A DNA stretch of 64,000 nucleotides, taken from positions 62,001 to 126,000 of the forward strand of contig NZ_SJKA01000008.1 of the NCBI RefSeq assembly GCF_004331435.1. Reading direction: 5' to 3'. The position numbers and the translations under genes were made by a program. The notes beneath the pieces were generated by a model, which ran no database searches, was not told where the DNA came from, and worked only from the letters and a program-made list of their open reading frames with translations. Positions 1 through 64,000 of this stretch are shown here, piece by piece. Within the stretch, counting starts at the first letter, position 1. Each line of letters opens with the position of its first letter. This stretch comes from Kribbella sindirgiensis (lineage in GTDB: Bacteria > Actinomycetota > Actinomycetes > Propionibacteriales > Kribbellaceae).

Positions 1-105
1 GAGCAGATAGATCTGCCCGACGGACAGGTAGTTCGCCGCCCGCCAGTACGCATCGATCCCGCGCAGCTCGTCGTCGGTCAGCGGTCTGGCGTCGAGCTTC
101 TGCAC
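1..105 (-). CDS. xfp: Phosphoketolase, N-terminal fragment cut by the window edge
   Basis: Phosphoketolase cleaves xylulose-5-phosphate or fructose-6-phosphate with phosphate to acetyl-phosphate plus an aldose phosphate, using thiamine diphosphate in the cytosol. Only the first 35 codons are present. They read from a GTG at 105 and include the family's N-terminal signature around residues 7-34, with the words [23 protein letters not shown]. The GTG lies one base after the stop of the upstream gene at 107-430, and no strong Shine-Dalgarno is visible, so translation is probably coupled to that gene. The pta-ackA pair about 17 kb away could convert its acetyl-phosphate to acetyl-CoA or to acetate and ATP. 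Identification is firm despite the short fragment, because this N-terminus is very conserved. Confidence 0.85.
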
Positions 106-106
106 G

Positions 107-430
107 CTACCGCCCGACGGCCTTCGCCAGTTCGGACTTGGTCATCTTGGAGCGGCCCTTGATGTTCTTGTTCTTGGCCTCGTTGTAGAGCTGCTCCTTG
201 GTCCGGCCCTTCGACCCGCTGTGCGAGCGGAGGCCGCCGCGCCGCCCCGACGAGATGTCCTGCGTCGAGGTCCGGCTCTTCTCCTTGGCCTCACCCGACC
301 GCGCACGTTCCTTGTTGACGGTCCGCGCCGCGATCTCCTCGGCGGTGTCCTCGCTCCGGCCCCGCTTCTTCAGGCCGGCCTTGATGTGCTCGTACTGCCG
401 CTCGCGCTTCCGACTCGATCCAGCAGGCAT
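107..430 (-). CDS. Small basic 'plasmid stabilization'-type protein with Rho_N/SAP-like C-terminus
   Basis: A 107-residue, very basic, low-hydrophobicity protein. The first 65 residues are rich in Arg, Lys, Glu and Ser ([36 protein letters not shown]). Residues 77-107 form a helix-turn-helix-like module ([19 protein letters not shown]) resembling the Rho N-terminal or SAP fold that binds nucleic acid. From memory, actinobacterial relatives are often labelled plasmid stabilization protein, without proof of function. The ATG at 430 has a good Shine-Dalgarno (AAAGGAG) eight bases upstream. The stop is one base before the phosphoketolase GTG, so the two are probably co-transcribed. Binding of RNA or DNA is inference from charge and the terminal module. 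The hemerythrin gene at 917 ends in a similar module. Confidence 0.8.
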
Positions 431-561
431 GTCGTTGCTCCTTTCACCCAGCCCGCCCAGTACCCGACGCCGCGCCCGGCCATTCAGGGTTTGAGTGCCG
501 TGCTGGTGGGAACCGGTAGGCAGCCGCGCTCAGATGAGCGCACCGGGGTGGGAGGGCGAGC

Positions 562-768
562 ATGGCTGTCGGCGGTGTGGACACGTACTACGACTACGAC
601 GAGCGCCAGTGGAAGTACCGGCGCCTGGGCGGCGGCCCGGTGCAGAAGTCGGTCGTCTGTCCCGAGCCTGCCGACAAGCCGACAGAGGCTGCACAGACGA
701 CCACCGTACGCCGTGAGCGGCACACGTCGGCGACGGCTGAATCGGTCAGCGGGCACCACCACCGCTGA
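562..768 (+). CDS. Small hypothetical protein
   Basis: A 68-residue frame starting MAVGGVDTYYDYDERQWKY. The ATG at 562 follows a purine-rich ribosome binding site (GGGTGGGAGGG, about six bases away), which is the main reason to accept it. The N-terminal half is aromatic and acidic. The C-terminal half is rich in Thr, Arg and His and ends HHHR. I recognise no domain, signal peptide or membrane segment. It is transcribed toward the hemerythrin gene, and the possible RNA structure at 779-870 follows directly. It could be a real small protein or a chance frame in GC-rich DNA. Confidence 0.4.
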   Translation: MAVGGVDTYYDYDERQWKYRRLGGGPVQKSVVCPEPADKPTEAAQTTTVRRERHTSATAESVSGHHHR

Positions 769-778
769 CATCCGAACG

Positions 779-870
779 CTTCGCGCCGGGCAGCACACGG
801 CCAGGCCGAGTGCAGCCAAGCTCGAAAGCCGGGTCTCGTCCTGGCGCCCGGGGTTGGGCCCGGCGCGAAG
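779..870 (+). promoter_or_regulatory. Possible structured mRNA leader upstream of the hemerythrin gene
   Basis: A perfect 12-base inverted repeat, CTTCGCGCCGGG at 779-790 and CCCGGCGCGAAG at 859-870, encloses 68 bases. Inside it a second pair, GCCAGG at 800-805 and CCTGGC at 840-845, nests in register. The right outer arm can alternatively pair with GCGCCCGGG at about 844-852 to form a short GC-rich hairpin, so two mutually exclusive folds are possible. The element ends about 47 bases before the hemerythrin ATG. I do not recognise a known riboswitch class, and GC-rich DNA gives such pairs by chance more often than average DNA does. Confidence 0.4.
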
Positions 871-916
871 CCGTCATCACGAACTACTGACTGACTATCA
901 AAGGGACGGCGGAAAG

Positions 917-1474
917 ATGCCTGGTGACGTTGTGGATCTGATCATGCAGGACCATCGGGAGGTCGAGCGGTTGTTCGACGAGTTGAGGGACAACCCGGAC
1001 AAGCGGCCGAACCTGCTGCCGGTGCTGACGACGTTGCTGACGGCCCACAGCCGCGCGGAGGAGGCCGAGGTGTACCCGGTGGCGGCGTCCGAGGCCGGGG
1101 AGAAGGAGGAGGTGTCGCACAGCCAGCAGGAGCACATCGAGGCCGATCAGCTGCTGGCCAAGCTCGCGGCGACCGATCCCGCGTCGGCCGACTTCGAGAA
1201 GATCCTGCAGAACCTCGTCGACGCGGTCTCGCACCACGTCGAGGAAGAGGAGACCAAGGTGTTGCCGGGCATCCGGTCCAACCTGTCCGACGAGCGGCGT
1301 ACCGAACTCGGCGAAGCGTTCGCAGCCAGCCGCAAGCAGCACCTGGGCGAGCAGCCGGGCGACATCACCCGCGACCAACTCGCCAAGCAAGCGGCGAACG
1401 CGGACATCTCCGGTACGTCGGATCTCCCCAAGGACAAGCTCCAGCAGAAGCTGCGGGACGAAGCCGAGGGCTGA
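917..1474 (+). CDS. Hemerythrin (HHE) domain protein with Rho_N-like C-terminal tail
   Basis: A 185-residue cytosolic protein. Residues 1-140 form a four-helix hemerythrin-like bundle with ligand-type His and Glu residues in DHREVERLF, AHSRAEEAEVYP, HSQQEHIEAD and HHVEEEETKVLP. Such domains bind a di-iron centre and take part in oxygen, nitric oxide or iron sensing. Residues 150-185 (TRDQLAKQAANADISGTS, then PKDKLQQKL) look like a Rho_N/SAP helical hairpin and parallel the tail of the basic protein at 107-430. The ATG at 917 was chosen because the HHE domain begins there and a GGAAAG site precedes it. A much longer open frame upstream has no coding character. A nucleic-acid-binding role for the tail is inference. 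Confidence 0.88.
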   Translation: MPGDVVDLIMQDHREVERLFDELRDNPDKRPNLLPVLTTLLTAHSRAEEAEVYPVAASEAGEKEEVSHSQQEHIEADQLLAKLAATDPASADFEKILQNLVDAVSHHVEEEETKVLPGIRSNLSDERRTELGEAFAASRKQHLGEQPGDITRDQLAKQAANADISGTSDLPKDKLQQKLRDEAEG

Positions 1475-1503
1475 GCGAGCTGCACCGCACGAGGTCCCGG
1501 CCG

Positions 1504-1747
1504 GTGCAGGCTCAGGGGCCGGAGGCGCGGCGGCCGCATCAGGCCGTACGCGAGGAGGTCGACGTCACGGCGGAGGGCGACGAGCGGCACGAGGGGTGGA
1601 TCGACGTTCTCGACGAGGACCGGGTACTGCGGTTTCCGGACCACCCATGACGTCGACGTCGACGGGGAGCTCCGGCAGGTGCTGGGCGAGCTGAAGACGA
1701 CCCTGGAGTACGAGAGCGAGCACGCGTCCGGCGCGCCGGACGCGTGA
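1504..1747 (+). pseudogene. Small acidic protein gene split by an apparent +1 frameshift
   Basis: A GTG at 1504 opens a frame of 48 codons ending at TGA 1648-1650 (it contains REEVDVTAEGDERHEGWIDV, then LDEDRVL). Shifting one base at about 1630 continues smoothly in the next frame to TGA 1745-1747, giving FRTTHDVDVDGELRQVLGEL and then KTTLEYESEH. Both halves are acidic and look like one protein of about 80 residues. I therefore read it as a single gene interrupted by one extra base, or by an assembly error. Two separate tiny ORFs are less likely because the second half has no start of its own. Function is unknown. Confidence 0.5.
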
Positions 1748-1974
1748 CGGTGGGTCCCGGGCGGTCGTCGGCACGGACAGAGGGTAGGATGGGTTCTCGA
1801 TCGCGCACACAGGAGCGGTGAATTCTGAGCCGTGTTCCTGGGGGACCCTCTGGACGGCCCTCTGCACGACACCGCTTGGCATGACGTGGAAAGGCATGGC
1901 GTCTGGTCGACGGGTCGGTCCTCGCGTGGTCTGGGGTTCCGCCACGGCTCGGTCGTGGCACGACACAGGAGGAA

Positions 1975-4128
1975 ATGTTGGCCCGACGAGGTCAGCGCCA
2001 GCCCGGCGCTACCCGTTCCGCTCCCCGTCGCCGGCGTCGCGTCCGTGACGGCGAGTCCGACGGTCTGATCCAGGTCCTCGCACAGGCCGTGCGCGAGGTC
2101 GAGGCCGCGGTCACCCGTGGCGCGATCAAGGCGTCGACCCGGACGAAATTCCAGATCGTCGCCCTGCTGGTCCGCGAGGAGCGGGCCCGGGTGAACGGCG
2201 CCGAGTCCGCCACCGAGGCGTACCGCACCGAGCAGCTCCGGCGGCTCGACGGGATCGCGACGATCCTGGCGAAGACCGCCGCGCTGGAGCCTTCGCTGCT
2301 CGGTCTGCTGGCCGAGGACGCGGTGATCTCCGAGGCCGCTGCCGCGCTGAAGCGGCAGATGCTGGAGGACGCCGGCATGGAGGCGCCGGAGGAGGCGGAG
2401 CCGGAGCAACCGGTCGCTCCCCCGGAGACGCAGACCCGCCGGGTGGTGCCGCAGGCGGTCGTCTCGCGGCAGCTCGCCAACCCGTTCCTGACCCCGGACT
2501 TCTCCAACGCCCCCGCCCGCGCGTCCAAGCCGAGCCGGCTGGGCGGCTGGGAGCTGATCGGACCGCTGCTGCGCTCCTTCGAGCACGCCGCGGCCTCGGC
2601 CACCATGCACCTGCCCGACCCGAAGTCGCTCCGGCTCGCCGGCGGTATCGACGCGCTCCGCCTCCGCGGCCTCGAACTGATGCCGCACCAGGCCGGTCTG
2701 ATCGAAGCCGCGGCCGAGGGCCACCGGACGTTCCTGCTCGCCGACGAGCCGGGTCTGGGCAAGACCGCCCAGGCGCTGCTCGCCGCGCAGGCCGCCGACG
2801 CCTATCCCCTGCTGGCCGTCGTGCCGAACGTCGTCAAGACGAACTGGGCCCGCGAGGCCGGCCTCTGGACACCGCGCCGTACGCCGACCGTCATCCACGG
2901 CGACGGCGACTCCATCGACGGCTTCGCGGACATCGTGGTGGTGAACTACGAGATCCTCGACCGGCACGTCGGCTGGCTCGGCGACCTCGGGTTCCGCGGC
3001 ATGGTCGTCGACGAGGCGCACTTCATCAAGAACAAGAAGTCGCAGCGGTCCCGGAACGTGCTCGACCTGTCCAACCGGATCCGCAGCCGGACCGCCCGGC
3101 CGCTGCTGATGGCCCTCACCGGTACGCCGCTGATCAACTCGATCGAGGACTTCACCGCGATCTGGGAGTTCCTCGGCTGGATCGACGAGAAGGCGCCGCG
3201 GGCCGAGCTGATGGAGAAGCTCGACGCGACCGACCTGACCCCGGCCGATCCCGGGTTCAACGCGGCCGCGCGGGCCAGCGTGATCGACATGGGCATCGTC
3301 CGGCGTCGCAAGGTCGACGTGGCCGCGGACATCCCGGCCCGCCGGATCGCCGACCTTCCCGTCGAGCTCGACGGCGCCGTCGGCCGCTCGATCCGGGCCG
3401 CGGAGCGCGAGCTCGCGGACCGGCTCGTCGAGCGGTACCGGACCGCGCTCGAGACCCGCCGTTCGGGTGTCGTCGTGGACGGTATCGACCACGACCTGGT
3501 CCGCCAGGTGGCCGGCTGGGAACGGACCGAGATGGCGGCCAAGAAGACCGGCGACAACGTGTTCAGCCTGTTCCGCCGGATCGGTCAGGCGAAAGCCGGC
3601 CTGGCCGCCGACTACGCGGCGCAGCTCGCGCAGAACGTCGGCAAGGTGGTGTTCTTCGCCCGCCACATCGAGGTGATGGACACCGCCGAGGAACTGTTCG
3701 CCGAGCGCGGCATCCGGTACTCCTCGATCCGCGGCGACCAGACCGCGCGTACCCGGCAGAAGAACATCGATGCCTTCGTCAACGACCCCGACGTGTCGAT
3801 CGCGGTCTGCTCGCTGCTGACCGCGGGCGTCGGCCTCAACCTGCAGGTCTCGTCGAACGTCGTGCTCGCCGAGCTGTCGTGGACCAACGCCGAGCAGACC
3901 CAGGCCATCGACCGGGTGCACCGGATCGGCCAGGACGAGCCGGTGACCGCGTGGCGGATCATCGCCGCCCAGACCATCGACACCCGGGTGGCGGACCTGA
4001 TCGACGCCAAGGCCGGTCTGGCCGCCAAGGCCCTCGACGGCTCCGACGAAGAGGTCGGCTCCTCCGCCGACTTCCAGCTCGAAGCGCTGGCCGCACTGCT
4101 CACCCGGGCCCTGGAAGCTGCTGCCTGA
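1975..4128 (+). CDS. SNF2-family DEAD/DEAH-box helicase
   Basis: A 717-residue ATP-dependent DNA translocase. After a basic, Arg-rich N-terminus (residues 1-25) and a helical region comes the helicase core. Walker A is DEPGLGKT, with Lys at residue 263. The Walker B box is DEAH at 346-349. The C-terminal helicase motif is GVGLNLQVSSNVVLAELSW followed by DRVHRIGQ near 645-655. The arrangement and the QxxDRxHRIGQ motif are typical of SNF2/SMARCAL1-like enzymes that remodel or anneal DNA, so a role in DNA repair is likely. The ATG at 1975 has a near-ideal AGGAGG site at 1968-1973. The gene stands alone behind a 230-base upstream gap and ends one base before the stop of the convergent DUF1684 gene. 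Confidence 0.9.
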   Translation: MLARRGQRQPGATRSAPRRRRRVRDGESDGLIQVLAQAVREVEAAVTRGAIKASTRTKFQIVALLVREERARVNGAESATEAYRTEQLRRLDGIATILAKTAALEPSLLGLLAEDAVISEAAAALKRQMLEDAGMEAPEEAEPEQPVAPPETQTRRVVPQAVVSRQLANPFLTPDFSNAPARASKPSRLGGWELIGPLLRSFEHAAASATMHLPDPKSLRLAGGIDALRLRGLELMPHQAGLIEAAAEGHRTFLLADEPGLGKTAQALLAAQAADAYPLLAVVPNVVKTNWAREAGLWTPRRTPTVIHGDGDSIDGFADIVVVNYEILDRHVGWLGDLGFRGMVVDEAHFIKNKKSQRSRNVLDLSNRIRSRTARPLLMALTGTPLINSIEDFTAIWEFLGWIDEKAPRAELMEKLDATDLTPADPGFNAAARASVIDMGIVRRRKVDVAADIPARRIADLPVELDGAVGRSIRAAERELADRLVERYRTALETRRSGVVVDGIDHDLVRQVAGWERTEMAAKKTGDNVFSLFRRIGQAKAGLAADYAAQLAQNVGKVVFFARHIEVMDTAEELFAERGIRYSSIRGDQTARTRQKNIDAFVNDPDVSIAVCSLLTAGVGLNLQVSSNVVLAELSWTNAEQTQAIDRVHRIGQDEPVTAWRIIAAQTIDTRVADLIDAKAGLAAKALDGSDEEVGSSADFQLEALAALLTRALEAAA

Positions 4129-4129
4129 C

Positions 4130-4729
4130 CTAGCCTGACAACTCCCCCACCGGCAGCTCGACACTCAGCGTGTTGGTTGCCGGTGCGAGGGGGCAGGTCC
4201 ACTCCGGGCTGTAGGCGCAGGACGGGTTGTACGCGAAGTTCAGATCGACGACGAACTCATGCGGGTCGCTGCCGAGGTCGGCGCCTTTCACCGTGTCGAT
4301 CAGGTAGCGGCCGCCGCCGTACGTCGAGCTGCTCGCGTCCTTGACCGGGACGAAGAGACCGCCGCCGTACGACTCCAGCCACCAGACGTCCAGGACCCCC
4401 ACCGGTAGATGGAGTACGCCGACGCGCGAGAACGGGATCACGCCGTCGGTCGCGGACTGGAACTCCCACGTGAACGGCTTCACGTCGGTGTCAATGGTCG
4501 CCTCGAATCTGAACTCGGGGCGGTACGCCGCGACGGGCGCCCCGGCGTACCGGTCGCGCCGTTCGATCGGCACCGGAGAGGCGGGGTGCTCCGTCAGCAG
4601 GTCGTTGCGGGTGGCTTGCCAGTGGGCGTGGGCGGCGGCTGGGTCGGGCTCGGCGCGGACGGCCTGGTAGAGCGCGAAGACCTGGCGGCGCCAGTCGGCT
4701 ACGGCTAGTGCGGGGGCCGCGAACGTCAC
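4130..4729 (-). CDS. DUF1684 family protein
   Basis: A 199-residue protein recognised as DUF1684 from RDRYAGAPVAAYRPEFRFEA near the middle, and from GGGRYLIDTVKGAD and NFAYNPSCAYSPEWTCPLAP near the end, the last being the family's conserved Cys- and Pro-rich signature. The biochemical function of the family is not known. The GTG at 4729 was chosen because AGGAG lies six bases upstream and the frame before it is covered by the neighbouring gene. The gene begins 11 bases after the stop of the transglycosylase-like lipoprotein, so they form a probable two-gene operon. No signal peptide is seen. Confidence 0.85.
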   Translation of the reverse strand: MTFAAPALAVADWRRQVFALYQAVRAEPDPAAAHAHWQATRNDLLTEHPASPVPIERRDRYAGAPVAAYRPEFRFEATIDTDVKPFTWEFQSATDGVIPFSRVGVLHLPVGVLDVWWLESYGGGLFVPVKDASSSTYGGGRYLIDTVKGADLGSDPHEFVVDLNFAYNPSCAYSPEWTCPLAPATNTLSVELPVGELSG

Positions 4730-4740
4730 GGGTTCTCCTG

Positions 4741-5406
4741 TCAGCTCTTGAGTGCTTCGGCGGACTTCGCCCAGTTGTCGTGCAAGCGGTCGACGTACGA
4801 CTGCGCCTGCGAACCGGCCTTGCGGCCGCGCGCGAAGATCCGCATGTTGCCGCCGCCGGCGTTGTAGCCGAGGGCAAGCAACTCGTCCTTGGTGTAGAGG
4901 TCGGCGCGCTGGGCCGGCAGCCGTCGCGCGAGGTCGTGCAGGTGCCAGGCCGCGGCCTGGATCGCCAGGGCGGGGTTGTCGGGCAGCTCTTCCCACTTCC
5001 GCCGGGCGAAGTCGCGGCCGCGTTTGGTCTCGTCGAACGCGGGTTTGTGCATGTTCGCGATCCCGAACGCCGGGTCGGAGTCCACCTCCGCCCACTGCCG
5101 CTCGAACTTCGGGTCGTGCGGCTTGTACGACTCGTTGTACAAGATTGCCATCAGCAACTGCGGGTTGATCCCGGCCTGCTTGGCGTACCGGCGCACGTCG
5201 GGGGCGAAGTGCGCCGGATCGTAGTCGTCGTACCAGGGTTTCGACGTCGTGGTCTTCGCGGTCGGCTTGGCCGTCGCTGTCGGGTTCGTGGCGGCCGGCT
5301 TCGCGGTGGGGCTCGTCTTGGTGGTGGTGTCTTCTTTGTCGGAACAGGCCGCCCAGACCCCTACGAGCAGTACTCCGACCGCCACCCACCCCCAGCGTTT
5401 CGCCAC
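4741..5406 (-). CDS. Lytic transglycosylase-like lipoprotein (SLT fold)
   Basis: A 221-residue exported protein. Residues 1-21 are a short basic stretch and a hydrophobic segment ending VWAAC, a plausible but imperfect lipobox with Cys21. A Thr/Pro/Lys-rich linker follows (22-55). The catalytic domain has the soluble-lytic-transglycosylase pattern: ILYNESYKP with candidate catalytic Glu92, AFGIANMHKPAF in place of the GLMQ segment, and LGYNAGGGN in place of the AYNAG motif. It probably cleaves peptidoglycan glycan strands outside the membrane. The GTG at 5406 gives the complete signal sequence. The DUF1684 gene follows after 11 bases. The divergences in the GLMQ motif leave activity unproved. 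Confidence 0.8.
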   Translation of the reverse strand: MAKRWGWVAVGVLLVGVWAACSDKEDTTTKTSPTAKPAATNPTATAKPTAKTTTSKPWYDDYDPAHFAPDVRRYAKQAGINPQLLMAILYNESYKPHDPKFERQWAEVDSDPAFGIANMHKPAFDETKRGRDFARRKWEELPDNPALAIQAAAWHLHDLARRLPAQRADLYTKDELLALGYNAGGGNMRIFARGRKAGSQAQSYVDRLHDNWAKSAEALKS

Positions 5407-5479
5407 CCCACCACCGTAGTCAGTCCGGGCAACGCGCCGATCAGCGACACTTCCGGAAAGCGCTTGCTACGGTGGTCGG

Positions 5480-6124
5480 GTGATCTACGAGCTGAACCAT
5501 GTCGGTGGTCGGGTACAGGATCTCGAGGCGAGCCTGTCGTTCTACGGCGGGCTCGGGGCGGAGGTGGTCGACCGCTTGTTCATGCCCGGTCCGCGCGTCA
5601 ACCGGGTACACATCCAGCTCGCGACCGGCCTGGTCGAGCTGCTCCACCACGAGGAGCCCGACCCGCAGGCGACGTACGGGCTGAACCACATCGGCTTCAT
5701 GACCGACGACCTCGACGGCGACTACGCGCGGCTGATGGACCTCGGGTACGCCGAACTCTCGTCGCCGCGCGTGGCGGGGAGCGGGCAGGGCCGGCTCGCG
5801 TTCCTGTCCGACCCGAACGGTGTGCGCGTCGAACTCCTCCAGCGCTCGGAGGAGTTCCGCGTCGCACCGATCACGACGGGGCCGGTGCTCGGGTTCACGC
5901 ACGTCGCGGTCGCGGCACCCGACGCCGAGGCTGCGGCCGAGTTCTACGGCACCCACCTCGGCATGGAACGCATCGCCGACGACACCTTCCGGCTGGGCGC
6001 CGACACCGTGAAGCTCGTACCCCCACCCGCCGCCACCATCGCCCACCTGGCGTTCACCACCGAGACCCCCACCCCCGACACCCAGGACCCCGACGGCACC
6101 CCAGTCACCTTCCACGCGGCCTGA
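5480..6124 (+). CDS. Two-domain VOC (glyoxalase/bleomycin-resistance) protein
   Basis: A 214-residue cytosolic protein of two vicinal-oxygen-chelate modules. The first (residues 1-125) starts YELNHVGGRVQDLEASLSFY and contains GLNHIGFMTDDL and FLSDPNGVRVELLQ. The second (about 135-205) contains FTHVAVAAPDAEAAAEFYGT and HLGMERI. Paired His and Glu positions typical of VOC metal sites are present in the first half. Substrate cannot be inferred, and relatives include glyoxalases, dioxygenases and antibiotic-binding proteins. The GTG at 5480 follows a G-rich stretch. The gene is divergent from the lipoprotein gene and is followed by the repeat at 6161. Confidence 0.85.
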   Translation: MIYELNHVGGRVQDLEASLSFYGGLGAEVVDRLFMPGPRVNRVHIQLATGLVELLHHEEPDPQATYGLNHIGFMTDDLDGDYARLMDLGYAELSSPRVAGSGQGRLAFLSDPNGVRVELLQRSEEFRVAPITTGPVLGFTHVAVAAPDAEAAAEFYGTHLGMERIADDTFRLGADTVKLVPPPAATIAHLAFTTETPTPDTQDPDGTPVTFHAA

Positions 6125-6160
6125 CCCGCGCACCGCGCCTACTGACTGGGGCGGACACGC

Positions 6161-6262
6161 ACCGGGAACGCGCACTGGTGACCGGGAACAGGCAATGGTG
6201 ACTCGGGACAGGCAATACCAGGTGCCCACCCACCATTGCCTGTTCCCTGTTCCCTGATCCCC
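6161..6262. repeat. Dispersed palindromic repeat, copy A: three 20-nt units plus an inverted unit
   Basis: Three tandem 20-nt units lie at 6161-6180, 6181-6200 and 6201-6220, the middle one being ACCGGGAACAGGCAATGGTG. They are followed by an inverted unit at 6231-6250. Arms GGGAACAGGCAATGGTG at 6184-6200 and CACCATTGCCTGTTCCC at 6231-6247 are a perfect 17-base inverted repeat that would fold with a 30-base loop. The 67 bases at 6181-6247 match 55651-55717 at 64 positions. A decayed copy lies at 13095-13166. It sits just after a gene stop and before a gene remnant, as REP-like or miniature mobile elements do. Confidence 0.85.
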
Positions 6263-6282
6263 GGGTGCGGGACGGGGATCGC

Positions 6283-6423
6283 GTGATTGATGTTGGGGTG
6301 TGGAGGCTGACCCCGCCCGACGCGGAGCGCGCTAGAACCGGTTTGCGTGCGATGCTCGCGGCGCACGACAGCGGCGACGGCGTCCCGTTCGACTCCGCTG
6401 CCTGGATCGTCACCGCGAAGTGA
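6283..6423 (+). pseudogene. 3' remnant of a SAM-dependent methyltransferase gene
   Basis: An in-frame stretch of 46 codons ending TGA at 6421-6423 reads RLTPPDAERARTGLRAML, then AAHDSGDGVPFDSAAWIVTA. I recognise the end (GVPFDSAAWIVTA) as the usual C-terminus of class I methyltransferases in actinobacteria. The rest of the gene, including the SAM-binding motifs, is absent. The repeat at 6161-6262 sits immediately upstream, which suggests a deletion or insertion there removed the 5' part. A GTG at 6283 opens the frame but has no ribosome binding site. It is most likely non-functional. Confidence 0.65.
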
Positions 6424-6514
6424 CCGGCGTCACATTTCACGGATGTCGTATCCGCCGCGACCCGCCCGACGCTCAGGCACGAGCACCTCACACCACTTGA
6501 TCAAGGAGCACCAG

Positions 6515-7090
6515 ATGCGTTCCCTCATCACCACCGCGTTCATCTCCCTCGACGGCGTCGTGGACTCGCCCGGCGGCGAGCCGGGCTACCGCAACACCGG
6601 CTGGACCTTCAAGGACATCGCGTTCGACGAGGCGGCGTACGCAGTCAAGGGCGAGGAGCAGGAAGCCTCCACCGCGCTGCTGCTCGGCCGGGTCAGCTAC
6701 CAGGCGTTCTCGCCGGTCTGGCCGGGGATGGTCGAGGAGTTCGCCGGCTACAACGCGATGCGGAAGTACGTCGTCTCGACCACCCTCCAGGACAGCGACC
6801 TGGTGTCGAACTGGGGCGAGACCACGATCCTGCGTTCCCTCGACGACGTCGCCGCGCTGAAGGAGACCGAGGGCGGCCCGATCATCGTCCACGGCAGCGC
6901 CACCCTCAACCGCAACCTCTCCGACGCGGGCCTGATCGACCAGTACAACCTGCTGGTCTTCCCCGTCCTCCTCGGCGCCGGCAAGCGCCTCTTCAGCGAC
7001 GCCGACCGCGACAAGCTCAACCTCAACCTCACGTCGAGCGAGTCCTACGGCAACGGCATCCAGAAACTGGTGTACGCCGTCCAGCACTGA
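6515..7090 (+). CDS. Dihydrofolate reductase / RibD C-terminal family protein
   Basis: A 191-residue cytosolic protein of the RibD-C (DHFR-like) family, which binds NADPH. It starts MRSLITTAFISLDGVVDSPG, the usual first strand and loop. ALLLGRVSYQAFSPVWP is the conserved GRxTYE-like segment. Later come GPIIVHGSATLNRNL and NLLVFPVLLGAGKRLF, the characteristic end of the fold. Stand-alone members are usually annotated as dihydrofolate reductase family protein with unknown substrate. The ATG at 6515 is preceded by AAGGAG at a good distance. No riboflavin gene is nearby, so a role in riboflavin synthesis is not supported. Confidence 0.88.
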   Translation: MRSLITTAFISLDGVVDSPGGEPGYRNTGWTFKDIAFDEAAYAVKGEEQEASTALLLGRVSYQAFSPVWPGMVEEFAGYNAMRKYVVSTTLQDSDLVSNWGETTILRSLDDVAALKETEGGPIIVHGSATLNRNLSDAGLIDQYNLLVFPVLLGAGKRLFSDADRDKLNLNLTSSESYGNGIQKLVYAVQH

Positions 7091-7120
7091 GTTGTCGGAC
7101 CCCTGTACTACGGTTCGCGC

Positions 7121-8227
7121 ATGGGTGTACTGGGGTGGCACGAGGACGAGCACTACATGCCCGAGGACGGGATTCTCGTGGTGCAGGACGTGCGCGGGGG
7201 GTCGTGGTACGAGGACCTGACCGCTAACGACGCGCATCCGGTCGGCACGCTCGGGCGGTCGGGACGCGGGTGGTTGTACGCCGCGGGCGGGGACGGGCCG
7301 TGTGTCGTCCGTCTGCAACTGCGCGACGATCGCCCCGCGGACGACGACCAGTGGAGCGATGTCTTCGAGGTTCCGTACCTGAGCCCGAGCGGAGCCGTCG
7401 GGCTCACCGGACTCACGACGGGCCCGGGTGGCGAGCATCTGCGGCTGGGTGAGCCCGGGATGTACCGCATCCGCGCGGCTCACCGCCCGCTGCCCCCTGC
7501 ACGCGAACTCCCGGAGGACGAGGACGATCTCCAGCCGACCGACCTCTGGCAACTGGACTTCTGGCCGGACCAGGACCCCGCGGACCCACCCCGCTGGCTC
7601 CGCCGCCACCGGTCGCCGGTGCGCGAGGCCGACCCGGGATGGGGATCGGTGCTCGGGTACCAGGAGATGGAGGTCGCCGGCGTCGTCGAATGGGGCGGTT
7701 CTGCGGCCGGCATGACCGTCGCCGACATCGACAGCTGGGGTGCCGATCACCATCGCGGTCCGAACTGGCTCGATCAGACGTTCCGCGTCAGTCATCCCCG
7801 CGAGGGCTGGCCGACGCCGGCCGAGATCGCCCGGCAGGTCCGCGTCCCCGAGCCGCGGGTCCGGCGCGACCTCCTCCCCCTGTACGTCGCGCTCCAGATC
7901 CTCACGTTCGACGGCACGCGGTACGTCGCCATCGACGACAAGCCCGCCGCGAAGGACGTGCTGCGGCTACCGGCTGACGTGGTCACCTGGCTCGATGGCG
8001 CGCAGGCGGTGAAGCAGTTCACCGGGTACGCCGCGGATCTGGTGTCGGTCGTGTTCTGGGGTGGCGGCGAGCAGACGATCGCCTCCCTCGCGGAACGGAC
8101 CTCGGCCTCGGAGGACGACGTACGTAGAACCCTGCGGTACGCCGAGGATCGCAAGCTGCTCGAGGTGGAGTGGCATGCGCCGGATGGGGTTTCGTTGACG
8201 ATTTGTCCAGCTGGGAGACCGAGGTGA
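7121..8227 (+). CDS. Hypothetical protein, 368 aa, with winged-helix-like C-terminus
   Basis: I do not recognise this protein. It is acidic, rich in Trp, Asp and Pro, and lacks a signal peptide or membrane segment. The N-terminal 140 residues look like a beta-rich domain (LVVQDVRGGSWYEDLT, RLQLRDDRPADDDQW). Residues 255-285 (TPAEIARQVRVPEPRVRRDL) and 330-365 (IASLAERTSASEDDVRRTLR, then YAEDRKLLEVE) resemble two winged-helix or HTH-like segments. The ATG at 7121 has no clear Shine-Dalgarno. The stop overlaps the GTG of the acetyltransferase gene by four bases (GTGA), so the two proteins are made together and may act together. Confidence 0.75.
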   Translation: MGVLGWHEDEHYMPEDGILVVQDVRGGSWYEDLTANDAHPVGTLGRSGRGWLYAAGGDGPCVVRLQLRDDRPADDDQWSDVFEVPYLSPSGAVGLTGLTTGPGGEHLRLGEPGMYRIRAAHRPLPPARELPEDEDDLQPTDLWQLDFWPDQDPADPPRWLRRHRSPVREADPGWGSVLGYQEMEVAGVVEWGGSAAGMTVADIDSWGADHHRGPNWLDQTFRVSHPREGWPTPAEIARQVRVPEPRVRRDLLPLYVALQILTFDGTRYVAIDDKPAAKDVLRLPADVVTWLDGAQAVKQFTGYAADLVSVVFWGGGEQTIASLAERTSASEDDVRRTLRYAEDRKLLEVEWHAPDGVSLTICPAGRPR

Positions 8228-8796
8228 GTATCGACGTACGGCCTGCGGATGTCTACGAGGATGTGCGGGCGGTGATCGGACCGAAGTCGCCGACGTCCAA
8301 CGTGTGCTTCTGCTTGAGTTATCGGATTCCGTCCAAGCTCAACAACGCTCTTCGTGGGCCGGCGCGGGGTGCGTACGTCGAGGAGCTCTGTCAGGCGACG
8401 CCTGCTCCGGGCGTGCTCGCGTACGACGGTGACACGCCGGTGGGATGGGCCGCGATCGCGCCGCGGGCGGCGACGACGTTCGCCCGGAACCGGAAGATCC
8501 CGCAGGTGGACGACCTGCCGGTGTGGTCGTTGTGGTGCATCCGGGTCCGGCCGGGGCACCGCGGCCAGGGCATCTCGCACGCGCTGATCGCCGGCGCCGT
8601 CGAGTTCGCGCGGGAGAACGGCGCGCCGGTCGTCGAGGCCTATCCGCTCGACAACGGCGACAGCAAGGTCGATCTGACGATGGCGTACGCCGGGATCCGC
8701 AAGAACTTCGAGCACGCCGGCTTCACCAAGTCCGCCGACACCACGTCAACCCTCGCCGGCCACCCCCGCATCCTCATGCGCCTCGACCTCCGCTGA
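8224..8796 (+). CDS. GNAT family N-acetyltransferase
   Basis: A 190-residue GNAT acetyltransferase that would transfer an acetyl group from acetyl-CoA. The acetyl-CoA pyrophosphate-binding loop is visible in WCIRVRPGHRGQGISHALI (R/QxxGxG/A pattern). The following helix is AGAVEFARENGAPVVEAYPL and the C-terminal strand is FEHAGFTKSA. The N-terminal half has the Cys-rich SNVCFCLSY seen in one actinobacterial subgroup. The GTG at 8224 was chosen because it overlaps the upstream stop (GTGA) and has GGGAG just upstream; a longer frame from 8170 would bury this junction. Substrate is unknown. Confidence 0.85.
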   Translation: MSIDVRPADVYEDVRAVIGPKSPTSNVCFCLSYRIPSKLNNALRGPARGAYVEELCQATPAPGVLAYDGDTPVGWAAIAPRAATTFARNRKIPQVDDLPVWSLWCIRVRPGHRGQGISHALIAGAVEFARENGAPVVEAYPLDNGDSKVDLTMAYAGIRKNFEHAGFTKSADTTSTLAGHPRILMRLDLR

Positions 8797-8807
8797 GCCC
8801 GCGGACG

Positions 8808-10436
8808 CTAGTCCGGGACGTCGAGGTCGAAGGACAGCAGCGTGATGCTGTGCGGCGGGAAGTCGTAGCTTGCATCGGTCAGTTCGACGGCCCCCAGGTC
8901 GCGCAGACTCACGGCGTCCGGGGTGCTCAGGCTGTTCGACGCGAGAACGTCGTCCGCGGTCAGCTGCTTCACCCCTGCCCGCGCAGGCAGGGCGTCCCGA
9001 CGCTCGTCGAGGCTCAGCCCGGCGCGGATCGCGTTGTCCCGGTGGCGGTTGATGACGGCCACGCGGATCGACCCGCCGTCGGCCGTCTGAGTCGCCGAAA
9101 CGTCCAGATCCGGCACCGTCGCCGGGTAGGTGCGGAACTCGCCGCGGTGGTCCCGCTCGTCACCCTGCCGTACAGCGGTCAGCCGGCCGGGCGACCGTAC
9201 GTCGGCGGCGAGCGCGACCGGACCGAGGTGGTTCTGGTACAGATCCCAGACGTGGTACGTCGCCGCGCGCACGGCACCGTTGGGGCGGGCAACGATGACG
9301 CCGTTCGCGTTCAGCAGGTTCACCGTGTTCGCCATCGCGACCGGGACCTCGCGATCACCGGCGCGGTGCAGGGCATGGAAGACACCGGCGTAGAAGAGCG
9401 CGTCGGCGAGCGTCCGCGGACTCCATCGGTTCACCCTGTGCGCCGGATGGGTCGCCAGGCCGTCGACCTCGCGGGCGACCGTCCCGCCGTCGTCGGACGG
9501 CTGCGGCTCGGGCCAGGTCGCGGGCTCGACGTGCCGGATGTTCCATTCGTCGAGCGAGAGCGCCAGCGGACGTTCTCCGGCGTTCCTCGCCGCCAGCCCG
9601 CCGACCAGATCCGAGTACTGGACGATCTGCTGCTCGAAGTAGAGCGATTGGGCAACGATCGCGTCGTACTCGGAGGCGCCGTCGACCTGCTGGGTGGTCG
9701 CGCCGTAGAGATGGAACGACAGGTAGTCGATCTGGTTGCCGACGGCCCCTAGTACGGTCTCGGTCCAGCCGTCGCGGTCATCGGTCCTGCCGACCGCGAC
9801 GAACTTGAGCGACGGGTCGACGGCGCGCAGGAAACGGGCGTGTTCGGCCGCGTCGGCGGCGTACGCGGCGACGCTACGATGACCCATCTGCCAGTCGCCG
9901 TACACCTCGTTGCCCAGCCCCCAGTACTTCACGCCGTACGGCGCCGGGTGGCCGTTGCGCGCCCGCCGCCGGGTGAACTCGGTGTCACCGGCGTAGTTGG
10001 TGTACTCGAGCCACCGGACCGCCTCGTCGACGTCGCGGCAACTGTGCGCGAGGTACGGCTCGGTCCCGACCTCGGCGCACCAGGCCAGGAACTCGTCGGT
10101 GCCGAAGTGGTTGCTCTCCTCGGATCCCCACGCCAGCTCCAGCCGCCGCGGCCGCGAGTCACGCGGCCCGATGCCGCCCTCCCAGTGGTACGCCGACGTG
10201 AAGTTGCCGCCCGGCCAGCGGACCACCGGGAGACCGAGCTCCCGGCAGAGTGCGATCACGTCGGTCCGGAGACCGTTCCGCGGGCTGTCGCCGCCGTACG
10301 CCAGGGGTGAGCCCTCGTCGAACACACCGCCCTCGATGTTGCCGAAGAACGCGGACTCCAGGAAGTGCCCGTAGATCATCGGGTCGATGGCGTGCCGCCG
10401 GCCCCTGCGGATGTCGATCGTCGCGACGGGAATCAC
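8808..10436 (-). CDS. Alpha-L-arabinofuranosidase, GH51
   Basis: A 542-residue GH51 retaining arabinofuranosidase that releases terminal arabinofuranose from arabinoxylan or arabinan oligosaccharides. There is no signal peptide, so it acts on imported oligosaccharides. Seen features are the N-terminal IYGHFLESAFFGNIEGGVFD, the WPGGNFTSAYHW segment, the acid/base Glu177 in GLGNEVYG and the nucleophile Glu297 in SLDEWNIRH, followed by the C-terminal beta-sandwich. The GTG at 10436 overlaps the TGA of the ROK regulator gene by four bases and has GGAGG about ten bases upstream. A frame continuing far upstream is antisense noise. The ROK gene upstream and the divergent sulfatase suggest a small plant-polysaccharide regulon. 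Confidence 0.93.
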   Translation of the reverse strand: MIPVATIDIRRGRRHAIDPMIYGHFLESAFFGNIEGGVFDEGSPLAYGGDSPRNGLRTDVIALCRELGLPVVRWPGGNFTSAYHWEGGIGPRDSRPRRLELAWGSEESNHFGTDEFLAWCAEVGTEPYLAHSCRDVDEAVRWLEYTNYAGDTEFTRRRARNGHPAPYGVKYWGLGNEVYGDWQMGHRSVAAYAADAAEHARFLRAVDPSLKFVAVGRTDDRDGWTETVLGAVGNQIDYLSFHLYGATTQQVDGASEYDAIVAQSLYFEQQIVQYSDLVGGLAARNAGERPLALSLDEWNIRHVEPATWPEPQPSDDGGTVAREVDGLATHPAHRVNRWSPRTLADALFYAGVFHALHRAGDREVPVAMANTVNLLNANGVIVARPNGAVRAATYHVWDLYQNHLGPVALAADVRSPGRLTAVRQGDERDHRGEFRTYPATVPDLDVSATQTADGGSIRVAVINRHRDNAIRAGLSLDERRDALPARAGVKQLTADDVLASNSLSTPDAVSLRDLGAVELTDASYDFPPHSITLLSFDLDVPD

Positions 10437-11605
10437 GGGTGGGAGGCCTCCAGGTCGGGAGCACTGAGCACGTTCGGGCTGGCCGGCGATGAGGTGAGTA
10501 CCAGCGCGATGCCGCCGCGGGCTGCGGCGTCGGGGCCTAATGCTGCGCAGGTGATTCGTACGGAGCGGTGGACCTGGCTGTGGGTGTGCCTGCGGAACGC
10601 GGCTTGCAGTGGCTTGAACAGATGGTCGCCGGTCTCGGCCAGTTCGCCGCCGATCACGACGACTTCCGGGTTGACGGTGTTGCAGGCGGCGGCCAGTACC
10701 TCGCCGACGCGTGCGCCGGCGTCTGCCAGCAGGTCGCGGGCCCTGTCGTCGCGGGTGTCGAGGACGTTCTCGCATTGCTCTTGCAGGGTCGTCAGCGACA
10801 CGTAGCGCTCGAGGCAACCGCGGCCGCCGCAGGGGCAGGCCGGTCCGTCGCGGTCCACGCTGATGTGCCCGAGCTCCCCCGCAGCACCGCCGGCTCCCGC
10901 GAGCAGTCGTCCGCCCAGCACGATCCCGCCGCCGACGCCGTACGACAGCCGCAGGTACAGCGCGCTGTCCACGCCCGCACCGGCACCCCACACCGCCTCC
11001 GCTAGCGCTGCTAGCCGCGTGTTGTTGTCCACATGCACGGGTACGCCGAACCTCGCACGCAGCGTGTCCCGCACCAGCGCGATCCGATCGGCGGACCGGC
11101 CGGCTGCCGACGAGCCTTCGGTCGACACGGGTCCGACGATGCCGACGCCGACTCCGGCGAGTGCGGTCAGCGAGAGGTCGTGGCGGGTGGTCAGGTCGTC
11201 GACCAGGTCCAGTGCGAGCCGCAGGCGGCGGGTCCACGGCGTACGGTCCACGCAGGCGACCGCGCCCGTGGCGACGAACTCGTGCGCGACGTTCGAGATC
11301 GTCACCTGGATCCGGCGCTGCCCGAGATCGATCCCCAGCGCGAGCCCACCGACCGGATTCAGCGACACCACCGAAACCGGCCGCCCACGCCCCCGAGCAA
11401 CCCCGCCCGCCGCCTCGCGGACCTCGACCAGCGCCTGCTTGGTCAGGAGGGTCTGGATGATCGACGAGAGCGTCGCGCGGGACAGATTCGTCTGTTCCGT
11501 CAGCTGGGCGCGGGTCAGCGGGCCTCGGGCGCGCAGGAGGGACAGCACCCGTTCTTCGTGTGTCTCCCGGAGCAGCCGGAGCGGTCCGGACGATTCGCTT
11601 CCCAC
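10433..11605 (-). CDS. ROK family transcriptional regulator
   Basis: A 390-residue regulator. Residues 14-65 form a winged helix (RGPLTRAQLTEQTNLSRATL). Then comes a ROK sugar-kinase-like domain with the nucleotide loop GIDLGQRRIQV, a GVGVGIVGPV segment, GGAAGELGHISVD and the zinc motif CPCGGRGCLERY. ROK repressors bind a sugar that relieves DNA binding. It is the first gene of an operon with the GH51 arabinofuranosidase (GTGA overlap), so its ligand is probably an arabinose-containing sugar, by inference. The divergent sulfatase gene starts 64 bases away, and the shared intergenic region is the likely operator. Confidence 0.92.
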   Translation of the reverse strand: MGSESSGPLRLLRETHEERVLSLLRARGPLTRAQLTEQTNLSRATLSSIIQTLLTKQALVEVREAAGGVARGRGRPVSVVSLNPVGGLALGIDLGQRRIQVTISNVAHEFVATGAVACVDRTPWTRRLRLALDLVDDLTTRHDLSLTALAGVGVGIVGPVSTEGSSAAGRSADRIALVRDTLRARFGVPVHVDNNTRLAALAEAVWGAGAGVDSALYLRLSYGVGGGIVLGGRLLAGAGGAAGELGHISVDRDGPACPCGGRGCLERYVSLTTLQEQCENVLDTRDDRARDLLADAGARVGEVLAAACNTVNPEVVVIGGELAETGDHLFKPLQAAFRRHTHSQVHRSVRITCAALGPDAAARGGIALVLTSSPASPNVLSAPDLEASHP

Positions 11606-11637
11606 GGGATCCGACTCTGACCGCCGGACCCTATTTA

Positions 11638-11669
11638 TGTCAACACTCCAGTTTTAATACACTGTCCGC
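11638..11669. promoter_or_regulatory. Divergent promoter/operator between ROK and sulfatase genes
   Basis: This short AT-rich patch stands out from its GC-rich surroundings. On the + strand TAATAC at 11655-11660 fits a -10 box. It lies ten bases before the sulfatase ATG, with no ribosome binding site between, so a leaderless transcript is likely. On the - strand TTGACA (11643 to 11638) fits a -35 box for the ROK gene. An imperfect dyad, CAGT-N8-ACTG on the - strand, overlaps the -10 and could be a ROK operator. Assignment of the operator is inference. Confidence 0.45.
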
Positions 11670-13070
11670 ATGCGGCCGAACGTTCTGCTCCTCTGCACCG
11701 ACCAGCAGCGGTTCTCCGCGCTCAGTGCCTCCGGCAACGACGAGATCGAGACCCCGAACCTCGACCGGCTCGCCGCGCAGGGCGCGCTGTTCGAGAACTG
11801 CTACGTGCAGAACCCGGTCTGCGGCCCGTCCCGCGCCAGCCTGATGACGAGCCGGTACGTGCACCAGCACGGCCTCTGGGCGAACGGCGTCGGCCTCCCG
11901 GAGCACGAGCGCCTGTTCAGCAAGGAGCTCGCCGACGCCGGGTACGACTGCGGCCTGGTCGGCAAGTTCCATCTCAACGCCTGCTTCGGCGGCCGTTCGG
12001 AGAAGCGGCACGACGACGGTTTCCGCGTCTTCCGCTGGGCCCACGACCCGTACCCGGGCTCGTCCGAGAACGAGTACCACCGCTGGCTGCACACGGTACG
12101 TCCGGACCTGGCCGGTACAGAGGTCGACTACGACACGCTCCCCGCCGAGATCCACTACAGCCACTGGATCGGCGAGCAGACGATCGACTTCCTGACCCGG
12201 TCCCGCGACCGCGACAAGCCGTTCTTGTTCATCGCCAACTTCTTCGACCCGCACCACGGCTTCGGCGCCCCGGAGGACTACGTACGCCGTTACCGGGACA
12301 AGGCACTCAGCCGCCCGCTTCCCGACGACCTGGCCGGGAAGCCGGCGATCCAGACCGAGGCGTCGCACGCGTCGTACGCCGGCCACGCGCGCGGGTTCAC
12401 GTCGTACAGCCCGGAAGAGCTGCAAGAGGTGAAGGCGGCGTACTACGCGATGGTGACGCTCGTCGACGACCAGGTCGGACGGATTCTGGACGCGCTCGAC
12501 GCGGAAGGGCTCAGCGACGACACGCTCGTCGTCTTCACCAGCGACCACGGCGAGATGCTCGGCGACCACGCGCTGATGCTGAAGGGCCCGATGATGTACG
12601 AGCAGGCCGTCCGCGTCCCGCTGATCCTGCGCCGGCCTTCCGTGATCCCGGCCGGCACCCGGAACACCGAGCTGGTCCAGTGGATCGACGTCGGCGCCAC
12701 GATCCTCGCCGCCGCCGGGCTGCCGCCGCTCGGCGAGGGGCAGGATCTGTTGCCGTTGGCCACCAATCGCGCGGCGGGGCGTGGCTGGGCGCTGAGCGAG
12801 TACCGCAACAGCGGGCACCCGTACCCGGAGCCGGTCCACCTCACGATGCTCCGGCGCGACCAGTGGAAGCTCGTCGTCCAGCACAGCTCCCCCGCAACCA
12901 CCAGGGAACGGACCGGCGAGCTGTACGACCTCACCGCCGACCCGAACGAGCTGCAGAACCTCTGGGACGACCCCCTGCATCGAGACATCCGGACCGAGCT
13001 CCAGGAGTTCCTCCTCGACGTCCTGGTCGCCACCGAGGACCGCAGCCAGGAACGCGTCGCGGACTGGTAA
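11670..13070 (+). CDS. Sulfatase (formylglycine-type)
   Basis: A 466-residue sulfatase that hydrolyses sulfate esters with a formylglycine made from Cys51 in the signature CGPSR (NPVCGPSRASLMTSRYVHQHG region). Metal ligands are expected in LLLCTDQQR at the N-terminus and in FTSDHGEMLGDHALMLKG; KFHLN carries the usual Lys and His. No signal peptide is seen, so the enzyme is probably cytosolic. It is divergent from a ROK regulator and arabinofuranosidase, so it may strip sulfate from an imported glycan; the substrate is not evident. The ATG at 11670 starts directly at the domain (MRPNVLLLCTD), consistent with leaderless translation. Modification would need a formylglycine-generating enzyme, which is not in this window. 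Confidence 0.92.
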   Translation: MRPNVLLLCTDQQRFSALSASGNDEIETPNLDRLAAQGALFENCYVQNPVCGPSRASLMTSRYVHQHGLWANGVGLPEHERLFSKELADAGYDCGLVGKFHLNACFGGRSEKRHDDGFRVFRWAHDPYPGSSENEYHRWLHTVRPDLAGTEVDYDTLPAEIHYSHWIGEQTIDFLTRSRDRDKPFLFIANFFDPHHGFGAPEDYVRRYRDKALSRPLPDDLAGKPAIQTEASHASYAGHARGFTSYSPEELQEVKAAYYAMVTLVDDQVGRILDALDAEGLSDDTLVVFTSDHGEMLGDHALMLKGPMMYEQAVRVPLILRRPSVIPAGTRNTELVQWIDVGATILAAAGLPPLGEGQDLLPLATNRAAGRGWALSEYRNSGHPYPEPVHLTMLRRDQWKLVVQHSSPATTRERTGELYDLTADPNELQNLWDDPLHRDIRTELQEFLLDVLVATEDRSQERVADW

Positions 13071-13094
13071 GAAGCTCCGGCTGGCCGGTTCGCC

Positions 13095-13166
13095 CACTGG
13101 GAACACCCGGCGGTGACCGGGAACAAACAATTGCTTGTCGCCACCCCCCACCGCCTATCCCCAGTG
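13095..13166. repeat. Dispersed palindromic repeat, copy B (decayed)
   Basis: Two tandem 20-nt units, 13096-13115 (ACTGGGAACACCCGGCGGTG) and 13116-13135 (ACCGGGAACAAACAATTGCT), align with units of copy A at 6161-6200. The element ends in a partly inverted segment, with terminal arms CACTGGG at 13095-13101 and CCCAGTG at 13160-13166. It lies between the convergent ends of the sulfatase and antiporter genes. The similarity is clear in the GGGAACA cores but is lower than between copies A and C, so this copy is old or a relative. Confidence 0.6.
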
Positions 13167-13200
13167 CGATCTGCGGCGCCGAGCACCGGCAGCTTGAGGG

Positions 13201-14916
13201 CTAGGAGGTGGTGAAGCGCTGCTCGACGGTGTCCAGGAAGGATTCGACCTGGCGGTAGGTCTCGGAGCTGTAGACGCCGATGCTGCGTTCGGTTCCGAGG
13301 GCTTCGCGCATTGCGTCCAGGTAGCGGCGCTGCAAGATCTCCATCTGTTCGCGGGTGTCCGCCTTGGTCTCCCGGAGCCGCTGGCTCCCGGAGACCAGTC
13401 GCGGCACGATCCGGTCCTTCAGTGTGCTGACCACGACCGGATCGAGGGGCTCGCCGTCGACGGTCTGCTCCTCGAGCGGGCCGACCGCGTCGATCGCGGC
13501 CTCGCCGATCTGCCGCATCAGGGCCTGCACCGAGTCGCGCTTGTCCGCACTGCTCTCCGCACGGAACCGCATCCTCGCGATCACCGCGGGCAGCGAGATC
13601 CCGAACAGCACCAGCGTGATCAGCGCGACGATGAACGCCGCGAGCACGACCGTGTCCCGGTGTGGCGTACCGGCCGGGATCGTCTGCGCGGCCGCGACCG
13701 TCACGACGCCGCGCATCCCGGCCCAGGCGAGCACGAGCAGGCCACGGCCGGTGATCGGTTCCCGCTCCTCGAAGTCGGCGTCCGCCCGGCCGCGGGCGAG
13801 CCGTTTGCGCGCCCAGGCGAGGCGGTTCTCCTCGCGCGCACCGGCCGGCTCCATCGAGTCCAGGTGCTCCTCGAACTGGTCCAGCTGGGCCCGCACCTGC
13901 TCGCGCCGGTCGCTCCGGCCGAACCGGCTCTGCAGCCAGGGCCAGGCCAGACCGAGGAAACGCAGGACGACCAGCAGACCGACCACCAGCAGAACGAGCC
14001 CGGTGATCTCGCCGAGTGTCGTCTCCGCGCGGGCATCGTCGACAAGCTCCGGCAACTGGTACCCCATCGCGAGGAAGACGCCGCTCTCCAGGATGAAGCT
14101 GATCGTCGTCCAGGTCGTCGCCTGCGTCTGCCGATCGCGCGCACTGAACTTCCGGCTGCCGAGCGCTCCGGTCAGCAGACCAGCGACCACCACAGCGAGT
14201 ACGCCGGACGCGTGCACCTCCTCGGCCGGGAAGTACGCGAGGAACGGTACGGCGAACGAGATCGTGGTGTTGAGCACCGGGTCGTCCAGGCGCTGCCGCA
14301 GTACGACGGTCAGCAGGCCGATGGCCGTACCGATCAGGATCGCGCCGACGACCGCCCAGGCGAAGTCGAGCGCGGTGTGGCCGAGGCTGAAGTGGGTGGT
14401 GACGGCGAGCGCCGCGACCGCCGTACGCAGGACGACGAGCGCCGACGCGTCGTTGACGAGACTCTCACCTTCGAGCACGGTCATCAGCCGCGGCGGGAGC
14501 CCGACCCGGTGCCCGATCGCGGTCGCCGCGACCGCGTCGGTCGGACTGACGACCGCGCCGAGTGCGACGGCGAGCGCGAACGAGATCCCCGGGAACAGGG
14601 CGTGCACGACCAGCCCGATCACCAGCGCGGACACGATCACCATCACGATCGACAACCACGAGATCAGCCCGAAGTTCCGCCGTACGTCGAGCACCGGGAG
14701 CTGGACCGCCGACGCGTACAGCAGCGGCGGCAGGATGCCCGCGAGGATGATCTCGGGCTCGATGTGGATGGCCGGCGTGCTCGGCAGGTAACTGGCGCCG
14801 ATGCCCAGGGCGACGAGCAGCAGCGGCGCGGCGACGCCGGTCCGGCGGGCGAACACCGAGGCCGCGATCATGATCGCGAGCCCGGCTCCGGCGATCAGAA
14901 CGATCTGATGGTCCAC
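13201..14916 (-). CDS. Na+/H+ antiporter, CPA1 (NhaP/NHE) family
   Basis: A 571-residue integral membrane antiporter that exchanges cytosolic Na+ or K+ for protons. About twelve hydrophobic segments occupy residues 1-420. Diagnostic motifs are GAVVSPTDAVAATAIGHRVG and the following EGESLVNDASALVV, which carries the transport Asp of CPA1 proteins. Later WAGMRGVVTVAAAQTIP matches the conserved Arg-containing helix. A charged insert (RSDRREQVRAQLDQFEEHL) precedes it, and a cytosolic tail of about 130 residues follows. The GTG at 14916 begins MDHQIVLIAG, giving the first helix. It is single and monocistronic, and converges on the sulfatase across repeat B. Confidence 0.92.
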   Translation of the reverse strand: MDHQIVLIAGAGLAIMIAASVFARRTGVAAPLLLVALGIGASYLPSTPAIHIEPEIILAGILPPLLYASAVQLPVLDVRRNFGLISWLSIVMVIVSALVIGLVVHALFPGISFALAVALGAVVSPTDAVAATAIGHRVGLPPRLMTVLEGESLVNDASALVVLRTAVAALAVTTHFSLGHTALDFAWAVVGAILIGTAIGLLTVVLRQRLDDPVLNTTISFAVPFLAYFPAEEVHASGVLAVVVAGLLTGALGSRKFSARDRQTQATTWTTISFILESGVFLAMGYQLPELVDDARAETTLGEITGLVLLVVGLLVVLRFLGLAWPWLQSRFGRSDRREQVRAQLDQFEEHLDSMEPAGAREENRLAWARKRLARGRADADFEEREPITGRGLLVLAWAGMRGVVTVAAAQTIPAGTPHRDTVVLAAFIVALITLVLFGISLPAVIARMRFRAESSADKRDSVQALMRQIGEAAIDAVGPLEEQTVDGEPLDPVVVSTLKDRIVPRLVSGSQRLRETKADTREQMEILQRRYLDAMREALGTERSIGVYSSETYRQVESFLDTVEQRFTTS

Positions 14917-15043
14917 GTGACAGCACTCTAGGGCCGGTCACCGGTGGCCCCGGGTAATGACCAGGGACTCTCACTGGTGTCACGGGGGTGCCGCGGCGGC
15001 ACAGTGGAGGTCGGTGAACGAGTCGAATCCCCTGGAGGAAGCA

Positions 15044-15667
15044 ATGAGCACGGACCTGAAGCTGGAAGCCGTCGTCGTCCCGGTCGCGGACGCCGATCGG
15101 TCGAAGGAGTTCTACAGCGGCCTCGGCTGGCGGCTGGACGCGGACTTCGCGTTCGACAACGGGTTCCGGGTCGTCCAGTTCACCCCTCCGGGCTCCCCTG
15201 CCTCGGTTCAGTTCGGCACGAACATCACCTCGGCCGAGCCGGGCACCGCGCAGGGGCTCTACCTGGTCGTCACCGACGTGGAGGCGGCCCGATCGGAACT
15301 GCTGGCGCACGGCGCCAAGGTCAGCGAGGTCTTCCACCCGGCTGCTCCCGGCGCGCAGTTCGAGGCCGGCGACACCGGCGGCCGGGTGACCGGGCCGGCC
15401 GACGAGCGATCGAGCTATGGGTCGTTCGCGACGTTCAACGACCCGGACGGCAACACCTGGCTGTTGCAGGAGGTCACCAAGCGGCTGCCGGGGCGCGTGG
15501 ACGATGCGACGTACAGCTCCGTCGACGACCTTGAAGCGGCCCTTCGGCGCGCCGCGGCCGCCCACGGCGAGCACGAGGCCCGCACCGGCCAGGCCGACGA
15601 GAACTGGCCGACCTGGTACGCGACCTACATGCTCGCGGAGCGCACCGGAGCCGAACTGCCGCAGTAA
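15044..15667 (+). CDS. VOC family protein with C-terminal extension
   Basis: A 207-residue protein. Residues 1-140 form one VOC module (KLEAVVVPVADADRSKEFYS, then GLGWRLD, and ATFNDPDGNTWLLQEV). The C-terminal 60 residues (DDLEAALRRAAAAHGEHEAR, then ENWPTWYATYMLAERTG) are a helical extension common in this actinobacterial subgroup. The substrate is unknown. The ATG at 15044 has GGAGGA eight bases upstream; the frame upstream of it has no coding character. The WYL regulator gene follows after 29 bases and may control this gene and the VOC gene at 16493. Confidence 0.88.
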   Translation: MSTDLKLEAVVVPVADADRSKEFYSGLGWRLDADFAFDNGFRVVQFTPPGSPASVQFGTNITSAEPGTAQGLYLVVTDVEAARSELLAHGAKVSEVFHPAAPGAQFEAGDTGGRVTGPADERSSYGSFATFNDPDGNTWLLQEVTKRLPGRVDDATYSSVDDLEAALRRAAAAHGEHEARTGQADENWPTWYATYMLAERTGAELPQ

Positions 15668-15696
15668 ATGTCCATGGCCGCGCCTAGCCTGCGAGC

Positions 15697-16431
15697 ATGA
15701 ACCGGATCGATCGGCTGTACGCGCTCGCCGAGGAGCTGCGGGCGGCGGGGCCTCGAGGGCGTACAGCGCGGCAACTGGCGGCGCGTTTCGAGGTGAGCGT
15801 GCGGACCATCGAGCGTGATCTCAGTGCGCTCGGGCAGGCCGGCGTACCGCTGGCGACGAAACAGGGCCGCACGGGCGGGTACTCCGTGGACCGGTCGATG
15901 AGCCTCCCGCCGCTGAACTTCACCGCGCGGGAGGCGATGGCCGTCGCGGTGGCCCTGAGCCGCAGCGAGCACGTGTTGTTCGCCCGCGACTCGCGAACCG
16001 CGCTGCAGAAGATCGTGGCCGCGATGCCGGCGCGGGATCTGGACGAGGCGCGGACCGCGGCCGCGAAGGTGCGGCTGCTGGTCCAGCCGGTGCCTGCTCC
16101 GGACGGGCAGATCGCCGAGCAGATCTGGCGGGCGGTGCGGGACAACCAGGTCCTGCGGATCGAGTACACCGACGTCGGCGGGATCGGGACCGAGCGCGAG
16201 GTCGAGCCGCAGCACGTCGTCGTCGGGCCGAACGGCTCGTACCTGACCGCGTGGTGTCACCTGCGGCAGGAGGACCGCGTGTTCCGCATGGACCGGATCA
16301 CCCGCGCCGAGCGCACCGCCACACCGCCGTCCCGGCCGCTCGCGACGGGCGACCTCCAGGTCGACGGGTACGAGACCAAACTGCCGGATGCCGCGCTGCG
16401 TCCCGAAGATCTTTTCCCAACTCCGACATAG
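15697..16431 (+). CDS. WYL-domain transcriptional regulator (YafY/DeoR-like HTH)
   Basis: A 244-residue regulator. Residues 1-60 form an N-terminal winged helix (RIDRLYALAEELRAAGPRGR, then TARQLAARFEVSVRTIERDL). A WYL-type ligand-sensing domain follows at about 135-225, with VLRIEYTDVGGIGTEREVEP and the downstream GPNGSYLTAWCHLRQEDRVF. WYL regulators respond to nucleotides, single-stranded DNA or small ligands. The neighbours on both sides are VOC genes, and in actinobacteria such a regulator often controls adjacent VOC or glyoxalase genes, so local regulation is likely. The ATG at 15697 is the only start compatible with the HTH. Confidence 0.88.
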   Translation: MNRIDRLYALAEELRAAGPRGRTARQLAARFEVSVRTIERDLSALGQAGVPLATKQGRTGGYSVDRSMSLPPLNFTAREAMAVAVALSRSEHVLFARDSRTALQKIVAAMPARDLDEARTAAAKVRLLVQPVPAPDGQIAEQIWRAVRDNQVLRIEYTDVGGIGTEREVEPQHVVVGPNGSYLTAWCHLRQEDRVFRMDRITRAERTATPPSRPLATGDLQVDGYETKLPDAALRPEDLFPTPT

Positions 16432-16492
16432 GGCTGTCGCCAATCGCTGACACCTTGGGTCTCACAGACCACCTGATGAAGGAGAGAGATCG

Positions 16493-16873
16493 ATGAGTAC
16501 TCCGGCCCCTGGCACGCTGGCCTGGTTCGAGGTCGCGACCGACGACCCCGAGACCACGCAGAAGTTCTACGGCAGCCTGTTCGACTGGACCTTCGAGTCC
16601 GACGGCGGGCTCGCCGCCACCGGCCTCGAGTACCGCAACATCACCGCCTCCGGCGCCGACCGGCCGATGGGCGGCATCTTCGGCACCAACGGGCAGCTGC
16701 CGAACCACGCGGTGTTCTACATCCTGGTCGCCGACATCGAGGCCACCTGCGCCGACGCCGAACAGCTCGGCGGCACCGTCATCACCAAGAGCCTCGACAC
16801 CACGCCGGCGTTCGCCTACCTCCGCGACCCGGCCGGCAACCAGTTCGGGGTCTTCACCCCGCCCGCCGCATGA
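16493..16873 (+). CDS. VOC family protein (single module)
   Basis: A 126-residue single-module VOC protein beginning STPAPGTLAWFEVATDDPE. It contains TQKFYGSLFDWTFE, NHAVFYILVADIEATCADA and the end FAYLRDPAGNQFGVFTP. This variant, with LFDW after FYG, is a common stand-alone type whose substrate is usually unknown. The ATG at 16493 is preceded by GGAGAGA. Its TGA overlaps the ATG of the next gene (ATGA), so the two proteins are translationally coupled. Confidence 0.88.
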   Translation: MSTPAPGTLAWFEVATDDPETTQKFYGSLFDWTFESDGGLAATGLEYRNITASGADRPMGGIFGTNGQLPNHAVFYILVADIEATCADAEQLGGTVITKSLDTTPAFAYLRDPAGNQFGVFTPPAA

Positions 16874-17244
16874 CCCGACCCACCAAGCGCACGCCCCCGC
16901 CGGCCACCGCCGGCGGGGACGCTGCGCGGGAGCTGTACGACGAGCTCACCGACGACCTGCTCTACGACCCGGCGATCGGCCACGGCACGATCATGGGCCA
17001 TCCGTGCATCCGCCTGGCCGGCCAGTTCGTCGCCTGCCTCGAGCGGAACGGCACCGGCCTGATCCTCAAACTCCCCGCCGACCGAGTGACAGCGCTGATC
17101 GCCGCAGGCACCGGCACCCCCTTCGCCCCAACCGGCCACCCGATGCGCGAGTGGGTCACCATCCCCGAACCGGACCGCGCCCTCTGGCAGTCGCTCCTCA
17201 CCGAGGCCGTCGCCTTCGCCCGCCAGAATCTCCCCGGCCGGTAG
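16870..17244 (+). CDS. TfoX-N/YjbR-like small protein
   Basis: A 124-residue protein with a Pro-rich N-terminus. It then has the pattern GTIMGHPCIRLAGQFVACLE, LILKLPADRVTALIAAG and MREWVTIPEPDRALWQSLL. That pattern resembles the TfoX N-terminal or MmcQ/YjbR-like fold, where KLPAERV and a late EW-V-P segment are typical. No function can be given. It overlaps the VOC gene upstream by four bases (ATGA) and probably belongs to the same operon. Confidence 0.75.
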   Translation: MTRPTKRTPPPATAGGDAARELYDELTDDLLYDPAIGHGTIMGHPCIRLAGQFVACLERNGTGLILKLPADRVTALIAAGTGTPFAPTGHPMREWVTIPEPDRALWQSLLTEAVAFARQNLPGR

Positions 17245-17323
17245 GCCGGGCCGAATGACGGTCGACACCGTGATCGGCCACCTGCACGACTTCAGGAGCC
17301 CGCGGTTCCGTAGGGTTCGCGGT

Positions 17324-19405
17324 ATGGGTAGCAGTGTCTACGTTGCTTCGGTGGAGGGCACGACCGGGAAGTCGACGGTGGCTCTCGGGGTGCTCCACCA
17401 GTTGTCCCGGCGGGTCGGACGGGTGGCGGTGTTCCGGCCGATCGTGCGCGCGGACACCGCGACGCATGGCGGGCGGGACTACGTTCTCGAGCTTCTGATC
17501 TCGCAGGACGCGGTCGAGCAGTCGTACGACGACGGTGTCGGGGTGACGTACGACGAGGTGCACGAGGACCCCGATGCGGCGCTGGACACCATCGTCCAGC
17601 GGTATCACGCGGTCGCCGAGCAGGCCGACGCGGTGCTGATCGTCGGCAGCGACTACACCGATGTCGGCACCCCGACCGAGTTCTCGTTCAACGCCAAGAT
17701 CGCGGCGAACCTCGGCGCGCCGGTCCTGCTCGTGCTGAACGGGCTCGGCCGGACGCCGCACGACGTACGGGCCATCGCCGACATGGCCGCGGCCGAGCTC
17801 GCCGCGAACCACGGCTCGCTGTTCGCGGTGATCGCCAACCGCGTCGACGAAGGTGAGGGCAAGCCGCTCGTCGCGGCACTGGACGGTATCGGCGCGCCCG
17901 CGTTCGCGATCCCCGAGGAACCGGTGCTGAACCAGCCGCTCGTCGCCGACCTGCTGGCGCCGATCGACGGCCGGCTGCTGAGTGGTGACCCGCAGCTGCT
18001 GACCCGCGAGGTCACCGGGCTGATGATCGCCGGGATGACGATGCCGAACGTGCTGGACCGGCTGTTCGACGGCGCCGCGGTCGTCACCGCCGGCGACCGA
18101 CCCGAGGTCGTGCTCGGCGTACTGATGGCGCACGCGTCCCGGACCTTCCCGCAGATCGCCGCGATCGTGCTCAACGGCGGCTTCGAGCTCCCTGGCCAGG
18201 TGCAGCGGCTGATCGAGGGCCTCGGTGTCACATTGCCGATCATCGAGACCGATCTCGGGACGCACGCGACCTCCGCCAAGCTCACCGCCGTCCGCGGCCG
18301 GCTCACGAAGGACGCGCCGCGCAAGATCGACACGGCCCTGGCACTCTTCGACCAGTACGTCGACGGGACGGCGTTGCTCGACCAGCTCGCGCTCGCCCGG
18401 AGCAGCGCGGTGACGCCCCTCATGTTCGAGCACCAACTGGTCGACCGAGCTGTCTCGGACCGCAGGCACATCGTGCTGCCGGAGGGCGAGGAGGAGCGGA
18501 TCCTGCGCGCGGCCGACGTACTGCTGCGGAGAGGCGTCGCCGACCTCACCCTGCTCGGCGATCCGACCACGATCAGCGCGAAGGCCGCGGCCCTCGGCGT
18601 CGACACGACCGCGGCGCGCGTCGTACATCCGGAGAACAGTGAGCTTGCCGAGCAGTTCGCCGCCGAGTACCACCGGCTGCGGCAGCATCGCGGCGTCGAC
18701 CTCGACCGTGCTCGCGAGCTGGTCCGTGACGTGTCGTACTTCGGCACGATGATGGTCCAGCTCGGCCTCGCGGACGGCATGGTGTCGGGCGCCGTGCACA
18801 CCACCGCGCACACGATCCGGCCGGCCCTCGAGGTCGTGAAGACCGTCCCGGACGTGTCCGTCGTCTCGTCGGTGTTCTTCATGTGCCTGCAGAACCAGGT
18901 CCTGGTGTACGGCGACTGCGCGGTGAACCCGGACCCGACGGCCGAGCAGCTCGCCGATATCGCGATCTCGTCCGCGGCGACCGCCGTCGCGTTCGGCGTC
19001 GAGCCCCGGGTCGCGATGCTGTCGTACTCGACCGGCACGTCCGGCGCCGGCACCGACGTGGAAAAGGTGTCCAAGGCAACGAACATCGTCCGCGAACGCG
19101 CACCGCAGCTGCCGGTCGAGGGCCCCATCCAGTACGACGCCGCGATCGACGCGGCCGTGGCGCGAACGAAGTTGCCGGACTCCCCCGTCGCCGGACGGGC
19201 CACGGTGTTCGTGTTCCCCGACCTGAACACCGGCAACAACACGTACAAGGCAGTGCAGCGCTCGGCGAACGCCGTCGCGGTCGGCCCGGTCCTACAGGGT
19301 CTGCGCAAACCGGTCAACGACCTGTCGCGCGGAGCGACCGTCCGGGACATCATCAACACGGTCGCGATCACCGCGATCCAGGCACAGCAGGGTGGCACGC
19401 GATGA
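17324..19405 (+). CDS. pta: Phosphate acetyltransferase (large, DRTGG-containing type)
   Basis: A 693-residue enzyme that interconverts acetyl-CoA plus phosphate and acetyl-phosphate plus CoA. Residues 1-220 form a P-loop-like domain (YVASVEGTTGKSTVALGVL). A DRTGG-type middle domain follows, then the catalytic PTA_PTB domain (residues about 375-690) starting RRHIVLPEGEEERILRAADV. Its active-site-region signatures are ADGMVSGAVHTTAHTIRPAL, LSYSTGTSGAGTDVEKV and FPDLNTGNNTYKAVQRSA. The ATG at 17324 begins the P-loop domain (MGSSVYVASVEG); a longer frame from 17255 is less likely. The stop overlaps the ackA start by four bases (ATGA). With the phosphoketolase at the left edge it makes an acetyl-phosphate node. 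Confidence 0.96.
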   Translation: MGSSVYVASVEGTTGKSTVALGVLHQLSRRVGRVAVFRPIVRADTATHGGRDYVLELLISQDAVEQSYDDGVGVTYDEVHEDPDAALDTIVQRYHAVAEQADAVLIVGSDYTDVGTPTEFSFNAKIAANLGAPVLLVLNGLGRTPHDVRAIADMAAAELAANHGSLFAVIANRVDEGEGKPLVAALDGIGAPAFAIPEEPVLNQPLVADLLAPIDGRLLSGDPQLLTREVTGLMIAGMTMPNVLDRLFDGAAVVTAGDRPEVVLGVLMAHASRTFPQIAAIVLNGGFELPGQVQRLIEGLGVTLPIIETDLGTHATSAKLTAVRGRLTKDAPRKIDTALALFDQYVDGTALLDQLALARSSAVTPLMFEHQLVDRAVSDRRHIVLPEGEEERILRAADVLLRRGVADLTLLGDPTTISAKAAALGVDTTAARVVHPENSELAEQFAAEYHRLRQHRGVDLDRARELVRDVSYFGTMMVQLGLADGMVSGAVHTTAHTIRPALEVVKTVPDVSVVSSVFFMCLQNQVLVYGDCAVNPDPTAEQLADIAISSAATAVAFGVEPRVAMLSYSTGTSGAGTDVEKVSKATNIVRERAPQLPVEGPIQYDAAIDAAVARTKLPDSPVAGRATVFVFPDLNTGNNTYKAVQRSANAVAVGPVLQGLRKPVNDLSRGATVRDIINTVAITAIQAQQGGTR

Positions 19406-20589
19406 GTGGACATGTCCTGGTGATCAACGCCGGCTCGTCGTCGCTCAAGTACAGCCTGGTCGACGCGAAGACCGGCGAGGCCGCGGCGACCGGGCTGGTC
19501 GAGCGGATCGGCGAGGAGCAGAGCCATCACGTGCACCACGGGCCTTCGGGTTCGTACGACGACGAGCAGGCCGTCGCGGATCACGAAGCCGCGCTGGAGG
19601 CCGCCGTACAAGCGTTCGAGACGCACGGTCCCGCGCTCGGTGACGTGGATATCGTGGCGGTCGGGCACCGGGTGGTGCACGGCGGCGACAGGTTCGCGGC
19701 GCCGGCGTTGGTCGACGACGAGCTGATCGCGGCGGTGACCGAGCTGGTTCCGCTGGCGCCGTTGCACAATCCCGCGAATCTGGAAGGTATCGAGGTCGCG
19801 CGGCGGCTCCTGCCGGACCTGCCGCATGTGGCCGTCTTCGACACCGCGTTCCATCAGACGTTGCCGCCGTACGCCTACACGTACGCGGTGCCGACCGCCT
19901 GGCAGGAGGAGTACGGGATCCGGCGGTACGGGTTCCACGGGACGTCGCACTCGTTCGTGTCCGGACAGGCCGCCGCGCTGCTCGGACGGTCGGTGGAGGA
20001 CGTGAACTTGATCGTGCTGCACCTCGGCAACGGGTGTTCCGCGACCGCCGTCCGGGGCGGCCGGTCGGTGGATACCTCGATGGGGCTGACGCCGTTGGAG
20101 GGTCTCGTGATGGGGACCCGGTCGGGCGACCTCGATCCAGCGATCCACGGGCTTCTCGCGCGGGTCGCGGGGCGGTCCGCGGAGGAGACCGACCGGGCGC
20201 TGAACTCGGAGTCCGGGCTCAAGGGCCTGACCGGCGTGAACGACTTCCGGGAGGTGTCGCGTCGCCGGGCGGCCGGGGACGAGCGGGCCCAGCTCGCGTT
20301 CGATGTCTACTGCTACCGGTTGAAGAAGTACATCGGCGCGTACTACGCCGTACTCGGAACGGTCGACGCGATCGTCTTCACTGCCGGGGTCGGCCAGCAC
20401 TCGGCCGAGGTCCGCGCGGCCGCTGTCAGCGGGCTCGAAGGCCTGGGTATCCATCTCGATCCGGCCCGCAACGCCGACCCCACGGACAACATCGCTTCCA
20501 CCGACGACAGTCCGGTCGCCGTCCTGGTCATCCCCACCAACGAAGAGTGGGAGATCGCCCGCCAAGCCCTGGACGTCGTCGGCGGTTAG
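19402..20589 (+). CDS. ackA: Acetate kinase
   Basis: A 395-residue cytosolic kinase, within the usual range of about 400, making acetate and ATP from acetyl-phosphate and ADP. The N-terminal phosphate loop is VLVINAGSSSLKYSLVD. The catalytic region shows VAVFDTAFHQTLPPYAYTYA and RRYGFHGTSHSFVS, with the His and Arg of the family. The adenosine motif LHLGNGCSATAVRGGRSVDT and the signature GLMGTRSGD-type segment (VMGTRSGDLDPAI) are intact. The ATG at 19402 overlaps the pta TGA. Its TAG overlaps the stop of the convergent hypothetical gene, so the two transcripts overlap at their ends. Confidence 0.97.
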   Translation: MSGHVLVINAGSSSLKYSLVDAKTGEAAATGLVERIGEEQSHHVHHGPSGSYDDEQAVADHEAALEAAVQAFETHGPALGDVDIVAVGHRVVHGGDRFAAPALVDDELIAAVTELVPLAPLHNPANLEGIEVARRLLPDLPHVAVFDTAFHQTLPPYAYTYAVPTAWQEEYGIRRYGFHGTSHSFVSGQAAALLGRSVEDVNLIVLHLGNGCSATAVRGGRSVDTSMGLTPLEGLVMGTRSGDLDPAIHGLLARVAGRSAEETDRALNSESGLKGLTGVNDFREVSRRRAAGDERAQLAFDVYCYRLKKYIGAYYAVLGTVDAIVFTAGVGQHSAEVRAAAVSGLEGLGIHLDPARNADPTDNIASTDDSPVAVLVIPTNEEWEIARQALDVVGG

Positions 20590-21176
20590 CGGGTCATCGC
20601 GGCGTCGATGAGGCGGGTGGCTGCTCCGGCGAGGTCTTCCGCGGTCGTGCCGATGTCCGGCATCTTCGACGCGGACTGGAATCGGACGGCCAGCGCCAGC
20701 AGATCGGTACGGGTGAGCTGCTCGCCCTCTTCCCAGCGCGGAGGCACCGGTGGCGGCGTCGGGATCTTGATCACGACGGTGCCGATCACGACGACCGTGC
20801 CAGGTGCCGGGATCACAGTGGTCAGCACCGGCGGGCTCGCGATCACACCGTCCGTGAACGCGTCGAGTGCGTCCTTGACGTGTGCACGTTCGGGTTCGGC
20901 CTCGGCGGCGTCCGGACTCGCGGTCCTCCCCCGGGTCACGGCCTGACTCGCCTCCATCGAGCAGGCCAGGAACAGCAGCGCGAGGCGCTCGTCCGCCGTC
21001 CGCCCGCCCTTGGGCGCGAACCCGCCCTCGATGTCCTCGAAGACGGCCGCGCCGGTTTCGACGAGCCCCAGGAAATGAGCGACCGCGATCGGGTCGATCA
21101 CGGATCCTTCCTCACACGGGAAGGGAGCGCTCACCATCGCGCACAGGTCGTCCGGGGTGAGTTCGATCAGGGCCAT
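20586..21176 (-). CDS. Hypothetical protein, 196 aa
   Basis: I do not recognise this protein. It starts MALIELTPDDLCAMVSAPFP at an ATG (21176) preceded by GGAGGTT, which decides the start over a longer frame. The middle (GGRTADERLALLFLACSMEA, then AHVKDALDAFTDG) is helical and acidic. It is followed by an unusual Val/Ile/Thr/Pro-rich strand (VLTTVIPAPGTVVVIGTVVI) that could be a beta hairpin or a short membrane-inserting segment. The C-terminus is helical. It is divergent from the GyrI-like gene at 21307 and converges on ackA with overlapping stop codons. Confidence 0.75.
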   Translation of the reverse strand: MALIELTPDDLCAMVSAPFPCEEGSVIDPIAVAHFLGLVETGAAVFEDIEGGFAPKGGRTADERLALLFLACSMEASQAVTRGRTASPDAAEAEPERAHVKDALDAFTDGVIASPPVLTTVIPAPGTVVVIGTVVIKIPTPPPVPPRWEEGEQLTRTDLLALAVRFQSASKMPDIGTTAEDLAGAATRLIDAAMTR

Positions 21177-21306
21177 CGGAACCTCCAAGTGCCGTCGGGT
21201 CCTCTGTAGAGAGGAACGCAGAGCAGCACCTGGTGATACAAGACGGGGCCAGACGTCGGTAGGCAGGCGGCGGATGCCGTCGTACATTGAGTGGTGGTGA
21301 TGCACC

Positions 21307-21765
21307 ATGCCCCAGGTGAGATTCCACAGCGACGAAGCGACCGCCGTCCGGCGGGGTCATCTTGTGCCTGAGCAACTGGAGGACTGGGTTCCTTCGGCGT
21401 GCGCGGCCGTCGCCGAGCATCTGCGTCACCGCGGCATCGCGCCGACCGGCTACCCGTACGCTCGCTGGCACCCGCTGCCCGGCGGCGAGATCGAAGCCGA
21501 GGCCGGCTTCCCGGTCGGTACGCCGATTGCGGGCAGCGGCGACGTCGAACCGTCCTCCCTGCCCGCCGGGCCGGTGCTCGCCGTCTGGCACACCGATCCG
21601 GACGAGAAGATCCCGCTCAGCTACCACGCCGTTCAGGACTGGCTGGAAACCGGCGCTGCGGTCGCGACCGGCGACAGCTGGGAGGTTTACCACGACCTCC
21701 CCACCTGCGACCACGTCGGAACCCGCATCGAAATCGTCCAGCCCATCACCTTTCCAACACCCTGA
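21307..21765 (+). CDS. GyrI-like / AraC effector-binding domain protein
   Basis: A 152-residue stand-alone small-molecule binding domain of the GyrI/SHS2 type. The signature region is HLRHRGIAPTGYPYARWHPL, followed by IEAEAGFPVGTPI, VLAVWHTDPDEKIPLSYHAV and a late SWEVYHDLPTCD. There is no DNA-binding domain, so it resembles stand-alone GyrI-like proteins that bind hydrophobic or toxic compounds or hydrolyse cyclopropanoids. The specific ligand cannot be told. The ATG at 21307 lacks a strong ribosome binding site. It ends two bases before the stop of the convergent ACT-domain gene. Confidence 0.8.
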   Translation: MPQVRFHSDEATAVRRGHLVPEQLEDWVPSACAAVAEHLRHRGIAPTGYPYARWHPLPGGEIEAEAGFPVGTPIAGSGDVEPSSLPAGPVLAVWHTDPDEKIPLSYHAVQDWLETGAAVATGDSWEVYHDLPTCDHVGTRIEIVQPITFPTP

Positions 21766-21767
21766 CC

Positions 21768-22583
21768 TCAGCGGGTGAGGGTTTGGGTGGCTTCTGCCAG
21801 TTCGGCCAGGCGGTGGGCGCGGGCGGACTCGGCAGGGGTAAAGGGCTCGCCCGGTCGACTGAACGCGAACAGGCCGGTCCACGGCGACGGGACCTTCAGT
21901 ACTGTGCCGTCGTCGGGAAGCTGACCCGTCAACGTCGCCCGATCGGTGACCAGCTGAGCTCCGAGCAGCTCGGCGACCGCGTGCGGCAGTTCAGCCGGAT
22001 CCGCGACCACGCGAGCCGACAGACTCAGCGCCTTGGTCTGGCCGTCGACCAACGCCAGCGCCGTCGTCGGCCACACGTGCGTCTCGCGGCCGCCGGCCGA
22101 CTCGATCGCATCTTCCAGGTCAGCTGCGGTGACGTCATCCGGCGTCGAGACCACCAGCTCGTCCCGCACCCCGTCGTCGATCGGATGAACGTGCAGCCCG
22201 AGGATGTTCGCGTCCAGTACGGAGAGCTGCCGGGTAACGCTCTCCAGCGTTCCCGCCCGGTCGTCGAGCGTCACGCGGATCCGCCACAGCGTCCCGATCC
22301 CGTTCCGCGGACGAGCCTTCGGGGCGTGCAGCCAGGACCGCAGCAGCCGCATCGTCGACGGCTCCACCACCCAGATCACCAGCGCGGTCGTCACACTCGC
22401 CAGGACCGCGACCGAGACCAGGTACGGCGGATGCGCGGCCAGCACCGCCGCGTGCAACGCGAGCTCGACGGGCGCGATCGCCACGAGCTTCGCGAGCGTC
22501 AGACGGAGGCGCCGCGGGTGGGGCAGCCTTCCGCATACGTCACAGGCCGTCCCGCCGGTGAGCGTCGTACGCAACGTGTCCAT
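21768..22583 (-). CDS. Membrane-anchored ACT-domain protein
   Basis: A 271-residue protein. The N-terminus has a Cys pair in ACDVCGRLPHP. It is followed by two hydrophobic segments at about 34-55 (LVAIAPVELALHAAVLAAH) and 56-78 (YLVSVAVLASVTTALVIWVV), a basic linker, and a typical ACT domain at about 98-165 (WRIRVTLDDRAGTLESVTRQ, then LSVLDANILGLHVHP). ACT domains bind amino acids and usually regulate enzymes. A tether to the membrane by two helices with a CxxC at the tip is unusual. The C-terminal 100 residues look like a degenerate second sensor half (LVTDRATLTGQLPDDGTVLK). Its role is probably sensory, by inference; no operon partner is evident. Confidence 0.8.
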   Translation of the reverse strand: MDTLRTTLTGGTACDVCGRLPHPRRLRLTLAKLVAIAPVELALHAAVLAAHPPYLVSVAVLASVTTALVIWVVEPSTMRLLRSWLHAPKARPRNGIGTLWRIRVTLDDRAGTLESVTRQLSVLDANILGLHVHPIDDGVRDELVVSTPDDVTAADLEDAIESAGGRETHVWPTTALALVDGQTKALSLSARVVADPAELPHAVAELLGAQLVTDRATLTGQLPDDGTVLKVPSPWTGLFAFSRPGEPFTPAESARAHRLAELAEATQTLTR

Positions 22584-22647
22584 GACTCACAGCATCCCCG
22601 GCCGAAATTTCCCTCCTGTTGCACCGATGTGAAGTTCGCCGGTGGAC

Positions 22648-23511
22648 CTAGGCGACGCTCCGGACGGCGTCGGTGACGCAGGCGAGGGCGAGGAGCCTGA
22701 CGATGTCCACGTGGGCGTCGACCTGACCGGTGGCCGCGGCGACGAACCCGTCGCCGTCGAACTGGGTGTGCGGTGGCGTGATGGAGCGGGCGAGGCCGTC
22801 ATGGGCGCCCTGGGCAACGGTTCGGCAGGCGGTCTTGTCGAGGCGGGCGTTCGTGACGACGACGCCGATCGTCGTGTGCGCGCGTCCCTCGCCGAACGCG
22901 AACGGCTCCGCGAGCATCCGTACGGCGTCGAACGACACGCCCGCGCTGCCGTCGTCGATGTCACCGAATGCGTTCACCACGGCAAGGCAGGCCACCACGA
23001 GCTCGCCCAGCCGATGCTCGGCGTACCCGAGCCCGCCGGGTCGCCGGCCGTCCGGCCCGCGCCAATGACCGACGTACGCGCCGGTTCCCGCCCCCACCTG
23101 TCCTTGGAGCGTCTGGTCCACGGCGCACGCCTGCGCGGCCGCGTACCCGGCAGCGGAGTCCGGAGCCGCGGCCGGATCGCCCGCGGTGAGGTCGAAGAGC
23201 GCCAGCGTCGGCACGATCGGCACCGGGCCCGCGGGCGTCTGCACCCCGCGCCCCTGCCCGCGGTAGAACCGCATGACACCGTCCGCCGCCGCCAGACCGA
23301 ACGCCGATCCCCCGGTCAGTACGACGCCGTCGATCGCGCTCACGGCCTTTCCCGGCTCCAGCAGCTCCAGTTCCCGCGAGGCCGGCGCACCACCGCGCGC
23401 CTCGTAGGACGCGACCGTACCGGCCGGCAGATCCACGACCGTGCAGCCGGTCCGCCCTTCGAAGTCGCTCCAATGCCCCACCCGAACCCCTGGCACGCCG
23501 AACGTCGTCAT
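22648..23511 (-). CDS. P1 family peptidase (DmpA/NylC-like, S58)
   Basis: A 287-residue N-terminal-nucleophile hydrolase of the P1/S58 family, which includes L-aminopeptidase/D-esterase and nylon-oligomer hydrolases. Seen features are GVPGVRVGHWSDFEGRTGCT at the start, DGVVLTGGSAFGLAAADGV, and the autocleavage region HTTIGVVVTNARLDKTACRT followed by GAHDGLARSITPPHTQFDGD. By comparison with the family, the precursor is cut before a Thr of the HTT segment, which becomes the nucleophile. The ATG at 23511 (MTTFGVPG) is preferred over an upstream TTG. Its substrate may be a beta-peptide or D-amino-acid amide; this cannot be told from sequence. Confidence 0.88.
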   Translation of the reverse strand: MTTFGVPGVRVGHWSDFEGRTGCTVVDLPAGTVASYEARGGAPASRELELLEPGKAVSAIDGVVLTGGSAFGLAAADGVMRFYRGQGRGVQTPAGPVPIVPTLALFDLTAGDPAAAPDSAAGYAAAQACAVDQTLQGQVGAGTGAYVGHWRGPDGRRPGGLGYAEHRLGELVVACLAVVNAFGDIDDGSAGVSFDAVRMLAEPFAFGEGRAHTTIGVVVTNARLDKTACRTVAQGAHDGLARSITPPHTQFDGDGFVAAATGQVDAHVDIVRLLALACVTDAVRSVA

Positions 23512-23532
23512 GCCGACCAAGATAGGCGTAGC

Positions 23533-24729
23533 TCAGGCTCGGTCGGCGGACAGTTCCTCGGCGATGCGGTCGCCGATCACGAGGCAGGCGGTGGCGGCGG
23601 GTGACGGCGCGTTCAGGACGTGCAGGGCGCGGCCGTCGCGGAGGAACAGGAAGTCGTCGACCAGCTTGCCGTCGCGCGTCACGGCCTGGGCGCGGACGCC
23701 GGCACCGGACCGTCGTACGTCGGAAACCTGCAGCTCCGGCAGCATCCGCCGCGCCTCGCGGACCAGCGCCCGGCCGGTGAGTGAGCGGACGATCTCCTTC
23801 GCGCCGGTGCGGGCGTACCGGCGGGCGAGCTTCCAGGTCCCGCGGTACGTCGCCGACTCCCACACGTCCCGTACGACGATCTTGCCCCACGAATACCCCT
23901 CGCGGGACAGCGCCGGGACGGCGTTCGGGCCGACGTGAACGCTGCCGTCGATGCCGCGGGTCAGGTGCACACCGAGGAACGGCAGGTCGGGATCGGGCAC
24001 CGGGTACACCAGTCCCTTCACCAGGAACTCCCGCTCGGGGACGAGCTCGCTGTACTCGCCCCGGAACGGCAGGATGCGGACGCCCGGTTCCAGACCGGAC
24101 GCACGCGCCAGCCGGTCGCTGTGCAGGCCCGCGCACACCGCCACGCGGTCGGCCTCGATCACGTCGTCGGTCGTCCGAACGCGCACCACGGAACCCGCGT
24201 TCTCGACCGCCGTCACAGACACCCCGGTCCGGATCTCGCCGCCCGCCGCGCAGACATCGTCGGCGAGGGCCGCGGCCACGAGCTTGAAGTCGACACGTCC
24301 CGTGGAGTCGACCGCCAGCGCGCCCTTCACCCGCAGGTGGGGCTCACGCTCCGCGACCTCGTCCAGGGTCAGCCGACGCACCGGGACGCCGTTCTCGCGG
24401 CCGATCCCGAAGAGGCGATCGAGCTGCGGTAGTTCGGCCTCGGTCGTCGCGACGACCAGCTTGCCCGGTACGTCGAGCGGGATGCCCTTCTCCTCGCAGT
24501 ACTCGCGCAGCGCCGTACCGCCGGCCACGGCGAGCCGCGCCTTCAGCGAGCCTGGCCGGTAGTACAGCCCCGAGTGCACGACGCCCGAGTTGTGCCCGGT
24601 CTGGTGCGCCCCGACGGCCGGTTCCTTCTCCAGTACGACTACCGGCGTACCGGGATCGCGCCGCTGCAGGCTTCGCGCCACAGCCAGCCCCACGATCCCG
24701 CCACCGACCACCACCGCAGATCTCGTCAC
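23533..24729 (-). CDS. lhgO: L-2-hydroxyglutarate oxidase
   Basis: A 398-residue FAD-dependent oxidoreductase that oxidises L-2-hydroxyglutarate to 2-oxoglutarate. The Rossmann FAD loop is VVVGGGIVGLAVARSL near residues 6-21. It is followed by EKEPAVGAHQTGHNSGVVHS and GLYYRPGSLKARL, the segment that distinguishes LhgO from other DAO-family enzymes, and by RILPFRGEYSELVPE. The C-terminus (HVLNAPSPAATACLVIGD) closes the FAD site. The enzyme is usually peripheral on the membrane and passes electrons to quinones. The GTG at 24729 gives the complete FAD motif but has a weak ribosome binding site. The gene follows the alpha/beta hydrolase by 25 bases on the same strand. Confidence 0.93.
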   Translation of the reverse strand: MTRSAVVVGGGIVGLAVARSLQRRDPGTPVVVLEKEPAVGAHQTGHNSGVVHSGLYYRPGSLKARLAVAGGTALREYCEEKGIPLDVPGKLVVATTEAELPQLDRLFGIGRENGVPVRRLTLDEVAEREPHLRVKGALAVDSTGRVDFKLVAAALADDVCAAGGEIRTGVSVTAVENAGSVVRVRTTDDVIEADRVAVCAGLHSDRLARASGLEPGVRILPFRGEYSELVPEREFLVKGLVYPVPDPDLPFLGVHLTRGIDGSVHVGPNAVPALSREGYSWGKIVVRDVWESATYRGTWKLARRYARTGAKEIVRSLTGRALVREARRMLPELQVSDVRRSGAGVRAQAVTRDGKLVDDFLFLRDGRALHVLNAPSPAATACLVIGDRIAEELSADRA

Positions 24730-24754
24730 CTGTGAAAAGAGCGCGGACCCGTGG

Positions 24755-25567
24755 TCAGAAATACAGCCACTTGCGCAGCTCCGTCGCGAGCGCCACCGGT
24801 GCGTCGTACTGGATCAGGTGGCCGGCGTCGGGTACTTCGAGGTACGACGCCCCCGGGATGAGCCCGGCCAGCCGCCGCCCGGTCGCCGGCGGGATCCACG
24901 CGTCGTCGCTCCCCCAGACCACCTTGACCGGGATCGCGAGCTGGCCGACGGTCCGCTCGTTCTGACCCAGGAACTCCTCGTCGTACTGCGCGATCTGCCG
25001 ATAGAACGCCGGCTGCCCGGCCTCGGTGCACCAGGGGGAAACCAGCGCTGCCAGCTCCTCGTCCCGCAGCCCGCGATGACTCGCGGCGCTCACGTACGCC
25101 CGCAGGATCGACTCGTGGATGTACGGCGGCAACTCGTCGAGCGTCGTCGGGTAGCGCTTCACGAACTGGAAGAACGCCGACCCGCTCGGCGGGATCGCCA
25201 CCACGTCGACGAGCATCAACGACTCGTACGCCGCGCCCTCGGCCAGTGTTGCTCGCAAGGAGACAGCGCCGCCGAAGTCGTGTGCCACGACCCGTGGCCT
25301 GTCCAACTCCCAGTGCTCGAGCAACGCCGCGAACGCTTTCGCCTGCGCACCGAAGTCGACCGCGTGGTCGGGGTGCTTGGACGACTCGCCGTACCCCGGC
25401 ATGTCCCACAGGTACACGCGGAAGTCGGCGCTCAACGCGTCCGCGTACCGCGACCACACGCGTGACGAGAACGGTGTCCCGTGGCAGAACACCACCGGTG
25501 GGCCGCTGCCGGCGCGTCCCCAGGCGATCGATCGGCCTTCCCAGCTGAATCGCTCGTCGACATCCAT
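24755..25567 (-). CDS. Alpha/beta hydrolase with Asp nucleophile
   Basis: A 270-residue alpha/beta-hydrolase. The oxyanion segment is FCHGTPFSSRVWSRYA. The nucleophile elbow is VVAHDFGGAVSLRA, with Asp97 where lipases have Ser. The acid is in VVWGSDDAWIPP and the His in DAGHLIQYD. An Asp nucleophile points to the haloalkane dehalogenase or epoxide hydrolase branch rather than to an esterase, but I see no decisive halide-binding Trp pair, so the reaction is open. No signal peptide. The ATG at 25567 follows the intergenic space after the binding-protein gene. It is upstream of lhgO on the same strand with a 25-base gap. Confidence 0.88.
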   Translation of the reverse strand: MDVDERFSWEGRSIAWGRAGSGPPVVFCHGTPFSSRVWSRYADALSADFRVYLWDMPGYGESSKHPDHAVDFGAQAKAFAALLEHWELDRPRVVAHDFGGAVSLRATLAEGAAYESLMLVDVVAIPPSGSAFFQFVKRYPTTLDELPPYIHESILRAYVSAASHRGLRDEELAALVSPWCTEAGQPAFYRQIAQYDEEFLGQNERTVGQLAIPVKVVWGSDDAWIPPATGRRLAGLIPGASYLEVPDAGHLIQYDAPVALATELRKWLYF

Positions 25568-25601
25568 CCCACTACCTAACCATCTAGACGGTTCATGTCG
25601 G

Positions 25602-26663
25602 TTAGGAGGTGTGGGCGATCTGCTCCTGGATCCGGAACTCGAGACCGTCGGCGACCGCCAGGTACACGTCCTGGTCGACGAGGTTGCCGTCGAGACGGAG
25701 CAGGCCGCGGGGGCTGTCGTAGAAGTGGCCGCTCGGGAGTCCGGCCGACATCGCGATGGTGCCGCTGACCTCGCCGAGGCGGGCGAGGAAGCGGATCGCC
25801 TCGTAACAGGACTCGCCGACCGCGTTGAGCGCGGGCGCGAACGCCCCGAAGCGGGCGTAGTACCGCTGGGCGAACTCGTTGCTCTCGACGGTGGTGAGCT
25901 TGTCGAAGTACGCCGCCGCCGCGTAGACGCCGTGGTTCGCGCCCGATCCGGCGCCGAGCAGCGTATTCTCCTCGATCGCCGGGCTGAGACGGAGCAGTCT
26001 CTCGCTCAGCCCACCGGCCGCGAACTGCCGGTTGAAGTGCACCGCGTCCTGGCCCATCAGGAGCATGATCACGCCGTCGGCGTCAGTGGCCCGAAGTCCA
26101 TCGATCACGTCCCGGAAGTCCGCCGTACCGAGCGGGACGTACGCCGAGTGCACGATCTCGGATCCCGTTCCCTGCAAGGCTTCCTGCGCAACCGAACCGG
26201 TGACCCGGGGATACACGTAGTCGTTGCCGACGACAACCCAGCGCCGGGCGCCGAGATGCTCGCGCAGCCAGTGCGCCGCCGGCAGCAGCTGGTTGACCGG
26301 GCGCTCGCCGAGCATGAACACACCAGGCGTGTCGTCACCGCCCTCGTGCATCGCCGCGAACGCGTACACCACCCGCCCGCCGATGCGTCGGGTCAGCGCG
26401 ACCCGGACCGCGGAGATGTGCCAGCCGGCGACCGCTTCCACGCGACCCGTGTCGACGAGCCGCCCGACCTCCTCGGCGACGACCTCCGGTGGGCGGCCGG
26501 CGTCCACCTGGACGAGCTCGACCTGACGGCCCGCGATACCGTTCCGCGCGTTCAGTTGCTCGACCGCGAGTTGCCCGCAGGCCAGACACGACGGCCCGTA
26601 GATCCCGGTCGGCCCCTGCAACGGCACGACGAAGGCGATCGGCAGTACGTCAGTACGCCGCAT
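25602..26663 (-). CDS. AmiC/UrtA-like binding protein without signal peptide
   Basis: A 353-residue periplasmic-binding-fold protein of the amide/urea type (IAFVVPLQGPTGIYGPSCLA at the start, VVVGNDYVYPRVTGSVAQEA, and PALNAVGESCYEAIRFLARL near the end). The ATG at 26663 has an excellent GGAGGAGGTG site, and the mature fold begins six residues later, so there is no signal peptide or lipobox. It is therefore cytosolic, like AmiC, which senses amides and controls an antiterminator in Pseudomonas. No AmiR-type ANTAR gene is nearby; instead a MarR regulator starts 101 bases away on the other strand, followed by a permease and urease. A role as intracellular sensor of urea or an amide is inference. 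Confidence 0.85.
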   Translation of the reverse strand: MRRTDVLPIAFVVPLQGPTGIYGPSCLACGQLAVEQLNARNGIAGRQVELVQVDAGRPPEVVAEEVGRLVDTGRVEAVAGWHISAVRVALTRRIGGRVVYAFAAMHEGGDDTPGVFMLGERPVNQLLPAAHWLREHLGARRWVVVGNDYVYPRVTGSVAQEALQGTGSEIVHSAYVPLGTADFRDVIDGLRATDADGVIMLLMGQDAVHFNRQFAAGGLSERLLRLSPAIEENTLLGAGSGANHGVYAAAAYFDKLTTVESNEFAQRYYARFGAFAPALNAVGESCYEAIRFLARLGEVSGTIAMSAGLPSGHFYDSPRGLLRLDGNLVDQDVYLAVADGLEFRIQEQIAHTS

Positions 26664-26764
26664 CGTCACCTCCTCCAGTCGCGGCCAAGTCTGACCGACG
26701 ATGCGGCGGAACCGCGAGCCACCGGTTATATTTCCCAGCACCTGAACCGAGGAGGAGGTGCGGC

Positions 26765-27148
26765 ATGCTGCTGTTGCTGAAGCGGATGGAGCGGCAGTTC
26801 GAGCTGGGCCTGCAGCCGCTGCTCGGCGAGTTCGGGCTGACGATCGAGCAGTGGCGGATCATGGCCGCACTCCGCGAGGAGCCCGGACAGCCGATGACCG
26901 TCCTCGCACAGTCTGCCGTCCTGCCGGCCGCCAGCCTCACCCGGCACGTCGACAAGCTGGTCGAACGCGGCCTGGTTCTGCGCCGCATCCATACCAGTGA
27001 CAAGCGACGGGTCATCATCGCGCTCTCCCCCGTCGGCGCCACGGTCGCCGAGCGTCTCGCCGCGGCCCAGCGCGGTCTCGAGGAAATGATTTCAAAGTAC
27101 TTCCAGATGGAAATACACGAACGTAGCAGCTCGGCAACACAGCGGTAA
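26765..27148 (+). CDS. MarR family transcriptional regulator
   Basis: A 127-residue MarR regulator, a little short for the family. The winged helix is visible in TIEQWRIMAALREEPGQPMT, then VLAQSAVLPAASLTRHVDKL, with the wing LRRIHTSDKRRVIIALSPVG. The C-terminal dimer helix ends MEIHERSSS. The ATG at 26765 has a very strong GAGGAGGAGGTG site. It is divergent from the AmiC-like gene and 103 bases upstream of the permease in the same direction, so it probably controls the urea locus and itself from the shared 101-base intergenic region (TATATT at about 26728 is a -10 candidate). Confidence 0.9.
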   Translation: MLLLLKRMERQFELGLQPLLGEFGLTIEQWRIMAALREEPGQPMTVLAQSAVLPAASLTRHVDKLVERGLVLRRIHTSDKRRVIIALSPVGATVAERLAAAQRGLEEMISKYFQMEIHERSSSATQR

Positions 27149-27251
27149 CACGGCGTTCCTAGGTTCCTTCCATTCGGGTGCATCCCCCGCCGGCAGCGTC
27201 GCCGGCCCGCCGGAGCACCGCTCGCCCGAAGGTGCCGCCAGGAGTTCGCCC

Positions 27252-28892
27252 ATGTCTGTGGAACCCTCGCTCGACCACCGCACCACCGCAGAAGCCCCCG
27301 CGCCCACCACCGCGACCCGCGAGACACTCGAGGACTACACCCTCAGGTTCGCGCCGCGCAGCTACCGGAAATGGTCGACCGGCGTCGTCGCCGTCTCGGC
27401 CCTCGGCGGGATCGCGTACCTCGCTGACTTCGCGATCGGCGCGAACATCGGGATCTCGTACGGGACCACGAACGCGCTGTGGGGAATCGCGATCTTCGCC
27501 GTGGTGATCTTCGCGACCGGCCTGCCGCTCGCGTACTACGCCGCGCGCTACAACATCGACCTCGACCTGATCACCCGCGGCAGCGGCTTCGGGTACTACG
27601 GCTCGGTCGTCACCAATGTGATCTTCGCGTCCTTCACGTTCATTTTCTTCGCGCTCGAAGGCTCGATCATGGCGCAGGGCCTGCAACTGGGCCTGCACGT
27701 GCCGCTGTGGCTCGGGTACGCCGTCTCGACGCTGGTGATCTTCCCGCTGGTCATCTACGGGATGAAGGTGCTCTCCACGCTCCAGGTGTGGACGACTCCG
27801 CTGTGGCTGATCCTCATGGTGCTGCCGTTCGGCTACCTGCTCGTGTCGCACCCGTCGTCGGTGTCGACGTTTTTCGACTACGGTCCGGACGCCGACTTCG
27901 GTTCGATGCTGCTCGCGGCCGGCGTGTGCCTGTCGCTGATCGCGCAGATCGCGGAGCAGATCGACTACCTGCGGTTCATGCCGCCGAAGACCCCGGAGAA
28001 CTCGCGCCGGTGGTGGACCGCGATGCTGCTCGCCGGTCCGGGCTGGGTGATCTTCGGCGCGCTGAAGCAGGTGATCGGCCTGTTCCTCGCCGTGTACCTG
28101 ATCGCGAACGTCGCCGACTCGTCGTCGATCGCGAACCAGCCGGTACACCAGTTCCTGGAGATCTACCGCGGGTTCCTGCCCGGGTGGCTCGCGATGACGC
28201 TGGCCGTCGTACTGGTCGTCATCAGCCAGGTGAAGATCAACGTGACGAACGCGTACTCCGGTTCGCTGGCCTGGACGAACTCGTACACGCGGCTGACCCG
28301 GCACTACCCCGGACGGCTGGTGTTCCTCGGGTTCAACCTGGTGATCGCGCTGGTGCTGATGGAGGCGAACATGTTCGACTTCCTGAACACCATTCTCGGG
28401 TTCTACGCGAACTGCGGGATGGCGTGGATCGTGGTCGTTGCCTCGGACATCGTGTTCAACAAGTACCTGCTGGGGCTGTCCCCGAAGGCTCCCGAGTTCC
28501 GGCGCGGCATGCTGTACGCCGTCAACCCGGTCGGCTTCGTGTCGATGGCGGCGGCCGCGGGTGTCTCGATCGTCGTGTTCTTCGGTGGATTCGGCGCCGG
28601 CATCAAGCCGTACTCGCCACTCGTCGCGATCGGGCTCGCCCTGGTCCTCCCGCCGGTGCTGGCCGCGATCACCCGCGGCAAGTACTACCTGCGGCGGACC
28701 GACGACGGACTCGATTTGCCGATGTACGACGAGCACGGGAACCCGTCGGGCGAAGTACTGACGTGTCACGTGTGCCGCCAGCAGTACGAGCGCCCCGACA
28801 TGACTGCCTGCGCGACGCACTCCGCGGCCGTGTGCTCGCTCTGCCTGAGCACAGACAAGGTGTCCGACCACGTCCTTCCCGCACAACGATGA
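27252..28892 (+). CDS. NCS1 (cytosine/purine/allantoin-type) permease with C-terminal Cys-rich tail
   Basis: A 546-residue transporter of the nucleobase:cation symporter-1 family with about twelve hydrophobic segments in residues 40-475. Family features are FAPRSYRKWSTGVVAVSALG leading into helix 1, and INVTNAYSGSLAWTNSYTRL in the helix 8 region. After the last helix comes a soluble tail with Cys505, Cys508, Cys520, His523, Cys528 and Cys531 (CHVC, CATH, CSLC). This spacing resembles a treble-clef or B-box-like zinc site and is not part of the normal family. GGAG lies seven bases before the ATG. The location between MarR and urease suggests import of urea or of a compound broken down to urea; NCS1 substrates are usually nucleobases, hydantoins or allantoin. 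Confidence 0.9.
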   Translation: MSVEPSLDHRTTAEAPAPTTATRETLEDYTLRFAPRSYRKWSTGVVAVSALGGIAYLADFAIGANIGISYGTTNALWGIAIFAVVIFATGLPLAYYAARYNIDLDLITRGSGFGYYGSVVTNVIFASFTFIFFALEGSIMAQGLQLGLHVPLWLGYAVSTLVIFPLVIYGMKVLSTLQVWTTPLWLILMVLPFGYLLVSHPSSVSTFFDYGPDADFGSMLLAAGVCLSLIAQIAEQIDYLRFMPPKTPENSRRWWTAMLLAGPGWVIFGALKQVIGLFLAVYLIANVADSSSIANQPVHQFLEIYRGFLPGWLAMTLAVVLVVISQVKINVTNAYSGSLAWTNSYTRLTRHYPGRLVFLGFNLVIALVLMEANMFDFLNTILGFYANCGMAWIVVVASDIVFNKYLLGLSPKAPEFRRGMLYAVNPVGFVSMAAAAGVSIVVFFGGFGAGIKPYSPLVAIGLALVLPPVLAAITRGKYYLRRTDDGLDLPMYDEHGNPSGEVLTCHVCRQQYERPDMTACATHSAAVCSLCLSTDKVSDHVLPAQR

Positions 28893-28923
28893 GCCGCCCC
28901 GCGCCGGAGCTGCAATGATGCGG

Positions 28924-28967
28924 TTGGGGAGGATTACCTACCCAAAACGGACAGCAATCCTCCCCAA
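28924..28967 (+). promoter_or_regulatory. Perfect 12-bp hairpin between permease and urease
   Basis: TTGGGGAGGATT at 28924-28935 and AATCCTCCCCAA at 28956-28967 form a perfect 12-base inverted repeat with a 20-base loop. It starts 32 bases after the permease stop and ends about 104 bases before ureA. No run of T follows, so it is not a classic intrinsic terminator. It may be a processing or attenuation hairpin that separates permease and urease expression, or a protein-binding dyad. Confidence 0.6.
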
Positions 28968-29071
28968 TCCCGGCCCGTCCGGCTGCGCTCGCTCGCAGTC
29001 TCCGACCTCCGAAGGGAGTCAGCGGCGGTCACGTCTCGCCTTGAACAACGGGCCGGCCCCGCACCACTCAC

Positions 29072-29374
29072 ATGAACTTCACTCCCGCTGACGTCGAGAA
29101 GCTGCTGCTCTCCGTGGCCGGCATGGTCGCCCGCGACCGGCTGGCCCGGGGAGTGCTTCTCAACCACCCCGAAGCCGTCGCCCTGCTCAGCACCTGGGTG
29201 ATCGAACGCGCCCGCGAAGGCGCTCTCGTGGCGGACCTGATGGAGACCGGTCGCACGGTGCTCACCCGCGATCAGGTGATGCCCGGAGTGGCCGAGCTCC
29301 TCCACGACGTCCAGGTCGAAGCCACCTTCCCGGACGGCCGCAAACTCGTGACTATCCACAGCCCGATCATTTGA
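29072..29374 (+). CDS. ureA: Urease subunit gamma
   Basis: A 100-residue subunit of the normal length, part of the (UreABC)3 urease that hydrolyses urea to ammonia and carbamate. It begins [20 protein letters not shown] and shows [40 protein letters not shown] and the end [18 protein letters not shown], all standard gamma-subunit segments. The ATG at 29072 has no strong ribosome binding site. It is the first gene of ureABCFGD. The start of ureB follows after 11 bases, or overlaps if a TTG at 29371 is used. Confidence 0.96.
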
Positions 29375-29385
29375 AGGCAGGATCC

Positions 29386-29734
29386 ATGGCCGACGACGAT
29401 AGACTTAGCAAGGAAAGACAGGGCGGGGCGGGGCCTGGAGCAGTCCGGGTGCTCCCTGGGAGCATCCGATTGAATGCCGACCGCTCAGACGACGAGCGTC
29501 TGCGGCTGGTGATCGTGAACGCCGGCGACCGGCCGATCCAGATCGGCTCGCACCTGCACCTGCCGGACGCCAACTCGGCCCTCGCCTTCGACCGGGATGC
29601 CGCCCAGGGGTTCCGCCTGGACATCCCGTCGGGTACGTCGCAACGGTTCGAGCCCGGCGCTTCGCGCGAGGTGGCGCTGGTCGCGCTGCGAGGCAACCGC
29701 CGCGTGCCGGGCATCCAGTTGAAGGCGACTGATC

Positions 29735-29742
<8 letters not shown>
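29386..29742 (+). CDS. ureB: Urease subunit beta
   Basis: A 118-residue beta subunit. The conserved core is [40 protein letters not shown] and [20 protein letters not shown], ending [10 protein letters not shown]. The first 18 residues ([18 protein letters not shown]) are a charged extension ahead of the usual start. The ATG at 29386 has AAGGCAGG eight bases upstream and is preferred to a TTG at 29371 that would overlap ureA. The stop lies inside the ureC start region (8-base overlap). Confidence 0.95.
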
Positions 29743-31437
<1,695 letters not shown>

Positions 31438-31438
<1 letters not shown>

Positions 31439-32160
31439 TGGGTAACGCGGAGCTGGTCGCGATGATGCTCGCCGACGGCCGGCTGCCGACCGGCGGGCAC
31501 ACCCAGTCCGGTGGCTTGGAGCCCGCGGTCCGCGCGGGCCTGGGTGCCGACGGCAGGCAACTCGCCGACGTCGCGGCCTATGTCCGCGATCGCCTCCGTA
31601 CGACGACCCGCGTGGAAGCCGCTGTCGCTGTCCTCACTCGCCACATGGCGCTGGCACTTTCCGGAACAAAAGTTGCACCAGGCGACAAAAATGTTCCGGA
31701 AAGCCCCGAGCCCGTGGCGTTGGTCGAGGCGGCGTGGGCGGCGCGGGTGCCGAGCCACGTGGTGCGGGGCGTCTCGCGGCGGCAGGGGCGGCTGTTGTTG
31801 CGCCTGGCGCGGCGAGTATGGCCCGGCGTATCGACGTACCTGCCGAACGACGGCGAGATCGCGAGACCCGTCGTACTCGGAGTCGTCGGGGCGGTGACCG
31901 GGCTGTCGGCTGAGCAGGTGGCGCGGACCGTCGCGTACGACGACGCGCAGACCGTCATCTCCGCGTCCCTGAAGCTGCTGCCCGTGGACCCAGCCGACGC
32001 GGCGACCTGGCTAGCCGGCCTGCACGACGACATCGAACGGCTCGTCAAGGACGTCGCGCCGCTGACCCGCGTCGACGAGATCCCGGCCGACGGTGCGCCG
32101 CTGATCGACGTGTTCGCGCACCACCACGCCATCGAGAGAATGAGGTTGTTCCATGCCTGA
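31438..32160 (+). CDS. ureF: Urease accessory protein UreF with an in-frame palindromic insertion
   Basis: A 240-residue accessory protein that with UreG and UreD loads nickel into urease. Typical segments are [20 protein letters not shown]-like residues near the start, [20 protein letters not shown], and [20 protein letters not shown]. Residues 74-89 ([14 protein letters not shown]) are encoded by the 47-base palindrome at 31657-31703, whose codons are AT-rich and unlike the rest of the gene. The reading frame is kept, and the insertion falls in a loop where UreF proteins vary. The ATG at 31438 overlaps the ureC stop (TGATG). Confidence 0.93.
31657..31703. repeat. Palindromic element inside ureF
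   Basis: CTTTCCGGAACA at 31657-31668 and TGTTCCGGAAAG at 31692-31703 form a perfect 12-base inverted repeat around 23 bases. Within the loop GTTGC and GCGAC can pair further (one G-T wobble). The element is 47 bases, is open in the ureF frame, and uses codons such as ACA, AAA, GTT, GCA and AAT that are rare around it. It looks like a mobile or repeated palindrome inserted in coding sequence. I saw no second copy in this window. Confidence 0.75.
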
Positions 32161-32869
32161 CACGCCTGAGACCCGCTCGTTCCGCCTGGGAGTCGCAGGA
32201 CCGGTCGGCACCGGCAAGAGCTCGCTGATCGCGACCGTCTGCCGCGAGCTCGCCACCGAACTCCGGCTCGGTGTCATCACCAACGACATCTACACCGACG
32301 AGGACGCGCGGCTGCTGCGCTCGGCCGGCGTCCTCGACCCGGAACGCATCCGCGCGGTCGAGACCGGGGCCTGCCCGCACACCGCGATCCGCGACGACGT
32401 CACCCCGAACCTGATCGCGGTCGAAGACCTCGAACGCGACTTCGCGCCGCTCGACGTCGTCCTGGTCGAGTCCGGCGGCGACAACCTGACAGCGACGTTC
32501 TCCCCCGCCCTCGTCGACGCGCAGATCTTCGTCCTCGACGTGGCCGGCGGCGGTGACGTGGCCCGCAAGGGCGGTCCCGGTATCGCCCGCGCCGACCTCC
32601 TGATCGTGAACAAGACCGACCTCGCGCCGTACGTCGGGGTCGACGTCGAGCAGATGGTGAAGGACGCCGAGACGGCCCGCGACGGGAAACCCGTGATCGC
32701 GCTCTCGCGCACGGATCCCGCCTCGATCGCACTCCTGACCGCATGGGTGCGATCGATGGCGCACGTCGTACGCACCGGCGACCACACACCCGTCGATCCC
32801 GGTCCCATGGCCCCGCACTCGCACATCGGCGAGAACGGCGAGGTCATCACCCATGTCCACACGCATTGA
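32153..32869 (+). CDS. ureG: Urease accessory GTPase UreG
   Basis: A 238-residue SIMIBI GTPase that powers nickel delivery. The P-loop is [17 protein letters not shown]. The metal-binding CPH motif is [13 protein letters not shown], the switch segment is [18 protein letters not shown] and the guanine motif is [12 protein letters not shown]. The C-terminus adds His-rich residues ([17 protein letters not shown]) absent from many UreG proteins, which may store nickel in place of the missing UreE. The ATG at 32153 overlaps ureF by eight bases, and the end overlaps ureD by 17 bases. Confidence 0.97.
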
Positions 32870-33539
32870 GGTCGTCGCCGACCCGGTCCGGGACCGCTGC
32901 CTGCTGACGACCGACCACCTGTCACCGCGGCAACTGCCCGGTGCCGCCGGCGTCGTACGCGTCGCCCTCGTCGCAGCCGGTGCGCTGCTCCTTGCCGGTG
33001 ACGACGTACGCATCGAGATCGCGGTGTCCGGCGCCGTCCGGCTGGAGATCGTGGAGACCGCCGGAACCGTTGCCTACGGCATGCGTGGCGGTTCCGCGCG
33101 CTGGGACATCGACATCCGGCTGACGGACGGCGCCAGCCTCCAGTGGTACGCCGAACCGTTCGTCGTCGCCGCCGACGCCGACGTCACCCGTACGACGACC
33201 GTACGCCTCGCGGCCGGCTGCACCGCGCACCTTCGCGAGTCACTCGTCCTGGGACGGCAGGGCGAAACCGGCGGCGTCCTGCGTACCGCGACCCGTGCCT
33301 GGCTCGGCGAGGATCTCCTCCTCGCCGAGGACCTCGACCTCTCCCCCGACACTCGCACCGGCTGGGCGGTCCTGGGTACGAACCGTTGCCTCGACACCGT
33401 GACCACGCTCGGCTTCCGGCTACCCGACGACCCACAGACTCTGCAGCTCGAAGGCCCGGGCTCGATCGCTCGCCGACTGGTCCACGAACAGCATCAGAGC
33501 ACCCTGAACCACCCAGCCTCCGCGAGCTACGCCCGGTAA
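32853..33539 (+). CDS. ureD: Urease accessory protein UreD
   Basis: A 228-residue accessory scaffold that receives nickel from UreG/UreF and passes it to the alpha subunit. Segments [40 protein letters not shown] and [18 protein letters not shown] match the UreD/UreH family. It is short compared with the common 270-280 residues, as in the actinobacterial compact type. The ATG at 32853 lies inside ureG. It is the last gene; its stop overlaps the end of the convergent protease gene by 13 bases. Confidence 0.93.
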
Positions 33540-34444
33540 GCGCTCCACATGTTGCTCATCCGGGTGCTCTGGTCGAGGGTGAACTGGTTGTAGCAGGAGT
33601 CGTACGAGTAATCCATGTAGTTGTGGATCGGGTCCAGGCCCGGCAGCGAGCACGAGTCGCGTCCGGTCGGGCAGCCGTTGGTCGGGCTGCTCTGCGCGGG
33701 CGTATCGGCGACCTCGTCGTTCGTCGCCGTACAACCGCCCTGGAACGTGTGGTACAGCCCGAGCCAGTGGCCCGCTTCGTGCGTCGCGGTCTCACCGAGG
33801 TCGTAGTTCGTCGCCGAGCCACCGGGCAGCGACGTGTACTGCACGCGGATCCCGTCGATGCCGGGCTGCCGCGCGTAGTCCCAGGGGAACGTCGCGATCC
33901 CGAGGTACGCGAAGTCGACCAGCCAGATGTTCAGCGCGTTCTTGCCGCCCTGACGGGTCTTCTTCCGGTACGTGCTGCTCTGCTTGTCCTTGTGCCACTG
34001 GTTGTTGTCGTACTTGTCGACACCGGCCAGCGTGAACGTGAAGCCGGTGTTCGCGGCCTGCGACGACTCCTGGCCGCCGAACGTCTTGTTCAGTACGGCG
34101 ATCTGCTGCGAGATCTGGGTGTCGGTGACGTCACCGTTGCCGGCGGCGTCCCGCATCACGTGCACGTAAACGGGCACGTTCACCGACGCGGCGGCACGGG
34201 CGGTCTTTGCCTTGAGCAACCGCGCCGTCCGGGCCTCGATCGCCTTCTGCTCGGAGACCGAGATGTCGCGGGTGTCGGCGCCGTGACCGCCCTTCGCGGA
34301 CGCGCCGGCAGGCGGTACGAAGCAGTCCGGCGCCTCGCCGACCGGCGTTCGCGCGGTCGCCTGACCGCTCAGTGGAGTCAGGACCAGAGCCGCACCGGAA
34401 ACCAGGACCGCCAGGGCACGGGAACGGGGGATGAGAGATCGCAC
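33527..34444 (-). CDS. Secreted zinc metalloprotease, M43 (pappalysin-like)
   Basis: A 305-residue secreted protease. A signal peptide occupies about residues 1-32 (basic start, then ALAVLVSGAALVLTPLSGQA). The catalytic domain has the metzincin motif HEAGHWLGLYH, with three zinc His and the active-site Glu. It is followed by Cys-containing segments (GGCTATNDEVADTPAQSSP, NGCPTGRDSC) and the Met-turn region NYMDYSYDSC, typical of M43B. The GTG at 34444 was chosen because GGAGGA precedes it and a signal sequence starts there. It is divergent from the PadR gene and converges on ureD with a short overlap. Confidence 0.9.
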   Translation of the reverse strand: MRSLIPRSRALAVLVSGAALVLTPLSGQATARTPVGEAPDCFVPPAGASAKGGHGADTRDISVSEQKAIEARTARLLKAKTARAAASVNVPVYVHVMRDAAGNGDVTDTQISQQIAVLNKTFGGQESSQAANTGFTFTLAGVDKYDNNQWHKDKQSSTYRKKTRQGGKNALNIWLVDFAYLGIATFPWDYARQPGIDGIRVQYTSLPGGSATNYDLGETATHEAGHWLGLYHTFQGGCTATNDEVADTPAQSSPTNGCPTGRDSCSLPGLDPIHNYMDYSYDSCYNQFTLDQSTRMSNMWSAYRA

Positions 34445-34570
34445 AGCTGCGCTCCTCCAGGTCGGGCCGCTGGGCGGGCGGCCGGTTGCCCCGAATACTG
34501 CCCAGCACTTACCTGACACGGAAGCGGTCGCTCCCCAAAATCAGGGGAATCCTTCGCCATGACTCAATGA

Positions 34571-34599
34571 TTGCTATATACCGATGAACTGACTATTGT
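34571..34599 (+). promoter_or_regulatory. Promoter of the PadR gene
   Basis: TTGCTA at 34571-34576 and TATTGT at 34594-34599 are separated by 17 bases in an AT-rich patch, a good -35/-10 pair. The PadR ATG at 34606 lies six bases after the -10 box and no Shine-Dalgarno is present, so the transcript is probably leaderless. PadR proteins usually repress their own promoter, so the operator is expected here. Confidence 0.5.
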
Positions 34600-34605
34600 C
34601 GGCGC

Positions 34606-34956
34606 ATGTCCTCTTCCGAGATGCGCGAGCCGACGTTCCTCGTCCTGGCCGCCCTCGCCGACGGCCGCAAACACGGCTACGCGGTGATCAGCGAGGTGTC
34701 AGCCCTGTCCAGCGGCCGCGTCACCCTCCGCCCCGGCACCCTGTACGCCGCCCTCGACCGCCTCCGCGACGAAGGTCTGGTCCGCCCGGCCGGCGAGGAG
34801 ATCGTCGACGGCCGCCTCCGTCGCTACTACGAACTCACGGACGCCGGCGCCGAGACGCTGTCCACCGAGGCGGCTCGACTGCAGTCCAACGCCGACCAGG
34901 CGCTCCGCAAGCTCCGGCTCCGGCTGGGTCCCGCGGCCGGAGGTGGTGTCGCATGA
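34606..34956 (+). CDS. PadR family transcriptional regulator
   Basis: A 116-residue PadR-type winged-helix repressor. Typical segments are FLVLAALADGRKHGYAVISE, SGRVTLRPGTLYAALDRLRD and the wing GRLRRYYELTDAGAETL. The short C-terminal helix is the dimer arm. It is coupled to the next gene by an ATGA overlap. PadR repressors often control an adjacent membrane protein or exporter, which fits here. Confidence 0.93.
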   Translation: MSSSEMREPTFLVLAALADGRKHGYAVISEVSALSSGRVTLRPGTLYAALDRLRDEGLVRPAGEEIVDGRLRRYYELTDAGAETLSTEAARLQSNADQALRKLRLRLGPAAGGGVA

Positions 34957-35921
34957 GCGCCCTGTACCGCGCCGTACTGAAGTGCTACCCGCGCTGGTGG
35001 CGCGACCAGCACGGCGAGGAGGCGCTCGGTCTGTTGCTCGACTCCGCCGAGGCTCGTGGCCGCGCCGACTTCAGGGATCTGCTCAACCTGGCGGCCCACG
35101 CCGCTCGGCTCCGCCTGACCCAGGCAGGTCCGCCCACGCTGGTGCAGGGCATCCGCAACCGGGTGTCGGTGATCGCGGTGGCACTGCTGGCCGCGATCAG
35201 CAGTACATTCCTGGTCTTCGGCGAGTGGGCGCCCTGGGATCCGCAATCGAGTATGGAGGGCTCGCCGATCGGTAACGTAACCACCGGATCGATCCCCTTC
35301 CTCGCCGGACTGCTTGCCGCGCTCGCGATGGTTCTCGGCCGGGCGGTCTCGGCACGATGGCTCGCCACCTTCAGCGCACTGAGCGCGCTGGCGATCATGG
35401 CGCCGCCGATCGAGCAGTTCGCGCACAGCTTCGGCTTCACCCGGCCGCCAGGCGGCATCCTCGCCTTCGTCATCCTGGTGAGCGCGCTCGCCGCAACCGG
35501 TGAGCCGGTGCCGCCCCGCAGCAGCTCGCGCGGCCTGTTCGCGCTGCTCGCAGCCGGTCCGACCATCGCCGCGATGCTCGTCCTCGCATCGTCACTCGGT
35601 CCCGAGCCTTGGTTCTTCTACCGCCAACCTGACCAGGTCTCGCTACGGATCGCCCTCGGAATCCTGCTCGGCACAGGCCTGATCGTGCTGGCCACCGTCC
35701 TGCTGATCGCGGGCCACCGGACCTGGGGCACCGCCCTCGCGGTCAACTCGGCCCCCTGGCTGCTGCTGTTCGCCCTCGACCCAACGGTGCGCGGCGCAGG
35801 AGCCGCACCAATCAGCGGCCTGAGCCTGCTGGCCCTCGTGGTCGGAGCCGCGCTACTCACCGGTCTGATCGTGGTCCGCACTCAGACCTTCAGGCGCAGC
35901 GCGACGAAATCCCAGCGGTAG
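34953..35921 (+). CDS. Multi-pass membrane protein coupled to PadR
   Basis: A 322-residue protein. The first 60 residues are a soluble region (SALYRAVLKCYPRWWRDQHG, then EEALGLLLDSAEARGR) that I recognise as the start of a family commonly found after PadR genes. About seven or eight hydrophobic segments follow. No transporter motif is visible. The ATG at 34953 overlaps the PadR stop by four bases, so the two are co-translated. The protein is probably the target or partner of PadR regulation; its substrate or activity is unknown. Confidence 0.85.
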   Translation: MSALYRAVLKCYPRWWRDQHGEEALGLLLDSAEARGRADFRDLLNLAAHAARLRLTQAGPPTLVQGIRNRVSVIAVALLAAISSTFLVFGEWAPWDPQSSMEGSPIGNVTTGSIPFLAGLLAALAMVLGRAVSARWLATFSALSALAIMAPPIEQFAHSFGFTRPPGGILAFVILVSALAATGEPVPPRSSSRGLFALLAAGPTIAAMLVLASSLGPEPWFFYRQPDQVSLRIALGILLGTGLIVLATVLLIAGHRTWGTALAVNSAPWLLLFALDPTVRGAGAAPISGLSLLALVVGAALLTGLIVVRTQTFRRSATKSQR

Positions 35922-36016
35922 CGCGGATCGGTCGAGCTGCGCAGGTCGTCGCGGTCCGCGGCGGCCACCGAACCGATGCCGTCCCTGGTTCCGGGCGCCG
36001 AGGTCTTGCGGTCGAA

Positions 36017-36298
36017 TTACCGATCACTCACCAGCAACTGCTCGAGCACCTCCGCGGCCTCGTCGTACCCGGCATCGGCGATCCGCTGCAACTCCCGAAG
36101 ATCACGAACAGCCGCCGCCCGCCGCGTCAGCAACTCCCCCGCGTGCAGGCACCCCTCGTCCAGCAGATCACTCAGCTCCTGTACGTCGCCACGCGCCTCG
36201 GCCAGGTCCGCAAGCCGGTCCAAGGCCCGCTCGTTGCCGTCGTCAGCGAGTGCGCGCAGGGTTTCCCGATCGTTGGTCATACCCTGATCGTGCGACAT
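36017..36298 (-). CDS. Small helical-repeat hypothetical protein
   Basis: A 93-residue acidic protein made of short repeated helices (ETLRALADDGNERALDRLAD, then LAEARGDVQELSDLLDEGC, then LQRIADAGYDEAAEVLEQL). The pattern recalls degenerate Sel1/TPR or ankyrin repeats. Two ATG starts are possible, 36298 and 36280; neither has a strong ribosome binding site. It is divergent from the MerR gene at 36328, 29 bases away. Function is unknown; a scaffold or protein-binding role is a guess from the repeats. Confidence 0.65.
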   Translation of the reverse strand: MSHDQGMTNDRETLRALADDGNERALDRLADLAEARGDVQELSDLLDEGCLHAGELLTRRAAAVRDLRELQRIADAGYDEAAEVLEQLLVSDR

Positions 36299-36327
36299 TG
36301 CCCCAGGGGAAGGGTCAAGCTGGTGCC

Positions 36328-37059
36328 GTGATCACCATCGGCCAGTTGGCGCAGTACGTCGGCGTCTCGACCAAGACGATCCGCGTCTACCACGAGAAAG
36401 GACTGCTCCCCGAGCCCCCGCGCGACGAGTCGGGGTACCGCCGGTACTCCGCGCAGGACCTCGTCGAGCTGATCAAGATCCGCACGCTGGCCGAGGCCGG
36501 TCTGCCGCTGGCCAAGATCGCGCAAGTCGGTTCACCCGCGGAACTGCAGGCTGCGGCGTCTGCGGCGGAGACCGAGCTGACCGCCCGGATCGAGCGGCTC
36601 ACCGGCACGCTCGCCCGGCTGCGAGACCTTGCTGCCGGCAACAACCCGTTCCTGCCGCCGGACGTCGAGCAGCACCTGCTGCGGCTGCACGAGCTCGGAT
36701 TCTCCGAACGCTGGATCGCGCTCGAGAGCGATCTCTGGATTCTCTCGTTCGCGACCGACCCGGACACCGCCCGGCAGTACTTCACGGATCAGGCGCACGC
36801 GCAGGCCGATCCTGAGCTCCGCGGCCTCTACCTCGCGTACGACAGCGCCTACGACCTCGCCCCGGACGACCCGGCGCTCGCGGATCTCGCGCAGCGGATC
36901 GTCACAGCGTCGCTCGAGCGCTATCCGGTCGACGAGCTGCGCCAAGATGCGTCCGAGAGAGCCCTGCCCCAGCTCGTTCAGTCCTCGATCAACGCGTCGT
37001 CGCCGGCCTGGGAACGCCTCGACGCGCTGATCCGCGGACGGCTGTCGGAGCACTTCTAA
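36328..37059 (+). CDS. MerR family regulator
   Basis: A 243-residue regulator. The N-terminal MerR HTH is clear: [20 protein letters not shown], then [20 protein letters not shown]. It is followed by the dimer coiled coil. The remaining 130 residues form a helical effector domain ([20 protein letters not shown]) seen in multidrug-type MerR proteins and again in the MerR protein at 45353. The GTG at 36328 starts exactly at the HTH. The last four bases overlap the end of the convergent transporter gene. No target gene is adjacent in the same direction. Confidence 0.88.
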
Positions 37060-39014
37060 CCGACGTGGACCCACGGTCTGTTCGAGCGTTTGGGTTCGGC
37101 TCGGCGGAGGACTTCGCGGGTGACTGGGGGGACGTCGCCTTCGCCGGAGATCAGGTAGCGGAAGAGGAAATAGAACGGGTTGCCCTCGGCCCAGGCGAAG
37201 TAGATGTGGGGCATCACGTTCCAGTCGTCGCGCATCTTCAGCAGCAGGGCGGCGATGGCGTTCGGGACGCTGGGGCTGTCGACGCGCAGGATCTTGTAGC
37301 CGAAGCGTTCCTCGCCGCGGACGTCCAGCTCGGTCTCGAACTGGGACGCGTCGGTCAGGGTGACCTCGAGGAACAGGATCGGCAGACCTTCCGGCAGGTT
37401 ACGCACCTCGCGCTGCTCGGCCTCCTTCTCCTGGTACTCCGCCTCGTCGCGCGCGTCCGGCTCGTTCGCGATGATCCGCAGCTCGCCGTGCCGGGCGGCC
37501 GCGGCGATCAGCCGGCACGCCTCCTCGTCGAACCGGACCTCGGTGGCCCGCAGCTCCAGCGACCGGGTGGCGCGCGAGATCAGCGAGGTGAGGATGATCG
37601 CGACGATGAAGAACGAGGCGATCTGCACACCGTCCGGCCGCTCGATGATGTTCGCCACGGTCGTGTAGAGCAGCACCACGCTGATCACGCCGAACCCGAC
37701 GGTCTTGGCCCGCTCCCCCTTCCGCCGGGCGGACAGCGTGACCGCGATCGACGCGGACATGATCAGCACCAGTACGCCGGTCGCGTACGCACCGCCCTGC
37801 GCGTCGACGTCGGCCTTGAACAGGATCGTGATCACGAACGCGATCAGCCCGAACACGATCACCAGCGGCCGGGTCGCCCGCGCCCAGTCCGGGACCATGC
37901 CGTAGCGGGGCAGGTAGCGCGGCACGATGTTCAGCAGGCCCGCCATCGCCGACGCCCCGGCGAACCACAGGATGAGGATGGTGCTGACGTCGTACACGGT
38001 CCCGAAGACGTTGCCGAGGTGCTCGTGCGCAAGGTAGGCGAGCGCTCTCCCGGAGGCCTCGCCGCCGTCCTTGAACTCGTCCTCGGGGATCAGCACGATC
38101 GTCGTGAAGCTGCTGGTGATCAGGAACCCGCTCATGATCAACGCGGCCGTGGTCAGCAGCTTGCGGGTGTTGCGGATCCGCGTCTCCGGGTGCGCCGGGT
38201 CGTCCTCGGGCGCGCCGTCGACCTGCGGCATCACCGCGACACCGGTCTCGAAGCCGGACAGGCCGAGGGCGAGCTTCGGGAACACGACCAGCGAGATGCC
38301 GATCATCACCCAGATGTTCGAGTGCTCGGTGGTCAGCATGCCGCGCCAGTTCGTGACCAGCTCCGGCGCGGTGACGACGTTCCAGAGCGCGTTCGCGACC
38401 ACGATCAGGTTCAGGCCGAGGTACACCACGACCAGCGCGACCGCGATCCCGATGGCCTCGCCGAAGCCGCGCAGGAACACGCCCGCCAACAGGGCCAGCA
38501 GCACCAGGGTGATGATCACCTCCTTGCCCTCGAACCAGTGCGGCACGTACGGGTTCTCGACCACGTGCGCGGTGGCGTCGGCGGCGGACAGCGTCATCGT
38601 GATGATGAAGTCGGTGGCCATGAAGCCGAGCAGGACCAGGATCGTGAACTTGCCCTTCCAGCGGCCGAGCAGCCGGTCAAGCATCGCGATGGAGCCTTCG
38701 CCGTGCGGACTCTCGGCCGCGACCCGGCGGTAGACCGGCAGCGCGCCGAGCAGGGTCAGGAGAACCAGGATCAACGTCGCGACCGGTGACAGCAGCCCGA
38801 CCGCGGCCGCGGCGATCGCGGGCTGGTAGCCGAGCGTCGAGAAGTAGTCGACACCGGTCAGGCACATCACCTTCCACCAGCGGTGGGTCGGGTGCGGCGC
38901 CGGCCGATGCGGGCCCGGGTGCCCGGCCGGACGGTCGTGCAGCAACCAGCCGACCACCCGCCCATGGGTGGGCGGCGGGACGCCGACCGTCTCGTTCTCA
39001 CGCGTTTCTGTCAC
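37056..39014 (-). CDS. APC-superfamily transporter with cytosolic C-terminal domain
   Basis: A 652-residue membrane protein. After a His/Pro-rich cytosolic N-terminus (residues 1-45) there are about twelve hydrophobic segments, beginning [20 protein letters not shown], to about residue 485. Then comes a soluble C-terminal domain of about 165 residues ([36 protein letters not shown]). The architecture is that of amino-acid/polyamine/organocation permeases with a regulatory tail, as in KUP- or KimA-like potassium importers. Substrate cannot be fixed from sequence; amino acid or K+ are the main options. The GTG at 39014 follows a weak ribosome binding site. No c-di-AMP riboswitch is evident in the 170 bases upstream. 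Confidence 0.85.
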
Positions 39015-39185
39015 CGCCCGGAGCCTAACCAGCGCTCGGCCTCCACCCGGCCGTTTCTAACGCCTCTCTAACACCCCCAGAACGTGAGGCACGGCACGCT
39101 CCCAGCGTCTATAGCGGCGTCGAGGCCGAGCCGGCTTCCACATGTTGCGTTGTTCGCCAACTTCCAGATAGCGCCCTAGAACTGG

Positions 39186-39380
39186 CTAGTCCGATTGGCT
39201 GTCCTCCTTCGTGCGGGAGGACCTGTAGTGGAACAGTTCCGCGACCGCGCGCACGAGTTCGGCCCGCTGGCTCGGGCGGGTTCCGCGCAGGACGATGAGA
39301 AGTGCGACCAGGCGCGCGGCGGCGTACACGACCGCACACGCGACAGCTCCGACGACAGCGAAGTTACTGACCAGCCCCAT
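39186..39380 (-). CDS. Small single-TM membrane protein
   Basis: A 64-residue protein beginning MGLVSNFAVVGAVACAVVYA, a single transmembrane helix of about 28 residues. It is followed by a basic, hydrophilic tail (RGTRPSQRAELVRAVAELFH, then YRSSRTKEDSQSD). The ATG at 39380 has GGAGAG seven bases upstream, which supports it although it is short. It lies between the APC transporter and the PepSY gene on the same strand. The 236 bases between it and the PepSY gene (39381-39616) show no other feature I can support. Function is unknown. Confidence 0.65.
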   Translation of the reverse strand: MGLVSNFAVVGAVACAVVYAAARLVALLIVLRGTRPSQRAELVRAVAELFHYRSSRTKEDSQSD

Positions 39381-39616
39381 GACATCTCTCCGGTGCTCGG
39401 GCACGCTCCGACTCTGCGGGCATGCGCCTCTGACCGGAGGTCTCTTCCGCCATGCGGGGGGCTGGTCAAAGCTCACCGCGTCAGCTGGCCGACGGCGCCG
39501 GGTGCGGGACAGCCCGCTAGCCGTGATGACGACGCCGCCGCGAAGGAATACTCCCCTCCACTTGCTATGAGCGTTCCACATGACACCACATCGAACAAGC
39601 TGCTCCGGCGTGCCTG

Positions 39617-41020
39617 CTACGGCGCGGTGTTGAACCAGGTGGTCAGGCGTGGGATTCGGCGGAGTAGGAGTTGGTCGAGGAGGAGTACGGCGGCCAGGGT
39701 GAGGCCGAAGAGGGGCAGGAACAGGGCGAGGGCGACGACGAGGACGGCCAGGGCGGGGGTGGCGCGGAGTGGGAGGCGGCCGCGGGGTGCACCGAGGGCG
39801 TTGCCTTTCGGGCGGCGGCGCCACCACATCAGCGGTCCGCTGACGCACATGAACATCACGCCGAGACAGAAGACGGTGGTCGCCCAGAAGTTGAGCGTTC
39901 CCAGGCGCCGGCCCTCGTGCAGCGCGATGCCTTGGGCAACGACCTTCGCGAGTGTCGGGTAGTCGCTGTACCCGTACGTCGACACCACGCGGCCGCCGTA
40001 CCGGTCGACGTGCAACGTGCGCTCCTTGCCGGGGTCGTTGAACGCGTAGCCGATCGCCGAGTAGACGCCCGCATCGTCGGTGGGCAGAGCGATCGTCATC
40101 GGGCGGCGTAGCCCGTTGCGCTGGCCTACCGCGATCGCGGTGTCGACGGTGGCCACCGACCGTTTCCCGTCGGCCGGGTTCGAGCGCGGTACCTCGGTCT
40201 TGCCGAGACCCCACGGCACCGAGTGGCTGTGCGGGAGCGACTCGTCGAGGGTCGAGGTCGGGTTCGACAGCGCACCGGGATCCTCGCCCCAGAACGACGT
40301 ACCTTGCTGAGTCGCGAGTTCCTGGGTCTTCGCGCCCCAGAACCCGGTCCACGGCAGACCCGACACGATCAGGAACAGCAACCCGAGGCCCAGGACCGCG
40401 CCGGTGCGGCCGTGCCGTGAGCGCAGTACGGCGCCCGCCGCACCAGCCGCTCGCCTGCGCGCTCGCGCGACCCTGCCCTTGAAGAACAGGTAGTACCCGG
40501 TCAGCGCCATCACGATCGCCCAGCAGGCGACGATCTCGATCACGTAGTCGCCCCAGCGGCCGGCCATCAGTTCGCCGTGCAGCAGGATCGCGGCGCCCGA
40601 CAGCGTCGTGTCCGGGTTGAGCGAGCCCAGGACCTTGCCTTCGTACGGATCGACGAACACGTCCCGGGGACCGGCCGCGGTGTCGACGGAGAACACGGTC
40701 GAGCGGTTCGGCGCGGAGGGCTCGGTCATCGAGACCACCGTGGCGTCCGGGAAGGCCTGGTGTACCTCGTCCAGCTGCGTCTCGTACGGCTGCGCGACCA
40801 GCCCCGCGGGCTGGTCGACCTTCATCAGATCAGCGTGCAGAACCGGCTCGATCTGGAAACGGAACAGGTAGATCAAGCCCGTCGCGGCGAGGATCAGCAG
40901 GACCGGGATCACCAGGAAGCTCGCGTAGAAGTGCCATCGCCAGAACGCCCGGAACAACCCGGCGCCGCGGGTCCGCGCACCGTGGTCCGGCTTCGCTGGG
41001 GCCTCCAGTACTGCGCTCAC
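39617..41020 (-). CDS. PepSY-associated TM helix protein (iron/copper-reductase-like)
   Basis: A 467-residue membrane protein of the PepSY_TM family. A first helix (ASFLVIPVLLILAATGLIYL) follows the FWRWHFYAS motif. An extracytoplasmic PepSY domain then includes VFVDPYEGKVLGSLNPDTTL, with LLHGELMAG. Two central helices and two or three C-terminal ones (LNFWATTVFCLGVMFMCVSG, then PLMWWRRRPKGN) complete the fold. Conserved His residues in the helices suggest haem or metal-linked redox. The RBS decides the start: AAGGAG overlaps the first GTG (41026), so the GTG at 41020, five bases after it, is used. It is divergent from the membrane protein and sigma-factor genes that follow. Confidence 0.88.
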   Translation of the reverse strand: MSAVLEAPAKPDHGARTRGAGLFRAFWRWHFYASFLVIPVLLILAATGLIYLFRFQIEPVLHADLMKVDQPAGLVAQPYETQLDEVHQAFPDATVVSMTEPSAPNRSTVFSVDTAAGPRDVFVDPYEGKVLGSLNPDTTLSGAAILLHGELMAGRWGDYVIEIVACWAIVMALTGYYLFFKGRVARARRRAAGAAGAVLRSRHGRTGAVLGLGLLFLIVSGLPWTGFWGAKTQELATQQGTSFWGEDPGALSNPTSTLDESLPHSHSVPWGLGKTEVPRSNPADGKRSVATVDTAIAVGQRNGLRRPMTIALPTDDAGVYSAIGYAFNDPGKERTLHVDRYGGRVVSTYGYSDYPTLAKVVAQGIALHEGRRLGTLNFWATTVFCLGVMFMCVSGPLMWWRRRPKGNALGAPRGRLPLRATPALAVLVVALALFLPLFGLTLAAVLLLDQLLLRRIPRLTTWFNTAP

Positions 41021-41165
41021 GTCCACTCCTTCTTCGCACCGTCCACACCAGGAGTCGGTTCGCGGGCGCGATCAGTTCCAGCCGGCCGATGTGGCGTGGG
41101 ACACAGGTGCGGCCCGAGAGGCTGTCGGAAGGGCTGTCGGCGGAGAATGCGACGATGGTCCCGCC

Positions 41166-41729
41166 ATGCAGCAGACGTGGGGGTTCCGAGGGACGCGGGC
41201 CGCGATGTTCGCGGTCACCTGCGTGCTGCTCGCCGCCCTCGGCCACGTCGTGATGTCCGGCGCGGGCCTCCCCTGGTGGGCGATCCCGATGGGCCTCGGC
41301 TGGATCGGCGGCACCGCGTGGATCGTCGCCGACCGGGAGCGCGGCGTACCGTTCGTCGTCCTGAGCACGCTGGTGGCGCAGGGCGCGCTGCACCTGGTGT
41401 TCTCGCTCGCGCAGTCAATGGCAGTCCCGCACGCGATGCACACCGGCCATGAGATGACCGGTACGTCGTCCTTCGGCATGCTCGGCGCTCACCTGCTCGC
41501 GGCGCTCCTGTGCGGGCTGTGGCTCGCGTACGGGGAGCGCGCCGCGTTCGCCGTACTGCGCTCCGTCGCCCGCCTGATCCTGGTGCCGTTGCGGCCGTTC
41601 ACGCGCCCGCAGATCACCACGCACCGGCCGCGGATCCGGCTCGCCCACTCCCCCGCGCCGTACGACGACCTGCTGCTCGTGCACGCCATCACGTCCAGGG
41701 GTCCGCCGAGCGGAATCGCTGCTTTCTGA
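41166..41729 (+). CDS. Hypothetical membrane protein next to PepSY gene
   Basis: A 187-residue protein with four or five hydrophobic segments (RAAMFAVTCVLLAALGHVVM, then GGTAWIVAD; later FGMLGAHLLAALLCGLWLAY). Between helices lies a His/Met-rich stretch, AVPHAMHTGHEMTGTSS, which may bind copper or another metal. From memory, proteins of this type sit beside PepSY and copper-handling genes in actinobacteria. The ATG at 41166 lacks a good ribosome binding site, and an in-frame ATG at 41091 is possible. The C-terminus is cytosolic and basic. A metal role is inference from the His/Met motif and the neighbours. Confidence 0.75.
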   Translation: MQQTWGFRGTRAAMFAVTCVLLAALGHVVMSGAGLPWWAIPMGLGWIGGTAWIVADRERGVPFVVLSTLVAQGALHLVFSLAQSMAVPHAMHTGHEMTGTSSFGMLGAHLLAALLCGLWLAYGERAAFAVLRSVARLILVPLRPFTRPQITTHRPRIRLAHSPAPYDDLLLVHAITSRGPPSGIAAF

Positions 41730-41854
41730 CAGCACGATTCACCCCGGGCGTTTCGCCGTCCGGGGTTGTGCCATGCCATTCGGCAGGCCTCCGCTCACCG
41801 GTGCCGCGTTTCCATGCGCCGCCGGATCATCTGGACCCCAGAAGGACTCACTCC

Positions 41855-42400
41855 ATGGCTTCTGCCTTGATCGACGACCGATCGACCCATTGGGCGATCG
41901 CCGCACGTGACGGTGATCTTGTTGCCCTCGACCACTTCGTCCGCGCGCTGCACCACGACGTACGGCGCTATGTCGCGCATCTCAGCGGCGATCCGCACGC
42001 GGCCGACGACCTCACCCAGGAGACGTTCCTGCGGGCGCTGCAAAGCCTGCACCGGTTCGAGGGCCGCTCGTCGGCGCGGACCTGGCTGCTGTCCATCGCC
42101 CGGCGTACCGTCGCCGACGACCTGCGCCGCAGGGCCGCGCGCCCGCGGATCTCGCGGCACGACTGGCAGCGCGCCGCCGAACAGTCCCAGCCGCGGGACG
42201 TGCCCGGATTCGAGGACGGCATCGCGCTGACCGAGCTGCTCGACAAGATCCCCGGCGACCGCCGCGAGGTCTTCGTCCTCACTCAGCTCGCCGGCGTCCC
42301 CTACGCCCAGACCGCCGCCCACCTGGGCTGCCCGATCGGTACCGTCCGCTCCAAGGTGTCACGGGCCCGGACGACCCTCGCCGATCTGCTCACCGCCTAA
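41855..42400 (+). CDS. ECF-type RNA polymerase sigma factor (SigC-like)
   Basis: A 181-residue sigma-70 family factor with only regions 2 and 4. Region 2 includes HHDVRRYVAHLSGDPHAADD, then LTQETFLRALQSLHRFEGRS and TWLLSIARRTVADDLRRR. Region 4 is RREVFVLTQLAGVPYAQTAA, then HLGCPIGTVRSKVSRAR. It resembles actinobacterial SigC-like ECF factors. No anti-sigma gene is adjacent. The ATG at 41855 has AAGGA at a good distance. The PepSY and His/Met-rich membrane genes just upstream are likely members of its regulon, by inference. A strong hairpin follows at 42407. Confidence 0.9.
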   Translation: MASALIDDRSTHWAIAARDGDLVALDHFVRALHHDVRRYVAHLSGDPHAADDLTQETFLRALQSLHRFEGRSSARTWLLSIARRTVADDLRRRAARPRISRHDWQRAAEQSQPRDVPGFEDGIALTELLDKIPGDRREVFVLTQLAGVPYAQTAAHLGCPIGTVRSKVSRARTTLADLLTA

Positions 42401-42406
42401 CCCGGC

Positions 42407-42439
42407 CCAGGCTGCCTCCCTGTGCGGGAGGCAGCCTGG
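42407..42439 (+). terminator. GC-rich hairpin after the sigma-factor gene
   Basis: CCAGGCTGCCTCCC at 42407-42420 and GGGAGGCAGCCTGG at 42426-42439 form a perfect 14-base stem with a five-base loop (TGTGC). It starts six bases after the sigma-gene stop and ends 15 bases before the VOC start. No T-run follows, as is common for terminators in high-GC actinobacteria. Confidence 0.7.
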
Positions 42440-42454
42440 CCTAGGATCGGCGGC

Positions 42455-43192
42455 ATGGCGACGCGGCTGGTACAGATCTCGATGAAGGCGCACGACAGCT
42501 CGGCGCTCGGCAGGTTCTGGGCGGAGGCGCTCGGCTGGGAGGTCACCGCCGACAACGCCGAGGAAACCAACCTCGAACCCCACGGTTTCAGCTACCCCGA
42601 CCCGAGCGCCGTCTGCATCGACATCCTTCCCGTCCCCGCTCCCAAGACGGCGAAGAACCGCGTCCACGTCGACCTCGCCACCACCTCCGCGACCCACCAG
42701 GCGGACCTGATCGCGCGCCTCCAGAAGCTCGGTGCGACGCCCGCCGACATCGGCCAGGGCAACGTCCCGTGGACGGTCCTCGCCGACCCGGAGGGCAACG
42801 AGTTCTGCGTCCTGGAGCCGCGGCCGATCTACAGCGACACCGGCCCGATCGCCGCGGTCGTCGTGGACTGCGCGGACCCGCGAGCCATGGGCCGGTTCTG
42901 GTCGGAGGCCATGGACTGGACACTCCACGAGACGACCGACAACTCCGCCGTACTGCGGTCCGCCAAGGGCGTCGGGCCCTACCTCGAGTTCATCCGCACC
43001 TCCGACCCGAAGATCGGACTGGACCGCATCCACCTCGATCTCCGCCCGTACCCCAGCGACGACCACGCGACGGAGGCGGACCGGCTGCGCTCACTCGGCG
43101 CCACCGACCTGGACATCGGCCAGGGCGACGTTGCGTGGACCGTCCTGGCAGACGTCGAGAACAACGAGTTCTGCCTGCTCACTCCCCGCTGA
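42455..43192 (+). CDS. Two-domain VOC family protein
   Basis: A 245-residue protein with two tandem VOC modules. The first is VQISMKAHDSSALGRFWAEA to WTVLADPEGNEFCVLEPRP. The second is AAVVVDCADPRAMGRFWSEA to WTVLADVENNEFCLLTPR. The modules are clearly internal duplicates, both containing ADIGQG or LDIGQG with W-TVLAD. This pattern is the glyoxalase-like type widespread in actinobacteria, with unknown substrate. The ATG at 42455 lies 15 bases after the hairpin. Confidence 0.9.
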   Translation: MATRLVQISMKAHDSSALGRFWAEALGWEVTADNAEETNLEPHGFSYPDPSAVCIDILPVPAPKTAKNRVHVDLATTSATHQADLIARLQKLGATPADIGQGNVPWTVLADPEGNEFCVLEPRPIYSDTGPIAAVVVDCADPRAMGRFWSEAMDWTLHETTDNSAVLRSAKGVGPYLEFIRTSDPKIGLDRIHLDLRPYPSDDHATEADRLRSLGATDLDIGQGDVAWTVLADVENNEFCLLTPR

Positions 43193-43197
43193 GCGCT

Positions 43198-43620
43198 TCA
43201 CGCCGGGCTCGCGTCGGTGGCCGCCTTCTTGCGGGCCCTCGGCTTGCGAGGTTTGGTCCCGTTGCCGTTGCTGCCGTTGAGTGGGGGCTCGGCAGCGAAC
43301 GGGACGAACGGCATGGTCAGCGGGAGCGCCGCCAGCCGCATCAGGAGCAGGACGTTGTCGTCGCCGGCGGTCTTGTTCAGGCGCAGACGCCCGCAGTTGG
43401 TGCACCGGTGGATGAGGACCCAGCGGCCCTCGCCGCGGACCGTGACCGCGATCGGCTCCATGCCGCCGGCACAGTCGGCCTTGCGATCACCCGGCACGTT
43501 GCGGTCGAGGTGACGCGACCACAGACAACTCGGGCAATGGTTGCGATGGGTAGTTCCAGGGGCGTCGAGGGAGACCTCTACGCCGCAATGTTCACAGCTG
43601 AACGAACGTGCGAATACCAA
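43198..43620 (-). CDS. RNHCP-domain zinc protein
   Basis: A 140-residue protein with an N-terminal Cys4-type module: FSCEHCGVEVSLDAPG, then the RNHCP signature HRNHCPSCLWSRHLDRNVPG, DCAGGMEPI and a last pair, HRCTNCGRLRLN. The C-terminal tail is basic and rich in Lys, Arg and Asn (NGSNGNGTKPRKPRARKK). The family probably binds zinc and nucleic acid; its function is not known. A TTG at 43620 (with GAAAGG nine bases upstream) matches the domain start. The nearest strong ribosome binding site (43672-43678) instead serves an ATG in another frame at 43664. Start assignment is therefore uncertain. Confidence 0.8.
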   Translation of the reverse strand: MVFARSFSCEHCGVEVSLDAPGTTHRNHCPSCLWSRHLDRNVPGDRKADCAGGMEPIAVTVRGEGRWVLIHRCTNCGRLRLNKTAGDDNVLLLMRLAALPLTMPFVPFAAEPPLNGSNGNGTKPRKPRARKKAATDASPA

Positions 43621-43664
43621 ACCGAAGAACCTTTCAGAGCAAACCTGCAGGACAGAGCAGACAT
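43578..43664 (-). CDS. Possible upstream ORF (28 aa) overlapping the RNHCP start
   Basis: ATG at 43664 lies seven bases after AAGGAGG (43678 to 43672), the best ribosome binding site in the area. It encodes MSALSCRFALKGSSVWYSHV, then RSAVNIAA, and stops at 43578, inside the first codons of the RNHCP frame but one base out of register. It could be a leader peptide controlling RNHCP translation, a start reached by a -1 frameshift, or chance. Confidence 0.35.
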   Translation of the reverse strand: MSALSCRFALKGSSVWYSHVRSAVNIAA

Positions 43665-43766
43665 ACGCGTCCCTCCTTCCGGTCCGCACCGACTGATCCG
43701 GCGCACGTGCCCCCAGCAGATCAGTCCCCATCGGCACCGTCAATCAAATAACCCGCTCGCGGTGGC

Positions 43767-43787
43767 TTGACCTTGACGCTGGGTCAA
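43767..43787. promoter_or_regulatory. MerR-type operator/promoter of the ABC exporter operon
   Basis: TTGACC at 43767-43772 and GGTCAA at 43782-43787 form an inverted repeat with a nine-base spacer that contains TTGACG. The sequence CTTGACCTTGACGCTGGGTC is very like the -35 to spacer dyads bound by MerR regulators at stretched promoters. It ends 18 bases before the ABC ATPase ATG. The MerR gene is third in the same operon, so autoregulation is expected. Confidence 0.75.
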
Positions 43788-43805
43788 CCCCGCAAGGTGC
43801 TGTCC

Positions 43806-44576
43806 ATGACAGTTCGATCGACCGCCGGCCCGGCGATCCGGGTGCAGGGTCTGGAGAAGGCGTACGGGACGAAGGCGGTGCTGCGCGGCGTGGACTTCGA
43901 CGTCGCGCGGGGCAGCATCTTCGCCCTCCTCGGCTCCAACGGGGCCGGCAAGACCACCACGATCAGGATCCTCTCCACCCTCCTCAAGGCGGATGCGGGC
44001 ACCGCCGCCGTCAACGGTTTCGACGTGGCCACGCAGCCGGCCGACGTCCGCGAGTCCATCAGTCTGACCGGGCAGTTCGCCGCCGTCGACGAGATCCTCA
44101 CCGGCCGCGAGAACCTCGTACTGGTCGCCAAGCTCCGGCACGTCGCGGACCCCGGCGCCGTCGCCGACGACCTGCTCGACCGGTTCTCGCTGACGGAGGC
44201 GGCCGCCCGGCGAACAGCGACGTACTCGGGTGGAATGCGCCGCCGCCTGGACATCGCGATGAGCCTGATCGGCGACTCGCCGGTGATCTTCCTGGACGAG
44301 CCGACCGCGGGGCTCGATCCCGAGGCGCGGATCGAGGTCTGGCAGACCGTGCAGGAGCTCGCCGGCCACGGTACGACGGTGCTGCTCACCACGCAGTACC
44401 TGGAAGAGGCCGAACAGCTCGCCGACCGGATCGCGATCCTGCACCAGGGCCGGATCATCGTGAACGGCACCCTCACCGAACTCAAACAGCTCCTCCCGCC
44501 GGCCGAGATCGAGTACGTCGAGAAGCAGCCGACCCTCGAGGACGTGTTCCTCGCGATCACGAAGGACCGCGCATAG
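43806..44576 (+). CDS. ABC transporter ATP-binding protein (DrrA/CcmA-like)
   Basis: A 256-residue ATPase. Walker A is GSNGAGKTTTIRIL, the Q-loop region is ISLTGQFAAVDEILTG, the signature is YSGGMRRRLDIAMSLI, Walker B is PVIFLDEPTAGLDPEAR and the H-loop residue is in LLTTQYLEEAEQL. It belongs to the DrrA-type exporters that pump antibiotics or lipids. The ATG at 43806 has AAGGTG upstream and the MerR operator 18 bases before it, so an upstream in-frame TTG inside the operator was rejected. The permease gene starts at the last base of its stop codon. Confidence 0.93.
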   Translation: MTVRSTAGPAIRVQGLEKAYGTKAVLRGVDFDVARGSIFALLGSNGAGKTTTIRILSTLLKADAGTAAVNGFDVATQPADVRESISLTGQFAAVDEILTGRENLVLVAKLRHVADPGAVADDLLDRFSLTEAAARRTATYSGGMRRRLDIAMSLIGDSPVIFLDEPTAGLDPEARIEVWQTVQELAGHGTTVLLTTQYLEEAEQLADRIAILHQGRIIVNGTLTELKQLLPPAEIEYVEKQPTLEDVFLAITKDRA

Positions 44577-45337
44577 TGACCAGCCATTTCCTCGGCGACA
44601 CCGCCGCCCTCACCGGACGCAGCCTGCGCCACATCGTCCGCAGCGTGGACACGATCATCACGACGGTGCTCACGCCGGTCGCGATGATGGTGATGTTCGT
44701 GTACGTCTTCGGCGGCGCGATCGACACCGGGTCGGAGGCTTACGTGAACTACCTGCTGCCCGGCATCCTGCTGATCACGGTCGCGTCCGGCGTCGCGTAC
44801 ACGGCGTTCCGGATCTTCATGGACCTGAAGAGTGGGATCTTCGAACGGTTCCAGTCGATGCCGATCGCCCGATCGGGCGTGCTCTGGGCGCACGTCCTCA
44901 CGTCCCTGGTCGCCAACCTGGTCTCGCTGGTGATCGTCGCGGGCGTCGCGCTGCTCATGGGGTTCCGCTCGAGCGCCGGCGTACTGGACTGGCTCGCCGT
45001 CGCGGGAATCCTGTTCCTGTTCACACTGGCCCTGACGTGGATCGCCGTGATCCCGGGACTCTCGGCGGCAACGGTCGAGGGCGCGGGCGCGTTCGCGTAC
45101 CCGCTCATCTTCCTGCCGTTCGTCAGCTCGGCGTTCGTGCCCACGCAGACCATGCCGGGTCCGGTGCGCTGGTTCGCCGAGAACCAGCCGGTGACGTCGA
45201 TCGTCGACACGATCCGCAACCTGTTCGCCCAGCAGCCGGTCGGGGACGACATCTGGACCGCTCTGGCGTGGTGCGTCGGCATCCTCGTCGTCGCCTACGT
45301 CTTCGCCGTGGCTGCCTACCGCCGCAAGATCGCCTGA
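44576..45337 (+). CDS. ABC-2 type permease (DrrB-like)
   Basis: A 253-residue integral membrane partner of the ATPase, with six hydrophobic segments beginning SVDTIITTVLTPVAMMVMFV and ending WCVGILVVAYVFAVAAYRR. The ABC-2 motif is in AGAFAYPLIFLPFVSSAFVP, then MPGPVRWFAENQPVTSIVDT. The GTG at 44576 overlaps the ATPase stop (TAGTG), so both halves are made in equal amounts. It exports an unknown compound; drug efflux is likely from the MerR control. Confidence 0.93.
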   Translation: MTSHFLGDTAALTGRSLRHIVRSVDTIITTVLTPVAMMVMFVYVFGGAIDTGSEAYVNYLLPGILLITVASGVAYTAFRIFMDLKSGIFERFQSMPIARSGVLWAHVLTSLVANLVSLVIVAGVALLMGFRSSAGVLDWLAVAGILFLFTLALTWIAVIPGLSAATVEGAGAFAYPLIFLPFVSSAFVPTQTMPGPVRWFAENQPVTSIVDTIRNLFAQQPVGDDIWTALAWCVGILVVAYVFAVAAYRRKIA

Positions 45338-45352
45338 GGCAGGCTGGGACCC

Positions 45353-46123
45353 ATGCTCACGATCAGCCAGCTGGCGACGTACGCCGGGGTGACGGTGCGC
45401 GCGGTGCGGCACTATCACAAGATCGGCCTGCTGCCGGAGCCCGGACGCGACCACTCCGGGTACCGGGCGTACGACGCCGGCGCGGTTGTGCGCCTGATCC
45501 AGATCCACACGCTCGCCGGTGCCGGCGTACCGCTCGCCCGCGTCCAGGAGCTTCTCGACGCCGCGCCGGAAGAGTTCAGCGACGGCGTGGAGAAGATCGA
45601 CAAGGAACTACGCGCCGAGATCCGGCGGCTGCAGGACACCCGCAAACGCCTCGCCAGGCTCGCCGCGGGCGAGCATCTCGCGCTTCCGGCCAGTGTGGTG
45701 GACTACCTCGACCGCCTCCGCGAACTCGGCATGGACGAGCGCTACATCGTGCTCGAGCGGGACGCCTGGATCATGATCGCGGCGCAGGTCCCGCACCTCG
45801 TCGACGACGTCATCGTGCAGAAGCACCAGGCGCTGGAGCACCCGGACACGGTGAAGCTGTACCGCCTCGTCAACGAGACCCTCGACGCGGCGGCCGACGA
45901 CCCGCGAATCATCGAGATGGTCGACCTGATCGAGAGCATGATGATCGCCGCCGTACAGGCAGGTGCCGCCGGCTCCTACGGCCTCGACGACGACCTGGTA
46001 CGCCTGATGGACACCGCGATGCTGGAGGCCGCCCCGGAGGCCCAACGAATCATCACCCTCCTGGAACAACGCGGCTGGAAAGGCTGGACCCGCATCGAGC
46101 GGATACCTACCGACCGGCTGTAA
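45353..46123 (+). CDS. MerR family regulator of the ABC exporter operon
   Basis: A 256-residue MerR regulator. The HTH is MLTISQLATYAGVTVRAVRH, then YHKIGLLPEPGRDHSGYRAY. A coiled coil and a helical effector domain follow (RLRELGMDERYIVLERDAWI, then MIAAQVPHLVD), resembling the MerR protein at 36328. It starts 15 bases after the permease stop in the same operon and should act at the dyad at 43767-43787. Such regulators twist the promoter when they bind a drug, turning on their own efflux pump. Confidence 0.92.
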   Translation: MLTISQLATYAGVTVRAVRHYHKIGLLPEPGRDHSGYRAYDAGAVVRLIQIHTLAGAGVPLARVQELLDAAPEEFSDGVEKIDKELRAEIRRLQDTRKRLARLAAGEHLALPASVVDYLDRLRELGMDERYIVLERDAWIMIAAQVPHLVDDVIVQKHQALEHPDTVKLYRLVNETLDAAADDPRIIEMVDLIESMMIAAVQAGAAGSYGLDDDLVRLMDTAMLEAAPEAQRIITLLEQRGWKGWTRIERIPTDRL

Positions 46124-46127
46124 GTGG

Positions 46128-48947
46128 TCAGGTGTTTCGGTCGATCAGGTCCGGGGCGGACGGGGTGTCGGCGTGGGCGATCTCGTGTCGCTCGGCGGCT
46201 GAGATCAGGCCGAGCTCGTGCAGGATCGCCGCGGACCGGCGCCAGCAGTCGCGGGCGGTGCCGGGTGCGCCGAGATCGGCCTGCGTCCGGCCGAGGCCCC
46301 ACCAGATCTCGGCGTCGAGAAGCGTCTGCGTCGCTTCGGACCGCCGGCTGGCCGCATGCGCACGCTCGAAGTGAGCAAGCGCCTCAGCAGGCCGACCAGC
46401 CAGCCGGGTCGCCTCGGCCAGGTTGCAGAGAATGTTCGCCAGCCAGTTCATCTCGTCCAACGACTCGGCGATCGCCAACGCCTCGGTATGCGCGGCGACC
46501 TCGTCCGCGGGCCGGTCCGCGTGCCGATAGGTCAACCCGAGGCTGGTCAGAGAGTCAGCCAATGCGGTCGGCCGATCATTGCGCCGGTTCAGCTCGATCG
46601 CCGCGCGCGAGTGAGCGATCGACTCGTCATGCCGACCGAGCAGACGGTACGCCGACGCCATCGAAGCCAGCTGAACCGCCTGACCAGCCTCGTTGCCGAC
46701 CTCCCGGTACGCGGACAACGCCCGCGACAGGTGCTCGAGCGCGAAGCTGTTGTCTCCCCAGCGCAGCAGCGCGGCCCCGATGTTCTCGTGCCCAACCGCC
46801 GTGTGAAACGGCTCGACGGCCGCAGCCAGCACCAGCTCACCGAGCCGGAGTCGGTCGCGATGCCGCCCGCGCAAAGTCAGCCCAAGACCAACCGCCGAGC
46901 CGATCGCAGCCGCCAGCCCCGGGTCCATTCCGGCAGCCTGGCGGACGATCGCGGACAGATTGTCGGCCTCCGCATCGAGCCACGCGTAGACCTCGTCGCG
47001 ATCACGGAGTTCGACACCGACGCCCGGGAGGGTCGCGGGTCCGGCCTCGGTCCGCCACGCGGCATCGGCGTTCAGCAGTCGGCATGCGGTCCGCGAAGTC
47101 GCCAGATAGCAGTGCAGAGCCCGCCAGACGGCGGCTGCGCGACTCGCGTCGTCGTCCGTTGCACGCGCACGGTCGCGGCCGAACAGCCGGAGCAGGTCGT
47201 GCGCCCGGTACCGGCCTGGCGCGTGGCTGTCGAGCAGCTGCATGTCGACCAGGCTCTCGAGCAGGTCCTCGGCGGTGCTGGTGCTGGTGTTCGCCAAGGC
47301 CGCGGCAACCGGAATGCCCACGTCGGCAGCGTCCAAGAGGTTGATCTGCCGGAAGAGCCGCTGTTGCCGATCGTCGAGTTCCTGGTAGCTGACCTGGAAA
47401 CTTGCCCGCACGCCGCGGTCCTCGGTCTGCAACTCACTCAGCCGCCGGCTTCCGTGGTCGGTGGTCGCGAGCCGGTCGGCCAAGGTCGGCAAGGTCCACG
47501 ACGGACGGGAGGTCAGCCGGGACGCGGCGATCGAGACCGCGAGCGGCAGGGCGCCACAGAGCCGTACGACGTTTGCGGCGGCCCGGCGCTGCTCCGGATC
47601 GGCCAGGTCGACCCGCTGGACCAGGCGGGCGAGCAAGGCGATCGCGTCTTCCTCGGGCAGGACCTCGAGCGGTTCGTGAACGGCGCCGGTCAGCGCCGCC
47701 AGGATCCGGCGGCTGGTCACGATGGTGCGGCAGTCCGGCCCGGCCGGGATCAGCGGTTCGACCTGGCTGACGTCCGAGGCATTGTCGAGCACCACGAGGA
47801 GCCGCAGGTCGTTCGTCATCGAGCGGAAGCGGGCGGCTGCCTCGTCGGTGTCCGCCGGTACAGTCCCGTCGGCGGCGCCGAGCGAACGCAGGAACCGTCC
47901 CAGCACCTCGGCGGGTTCCAGAGGCGCGACATCCGGAGTGGATCCGCGAAGGTCGACGTACAGCTGACCGTCCGGGAACGCATCGGCAACCAGATGCCCG
48001 ACATGCACCGCAAGCTCCGACTTCCCAACACCACCAGGCCCCGCAAGAGCCGCAATCGGCGCCGGCCGCACCCGCACACCCCCCAACACCTCCCGAAGCC
48101 GACCGATAGCCGCCCCCCGCCCCACAAACCCCGGCACCCCCAACGGCAACTCCGCCGGCACAACCCTCCCCCGCCCCTCGTCCCGTGGCTCGTCCGGGGT
48201 TGTTCCGGCTAGTACCGCGCATTCGAGGTCGCGGAGTTCGGGGCCGGGCTCGATGCCTAGTTCCTCGACGAGGAGGTCGCGGCCCTCGCGGTAGCACTCG
48301 AGGGCCTCCGCGGGGCGGCCGGAGCGCCACAGGGCCGTCATCAGCAGGGCCCGCAGGTGTTCGCGCAATGGCTGCTCGGCGACCAGGGCGCTCAGCTCCG
48401 CGATCGCCTGCCGGTACCGCCCGAGCGCCAACTCCACGTCGTACAACTGCTCAGCGATCGTCAGCCGCAGCTCAGCCACCCGCTGGGCACTAGCACTCAG
48501 CGCCCGCGTCGACAGGTCCCGCAACGCCGTACCACGCCACAGCGCCAAAGCAGCCCGCAACCGATCAGCCGCGTCCTCAAGATCACCCGCAGCCTGCGCC
48601 TCGGCCTGCAACCGCTCGGCCTCTGCCAGGTCGATCCGAACCTCCTGGTCGTTCAGACGGTACCCGTGCGGTGTCGTCTCGATCAGTTCGCGCTCACACC
48701 CGGCATCCACGAACGCCCGCCGCAACGTAGACACCTGAATGGACAACTGCGTCCGCGCCGAAGCCGGCGGACTCTCGTCCCACACCGCATCGATGAGCTC
48801 GTCGGCCGACACCGCCCGGCCGGCCTCCATCAGCAGCGCGGCCAGCACCTGATGGGCCCGCTGACCCCCGAGGCTCGCCGGTCTCCCTCCGACCATCACC
48901 TCGACCGGGCCCAGCACCCGGATCTCCACCCCGTCCCCGACCATCAC
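46128..48947 (-). CDS. SARP/AfsR-type regulator: BTAD, NB-ARC and TPR domains
   Basis: A 939-residue regulator. The N-terminal OmpR-like winged helix (EIRVLGPVEVMVGGRPASLG, then SADELIDAVWDESPPAS) is followed by the bacterial transcriptional activation domain to about residue 255. A Pro/Glu-rich linker leads to the NB-ARC ATPase, with Walker A ALAGPGGVGKSELAVHV and Walker B RLLVVLDNASD. Last come TPR repeats (residues about 690-920). AfsR-like proteins activate secondary-metabolite or developmental genes after nucleotide-dependent switching. The GTG at 48947 or the adjacent ATG at 48944 is the start. Its target is not evident; no biosynthetic cluster lies in the window. Confidence 0.93.
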   Translation of the reverse strand: MMVGDGVEIRVLGPVEVMVGGRPASLGGQRAHQVLAALLMEAGRAVSADELIDAVWDESPPASARTQLSIQVSTLRRAFVDAGCERELIETTPHGYRLNDQEVRIDLAEAERLQAEAQAAGDLEDAADRLRAALALWRGTALRDLSTRALSASAQRVAELRLTIAEQLYDVELALGRYRQAIAELSALVAEQPLREHLRALLMTALWRSGRPAEALECYREGRDLLVEELGIEPGPELRDLECAVLAGTTPDEPRDEGRGRVVPAELPLGVPGFVGRGAAIGRLREVLGGVRVRPAPIAALAGPGGVGKSELAVHVGHLVADAFPDGQLYVDLRGSTPDVAPLEPAEVLGRFLRSLGAADGTVPADTDEAAARFRSMTNDLRLLVVLDNASDVSQVEPLIPAGPDCRTIVTSRRILAALTGAVHEPLEVLPEEDAIALLARLVQRVDLADPEQRRAAANVVRLCGALPLAVSIAASRLTSRPSWTLPTLADRLATTDHGSRRLSELQTEDRGVRASFQVSYQELDDRQQRLFRQINLLDAADVGIPVAAALANTSTSTAEDLLESLVDMQLLDSHAPGRYRAHDLLRLFGRDRARATDDDASRAAAVWRALHCYLATSRTACRLLNADAAWRTEAGPATLPGVGVELRDRDEVYAWLDAEADNLSAIVRQAAGMDPGLAAAIGSAVGLGLTLRGRHRDRLRLGELVLAAAVEPFHTAVGHENIGAALLRWGDNSFALEHLSRALSAYREVGNEAGQAVQLASMASAYRLLGRHDESIAHSRAAIELNRRNDRPTALADSLTSLGLTYRHADRPADEVAAHTEALAIAESLDEMNWLANILCNLAEATRLAGRPAEALAHFERAHAASRRSEATQTLLDAEIWWGLGRTQADLGAPGTARDCWRRSAAILHELGLISAAERHEIAHADTPSAPDLIDRNT

Positions 48948-48997
48948 TTCAGGTTAGGCGACGACCGGGTCCTCCCCCGGGCGCTGGGCTCAGGCCA

Positions 48998-49591
48998 CTA
49001 GCAGGGCCGGACCGCGTCGATCATGTTGTTCAGTCCCTGCCAACGCCCCAGATCGGGGTCCTGGTGCGGCGCAACGCTGGTGAACTTCTGGACCCACTTG
49101 CCGCCCTGCCAGTTGTAGAACCTGGCCCGGGTTCCCTTCGACTGCTCGTTCATGTACGACGTGAGTCTGTCGTTGAAGCCCCAGTCCGCCAGGTTGTACA
49201 AGCGGCAGTAGAAGAGGTCGTGCCGCTCGTGGTCGTAGTAGTCGCCGGCCCACAGGCACAGGTTGCCGTCGTCGCACAGGATGTTCCGTGGCGCCGCGGC
49301 TCCCGGAGCGCCGAGGGTGAGCCTGGCGCTTCCGTCGTCCGCCATGATCTGGTTGAAGCTGACCTGGTGAACGGGCACCTTGATCTGCGCCATCCGATCG
49401 TCGACCTTGCGTTGCAGCTCCTTGGCCTGAGCCGCGGTGAGCCCAGCGCTGCGAGCCTGTGTCGCGAACCGGGCCTGCTGCGAGGTGGTTCGCTCGTCAG
49501 GTGGTGCGGCGTTCGCCATCAGCGCACCGCTCGCCGATACCGCCAGCGCGGTCAGCCCCACCCAAAGTCGTGCCATCGTGCGTGAACGCAT
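48998..49591 (-). CDS. Secreted protein, peptidase-inhibitor I36 / crystallin-like
   Basis: A 197-residue exported protein. A signal peptide occupies about residues 1-29 (RLWVGLTALAVSASGALMAN). A helical segment follows (SQQARFATQARSAGLTAAQA). The C-terminal domain has paired Cys residues (ILCDDGNLCLWAGDYYD, FYCRLYNL) and an aromatic pattern like that of the I36/SMI or beta-gamma-crystallin fold used by Streptomyces metalloprotease inhibitors. The start is MRSRTMARLWV. It is a neighbour of another exported small protein and of the PLD-like enzyme, so a secretion cluster is likely. Confidence 0.8.
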   Translation of the reverse strand: MRSRTMARLWVGLTALAVSASGALMANAAPPDERTTSQQARFATQARSAGLTAAQAKELQRKVDDRMAQIKVPVHQVSFNQIMADDGSARLTLGAPGAAAPRNILCDDGNLCLWAGDYYDHERHDLFYCRLYNLADWGFNDRLTSYMNEQSKGTRARFYNWQGGKWVQKFTSVAPHQDPDLGRWQGLNNMIDAVRPC

Positions 49592-49610
49592 GTCTGTTAT
49601 CCCCTCGAGT

Positions 49611-50114
49611 CTATTTGACGAGCCAGCCGAAGAAGCGCTTGCACTTGTCCGGCTTCACTTCTCGGTGCGAGCTGATGCTGTTGTTCCAGTTGCCCGCTTC
49701 GTCCTTGCCGTCGCCGTACATTTTGAGCTTCGTGACGTAGTGCCCGGGGCGGACGCAGAATCGATCGCCCTTGTCGCTCCACCCGGGGCGCGTGTAGAAC
49801 TCCACGGTCGCGTCGCTGTGGTTGATCAGCGACTCCGCCTTGTTGTCCCACTTCTGGATCTGACCCTCGGCGTCGCCGTGGTCACGGTCTTCCCCGGAAT
49901 CGTCCTTGGCGCCGTGGGCCTTGTCGCAGTTCTCCTCGGTGTACAGATAGATGTGGTTGTTGCTGCTCGGCAAACTGTTGGCGGTCGCCCGGCAGTCCTT
50001 CTCCCGCGCGGTCTCGGTTCCTGTCTTCACCGGCGGCCCCATCGCGGTCGCGCTGACACCGCCCACCATCAGCACGGCGGTCGCCGCCGAGATCAGCACC
50101 CATCGCGTGCCCAT
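49611..50114 (-). CDS. Small secreted hypothetical protein
   Basis: A 167-residue exported protein. The signal peptide is at residues 1-24 (TRWVLISAATAVLMVGGVSA). The mature part has Cys residues in EKDCRATANSL, EENCDKAH, RFCVRPGHY and DKCKRFFGW and is rich in Asp, Lys, Asn and Gly, suggesting a small disulfide-bonded beta domain, perhaps related to I36/crystallin-like proteins such as its neighbour. The ATG at 50114 is preceded by GAGGAG; a GTG one codon earlier is less well placed. It is divergent from the PLD-like gene. Confidence 0.8.
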   Translation of the reverse strand: MGTRWVLISAATAVLMVGGVSATAMGPPVKTGTETAREKDCRATANSLPSSNNHIYLYTEENCDKAHGAKDDSGEDRDHGDAEGQIQKWDNKAESLINHSDATVEFYTRPGWSDKGDRFCVRPGHYVTKLKMYGDGKDEAGNWNNSISSHREVKPDKCKRFFGWLVK

Positions 50115-50173
50115 CACAACTCCTCTTCCTGGATGGTTGATGCCACGACGCTAGGAAGAGTGGCTATGCGCGC

Positions 50174-50208
50174 GTTATCCCGGCGCGATAACCGGCGCAT
50201 AACCGGCG
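50174..50208. promoter_or_regulatory. 11-bp-spaced repeats upstream of the PLD-like gene
   Basis: ATAACCGGCG occurs at 50188-50197 and again at 50199-50208, exactly 11 bases apart. The inverse, GTTATC at 50174-50179 with GATAAC at 50187-50192, forms a dyad with a seven-base spacer. Direct repeats at 11-base spacing are typical of OmpR/PhoB-family response regulator sites. The region lies between the divergent small secreted protein and PLD genes and could control both. The match to the actinobacterial PHO box is poor, so the regulator is not identified. Confidence 0.45.
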
Positions 50209-50225
50209 TACTTACCGTCGCCGGT

Positions 50226-51557
50226 ATGAAACTGCTCAAAGGACTCGTGATCGCCGCGACGGCCGGCGCACTCGTGTACGGCGGAGGCGGTCAGACCGCC
50301 AGCGCGGAGGACCCGGGGAAGGACGACGACGCGCCCGACTCGCCCACGGTGTTCGTGGAGAACAATCCGGACGGTACGGAGAAGGGCGTCCCGGCGGAAT
50401 ACCAGCAGTACCGCATCCGTGACTACCTGACGAACCTGATCGAGGGCGCTCAGGAGAACTCGGACATCACCATCGCGTCGTACCGGTTCAACGACCAGAA
50501 GGTCGCGAACGCCCTCGTGCAGAAGATCGAGGACGATCATGTGAAGGTGCGGGTGATCGTCGACGCCGAGGACACCGACAAGCAGCCGTACAAGGACGTC
50601 GAGAAGGCCATCAAGAAGTTCGGCGACGGCAAGACGTCGTGGATCAAGGACTGCGGCAACGGCGCTGATTCCGACAAGAACAAGAAGACCTCGTGCATGG
50701 GCGACCACATCATGCACAACAAGTTCTATCTCTTCAGCAGCACCGGCGGGAAGTCGAACGTGGTCGTACAGACGAGCTCGAACCTCAACAAGAGCTCCGG
50801 CCCGTACATGTGGAACACCGCCTTCACCGCGATGGGCGACGACGGCAAATGGCTGTACGACAAGTACCAGACCTACTTCACCGACCTCAAGAACGCCGGC
50901 GCCGGCAACGCCGACTACTACAGCTACTTCAACAACATGCACGCGCCGACGGAGAACAAGAAGTACAAGCTGTACGTCTCGCCGCGTCCGGAGTCGGACG
51001 AGAACGTGACGTTCGCGAACATTCTGAAGAACGTGGAATGCGGTGGTAACAAGACGGGTGGCACCAGCGACAACGAGCATCGGACCATCGTCCGGGTCGC
51101 CGCGGCGCAGATCGCGAAGGGCGGTGGGGCCGCCGTCGCCGCCGAGCTGTTCACGCTCGACAACAAGGGCTGCTACGTCGACGTCGTCGGCACGGAGGTC
51201 AGCCAGGCCGCCGACGGGCCGCTCCGCGGCGGGATGCTGCGCGCTCCGACAGGCAAGTACCACGGGCCGGAGGTGCGGGAGTTCAGCGAGCACCAGTGCG
51301 GTACGCACGAGAAGAACATCCTGATCGACGGCAACTACAACGGCGACGGGGACCAGAAGGTCGTGTTCACCGGCAGCCACAACCTCAACAAGAAGTCGCC
51401 GTTCCACAACGACGACATCATCCTGCGGATCACCGACGCGGGTGTGCACGACAAGTTCAAGGAGCACTTCTTCAAGATCCGCGCCGCCGCGGCCATCACC
51501 TGGCAGACGAGCAAGTACGAGACGACCGACCCGGACGATCTCGAGTTCAACTGCTAG
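50226..51557 (+). CDS. Secreted phospholipase D-like (PLDc) enzyme
   Basis: A 443-residue exported protein. The signal peptide is at about 1-27 (KLLKGLVIAATAGALVYGGG). Two PLDc half-motifs are present. The first is HNKFYLFSSTGGKSNVVVQT with SSNLN. The second is HEKNILIDGNYNGDGDQKVV with GSHNLN. These are the HxK...N/D units that form one active site, so the enzyme can hydrolyse or transfer phosphodiesters of lipids or, less likely, nucleic acid. The ATG at 50226 begins the signal peptide; a longer frame upstream is antisense noise over the neighbouring genes. It overlaps the end of the convergent alpha-amylase gene by four bases. Confidence 0.88.
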   Translation: MKLLKGLVIAATAGALVYGGGGQTASAEDPGKDDDAPDSPTVFVENNPDGTEKGVPAEYQQYRIRDYLTNLIEGAQENSDITIASYRFNDQKVANALVQKIEDDHVKVRVIVDAEDTDKQPYKDVEKAIKKFGDGKTSWIKDCGNGADSDKNKKTSCMGDHIMHNKFYLFSSTGGKSNVVVQTSSNLNKSSGPYMWNTAFTAMGDDGKWLYDKYQTYFTDLKNAGAGNADYYSYFNNMHAPTENKKYKLYVSPRPESDENVTFANILKNVECGGNKTGGTSDNEHRTIVRVAAAQIAKGGGAAVAAELFTLDNKGCYVDVVGTEVSQAADGPLRGGMLRAPTGKYHGPEVREFSEHQCGTHEKNILIDGNYNGDGDQKVVFTGSHNLNKKSPFHNDDIILRITDAGVHDKFKEHFFKIRAAAAITWQTSKYETTDPDDLEFNC

Positions 51558-52972
51558 CTGACCCGCGCCGCAGCGTGCAGGGCGAGGCCGTCGGTGGGTG
51601 CGATGTCGGCGCGGAACCAGCCCGACGAGTCGACGGTGTACGTCGGACCGCTGCAACTGCCGGCCGCGTAGTCGCCGTGGAAGACGTCGCAGTACACGCC
51701 GGCCGGAAGCTGGGTGTGGAAGCTCCGGCCGGTGAGCGCCGTGCTCTCGTCGTTGAGGACCAGGTAGCCCTTGCCGCCACGCCCGAACGCGATCGCGTCG
51801 TTGCCGTTGTCCCACCACTCGGTCACGCCGGTCCCTCGTACGGCGTTGTGGAAGCCGACCATGTTGGCGATCACCCGCCACTCGTGCTCGCACCGCCAGC
51901 GGTTGCTGAAGCACGTCGTGTCGACCGTCTGCCCGCTGCCGGTCGACGGCGGTCCTTGGTCGTTCGACGTGTACTCGTAACTCGACATCACCTTCGGCGT
52001 CCCGTACGTCCAGGCCAGCATGAAGCCGTTCGCCATCGCGTAGCGCCCGTTGTCGCGGAACGTCAGTACGCCGCTGCCGCGCTGGGTGTCATGGTTGTCG
52101 GTGAACACCACAGCACGATCCGACGCCAGCGGCTCCGCGAACGTCTTCAGGTAGGCGAGCCGCTCGGTGTTGAAGATCTTCGCGAGATCCTTCCCGTACC
52201 GGAACTCGAGCACATCGCCGTTCCCGACGTACTCGTCCGGAGTGATCGGCTCGCCGGCGCCGTAGATGACCTCCTGATACAGGTACGCCGGACGCGACAA
52301 CCGCGACTTGATCGCGGCGATGTCCGCGGCGGGCATGTGCTTGGAGGCGTCCAGGCGGAACCCGTCGACGCCGATCGACAGCAGATCGTTCAGGTACGCC
52401 GCGATCCGGCCGCGCACGTAGTCGGTGTCGGTGGCCAGATCGGCGAGGTCGACGAGTTCGCAGTTCTGCACCTCGTAGCGGTCGCCGTAGTTGACGATGT
52501 CGTCGTTCCCGTTGCGCCCGCAGTGATGGAAGTCCTGCGTCTGGTACGTCCCCGGGTAGTCGTAGTGCGTGTACGACGACCCCGCGCTGCCGGTGCCGCC
52601 CGACGAGCCGCCGGTCATGTGGTTGATCACGGCATCGACGTACACCTTGACGCCGGCCGCGTGACAACTGTTGACCATGGCAACGAATTCGCCGCGGGTC
52701 CCGCGACGCGTGCTGTCGAGTTTGTAGCTCACCGGCTGGTAGTCCTGCCACCACGGATACCCGGACCCCGGCAGCACGACATGCTCCTGCGGAGGCGAGA
52801 CCTGTACGGCGCCGTACCCCTTCGGGCCGAGCACCTGGCCGCACTCCCGACCGACCGACGTCCAGTTCCATTCGAACAACTGGACGATCACGTCCCGCTC
52901 CCCCGCCGGCGCCGCCTGCGCAGTCGCCCCACTCAACCCGGCCATCGACAGACCCAGCAGTTTGCGCATCAT
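51554..52972 (-). CDS. Secreted alpha-amylase, GH13
   Basis: A 472-residue exported glycoside hydrolase that cleaves internal alpha-1,4 links of starch. A short signal peptide (residues 1-20) is followed by the (beta/alpha)8 barrel. The catalytic triad is Asp208 in GVDGFRLDASKH, Glu234 in YLYQEVIYG and Asp295 in VVFTDNHDTQ. The N-terminal region (DVIVQLFEWNWTSVGRECGQ, then GYGAVQVSPPQEH) is that of the animal/Streptomyces-like GH13_32 type. A C-terminal beta domain is present but no starch-binding module follows. ATG at 52972 has GGGAG just upstream. It is probably induced by maltose; no regulator is adjacent. Confidence 0.95.
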   Translation of the reverse strand: MMRKLLGLSMAGLSGATAQAAPAGERDVIVQLFEWNWTSVGRECGQVLGPKGYGAVQVSPPQEHVVLPGSGYPWWQDYQPVSYKLDSTRRGTRGEFVAMVNSCHAAGVKVYVDAVINHMTGGSSGGTGSAGSSYTHYDYPGTYQTQDFHHCGRNGNDDIVNYGDRYEVQNCELVDLADLATDTDYVRGRIAAYLNDLLSIGVDGFRLDASKHMPAADIAAIKSRLSRPAYLYQEVIYGAGEPITPDEYVGNGDVLEFRYGKDLAKIFNTERLAYLKTFAEPLASDRAVVFTDNHDTQRGSGVLTFRDNGRYAMANGFMLAWTYGTPKVMSSYEYTSNDQGPPSTGSGQTVDTTCFSNRWRCEHEWRVIANMVGFHNAVRGTGVTEWWDNGNDAIAFGRGGKGYLVLNDESTALTGRSFHTQLPAGVYCDVFHGDYAAGSCSGPTYTVDSSGWFRADIAPTDGLALHAAARVS

Positions 52973-53079
52973 CGGACTCCCTCGGGGCGGTGGGCCTCCT
53001 CATCAAACCACGCGGTCCGGCGAGTCCGAGGGGTTCCCGTGTCGCACAGTCGCCCGGAACGGCGCATACTGGAGGCCTG

Positions 53080-53322
53080 ATGCTGCCCTATCGCGCGACG
53101 ACGCGTCGTCACCTCTCCACCAGTCCTTTCAAGGCCCAGGTTTCTGACTCGCTCAAGAGTTACGAAGTCGGTGAGCGGGTCTCCCACGACAGAGAAGGAC
53201 TCGGCCGCGTCCACTCAGTTGAGACTGACGGCACGGTCGTCATCGACTTCGGCGCCGGACGACTCCTCAGGGTCGCCGCTCCGTTCTCGAAACTCCACTC
53301 CCTCGGCCAGGCCGACGCCTGA
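53080..53322 (+). CDS. Small conserved actinobacterial protein (KOW/SH3-like)
   Basis: An 80-residue protein. The second half, SYEVGERVSHDREGLGRVHS followed by TDGTVVIDFGAGRLLRV and PFSKLHSL, is a small beta-barrel-like domain found as a short conserved protein in many actinobacteria, recalling the CarD/KOW pattern (GxxVxHxxxGxGxV). The first 30 residues are basic. The start at ATG 53080 has GGAGG four bases upstream, a slightly short spacing. Function is unknown; a nucleic-acid or polymerase-binding role is only suggested by the pattern. Confidence 0.75.
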   Translation: MLPYRATTRRHLSTSPFKAQVSDSLKSYEVGERVSHDREGLGRVHSVETDGTVVIDFGAGRLLRVAAPFSKLHSLGQADA

Positions 53323-53327
53323 TCCGC

Positions 53328-54257
53328 TTACGCTGCGCAGCGGGTGTTGCGCGGCGGGACCGTCAGCGACGCCAGGTAGTCGGCGACGTACCGGTTGATG
53401 CAGTCGTTGCGACCGACTGCGGTGTGCCCTTGACACTCCCAGGTCAGTAACTCCGCGTTACCCAGACTCGCGGCCATCGCGACGGCACCGGCGTACGGCG
53501 TCGCGGGGTCGCGACGGGTACCGACCACGAACAGCGGGTACTCCTTGGAGAACCGGGCACCAGCCGCCCGGCTCTCACTCTCCGTCGGCCCCGTGCCCGA
53601 GTCGCCGTCCGCGGCCTCCCCCAGTCCATCGGCGAGATCGGGCCAGCGCGCGTCGTCGTACAGCGACGCCACCACAGCATCGACGACATCGACGCCCTAC
53701 GTCGGTACGTCGTCACCCGGCCGCCCGCTCGGGATCGGCGACTCCTGTGCGTGGTGAACCAGATCGACGACGAACCCCCGCACATGCCCGAACCGGCCGT
53801 CGCCGTCGTACTGCACAAGGCCGCTTGCGCCGCGGCGCTGGGCTCGAAGGCGACCGCCCCGGGCGCGACCTGGATCGAGGCCCCGGGTTTCGCGCCGTTC
53901 GACCAGCCCAGGCCGCGAACTGATCGAAGGACGCTTCCGAGGTAGGTGAGTGCCGACTGGCCCAGGCGGAGTACGCGCGCCGCTATCCGGACAGGCCTCC
54001 GTGATCCCGCGCATCACACCGGCAGCGCGTGCGTACCCCGCGTGAGTCAGGAGATCGGGGAACATCGGCGTACCGGTGTCGGCGTGCTCACACCGCATGG
54101 GCTGGGAACGCCCGACCCCACGCGGATCGAACCCCACCAGATCGAACCGATCCAGCACAGCATCAGGCAGTAGACCGGCCGCAACAACCGCGTTGTCAAC
54201 ACCAGACTGCCCAGGCCCACCCGCAATCAGCACCACCGGCACACCCCACACCCCCAC
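53328..54257 (-). pseudogene. Decayed TAP-type alpha/beta hydrolase
   Basis: Two pieces of one secreted tripeptidyl-aminopeptidase-like hydrolase lie in different frames. The 5' piece (54257-53697) has PVVLIAGGPGQSGVDNAVVA and DRFDLVGFDPRGVGRSQPMR, the first half of the fold, then turns to low-complexity frame noise. The 3' piece (53675-53328) has VASLYDDARWPDLADGLGEA, then FVVGTRRDPATPYAGAVAMA and LTWECQGHTAVGR, the C-terminal TAP domain with the catalytic His region. The signal peptide, the N-terminal 50 or so residues and the nucleophile region are missing or frameshifted. It looks dead. It abuts the gene at 54273, whose stop is 16 bases away. Confidence 0.85.
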
Positions 54258-54272
54258 GGCAAGTCCGAATGT

Positions 54273-55406
54273 CTAGGGTGTCTCGGACAGGCGGCCGCTG
54301 ATCGTCCTGGCCAGAGACTGACGTGCGGAGTCCTGAGACCAGCGGGAGTTGACCCTTGGATTGTCGAGTGCTTCCTTGAGTGCCCTGCGTTCATCCGCCG
54401 ACAGTGAGCCGAGCATCATGTTCGCAACCATCAGGCCCTGGTACTGCTCGAACGCCGACTGCGAGTCCTGAATCGCCTGCAGCACCGAAGCGAAGTCGGC
54501 CAGATGGATGTCACATCGCATGAGCGCGAGCGCCATGACCCGGCGGCCTGGCGTACCGAGCGCGAACATACTCTGGACGTCCTGGGGGCTGAAGTCTCCC
54601 GACTTCGCCATGGCACGCGCCTGGCGTACGAGATCTTCCATCTGACCCGTCCGTCGTGGACTCGCCGGCGTCGCCCGCAGTTCGTCGTACTTGTCCGCGA
54701 TCCCGCCGATGTCCGGTCCGGAACTCGCCCGGACAGCGCCCGTGGTTGCTTGGGTGATGTTCATCGCGGCATCCCGTGCGGCTTGCGCAGTACCGAAGTC
54801 TCCAGCGCTCTCTGCACGACGCGACAGTCCCAGCAGTGCGTCCGTCGCACTCATCTTCAGTCCGAGGCGAAGTCTCGCGTACAGCCATCCGATCAGGAAC
54901 CCGAGAACGGCGAAGTAGATCACGACACTCCCGGCGAAGGCGCTAGCTCCGGCCTGACCGCCGACCGCGGGCGCGAGTCCTGTGAACAGACGGCCGGCTC
55001 CGTCCTTGACGGTCCCGAGCTGAGTCAACGTCGCTCCGATGATCAGCGTGGTCAGCCAGTCCGAGATCCGCTCCAGGTTGGTATTGGCGCCGATGGAGGG
55101 CACGGATGCATCGGCCTGAGCGTTCTGGGCGACGGCGAGGCTCCGCGGCACACCGAACAGGAGCCCGAAGAGCGCACCGACGCTCAGTGCGGCAGCGGCG
55201 ATCATCACTGACGCCGACAGGTTCCTCCAACTCATTCCGCTCGCCGCCACCGAATAGACGGCGGTCAGCAGCAACCCCACACCCACCGCGCCGATCTGCG
55301 TCCATGCCATCGCCGAGAGCTTTTTGCGGTCCTTCCTCGGCTTGCCCGCTTCTTCGCCCACAACCGGAACTTGCCCAGCAGCCGGCTGCCCCTGATCCCC
55401 GTCCAT
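54273..55406 (-). CDS. Four-TM membrane protein with soluble C-terminal helical domain
   Basis: A 377-residue protein. Four hydrophobic segments lie at about residues 34-56 (AWTQIGAVGVGLLLTAVYSV), 63-85 (ASVMIAAAALSVGALFGLLF), 115-140 (RISDWLTTLIIGATLTQLG) and 160-185 (SVVIYFAVLGFLIGWLYARL). The pair LLFGVPRS ... NTNLERISDWLTTLIIGATL is a conserved arrangement that I recall from membrane proteins linked with predicted conflict systems (pYEATS- or TIR-type effectors); I cannot verify that. The C-terminal 190 residues are soluble and helical (RTGQMEDLVRQARAMAKSGD). The ATG at 55406 has GGGGGAG upstream. The AT-rich leader holds the dyads at 55466-55494. Confidence 0.75.
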   Translation of the reverse strand: MDGDQGQPAAGQVPVVGEEAGKPRKDRKKLSAMAWTQIGAVGVGLLLTAVYSVAASGMSWRNLSASVMIAAAALSVGALFGLLFGVPRSLAVAQNAQADASVPSIGANTNLERISDWLTTLIIGATLTQLGTVKDGAGRLFTGLAPAVGGQAGASAFAGSVVIYFAVLGFLIGWLYARLRLGLKMSATDALLGLSRRAESAGDFGTAQAARDAAMNITQATTGAVRASSGPDIGGIADKYDELRATPASPRRTGQMEDLVRQARAMAKSGDFSPQDVQSMFALGTPGRRVMALALMRCDIHLADFASVLQAIQDSQSAFEQYQGLMVANMMLGSLSADERRALKEALDNPRVNSRWSQDSARQSLARTISGRLSETP

Positions 55407-55465
55407 GTCTCCCCCACTCGACAAGGTCAGAGTGCACCCGGCGACACAAACTGTAAAGACCGCGC

Positions 55466-55494
55466 TTTCAAAATTGGTACTTGAAACAATTGTT
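55466..55494. promoter_or_regulatory. AT-rich leader dyads upstream of the four-TM gene
   Basis: TTTCAA at 55466-55471 and TTGAAA at 55481-55486 form a perfect six-base inverted repeat with a nine-base spacer. Overlapping it, AACAATTGTT at 55485-55494 is a self-complementary decamer. The patch is distinctly AT-rich and lies 60-90 bases upstream of the four-TM protein start, so promoter and operator are likely here. No regulator is assigned. Confidence 0.4.
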
Positions 55495-55647
55495 CCACGG
55501 TTATCGCGGCTATTCTCGGAGAATCAGGAAACTGGGTAGGCAGGTGTGGTCTGCTCCGCGCCCGGTCCAGACGCGAAACCTGAACAGCGGGGAAACAAAC
55601 TCGCAGATCGCGACAGACCCACGACTCGATGCACCCGATCGATAGCG

Positions 55648-55735
55648 GCAACCGGGAACAGGCAATGGTGACTGGCGACAGGCAATACCGGGTGCCCACC
55701 CACCATTGCCTGTTCCCTGATCCCGGATCGGGTTG
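55648..55735. repeat. Dispersed palindromic repeat, copy C
   Basis: Two tandem 20-nt units at 55651-55670 (ACCGGGAACAGGCAATGGTG) and 55671-55690 are followed by an inverted unit from 55701. The arms 55654-55670 and 55701-55717 are a perfect 17-base inverted repeat. The 67-base core 55651-55717 matches copy A (6181-6247) at 64 of 67 positions. It lies 3' of the APH gene in the 380-base gap up to the four-TM gene; apart from this repeat and the dyads at 55466-55494 I see nothing else in that gap. Confidence 0.85.
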
Positions 55736-55786
55736 ATCACCGGCAGGACGAGCCTCGGGGATGCATTTGCTTGATCAATCGGATGC

Positions 55787-56674
55787 TCAGCCGAGGAACT
55801 TCTCCGCTCGGGCCACGTCGGTCTCGACGCGTTCTGGTGGGAAGGCTTTGAGGACTGACTCGTGGACTTGGTCGACCATCCAGTGGGCCTCGTAGCTGCG
55901 TCTTGTTGCTGGGGTGAGGTGGGCCAGTTCGTTCTCGACTACCTTCAGTTCCTCCGGGCCGACTGTCGTTCGGCCGATGCTGCCCCAGTGCAGGCCGAGG
56001 AGCGCGTAATGGCGATCGCCGCGGACGGCGCCGGTGTTCCAGTCGACGACGCCGGTGACGTTGCCGTCGGCGTCGAACAGCACGTTGCCTGGTGTGTAGT
56101 CGGTATGCACGAGATCATCGCCCTGCATCCGGAACGGCCGCCCGCCGTCAATTTCCAGCAATCGCGCCAACAGCCGCCTGCCACGCTTCCCGAGCCGGCC
56201 GACGGTGTGCTCGAACACGCCGTCGGCATCCGGGAAGGCCCTGGGCCGCGGGACCTGTGGATCATGACGGAGCAGCCCGGCGAAGCGGTTGTTCATCGTG
56301 ACGAAAGACGCCGCCGTGGTCGCGTCCAGCGCACTCACATGACGGCCAGGCAACCTCTCCTGCACGACAGCGACGTACCCGTCCGAAAGCTCAAGGACCA
56401 ACTGGTGCTCCGGAACAGGCAGGCCTCGTCTGCGGACCTCGTTCAGCACACGCGCCGTCTGCCGCATCACCGCCAACGACGTACGAGTGCGCGTGATCGC
56501 GGACTCGCGCCCGTCCGGCCACGCGACGAACGCGGCGCTGCTGGAACCGCCGTCCTGATCGGCCAGCCCGGTCAGCACCAGTCCGCTGCCTGTGCGAGCG
56601 TTCACCTCTTCGATGACCGCGGTCGGCGCCCACGGATTCTCCGAGGACCGAAACTCGATCTTGTGCTCCGTCAC
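55787..56674 (-). CDS. Aminoglycoside phosphotransferase (APH) family kinase-like protein
   Basis: A 295-residue protein kinase-like fold phosphotransferase. The catalytic loop is DDLVHTDYTPGNVLFD (HxDxxxxN pattern) and the metal motif is GVVDWNTGAVRGDR. The N-terminal lobe includes AVIEEVNARTGSGLVLTGLA. Family members phosphorylate aminoglycosides, choline, homoserine or other alcohols; the substrate cannot be told. The GTG at 56674 has GGAGGTG upstream and overlaps the DUF2461 stop by four bases (GTGA), so the pair is co-translated. This start was preferred to one about 100 bases upstream that lies inside the other gene. Confidence 0.85.
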   Translation of the reverse strand: MTEHKIEFRSSENPWAPTAVIEEVNARTGSGLVLTGLADQDGGSSSAAFVAWPDGRESAITRTRTSLAVMRQTARVLNEVRRRGLPVPEHQLVLELSDGYVAVVQERLPGRHVSALDATTAASFVTMNNRFAGLLRHDPQVPRPRAFPDADGVFEHTVGRLGKRGRRLLARLLEIDGGRPFRMQGDDLVHTDYTPGNVLFDADGNVTGVVDWNTGAVRGDRHYALLGLHWGSIGRTTVGPEELKVVENELAHLTPATRRSYEAHWMVDQVHESVLKAFPPERVETDVARAEKFLG

Positions 56675-57321
56675 GGCCTCACCTCCGCGACGTTCTTGAC
56701 CAGCCAGCGGGCCAACGGGCGCAACTGGGAGAAGGCGGCGAGCACCTGATCCGCCGCGGCGGGCGTGTGAATCCATTCCTCGCAGCCGAGCGAGCGGGTC
56801 GCGATCACCGACTTGTGCCGGAAAAGCTCCGCCCGCGGATGATCAACCGGATAACCTCGCAGCGGCCGCTTCAGCAGCTCGCCCGAGAGTACGAATCCCT
56901 CCCGCTCGAGCTTCCGCGCAATCGCCACCAAACGCGGACCGGAACCGTCGTCCGCAACGGCGGCGCGATAACGCTCGATCTGCGCCGGCGGCGCGTACCA
57001 CCACGCCACGCAAACCTCCAACCCGTCCAGATCGAACCGCACCCCGAGCTCGACATTCCGGGCCAACCGCACAATCGCGCTCTGCCGCTGCCAGGCCCTC
57101 AGCAACACCTCGCCGTACCCCCAGACCGAGAAGTCCTCGTACGCCGAATCCGCGTCCGCCACCGCATTCAGCAGCTCGATCATCGGCTGCCGAACCAATT
57201 CCTCCCGCTCCCGCCGGCACTCCCGCCGCACCTCGGCGGATGGCTCCCCCTCGAGCCTGAGCAGCACATCGAACGCCTCTCGCGGCCAACCCTCGAACGT
57301 CCCACTCACCCAACGCAGCAT
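56671..57321 (-). CDS. DUF2461 family protein
   Basis: A 216-residue cytosolic protein of the DUF2461 type, recognised from FEGWPREAFDVLLRLEGEPS near the start, FSVWGYGEVLLRAWQRQS, VCVAWWYAPPAQIERYRAAV and KRPLRGYPVDHPRAELFRHK near the end. The family's function is unknown. The ATG at 57321 is 83 bases from the start of the divergent patatin gene. It is translationally coupled to the downstream APH gene by the GTGA overlap, an unusual partner that may hint at joint function. Confidence 0.85.
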   Translation of the reverse strand: MLRWVSGTFEGWPREAFDVLLRLEGEPSAEVRRECRREREELVRQPMIELLNAVADADSAYEDFSVWGYGEVLLRAWQRQSAIVRLARNVELGVRFDLDGLEVCVAWWYAPPAQIERYRAAVADDGSGPRLVAIARKLEREGFVLSGELLKRPLRGYPVDHPRAELFRHKSVIATRSLGCEEWIHTPAAADQVLAAFSQLRPLARWLVKNVAEVRP

Positions 57322-57404
57322 AACGATTGAATACGCACCTCCAGGCGCCGTATCAGCTGCCGTTCACGAGCCTCTTATGGGCGAGAGAAGCGGAGGTGGA
57401 GCAC

Positions 57405-60400
57405 ATGGGGATTCTTCAGGATCCGCCGGCCGACGGGCTCACATCGGACACGAGAGTTTCCTTTCACTACTGGCGGCGGGTCGGGTTCCTGCTGGCAGGC
57501 GTCGCCGTCATCGTGCTTGCCGTCGTATTTCTCGGTGACCGTGCCGGAGACAACGATTCGTCGCAGGCAGTCTGGGTCGTGCTCCTCCTGATCGCCGTCG
57601 CGCTGAGCGGCGTCGCCGTCTTCACGGCCACTCGCATGCAGCGCAACTGGCACGCCGGACTGCGCTGGGGCGCCCTGATCCTGGGCGCTGTGGTCGCCGC
57701 GCACTTCGGCGACCTGGCGAGCCTCAAGGGTCAGACGCGATCGATCGTCCAACTCGAACTCGCCGGCAGCAGCAAGGCGTGGACAGCCTGCGCGTGTGAC
57801 CCGCTCTTCACGAAGGCCGTCCAGCAGGACTTCTGGTTCATCGTCTCGTACGTCTTCCTGCTCGGCCTGCTGGCGTCCTGGACAGGCATGTACTTCCGGC
57901 TCCCACTGCTACGGCGGGCGCGTACCACCGTGGTCATCGCCGTCGTCGTCGCGGGCGTCTTCGACATCTTCGAGAACGTCCTCATGCTCACCGCGGGATC
58001 GTCGAACGGGCCTTGGAGGTTCGTAGCGGTCTTCGCCTGGGCCAAGTTCGCGTTGCTCGTCGTCGCCGTCGTCTACAGCGCGGCGGGTGCCTTCGCGTGG
58101 TGGTCCACGCCGCGCTGGGTCAGGCTCGCCTCGTGGGCGCTGCCGAAATACGCGCAGAAGGCGGCCGGCATGAAGCCGAAGGCGGGCACGCCGGAAGAGG
58201 CCGAGCAAGCCCCGGAGGGCAACCAGATGCAACGCACCGCGCCCCCGCCAGGAGAGGCGAAGTACGGCATCGCCCTGTCCGGCGGCGGGATCCGGGCGTC
58301 GTCGATCAGCCTCGGCGCACTCCAGGCGCTCGACGATCAGGTCCTGAGCTGGTCCGGTGCGCGCGCGGTCACCGCTGTGTCGGGTGGATCGAATATGGCG
58401 GCCGGCTGGAGCATCTCGCGATCCAGCCTGCCGGCGACCGACACCGAGACCACCGCACGGGCGCAACTCCGCGAACTGGCACCACGTCCGTGGCAGCAGC
58501 AGGAGAACGGATGGCTCACTCCCGAAGAGCGCCACCTGGTGGACAACCTCGGGTACCTCGGGTCGAACCAGCCTCGGGGCTCCGACACCGATCCGGCGGC
58601 GGCGAGAGCGACCAGGCAAGCCGGTCCCGACAGCAACCAGACGTCCACCAAGGCGTCGTACCGTCCAGCCGTTTTCGCGACCGTGATCGCAGGGCTGACC
58701 GTCAACGTGATCGTGCTGACGAGCATGCTCTGGGCGATCACACGGCCCCTGGGCTGGGCCCTGCGCAACTTCACGGACCGGAGCGGCGTCCTGCCGAAAG
58801 AGGCGATGCACCAACTCGTCAAGAACCATTCGCTCTCGCTCCCCGGGCTCATTTTCCTCGGCGCCGGATTCGCCGTCCTGATGCTCTGGGTCCTGGCCGG
58901 CCGGTTCCTCGTCGGGTACGCCCAGACCAACAAATGGGCACGGGTCATACTGCAGACACTGAAGCGGGCGTCGTACGGCGCGTTCGCCCTGGGGGCGCTG
59001 CTCGCACTTGCCCTGTGGGGCTTCGTCGAACTGGTCGGCGCTGTCGCCCACCTGTCGTTCGCCACGCTGGTCGCGACAGCTGGTGCGAGTGCCGGTGTCG
59101 TCGGTTCGGTCGTGCGCATTCTCAGGAAGCCGGCTGCGCGTTTCGCGCCCATGCTCGGCGGCATTGCCTTCGTTGTGGTCGGGCTGGGTGTGACGGCCCT
59201 GGCGACCTGGACCGCGGCCAAGTACGAGGTGACGTGGTCCGGGGATGATCTGTTCAGCTGGCGATCCGGCTGGAACTGGGTTCTCGCACTCGTGCTGCTG
59301 ACCATTGTGCTGCTTGGACCCAGCTCGGAAAGCTGGTCGCTGGCGCCCTTCTACCGGGGCAAGCTGAGGCTGGCGTACGCGACGTACCGGACCGAGCAGA
59401 CGCCGGGCGAGCTCCGGGTGCAGCCGTACGACAACGATGTCCCTGGCACTCCCGACGCCAAGCGTGAACCTGGCCTGTCCGCCTTCAACTACGACACGAC
59501 AGCGGTGCGTACGCCGCTGGTGGTGTGCACGACGAGCACGGTGACCTCGCGGGCGGTCCGCACCCGGTACGGCACTCCGGCGCTGAGTGTGACGTTCGAC
59601 CCGGAGCGGACCATCCTGCATCTGCCGCAGGACGGGCGCGGCAACACGCTGCAGTTCGCCGCATCGACCCGAGTGCTCGACCGGCTCGGGCAGAAGATGC
59701 ACAAGCGGATCACCACGATGATGGCGGTCGCCATCTCCAGCGCCGCGGTCTCCCCCGCGATGGGCCGGTACCAGATCGGTCCGACCAGCATGCTGCTGGC
59801 GTTCTTCAACATCCGGCTCGGCGTGTGGATCGCCAACCCACGCTTCATCACTCAGCTCGAAGCCGCCGGTCTGGCGAACGAGCCGGACCTCGCGTACCCC
59901 CGGACCGGGCTCGGTTATCTGTTCAAGGAGTTCTTCGGGGTCCACGACCTCGACGACCCCTACCTCTACCTCACCGACGGCGGCCACTGGGAGAACACCG
60001 GACTCGTCGAGCTGCTCCGGATCCCCGAGATCACCGAGATCGTCTGCGTCGACGCCGACTCCGGTCCAGGTGACGCGACCAGCTCGCTCGGCAAAGCGAT
60101 CGCGATCGCCCCGAGCGAGTGCGACATCCGGATCGACATCAGCCTCGACCCGCTCCGGGCGGCGCCGAGCGGTTCGCGCGTCCCGGCGTACTCGCCCCGG
60201 ACCGTCAACATCGGGTTCTTCACCAAGGGTGCCGGGTCCTTCACCGGCCAGACCCCGGTCGGTGTCCTCTGGTACGCCAAGCCCGGCCTGGCCAAGGAGA
60301 TGCCCGCGGCGTTGCTCGCCTTCCACGAGCGGTACCCGACCTATCCGCGGGAGTCGACCCTGAACCAGTTCTTCGATACCGCGAGCTTCGTTGCCTACCG

Positions 60401-60632
60401 CAACTTCGGTCGCTACAACGCCCGCCAGATCCTGCTGGCACGCCAGAAGCTGCAGGCGGCGCTGACGGAACTGCTGGCGATCCCAGACGCGACCCTCGAC
60501 GAGCAACTGAAGGCGATGGCCGGTGACCACTGGGTCATCGCCGAGCTGTCCCGCGCCGCCCACAGCGCCGCCACCACGCCGCCCTTGATCAGAGCGTATT
60601 GCCTCGCGGTTCAGACCTCACTCGTGTCTTGA
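57405..60632 (+). CDS. Membrane patatin-like phospholipase
   Basis: A 1075-residue protein with hydrophobic segments near the N-terminus (residues 20-250, about five helices) and a second group at about 420-620. The patatin domain is split by the second group. The oxyanion loop is ALSGGGIRASSISLGALQAL (Ser292, Gly293-295), the nucleophile is Ser326 in TAVSGGSNMAAGW, and the catalytic Asp858 lies in LTDGGHWENTGLVELL. It should hydrolyse phospholipids at the inner face of the membrane. The ATG at 57405 has GGAGG at a good distance; an upstream TTG frame is weaker. Such large membrane patatins are common but uncharacterised in actinobacteria. It converges on the acyl-CoA dehydrogenase gene. Confidence 0.88.
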   Translation: MGILQDPPADGLTSDTRVSFHYWRRVGFLLAGVAVIVLAVVFLGDRAGDNDSSQAVWVVLLLIAVALSGVAVFTATRMQRNWHAGLRWGALILGAVVAAHFGDLASLKGQTRSIVQLELAGSSKAWTACACDPLFTKAVQQDFWFIVSYVFLLGLLASWTGMYFRLPLLRRARTTVVIAVVVAGVFDIFENVLMLTAGSSNGPWRFVAVFAWAKFALLVVAVVYSAAGAFAWWSTPRWVRLASWALPKYAQKAAGMKPKAGTPEEAEQAPEGNQMQRTAPPPGEAKYGIALSGGGIRASSISLGALQALDDQVLSWSGARAVTAVSGGSNMAAGWSISRSSLPATDTETTARAQLRELAPRPWQQQENGWLTPEERHLVDNLGYLGSNQPRGSDTDPAAARATRQAGPDSNQTSTKASYRPAVFATVIAGLTVNVIVLTSMLWAITRPLGWALRNFTDRSGVLPKEAMHQLVKNHSLSLPGLIFLGAGFAVLMLWVLAGRFLVGYAQTNKWARVILQTLKRASYGAFALGALLALALWGFVELVGAVAHLSFATLVATAGASAGVVGSVVRILRKPAARFAPMLGGIAFVVVGLGVTALATWTAAKYEVTWSGDDLFSWRSGWNWVLALVLLTIVLLGPSSESWSLAPFYRGKLRLAYATYRTEQTPGELRVQPYDNDVPGTPDAKREPGLSAFNYDTTAVRTPLVVCTTSTVTSRAVRTRYGTPALSVTFDPERTILHLPQDGRGNTLQFAASTRVLDRLGQKMHKRITTMMAVAISSAAVSPAMGRYQIGPTSMLLAFFNIRLGVWIANPRFITQLEAAGLANEPDLAYPRTGLGYLFKEFFGVHDLDDPYLYLTDGGHWENTGLVELLRIPEITEIVCVDADSGPGDATSSLGKAIAIAPSECDIRIDISLDPLRAAPSGSRVPAYSPRTVNIGFFTKGAGSFTGQTPVGVLWYAKPGLAKEMPAALLAFHERYPTYPRESTLNQFFDTASFVAYRNFGRYNARQILLARQKLQAALTELLAIPDATLDEQLKAMAGDHWVIAELSRAAHSAATTPPLIRAYCLAVQTSLVS

Positions 60633-62561
60633 TCAGCGGTAGCGGCGGGACTTGTTGCCGGTAGTGGATTCGCCCGGCTGCCATTGGGCGATCCACGGGC
60701 CGGTTCCCTCGGACGGATCCACGATGCCGGCCTCCAGCCAGCTGTGTTTCCCGTCGAGCACCTGCCGCGCCAACCGTCGATCGTCGTCGTCCGTGTTGCT
60801 CCACAGCTGATCGAACAGGTGGTCGACCCGCAGCCGCGCCTGCTCGCAGAACACCGCCGCCAGCTCGTACGCCGACTCGCCCCGGCCGGCGTCCTGGCCG
60901 CGGAGCGTCTCGGCGCGCGAACAGGAGGCCGCCATCGCGAACAGCTCGGCGCCGATGTCCACGATCCTGGCCAGGAACCCTTGCCGGTACTCGAGCTTCG
61001 CCTGCCAGCGCCCCATCCCGTAGAACGTCTGCCGCGCGAGCTTGCGCGACGAGCGTTCGACGTACCGCAAGTGCTTCGCGAGCGGCCCGAATTCACGGTA
61101 CGACCTGGGATCGGAGCCCTTGCCGACGGCGAGCTGCGGCAGCCACTTGGCGTAGAACCCGCTCGCGTTCACCGCGGCCCGGGCCTTGGCCTGGAGGTCG
61201 GCGTCCGGTGAGGCCAGGTCGCCGGCCGCGGACAGGTGCGCGTCGACCGCTTCCCGGGCGATCAGCAGATGCATGATCTCGGTCGAGCCCTCGAAGATGC
61301 GGTTGATCCGCAGGTCCCGCAGGATTTGCTCCGCCGGCACTGCCCGTTCGCCGCGGGCCGCGAGCGAGTCGGCGGTCTCGTAGCCTCGTCCGCCGCGGAT
61401 CTGCACGAGTTCGTCGGCGATCCGCCAGGCCATCTCGCTGGCCCACAGCTTGGCCAGCGCCGCCTCGATCCGGATGTCCTTGGTGCCCGCGTCGGCCAGG
61501 TTCGCCGACAGGTCGAGTACCGCCTCGAGCGCGAACGTGGTGGCCGCGATGAACGAGATCTTCTCGGCCACGGCCGCGTGGGCCCCGATCGGCCGGCCCC
61601 ACTGGACGCGCTCCGCGGACCACTCCCGCGCGATCTTCAGGCACCACTTGGCCGCCGCCGTGGTCGTTGCCGGGATGGACAGGCGGCCGGTGTTCAACGT
61701 GGTCAGCGCGATCCGCAGGCCGTCGCCCTCCCGACCCAGCCGGTTCTCGACCGGCACCCGGACCTGGTGGAAACGGGTGACACCGTTCTCGATCCCGCGC
61801 AGCCCCATGAAGGCGTTGCGGTTCTCCACCGTGATTCCCGGCGCGTCGGCCTCGACCACGAACGCGCTGATGCCACCCCGCCGGCCGTCCTGCTCCGGTA
61901 CGCGGGCCATCACCACGACCAGCTCGGCGATCACACCGTTCGTCGTCCAGAGCTTCACGCCGTCCAGGAGGTACGCCGTACCGTCGTCCGTCGGCGTCGC
62001 GGTCGACGCGAGCCGGGCCGGGTCGGAACCCACATCGGGCTCCGTGAGCAGGAACGCGGTCACCGCGCCGGCCGCGCACCGAGGCAGGAACCGCTGCTTC
62101 TGCTCGTCGGTCCCGAACATCTTCACCGGCTCCGGCACACCGATCGACTGATGCGCGGAGACGAGCGCACTGACGCTCGGATGCACCGACGCGACCAGCA
62201 TCAGCGCCTTGCCGTAGTACGACATCGGCAGGCCCAGGCCGCCGTACTCGGTGGGGATCTTGATGCCGAACGTCCCCAGCTCCGCGAGTCCCCGCACGTA
62301 CTCGTCCGGGATCTTCGCCTCCCGCTCGATCAGCAGGCCGTCGAGGGTCTCGCAGTACGCCGCCAACCGGGCGATGAACTCGTCACCGCGTGCTGCGTCG
62401 TCCGCCGCGACGGCGTGCGGTTGGGGGTGGATCAGCGACAGGTCGAAGTCGCCGAGGTACAGCTTCTTGGCGAAGCTCGGCCGGGTCCACTCGGTCTCCC
62501 GGGCCGCCTCCGCGACCTCTCGGGCCTCGCGCTCGCCAACTTGCCGGGTTTGTGCCGTCAC
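60633..62561 (-). CDS. Acyl-CoA dehydrogenase (long form, VLCAD/ACAD9-like)
   Basis: A 642-residue flavoenzyme that oxidises acyl-CoA to trans-2-enoyl-CoA. Residues 55-440 form the classic domain: GTFGIKIPTEYGGLGLPMSY, the FAD/substrate segments AFLLTEPDVGSDPARLASTA, VKLWTTNGVIAELVVV, the motif NRIFEGSTEIMHLLIAREAV near the end of the core, and IRGGRGYETADSLA. The extra C-terminal 190 residues are typical of the long, very-long-chain type. The catalytic Glu is expected in FEGSTEI. The GTG at 62561 has GAGGAGGG just upstream. No other beta-oxidation gene is adjacent. Confidence 0.93.
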   Translation of the reverse strand: MTAQTRQVGEREAREVAEAARETEWTRPSFAKKLYLGDFDLSLIHPQPHAVAADDAARGDEFIARLAAYCETLDGLLIEREAKIPDEYVRGLAELGTFGIKIPTEYGGLGLPMSYYGKALMLVASVHPSVSALVSAHQSIGVPEPVKMFGTDEQKQRFLPRCAAGAVTAFLLTEPDVGSDPARLASTATPTDDGTAYLLDGVKLWTTNGVIAELVVVMARVPEQDGRRGGISAFVVEADAPGITVENRNAFMGLRGIENGVTRFHQVRVPVENRLGREGDGLRIALTTLNTGRLSIPATTTAAAKWCLKIAREWSAERVQWGRPIGAHAAVAEKISFIAATTFALEAVLDLSANLADAGTKDIRIEAALAKLWASEMAWRIADELVQIRGGRGYETADSLAARGERAVPAEQILRDLRINRIFEGSTEIMHLLIAREAVDAHLSAAGDLASPDADLQAKARAAVNASGFYAKWLPQLAVGKGSDPRSYREFGPLAKHLRYVERSSRKLARQTFYGMGRWQAKLEYRQGFLARIVDIGAELFAMAASCSRAETLRGQDAGRGESAYELAAVFCEQARLRVDHLFDQLWSNTDDDDRRLARQVLDGKHSWLEAGIVDPSEGTGPWIAQWQPGESTTGNKSRRYR

Positions 62562-62612
62562 GGGTATCCCTCCTCGTCCGAGGACTCCTACTACCCGCTA
62601 GTACCCTAAAAC

Positions 62613-63614
<1,002 letters not shown>

Positions 63615-63673
63615 TCAGTTCGCTGCCGCGACCGTAGACCCGCACCACGTGCGCAGGGAGTCTCTGCCGTTCC

Positions 63674-63690
63674 AGGTACCACCAGTACCT
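63674..63690. promoter_or_regulatory. Dyad between aldo/keto reductase and MASE1 genes
   Basis: AGGTAC at 63674-63679 and GTACCT at 63685-63690 form a perfect six-base inverted repeat with a five-base spacer. It lies 72 bases upstream of the reductase start and 68 bases upstream of the MASE1 start. A dimeric repressor such as a TetR or MerR protein could bind here; no regulator gene is adjacent. Confidence 0.35.
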
Positions 63691-63757
63691 CCCTCGCCCC
63701 GCTGAGTGCACCGCGTTCCGGGCTTGACGTAGGGCGGTTTCCAGCGTGCTATGAGCC

Positions 63758-64000
63758 ATGGGTGGGCGCGAGGGGGTTCCTTGGAGCTCCAAGGCATTCG
63801 GGCTGCGTCTGCCAGCGGATCTGGGGCATACTGCCGCGGCCCTTGTTCTGGTCGGTGCGGCTTACTATCTCGGTGCACGTCTGGGGCTGGGCCTGTCGCT
63901 GGTCGAGCGGAACGTCACGCCGTTGTGGCCGCCCAGCGGCATCGCGCTGGCAGCGTTCCTGGTTCTGGGAAGGTCGATGTGGCCGGCTGTCGCAGTCGCG
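63758..64000 (+). CDS. MASE1-domain sensor protein, N-terminal fragment
   Basis: The first 81 codons of a membrane sensor, cut by the window edge. Starting at ATG 63758 it reads MGGREGVPWSSKAFGLRLPA, then a hydrophobic segment and YYLGARLGLGLSLVERNVTP, LWPPSGIALAAFLVLG. The V-LWPPSGIALAA motif is the hallmark of the MASE1 domain, which usually anchors histidine kinases or GGDEF/EAL signalling enzymes. The output domain is outside the window. No strong ribosome binding site is seen. Confidence 0.8.
   Translation, partial: MGGREGVPWSSKAFGLRLPADLGHTAAALVLVGAAYYLGARLGLGLSLVERNVTPLWPPSGIALAAFLVLGRSMWPAVAVA

What the first reader, a model, noticed from the sequence alone, without database searches (positions are those of the whole stretch)
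25602..33539. A sense-import-hydrolyse urea locus with unusual parts
A signal-less AmiC/UrtA-like binding protein, a divergent MarR, an NCS1 permease with an extra Cys/His tail and a compact ureABCFGD operon lie together in 8 kb. The combination is unlike known urt or yut urea systems: the binding protein is cytosolic, there is no ABC transporter and no AmiR. I suggest the binding protein senses urea, or an amide that yields it, and works with MarR.
Basis: partly seen in the sequence, partly recalled or inferred. Interest (0 to 1): 0.66.

Follow-up and report, generated by a model that had tools for sequence, protein, structure and literature searches.

The report
Amide-sensor-type switch controlling a urease operon
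In Kribbella soil bacteria and some relatives, a binding protein without an export signal sits with a DNA-binding MarR protein beside the urea-degrading genes, and a short DNA palindrome shared with related gene clusters suggests that the pair switches these genes on and off.

Summary
The gene set is real: signal-less AmiC/UrtA-like binding protein (SBP), divergent MarR, NCS1-fold permease with Cys/His tail, ureABCFGD. Where the SBP occurs it is a conserved unit: SBP-MarR-permease-ureABC is collinear in 26 of 26 same-genus loci fetched; 11 same-genus genomes lack the SBP. In Nocardioidaceae the pair sits, in two other layouts, beside urt-ure clusters. The wider family pairs SBP-MarR with nitrile hydratase, amidase or formamidase.

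New here: palindrome TTCCA-NN-TGGAA in the permease leader (27 of 27), upstream of urtA (12 of 15 with <=1 mismatch) and of nitrile hydratase (7 of 14), against 2 of 170 other upstream regions; the 16-base form matches at <=1 mismatch only here in 8.9 Mb. In the one genome that kept permease-urease but lost SBP and MarR, the first site is gone and the second mutated. Most likely the pair is a local inducer-responsive repressor system for urea uptake and hydrolysis.

Not shown: ligand (only 3 of 8 key UrtA urea residues are kept), sign of control, SBP-MarR contact, urea transport. AmiC+MarR pairs are recalled as known for nitrile hydratase; the urease-linked branch is a variant.

The parts
25602..26663 (-). 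cytosolic AmiC/UrtA-like binding protein (SBP), proposed ligand sensor, 353 aa
   Evidence: Pfam Peripla_BP_6 4.9e-65; TIGR03407 UrtA 146 bits, cut-off 492.75; Foldseek best 8tg1, UrtA 8hic/7s6e/7s6f, then AmiC 1qnl/1qo0/1pea; SD and ATG at 26663
26664..26764 (.). divergent SBP-MarR promoter region; conserved GCTATATT (possible -10, inference); the TTCCA-NN-TGGAA motif is not generally found here
   Evidence: alignment of 27; in 29 named urease loci the best match has 3-4 mismatches in 26
26765..27148 (+). MarR-family regulator, 127 aa
   Evidence: PF01047 3.8e-13; SD AGGAGGAGGT
27100..27115 (.). proposed operator O1, CTTCCAGATGGAAATA (palindrome; overlaps the MarR 3' end in this clade)
   Evidence: 27 of 27 leaders, window included; matches of the 16-mer with <=1 mismatch lie only here in the genome
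27134..27149 (+). GlnR-like box GCAAC-n6-GTAAC (nitrogen control inferred)
   Evidence: alignment A2; GlnR consensus from passages of PMC10704036
27160..27165 (+). putative -10 TAGGTT of the permease-urease promoter (inference)
   Evidence: invariant in A2; similar blocks in Nocardioides urtA promoters
27167..27177 (.). proposed operator O2, CTTCCATTCGG, just downstream of the -10
   Evidence: A2 (one base differs in L056); same two-site layout at urtA in L090; mutated where SBP and MarR are lost
27252..28892 (+). NCS1-fold permease (PERM), proposed urea importer
   Evidence: Foldseek Mhp1 2jln, CodB 7qoa; next to urease in 4 of 9 loci outside the genus that were examined
28764..28844 (+). Cys/His tail of PERM, residues 505-531 (likely metal site, inference)
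   Evidence: alignment A3
29072..29374 (+). ureA
   Evidence: PF00547 1.6e-42
29371..29742 (+). ureB
   Evidence: PF00699 4.4e-35
29735..31438 (+). ureC
   Evidence: NF009685 1038 bits, above cut-off
31438..32160 (+). ureF
   Evidence: PF01730 2.2e-18
32153..32869 (+). ureG
   Evidence: TIGR00101 237.9 bits, above cut-off
32853..33539 (+). ureD
   Evidence: PF01774 3.4e-19

Best explanation
The locus is a self-contained urea-use unit. The NCS1-fold permease imports urea and urease splits it. The cytosolic SBP reads the level of a small ligand (urea or a close amide) inside the cell and passes it to the MarR protein. MarR binds O1 and O2, two TTCCA-type sites on either side of the permease-urease promoter, and most likely represses it; ligand-loaded SBP most likely relieves this. 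A GlnR-like box between the sites probably adds general nitrogen control. Shown by comparison: conservation of the unit, the palindrome at three kinds of target promoter (permease-urease, urt-urease, nitrile hydratase), its near-uniqueness in the genome, joint loss of SBP, MarR and O1 in one genome. Inferred: that MarR is what binds the palindrome, SBP-MarR contact, sign of control, ligand, urea transport, GlnR.
For: Gene order conserved in 26 of 26 SBP-bearing same-genus loci fetched. Pair beside urease in three layouts: before PERM-ure, before urt-ure, and convergent after ureD. In the tree the 37 urease-linked SBPs are one side of a branch (89/94, in 90% of bootstrap trees), the 14 NHase-linked ones another (99/97). 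Palindrome taken from the Kribbella leader, then counted elsewhere: <=1 mismatch upstream of urtA in 12 of 15 and of nthB in 7 of 14; controls 0.5% of shuffles, 2 of 170 other genes' upstream regions, 1 of 82 formamidase-linked regions. Own genome: 0-1 mismatch matches of the 16-mer only here. G057: SBP, MarR and O1 absent, GlnR-like box kept, O2 and -10 changed. Window-type UreC in 25 of 26 SBP+ same-genus genomes (the 26th ends at a contig edge) and 1 of 11 SBP- (54). PERM adjoins urease without SBP/MarR in L191 and L195-L197. Two palindrome copies (1 mismatch each) upstream of the amidase beside an SBP-MarR pair on Rhodococcus plasmid pNit.
Against: No experiment links these proteins, the DNA or urea. 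Of UrtA's four hydrogen-bonding residues two are kept (Ser, Tyr) and two changed (Gln144 to M105, Asn246 to M203); Trp120, also essential there, is H82. 3 of 14 nthB promoters have no site with <=2 mismatches. Of five plasmid loci examined, only pNit has a <=1-mismatch site in the 300 bases before the target gene; M8 has one elsewhere in its MarR-nthB gap, RHA1, C. glutamicum and Agrobacterium none. The MarR recognition segment does not follow the operator strictly: pNit and M8 MarRs carry Lys where urease- and NHase-linked ones carry Arg (74, 87). PERM stands away from urease in 5 of 9 loci outside the genus and beside formamidase in L066. Ten of the 11 SBP- same-genus genomes lack the window-type ureC, and some genomes carry another, distant urease.
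Confidence: 0.72

Rival explanations
1. The pair controls this operon, but the ligand is an amide or other nitrogen compound rather than urea; urease merely finishes that pathway.
For: Relatives sit with amide-forming or amide-using enzymes; two hydrogen-bonding urea contacts of UrtA are Met here; SBP resembles AmiC as well as UrtA.
Against: The urease-linked SBPs form one group with pocket residues (M105, M203, A229) different from NHase- and formamidase-linked SBPs, which fits a ligand special to urease; none of the ten genes scanned here with Pfam is an amidase, nitrile hydratase or formamidase.
Confidence: 0.3
2. SBP is not a regulator but a ligand-delivery or activity partner of the permease or of urease in the cytosol.
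For: SBPs normally serve transporters; SBP and PERM are close neighbours here and in L066.
Against: No PERM was found near the SBP-MarR pair in the 18 urt-type named urease loci or in L059-L065, and a separate urtA was found in 15 of those 18; a MarR-type ORF lies within 1.5 kb in 78 of 80 named loci; SBP and MarR are both absent while PERM and urease stay in G057.
Confidence: 0.08
3. The conserved permease leader is a structured RNA (riboswitch) that controls the operon; MarR has other targets.
For: The leader is strongly conserved over about 150 bases, including the part next to the start codon.
Against: No Rfam match there at E<=5; 85 nt of the window's leader, the part after the putative -10, fold no better than shuffles, z 0.16 (the upstream part was not folded); the conserved blocks match a palindrome found at other operons' promoters.
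Confidence: 0.05
4. Neighbourhood is inherited synteny without function: the pair regulates something unlinked.
For: All same-genus loci share one layout, so they are not independent.
Against: Pair-urease linkage exists in three layouts; palindrome at target promoters 19 of 29 against 2 of 170 other upstream regions.
Confidence: 0.05

Closest known systems
AmiC-AmiR of Pseudomonas aeruginosa
   Same: amide receptor of this fold that on ligand binding releases a gene-control partner (passages of PMC5259723); Foldseek matches 1qnl, 1qo0, 1pea
   Different: partner here is a DNA-binding MarR, not the antitermination protein AmiR; target is a permease-urease operon
NhhC/NhhD and NhlC/NhlD of Rhodococcus rhodochrous J1 nitrile hydratases (recalled; papers not held)
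   Same: AmiC-like plus MarR-like regulators of an amide/nitrile operon; a homologous pair lies beside nthBA on Rhodococcus sp. M8 p1 (83) and beside aliphatic amidase on pNit
   Different: urease-linked SBPs form their own branch with other pocket residues; the enzyme is urease; J1 sequences were not compared
AmiC/AmiA of the Mycobacterium smegmatis acetamidase operon (recalled; only a reference-list entry titled 'amiA is a negative regulator...' was seen)
   Same: recalled as a binding-protein-like regulator and a negative regulator of an amide enzyme
   Different: not compared by sequence here
UrtA of the UrtABCDE urea transporter
   Same: fold and 3 of 8 key urea-pocket residues (Ser122, Glu146, Tyr190 equivalents)
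   Different: no signal peptide, no UrtA-type neighbour genes here, 146 bits against a cut-off of 492.75 (13), Gln144 and Asn246 not kept
NCS1 transporters Mhp1 and CodB
   Same: predicted fold; other LeuT-fold transporters, DUR3 among them, match less well
   Different: no Pfam match; Cys/His tail; urease-linked

Membership tests
UrtA (ABC urea transporter binding protein) | score above the family cut-off | tested here: not met
   146 of 492.75 bits
UrtA (ABC urea transporter binding protein) | export signal and partner urtBCDE | tested here: not met
   no signal by sequence; no UrtA over cut-off elsewhere in G000; urtBCDE themselves were not searched genome-wide
UrtA (ABC urea transporter binding protein) | eight conserved urea-pocket residues | tested here: not met
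   kept: S84, E107, Y149; changed: H82, F102, M105, M203, A229 (alignment; residues from passages of PMC10392092)
AmiC-type cytosolic amide receptor | fold and lack of signal | tested here: met
AmiC-type cytosolic amide receptor | binds a small amide | not testable with these tools
   needs a binding assay
AmiC-type cytosolic amide receptor | AmiR partner | tested here: not met
   the neighbour is a MarR; AmiR was not searched elsewhere in the genome
AmiC-like + MarR amide/nitrile regulator pair | adjacent SBP and MarR | tested here: met
AmiC-like + MarR amide/nitrile regulator pair | operator shared with nitrile hydratase promoters | tested here: met
   nthB promoters: 7 of 14 with <=1 mismatch, 11 of 14 with <=2; binding itself untested
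AmiC-like + MarR amide/nitrile regulator pair | regulation by the pair in vivo | not testable with these tools
   experiment needed
NCS1 transporter | fold | tested here: met
   Foldseek Mhp1/CodB best, TMt 0.65-0.75, TMq 0.55-0.61, model pLDDT 75
NCS1 transporter | sequence family match (Pfam) | tested here: not met
   no match at E<=0.01, only tail matches at E<=10
Urease operon | ureABC plus accessory F, G, D | tested here: met

The most novel reading that the evidence does not exclude
One mobile control cassette, a cytosolic AmiC-type sensor plus MarR reading a common operator (TTCCA-NN-TGGAA), has been fitted to nitrile hydratase, some amidase and urease operons of actinobacteria, with the ligand retuned at three pocket positions (105, 203, 229: M/M/A urease-linked, L/V/H nitrile-hydratase-linked, L/(I,V)/L formamidase-linked); and the Kribbella permease belongs to a family of NCS1-fold urea transporters, not matched by Pfam, with a metal-binding-type tail, that replaced UrtABCDE under the same promoter design.
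Probability: 0.32. Interest if true: 0.75.

Novelty: new variant of a known kind. Interest (0 to 1): 0.58.

Why it matters
It would give urease a dedicated, inducer-reading switch in soil actinobacteria, tie it through one operator to the regulators of nitrile hydratase operons, and name a candidate urea permease of the NCS1 fold. The operator and the three pocket positions make both the wiring and the ligand directly testable, and could serve as a ready-made urea or amide biosensor.

Tried and rejected
Riboswitch in the permease leader: suggested by its conservation, not supported (no Rfam match; fold z 0.16 for 85 nt). Rfam 5_ureB_sRNA match at 29894-30177 minus: lies antisense to ureC, taken as coding similarity (not followed up). 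Autoregulation through the same palindrome in the SBP-MarR gap: not supported. A strict link between MarR recognition segment and operator: I first read it so (Arg in the urease- and NHase-linked rows, Lys in 30 of 31 formamidase-linked rows), but pNit and M8 MarRs carry Lys and have palindrome sites, so it is a trend at most. First UrtA query was read in a wrong frame and redone. The count of 30 promoters held one wrong row (L085, where the 'urtA' hit was the SBP itself); it was dropped, giving 29; the shuffles were run with it in. Urease loci with no urtA in the DNA held, hence not tested: L059-L065, L079, L085, L088. Paper searches listed nothing, judged by title and start of abstract, on a urease-linked AmiC/MarR pair or a urease-linked NCS1 urea permease; only the first rows of long lists were seen, from one open library without most subscription papers.
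Full report
WHAT IS THERE. The window lies in an 8.9-Mb actinobacterial genome; its closest named SBP relatives are Kribbella. From left to right: SBP (25602-26663, minus), MarR (26765-27148, plus), permease PERM (27252-28892, plus), ureA, B, C, F, G, D (29072-33539, plus). The SBP start was moved to the ATG at 26663 and the MarR start set at 26765, both behind strong SD sequences. The SBP has the periplasmic-binding-protein fold but starts straight with its first strand; among 36 relatives from the order the start codons with the best SD leave at most about 16 residues before it, though several have no clear SD. PERM gives no Pfam match at E<=0.01 and no solved relative by sequence, yet its model (pLDDT 75) matches the NCS1 structures Mhp1 and CodB best.

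THE UNIT IS CONSERVED. SBP was found at E<=1e-40 in 37 of 147 genomes of the order, the own genome included; 26 of 37 other same-genus genomes have it. I fetched the 36 loci outside the own genome. In 26 of 26 same-genus loci the order is SBP, MarR, PERM, ureABC; ureF-G-D follow in 25, the 26th contig ending in ureC (L049). One locus (L053) has 3.9 kb between MarR and PERM; the leader stayed with PERM. In 7 of the 8 loci of a second family (L059-L065) the pair lies convergent after ureD, with no PERM, and ABC ATPase genes lie just before ureA in the five of these inspected. The eighth, L066, has fmdA-fmdB-PERM-SBP-MarR. L067 has the pair alone; L068 has SBP without a detected MarR. From PERM to ureA it is at most about 20 bases in 18 of 27, so they are probably one operon; in the window the gap is 179 bases, with no terminator-like site.

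THE FAMILY. A scan of named genomes kept the best 80 of at least 566 relatives. By neighbours within the held DNA they fall into urease 29, formamidase 31 (two of them, L110 and L140, by fmdB only), nitrile hydratase 14, other 6 (Pfam check of the marker genes). A MarR-type ORF lies within 1.5 kb of the SBP in 78 of 80. Of the 29 urease loci, 11 have PERM (ten Kribbella and L077, labelled Streptomyces sp. SID13031 but grouping with Kribbella in the tree) and 16 have urtD/E-like genes; L079 and L088 show neither in the DNA held. In five of the urt loci (L090-L094) the pair precedes urtA, the side it has in Kribbella. In the tree of 91 SBPs the 37 urease-linked rows are one side of a branch (89/94, unstarred) and the 14 nitrile-hydratase rows another (99/97, starred); Kribbella groups with L090-L094 (93/89, unstarred). 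A search of plasmids matched 98 records; I looked at five. The SBP-MarR pair lies beside aliphatic amidase (pNit; RHA1 pRHL2), nthBA (Rhodococcus sp. M8 p1), amidase-AmiS (C. glutamicum pCGR2) and ABC genes (Agrobacterium pAt).

A SHARED OPERATOR. The PERM leader holds the O1 palindrome in 27 of 27 sequences, the window's included (alignment); G057, below, lacks it. With the pattern TTCCA-NN-TGGAA fixed from Kribbella I scanned 81 stretches in all, the window, 10 loci of the order and 70 named loci, saw it near urtA and nthB, and then counted it in the 250 bases upstream of those genes. With <=1 mismatch it is present in 12 of 15 urtA and 7 of 14 nthB promoters, together 19 of 29; with <=2 mismatches in 26 of 29 (the first count had one wrong row). 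Controls: random windows 1.35% and 4.5%; shuffles 0.5% and 7.9%; other genes' upstream regions 2 of 170 and 13 of 170 (many of these lie inside operons, so they are a soft control); formamidase-linked regions 1 of 82 and 4 of 82. Three of 14 nthB promoters have none even at <=2 mismatches. Rows are related, so the test p (2e-17) overstates independence. On the five plasmid loci, pNit has two copies (1 mismatch each) before the amidase; in the 300 bases before the target gene M8, RHA1 and Agrobacterium have none with <=2 mismatches and C. glutamicum one with 2; M8 has a 1-mismatch site elsewhere in its MarR-nthB gap. In the own genome the 12-base form occurs exactly at two places, here and on another contig in what looks by eye like coding sequence. 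The 16-base form with <=1 mismatch occurs only here; at <=2 mismatches it gives 16 and 15 matches on the two strands against 11 and 10 for the reversed control. The regulator thus looks local.

PROMOTER DESIGN. The leader reads O1, GCAAC-n6-GTAAC, TTCCTAGGTT, CTTCCATTCGG (O2). L090 has the same two-site design before urtA, and L091-L094 a close one with a weaker second site (by eye). The GNNAC repeats fit published GlnR boxes (gTnAc-n6-GaAAc; t/gTAAC-n6-Gc/aAAC; GAAAC-n6-GTATC: passages of PMC10704036); that GlnR binds here is inference. O2 directly follows the putative -10, a position suited to repression (inference). MarR recognition segments show a trend: urease- and nitrile-hydratase-linked rows carry LTR, 30 of 31 formamidase-linked rows carry Lys in place of that Arg, and those loci mostly lack the palindrome; but pNit and M8 MarRs carry Lys and have palindrome sites.

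A NATURAL LOSS. Window-type UreC (>=84% identity) is present in 25 of 26 SBP-positive same-genus genomes (in G060 in two pieces; the 26th is the contig edge) and in 1 of 11 SBP-negative ones, G057. In G057's 20-kb stretch, SBP, MarR and O1 are missing; PERM and ureABCFGD remain; the GlnR-like box remains; O2 reads TTTCATT instead of TTCCATT and the -10 TAAGTT instead of TAGGTT. One case only, but it fits decay of operators after loss of their protein.

LIGAND. The nearest solved structures are urea-binding 8tg1 and UrtA, then AmiC. PMC10392092 (abstract and passages seen) names Trp120, Ser122, Tyr141, Gln144, Glu146, Tyr190, Asn246, Ser274 as key in UrtA, and Phe192 as near but dispensable. 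By the HMMER alignment the eight are H82, S84, F102, M105, E107, Y149, M203, A229 here: three identical. Of 29 positions that separate the urease-linked SBPs (37 rows) from both other groups (14 and 32 rows), three (105, 203, 229) fall on the nine pocket positions (hypergeometric p 0.03, a weak figure because the cut-offs were mine). So the pocket is of the small-amide kind and seems retuned by context; urea is the likeliest ligand from context, not from the pocket.

PERM. Relatives at E<=1e-40 were found in 10 of 296 genomes of the phylum, own included. Of nine other loci examined, four have PERM next to urease without SBP/MarR (L191; L195-L197, which are three loci of one family) and five do not within the stretch held. 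No UrtA over cut-off and no AmiS/UreI were found elsewhere in the own genome; other urea-transporter families were not searched. PERM is the best candidate for urea entry there (inference). The Cys/His tail is kept in 16 of 17 aligned rows.

KNOWN OR NEW. Works like: AmiC-AmiR (ligand binding to AmiC releases AmiR; passages of PMC5259723), with MarR in AmiR's place. Recalled, not read: Rhodococcus NhhC/NhhD and NhlC/NhlD and the mycobacterial acetamidase regulators. The urease branch, the palindrome across urease and nitrile hydratase promoters, and the NCS1-fold urease-linked permease did not show in the titles and abstract starts listed.

Noticed in passing
window 29894-30177, minus: Rfam 5_ureB_sRNA match (41.2 bits, gathering 40) antisense to ureC; most likely coding-sequence similarity, not an sRNA.
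   Followed up: no
window 28764-28844: Metal-binding-type tail of the permease (CHVC...CATH...CSLC) kept in homologues at about 50% identity, though degraded in L191; role unknown.
   Followed up: partly
L066:2636-7432: Permease relative in an fmdA-fmdB-PERM-SBP-MarR cluster, hinting at formamide or wider amide transport.
   Followed up: partly
window 26680-26765: Conserved AGTGTG-like and GCTATATT blocks in the SBP-MarR gap of Kribbella; control of the regulators themselves is unexplained.
   Followed up: partly
G072, G013, G049, G105, and G031, G051: Six same-genus genomes carry a urease ureC only 45-57% identical to the window's, four of them besides the window type.
   Followed up: no
L202:5636-5787: Two palindrome copies upstream of the aliphatic amidase on R. 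rhodochrous plasmid pNit, a two-site layout at an amidase.
   Followed up: partly
window 33527-34519, minus: ORF that by eye reads like a secreted zinc metalloprotease (HEAGHWLGLYH), converging on ureD; matched in only 2 of 26 same-genus loci within the DNA held (L033, L035).
   Followed up: no
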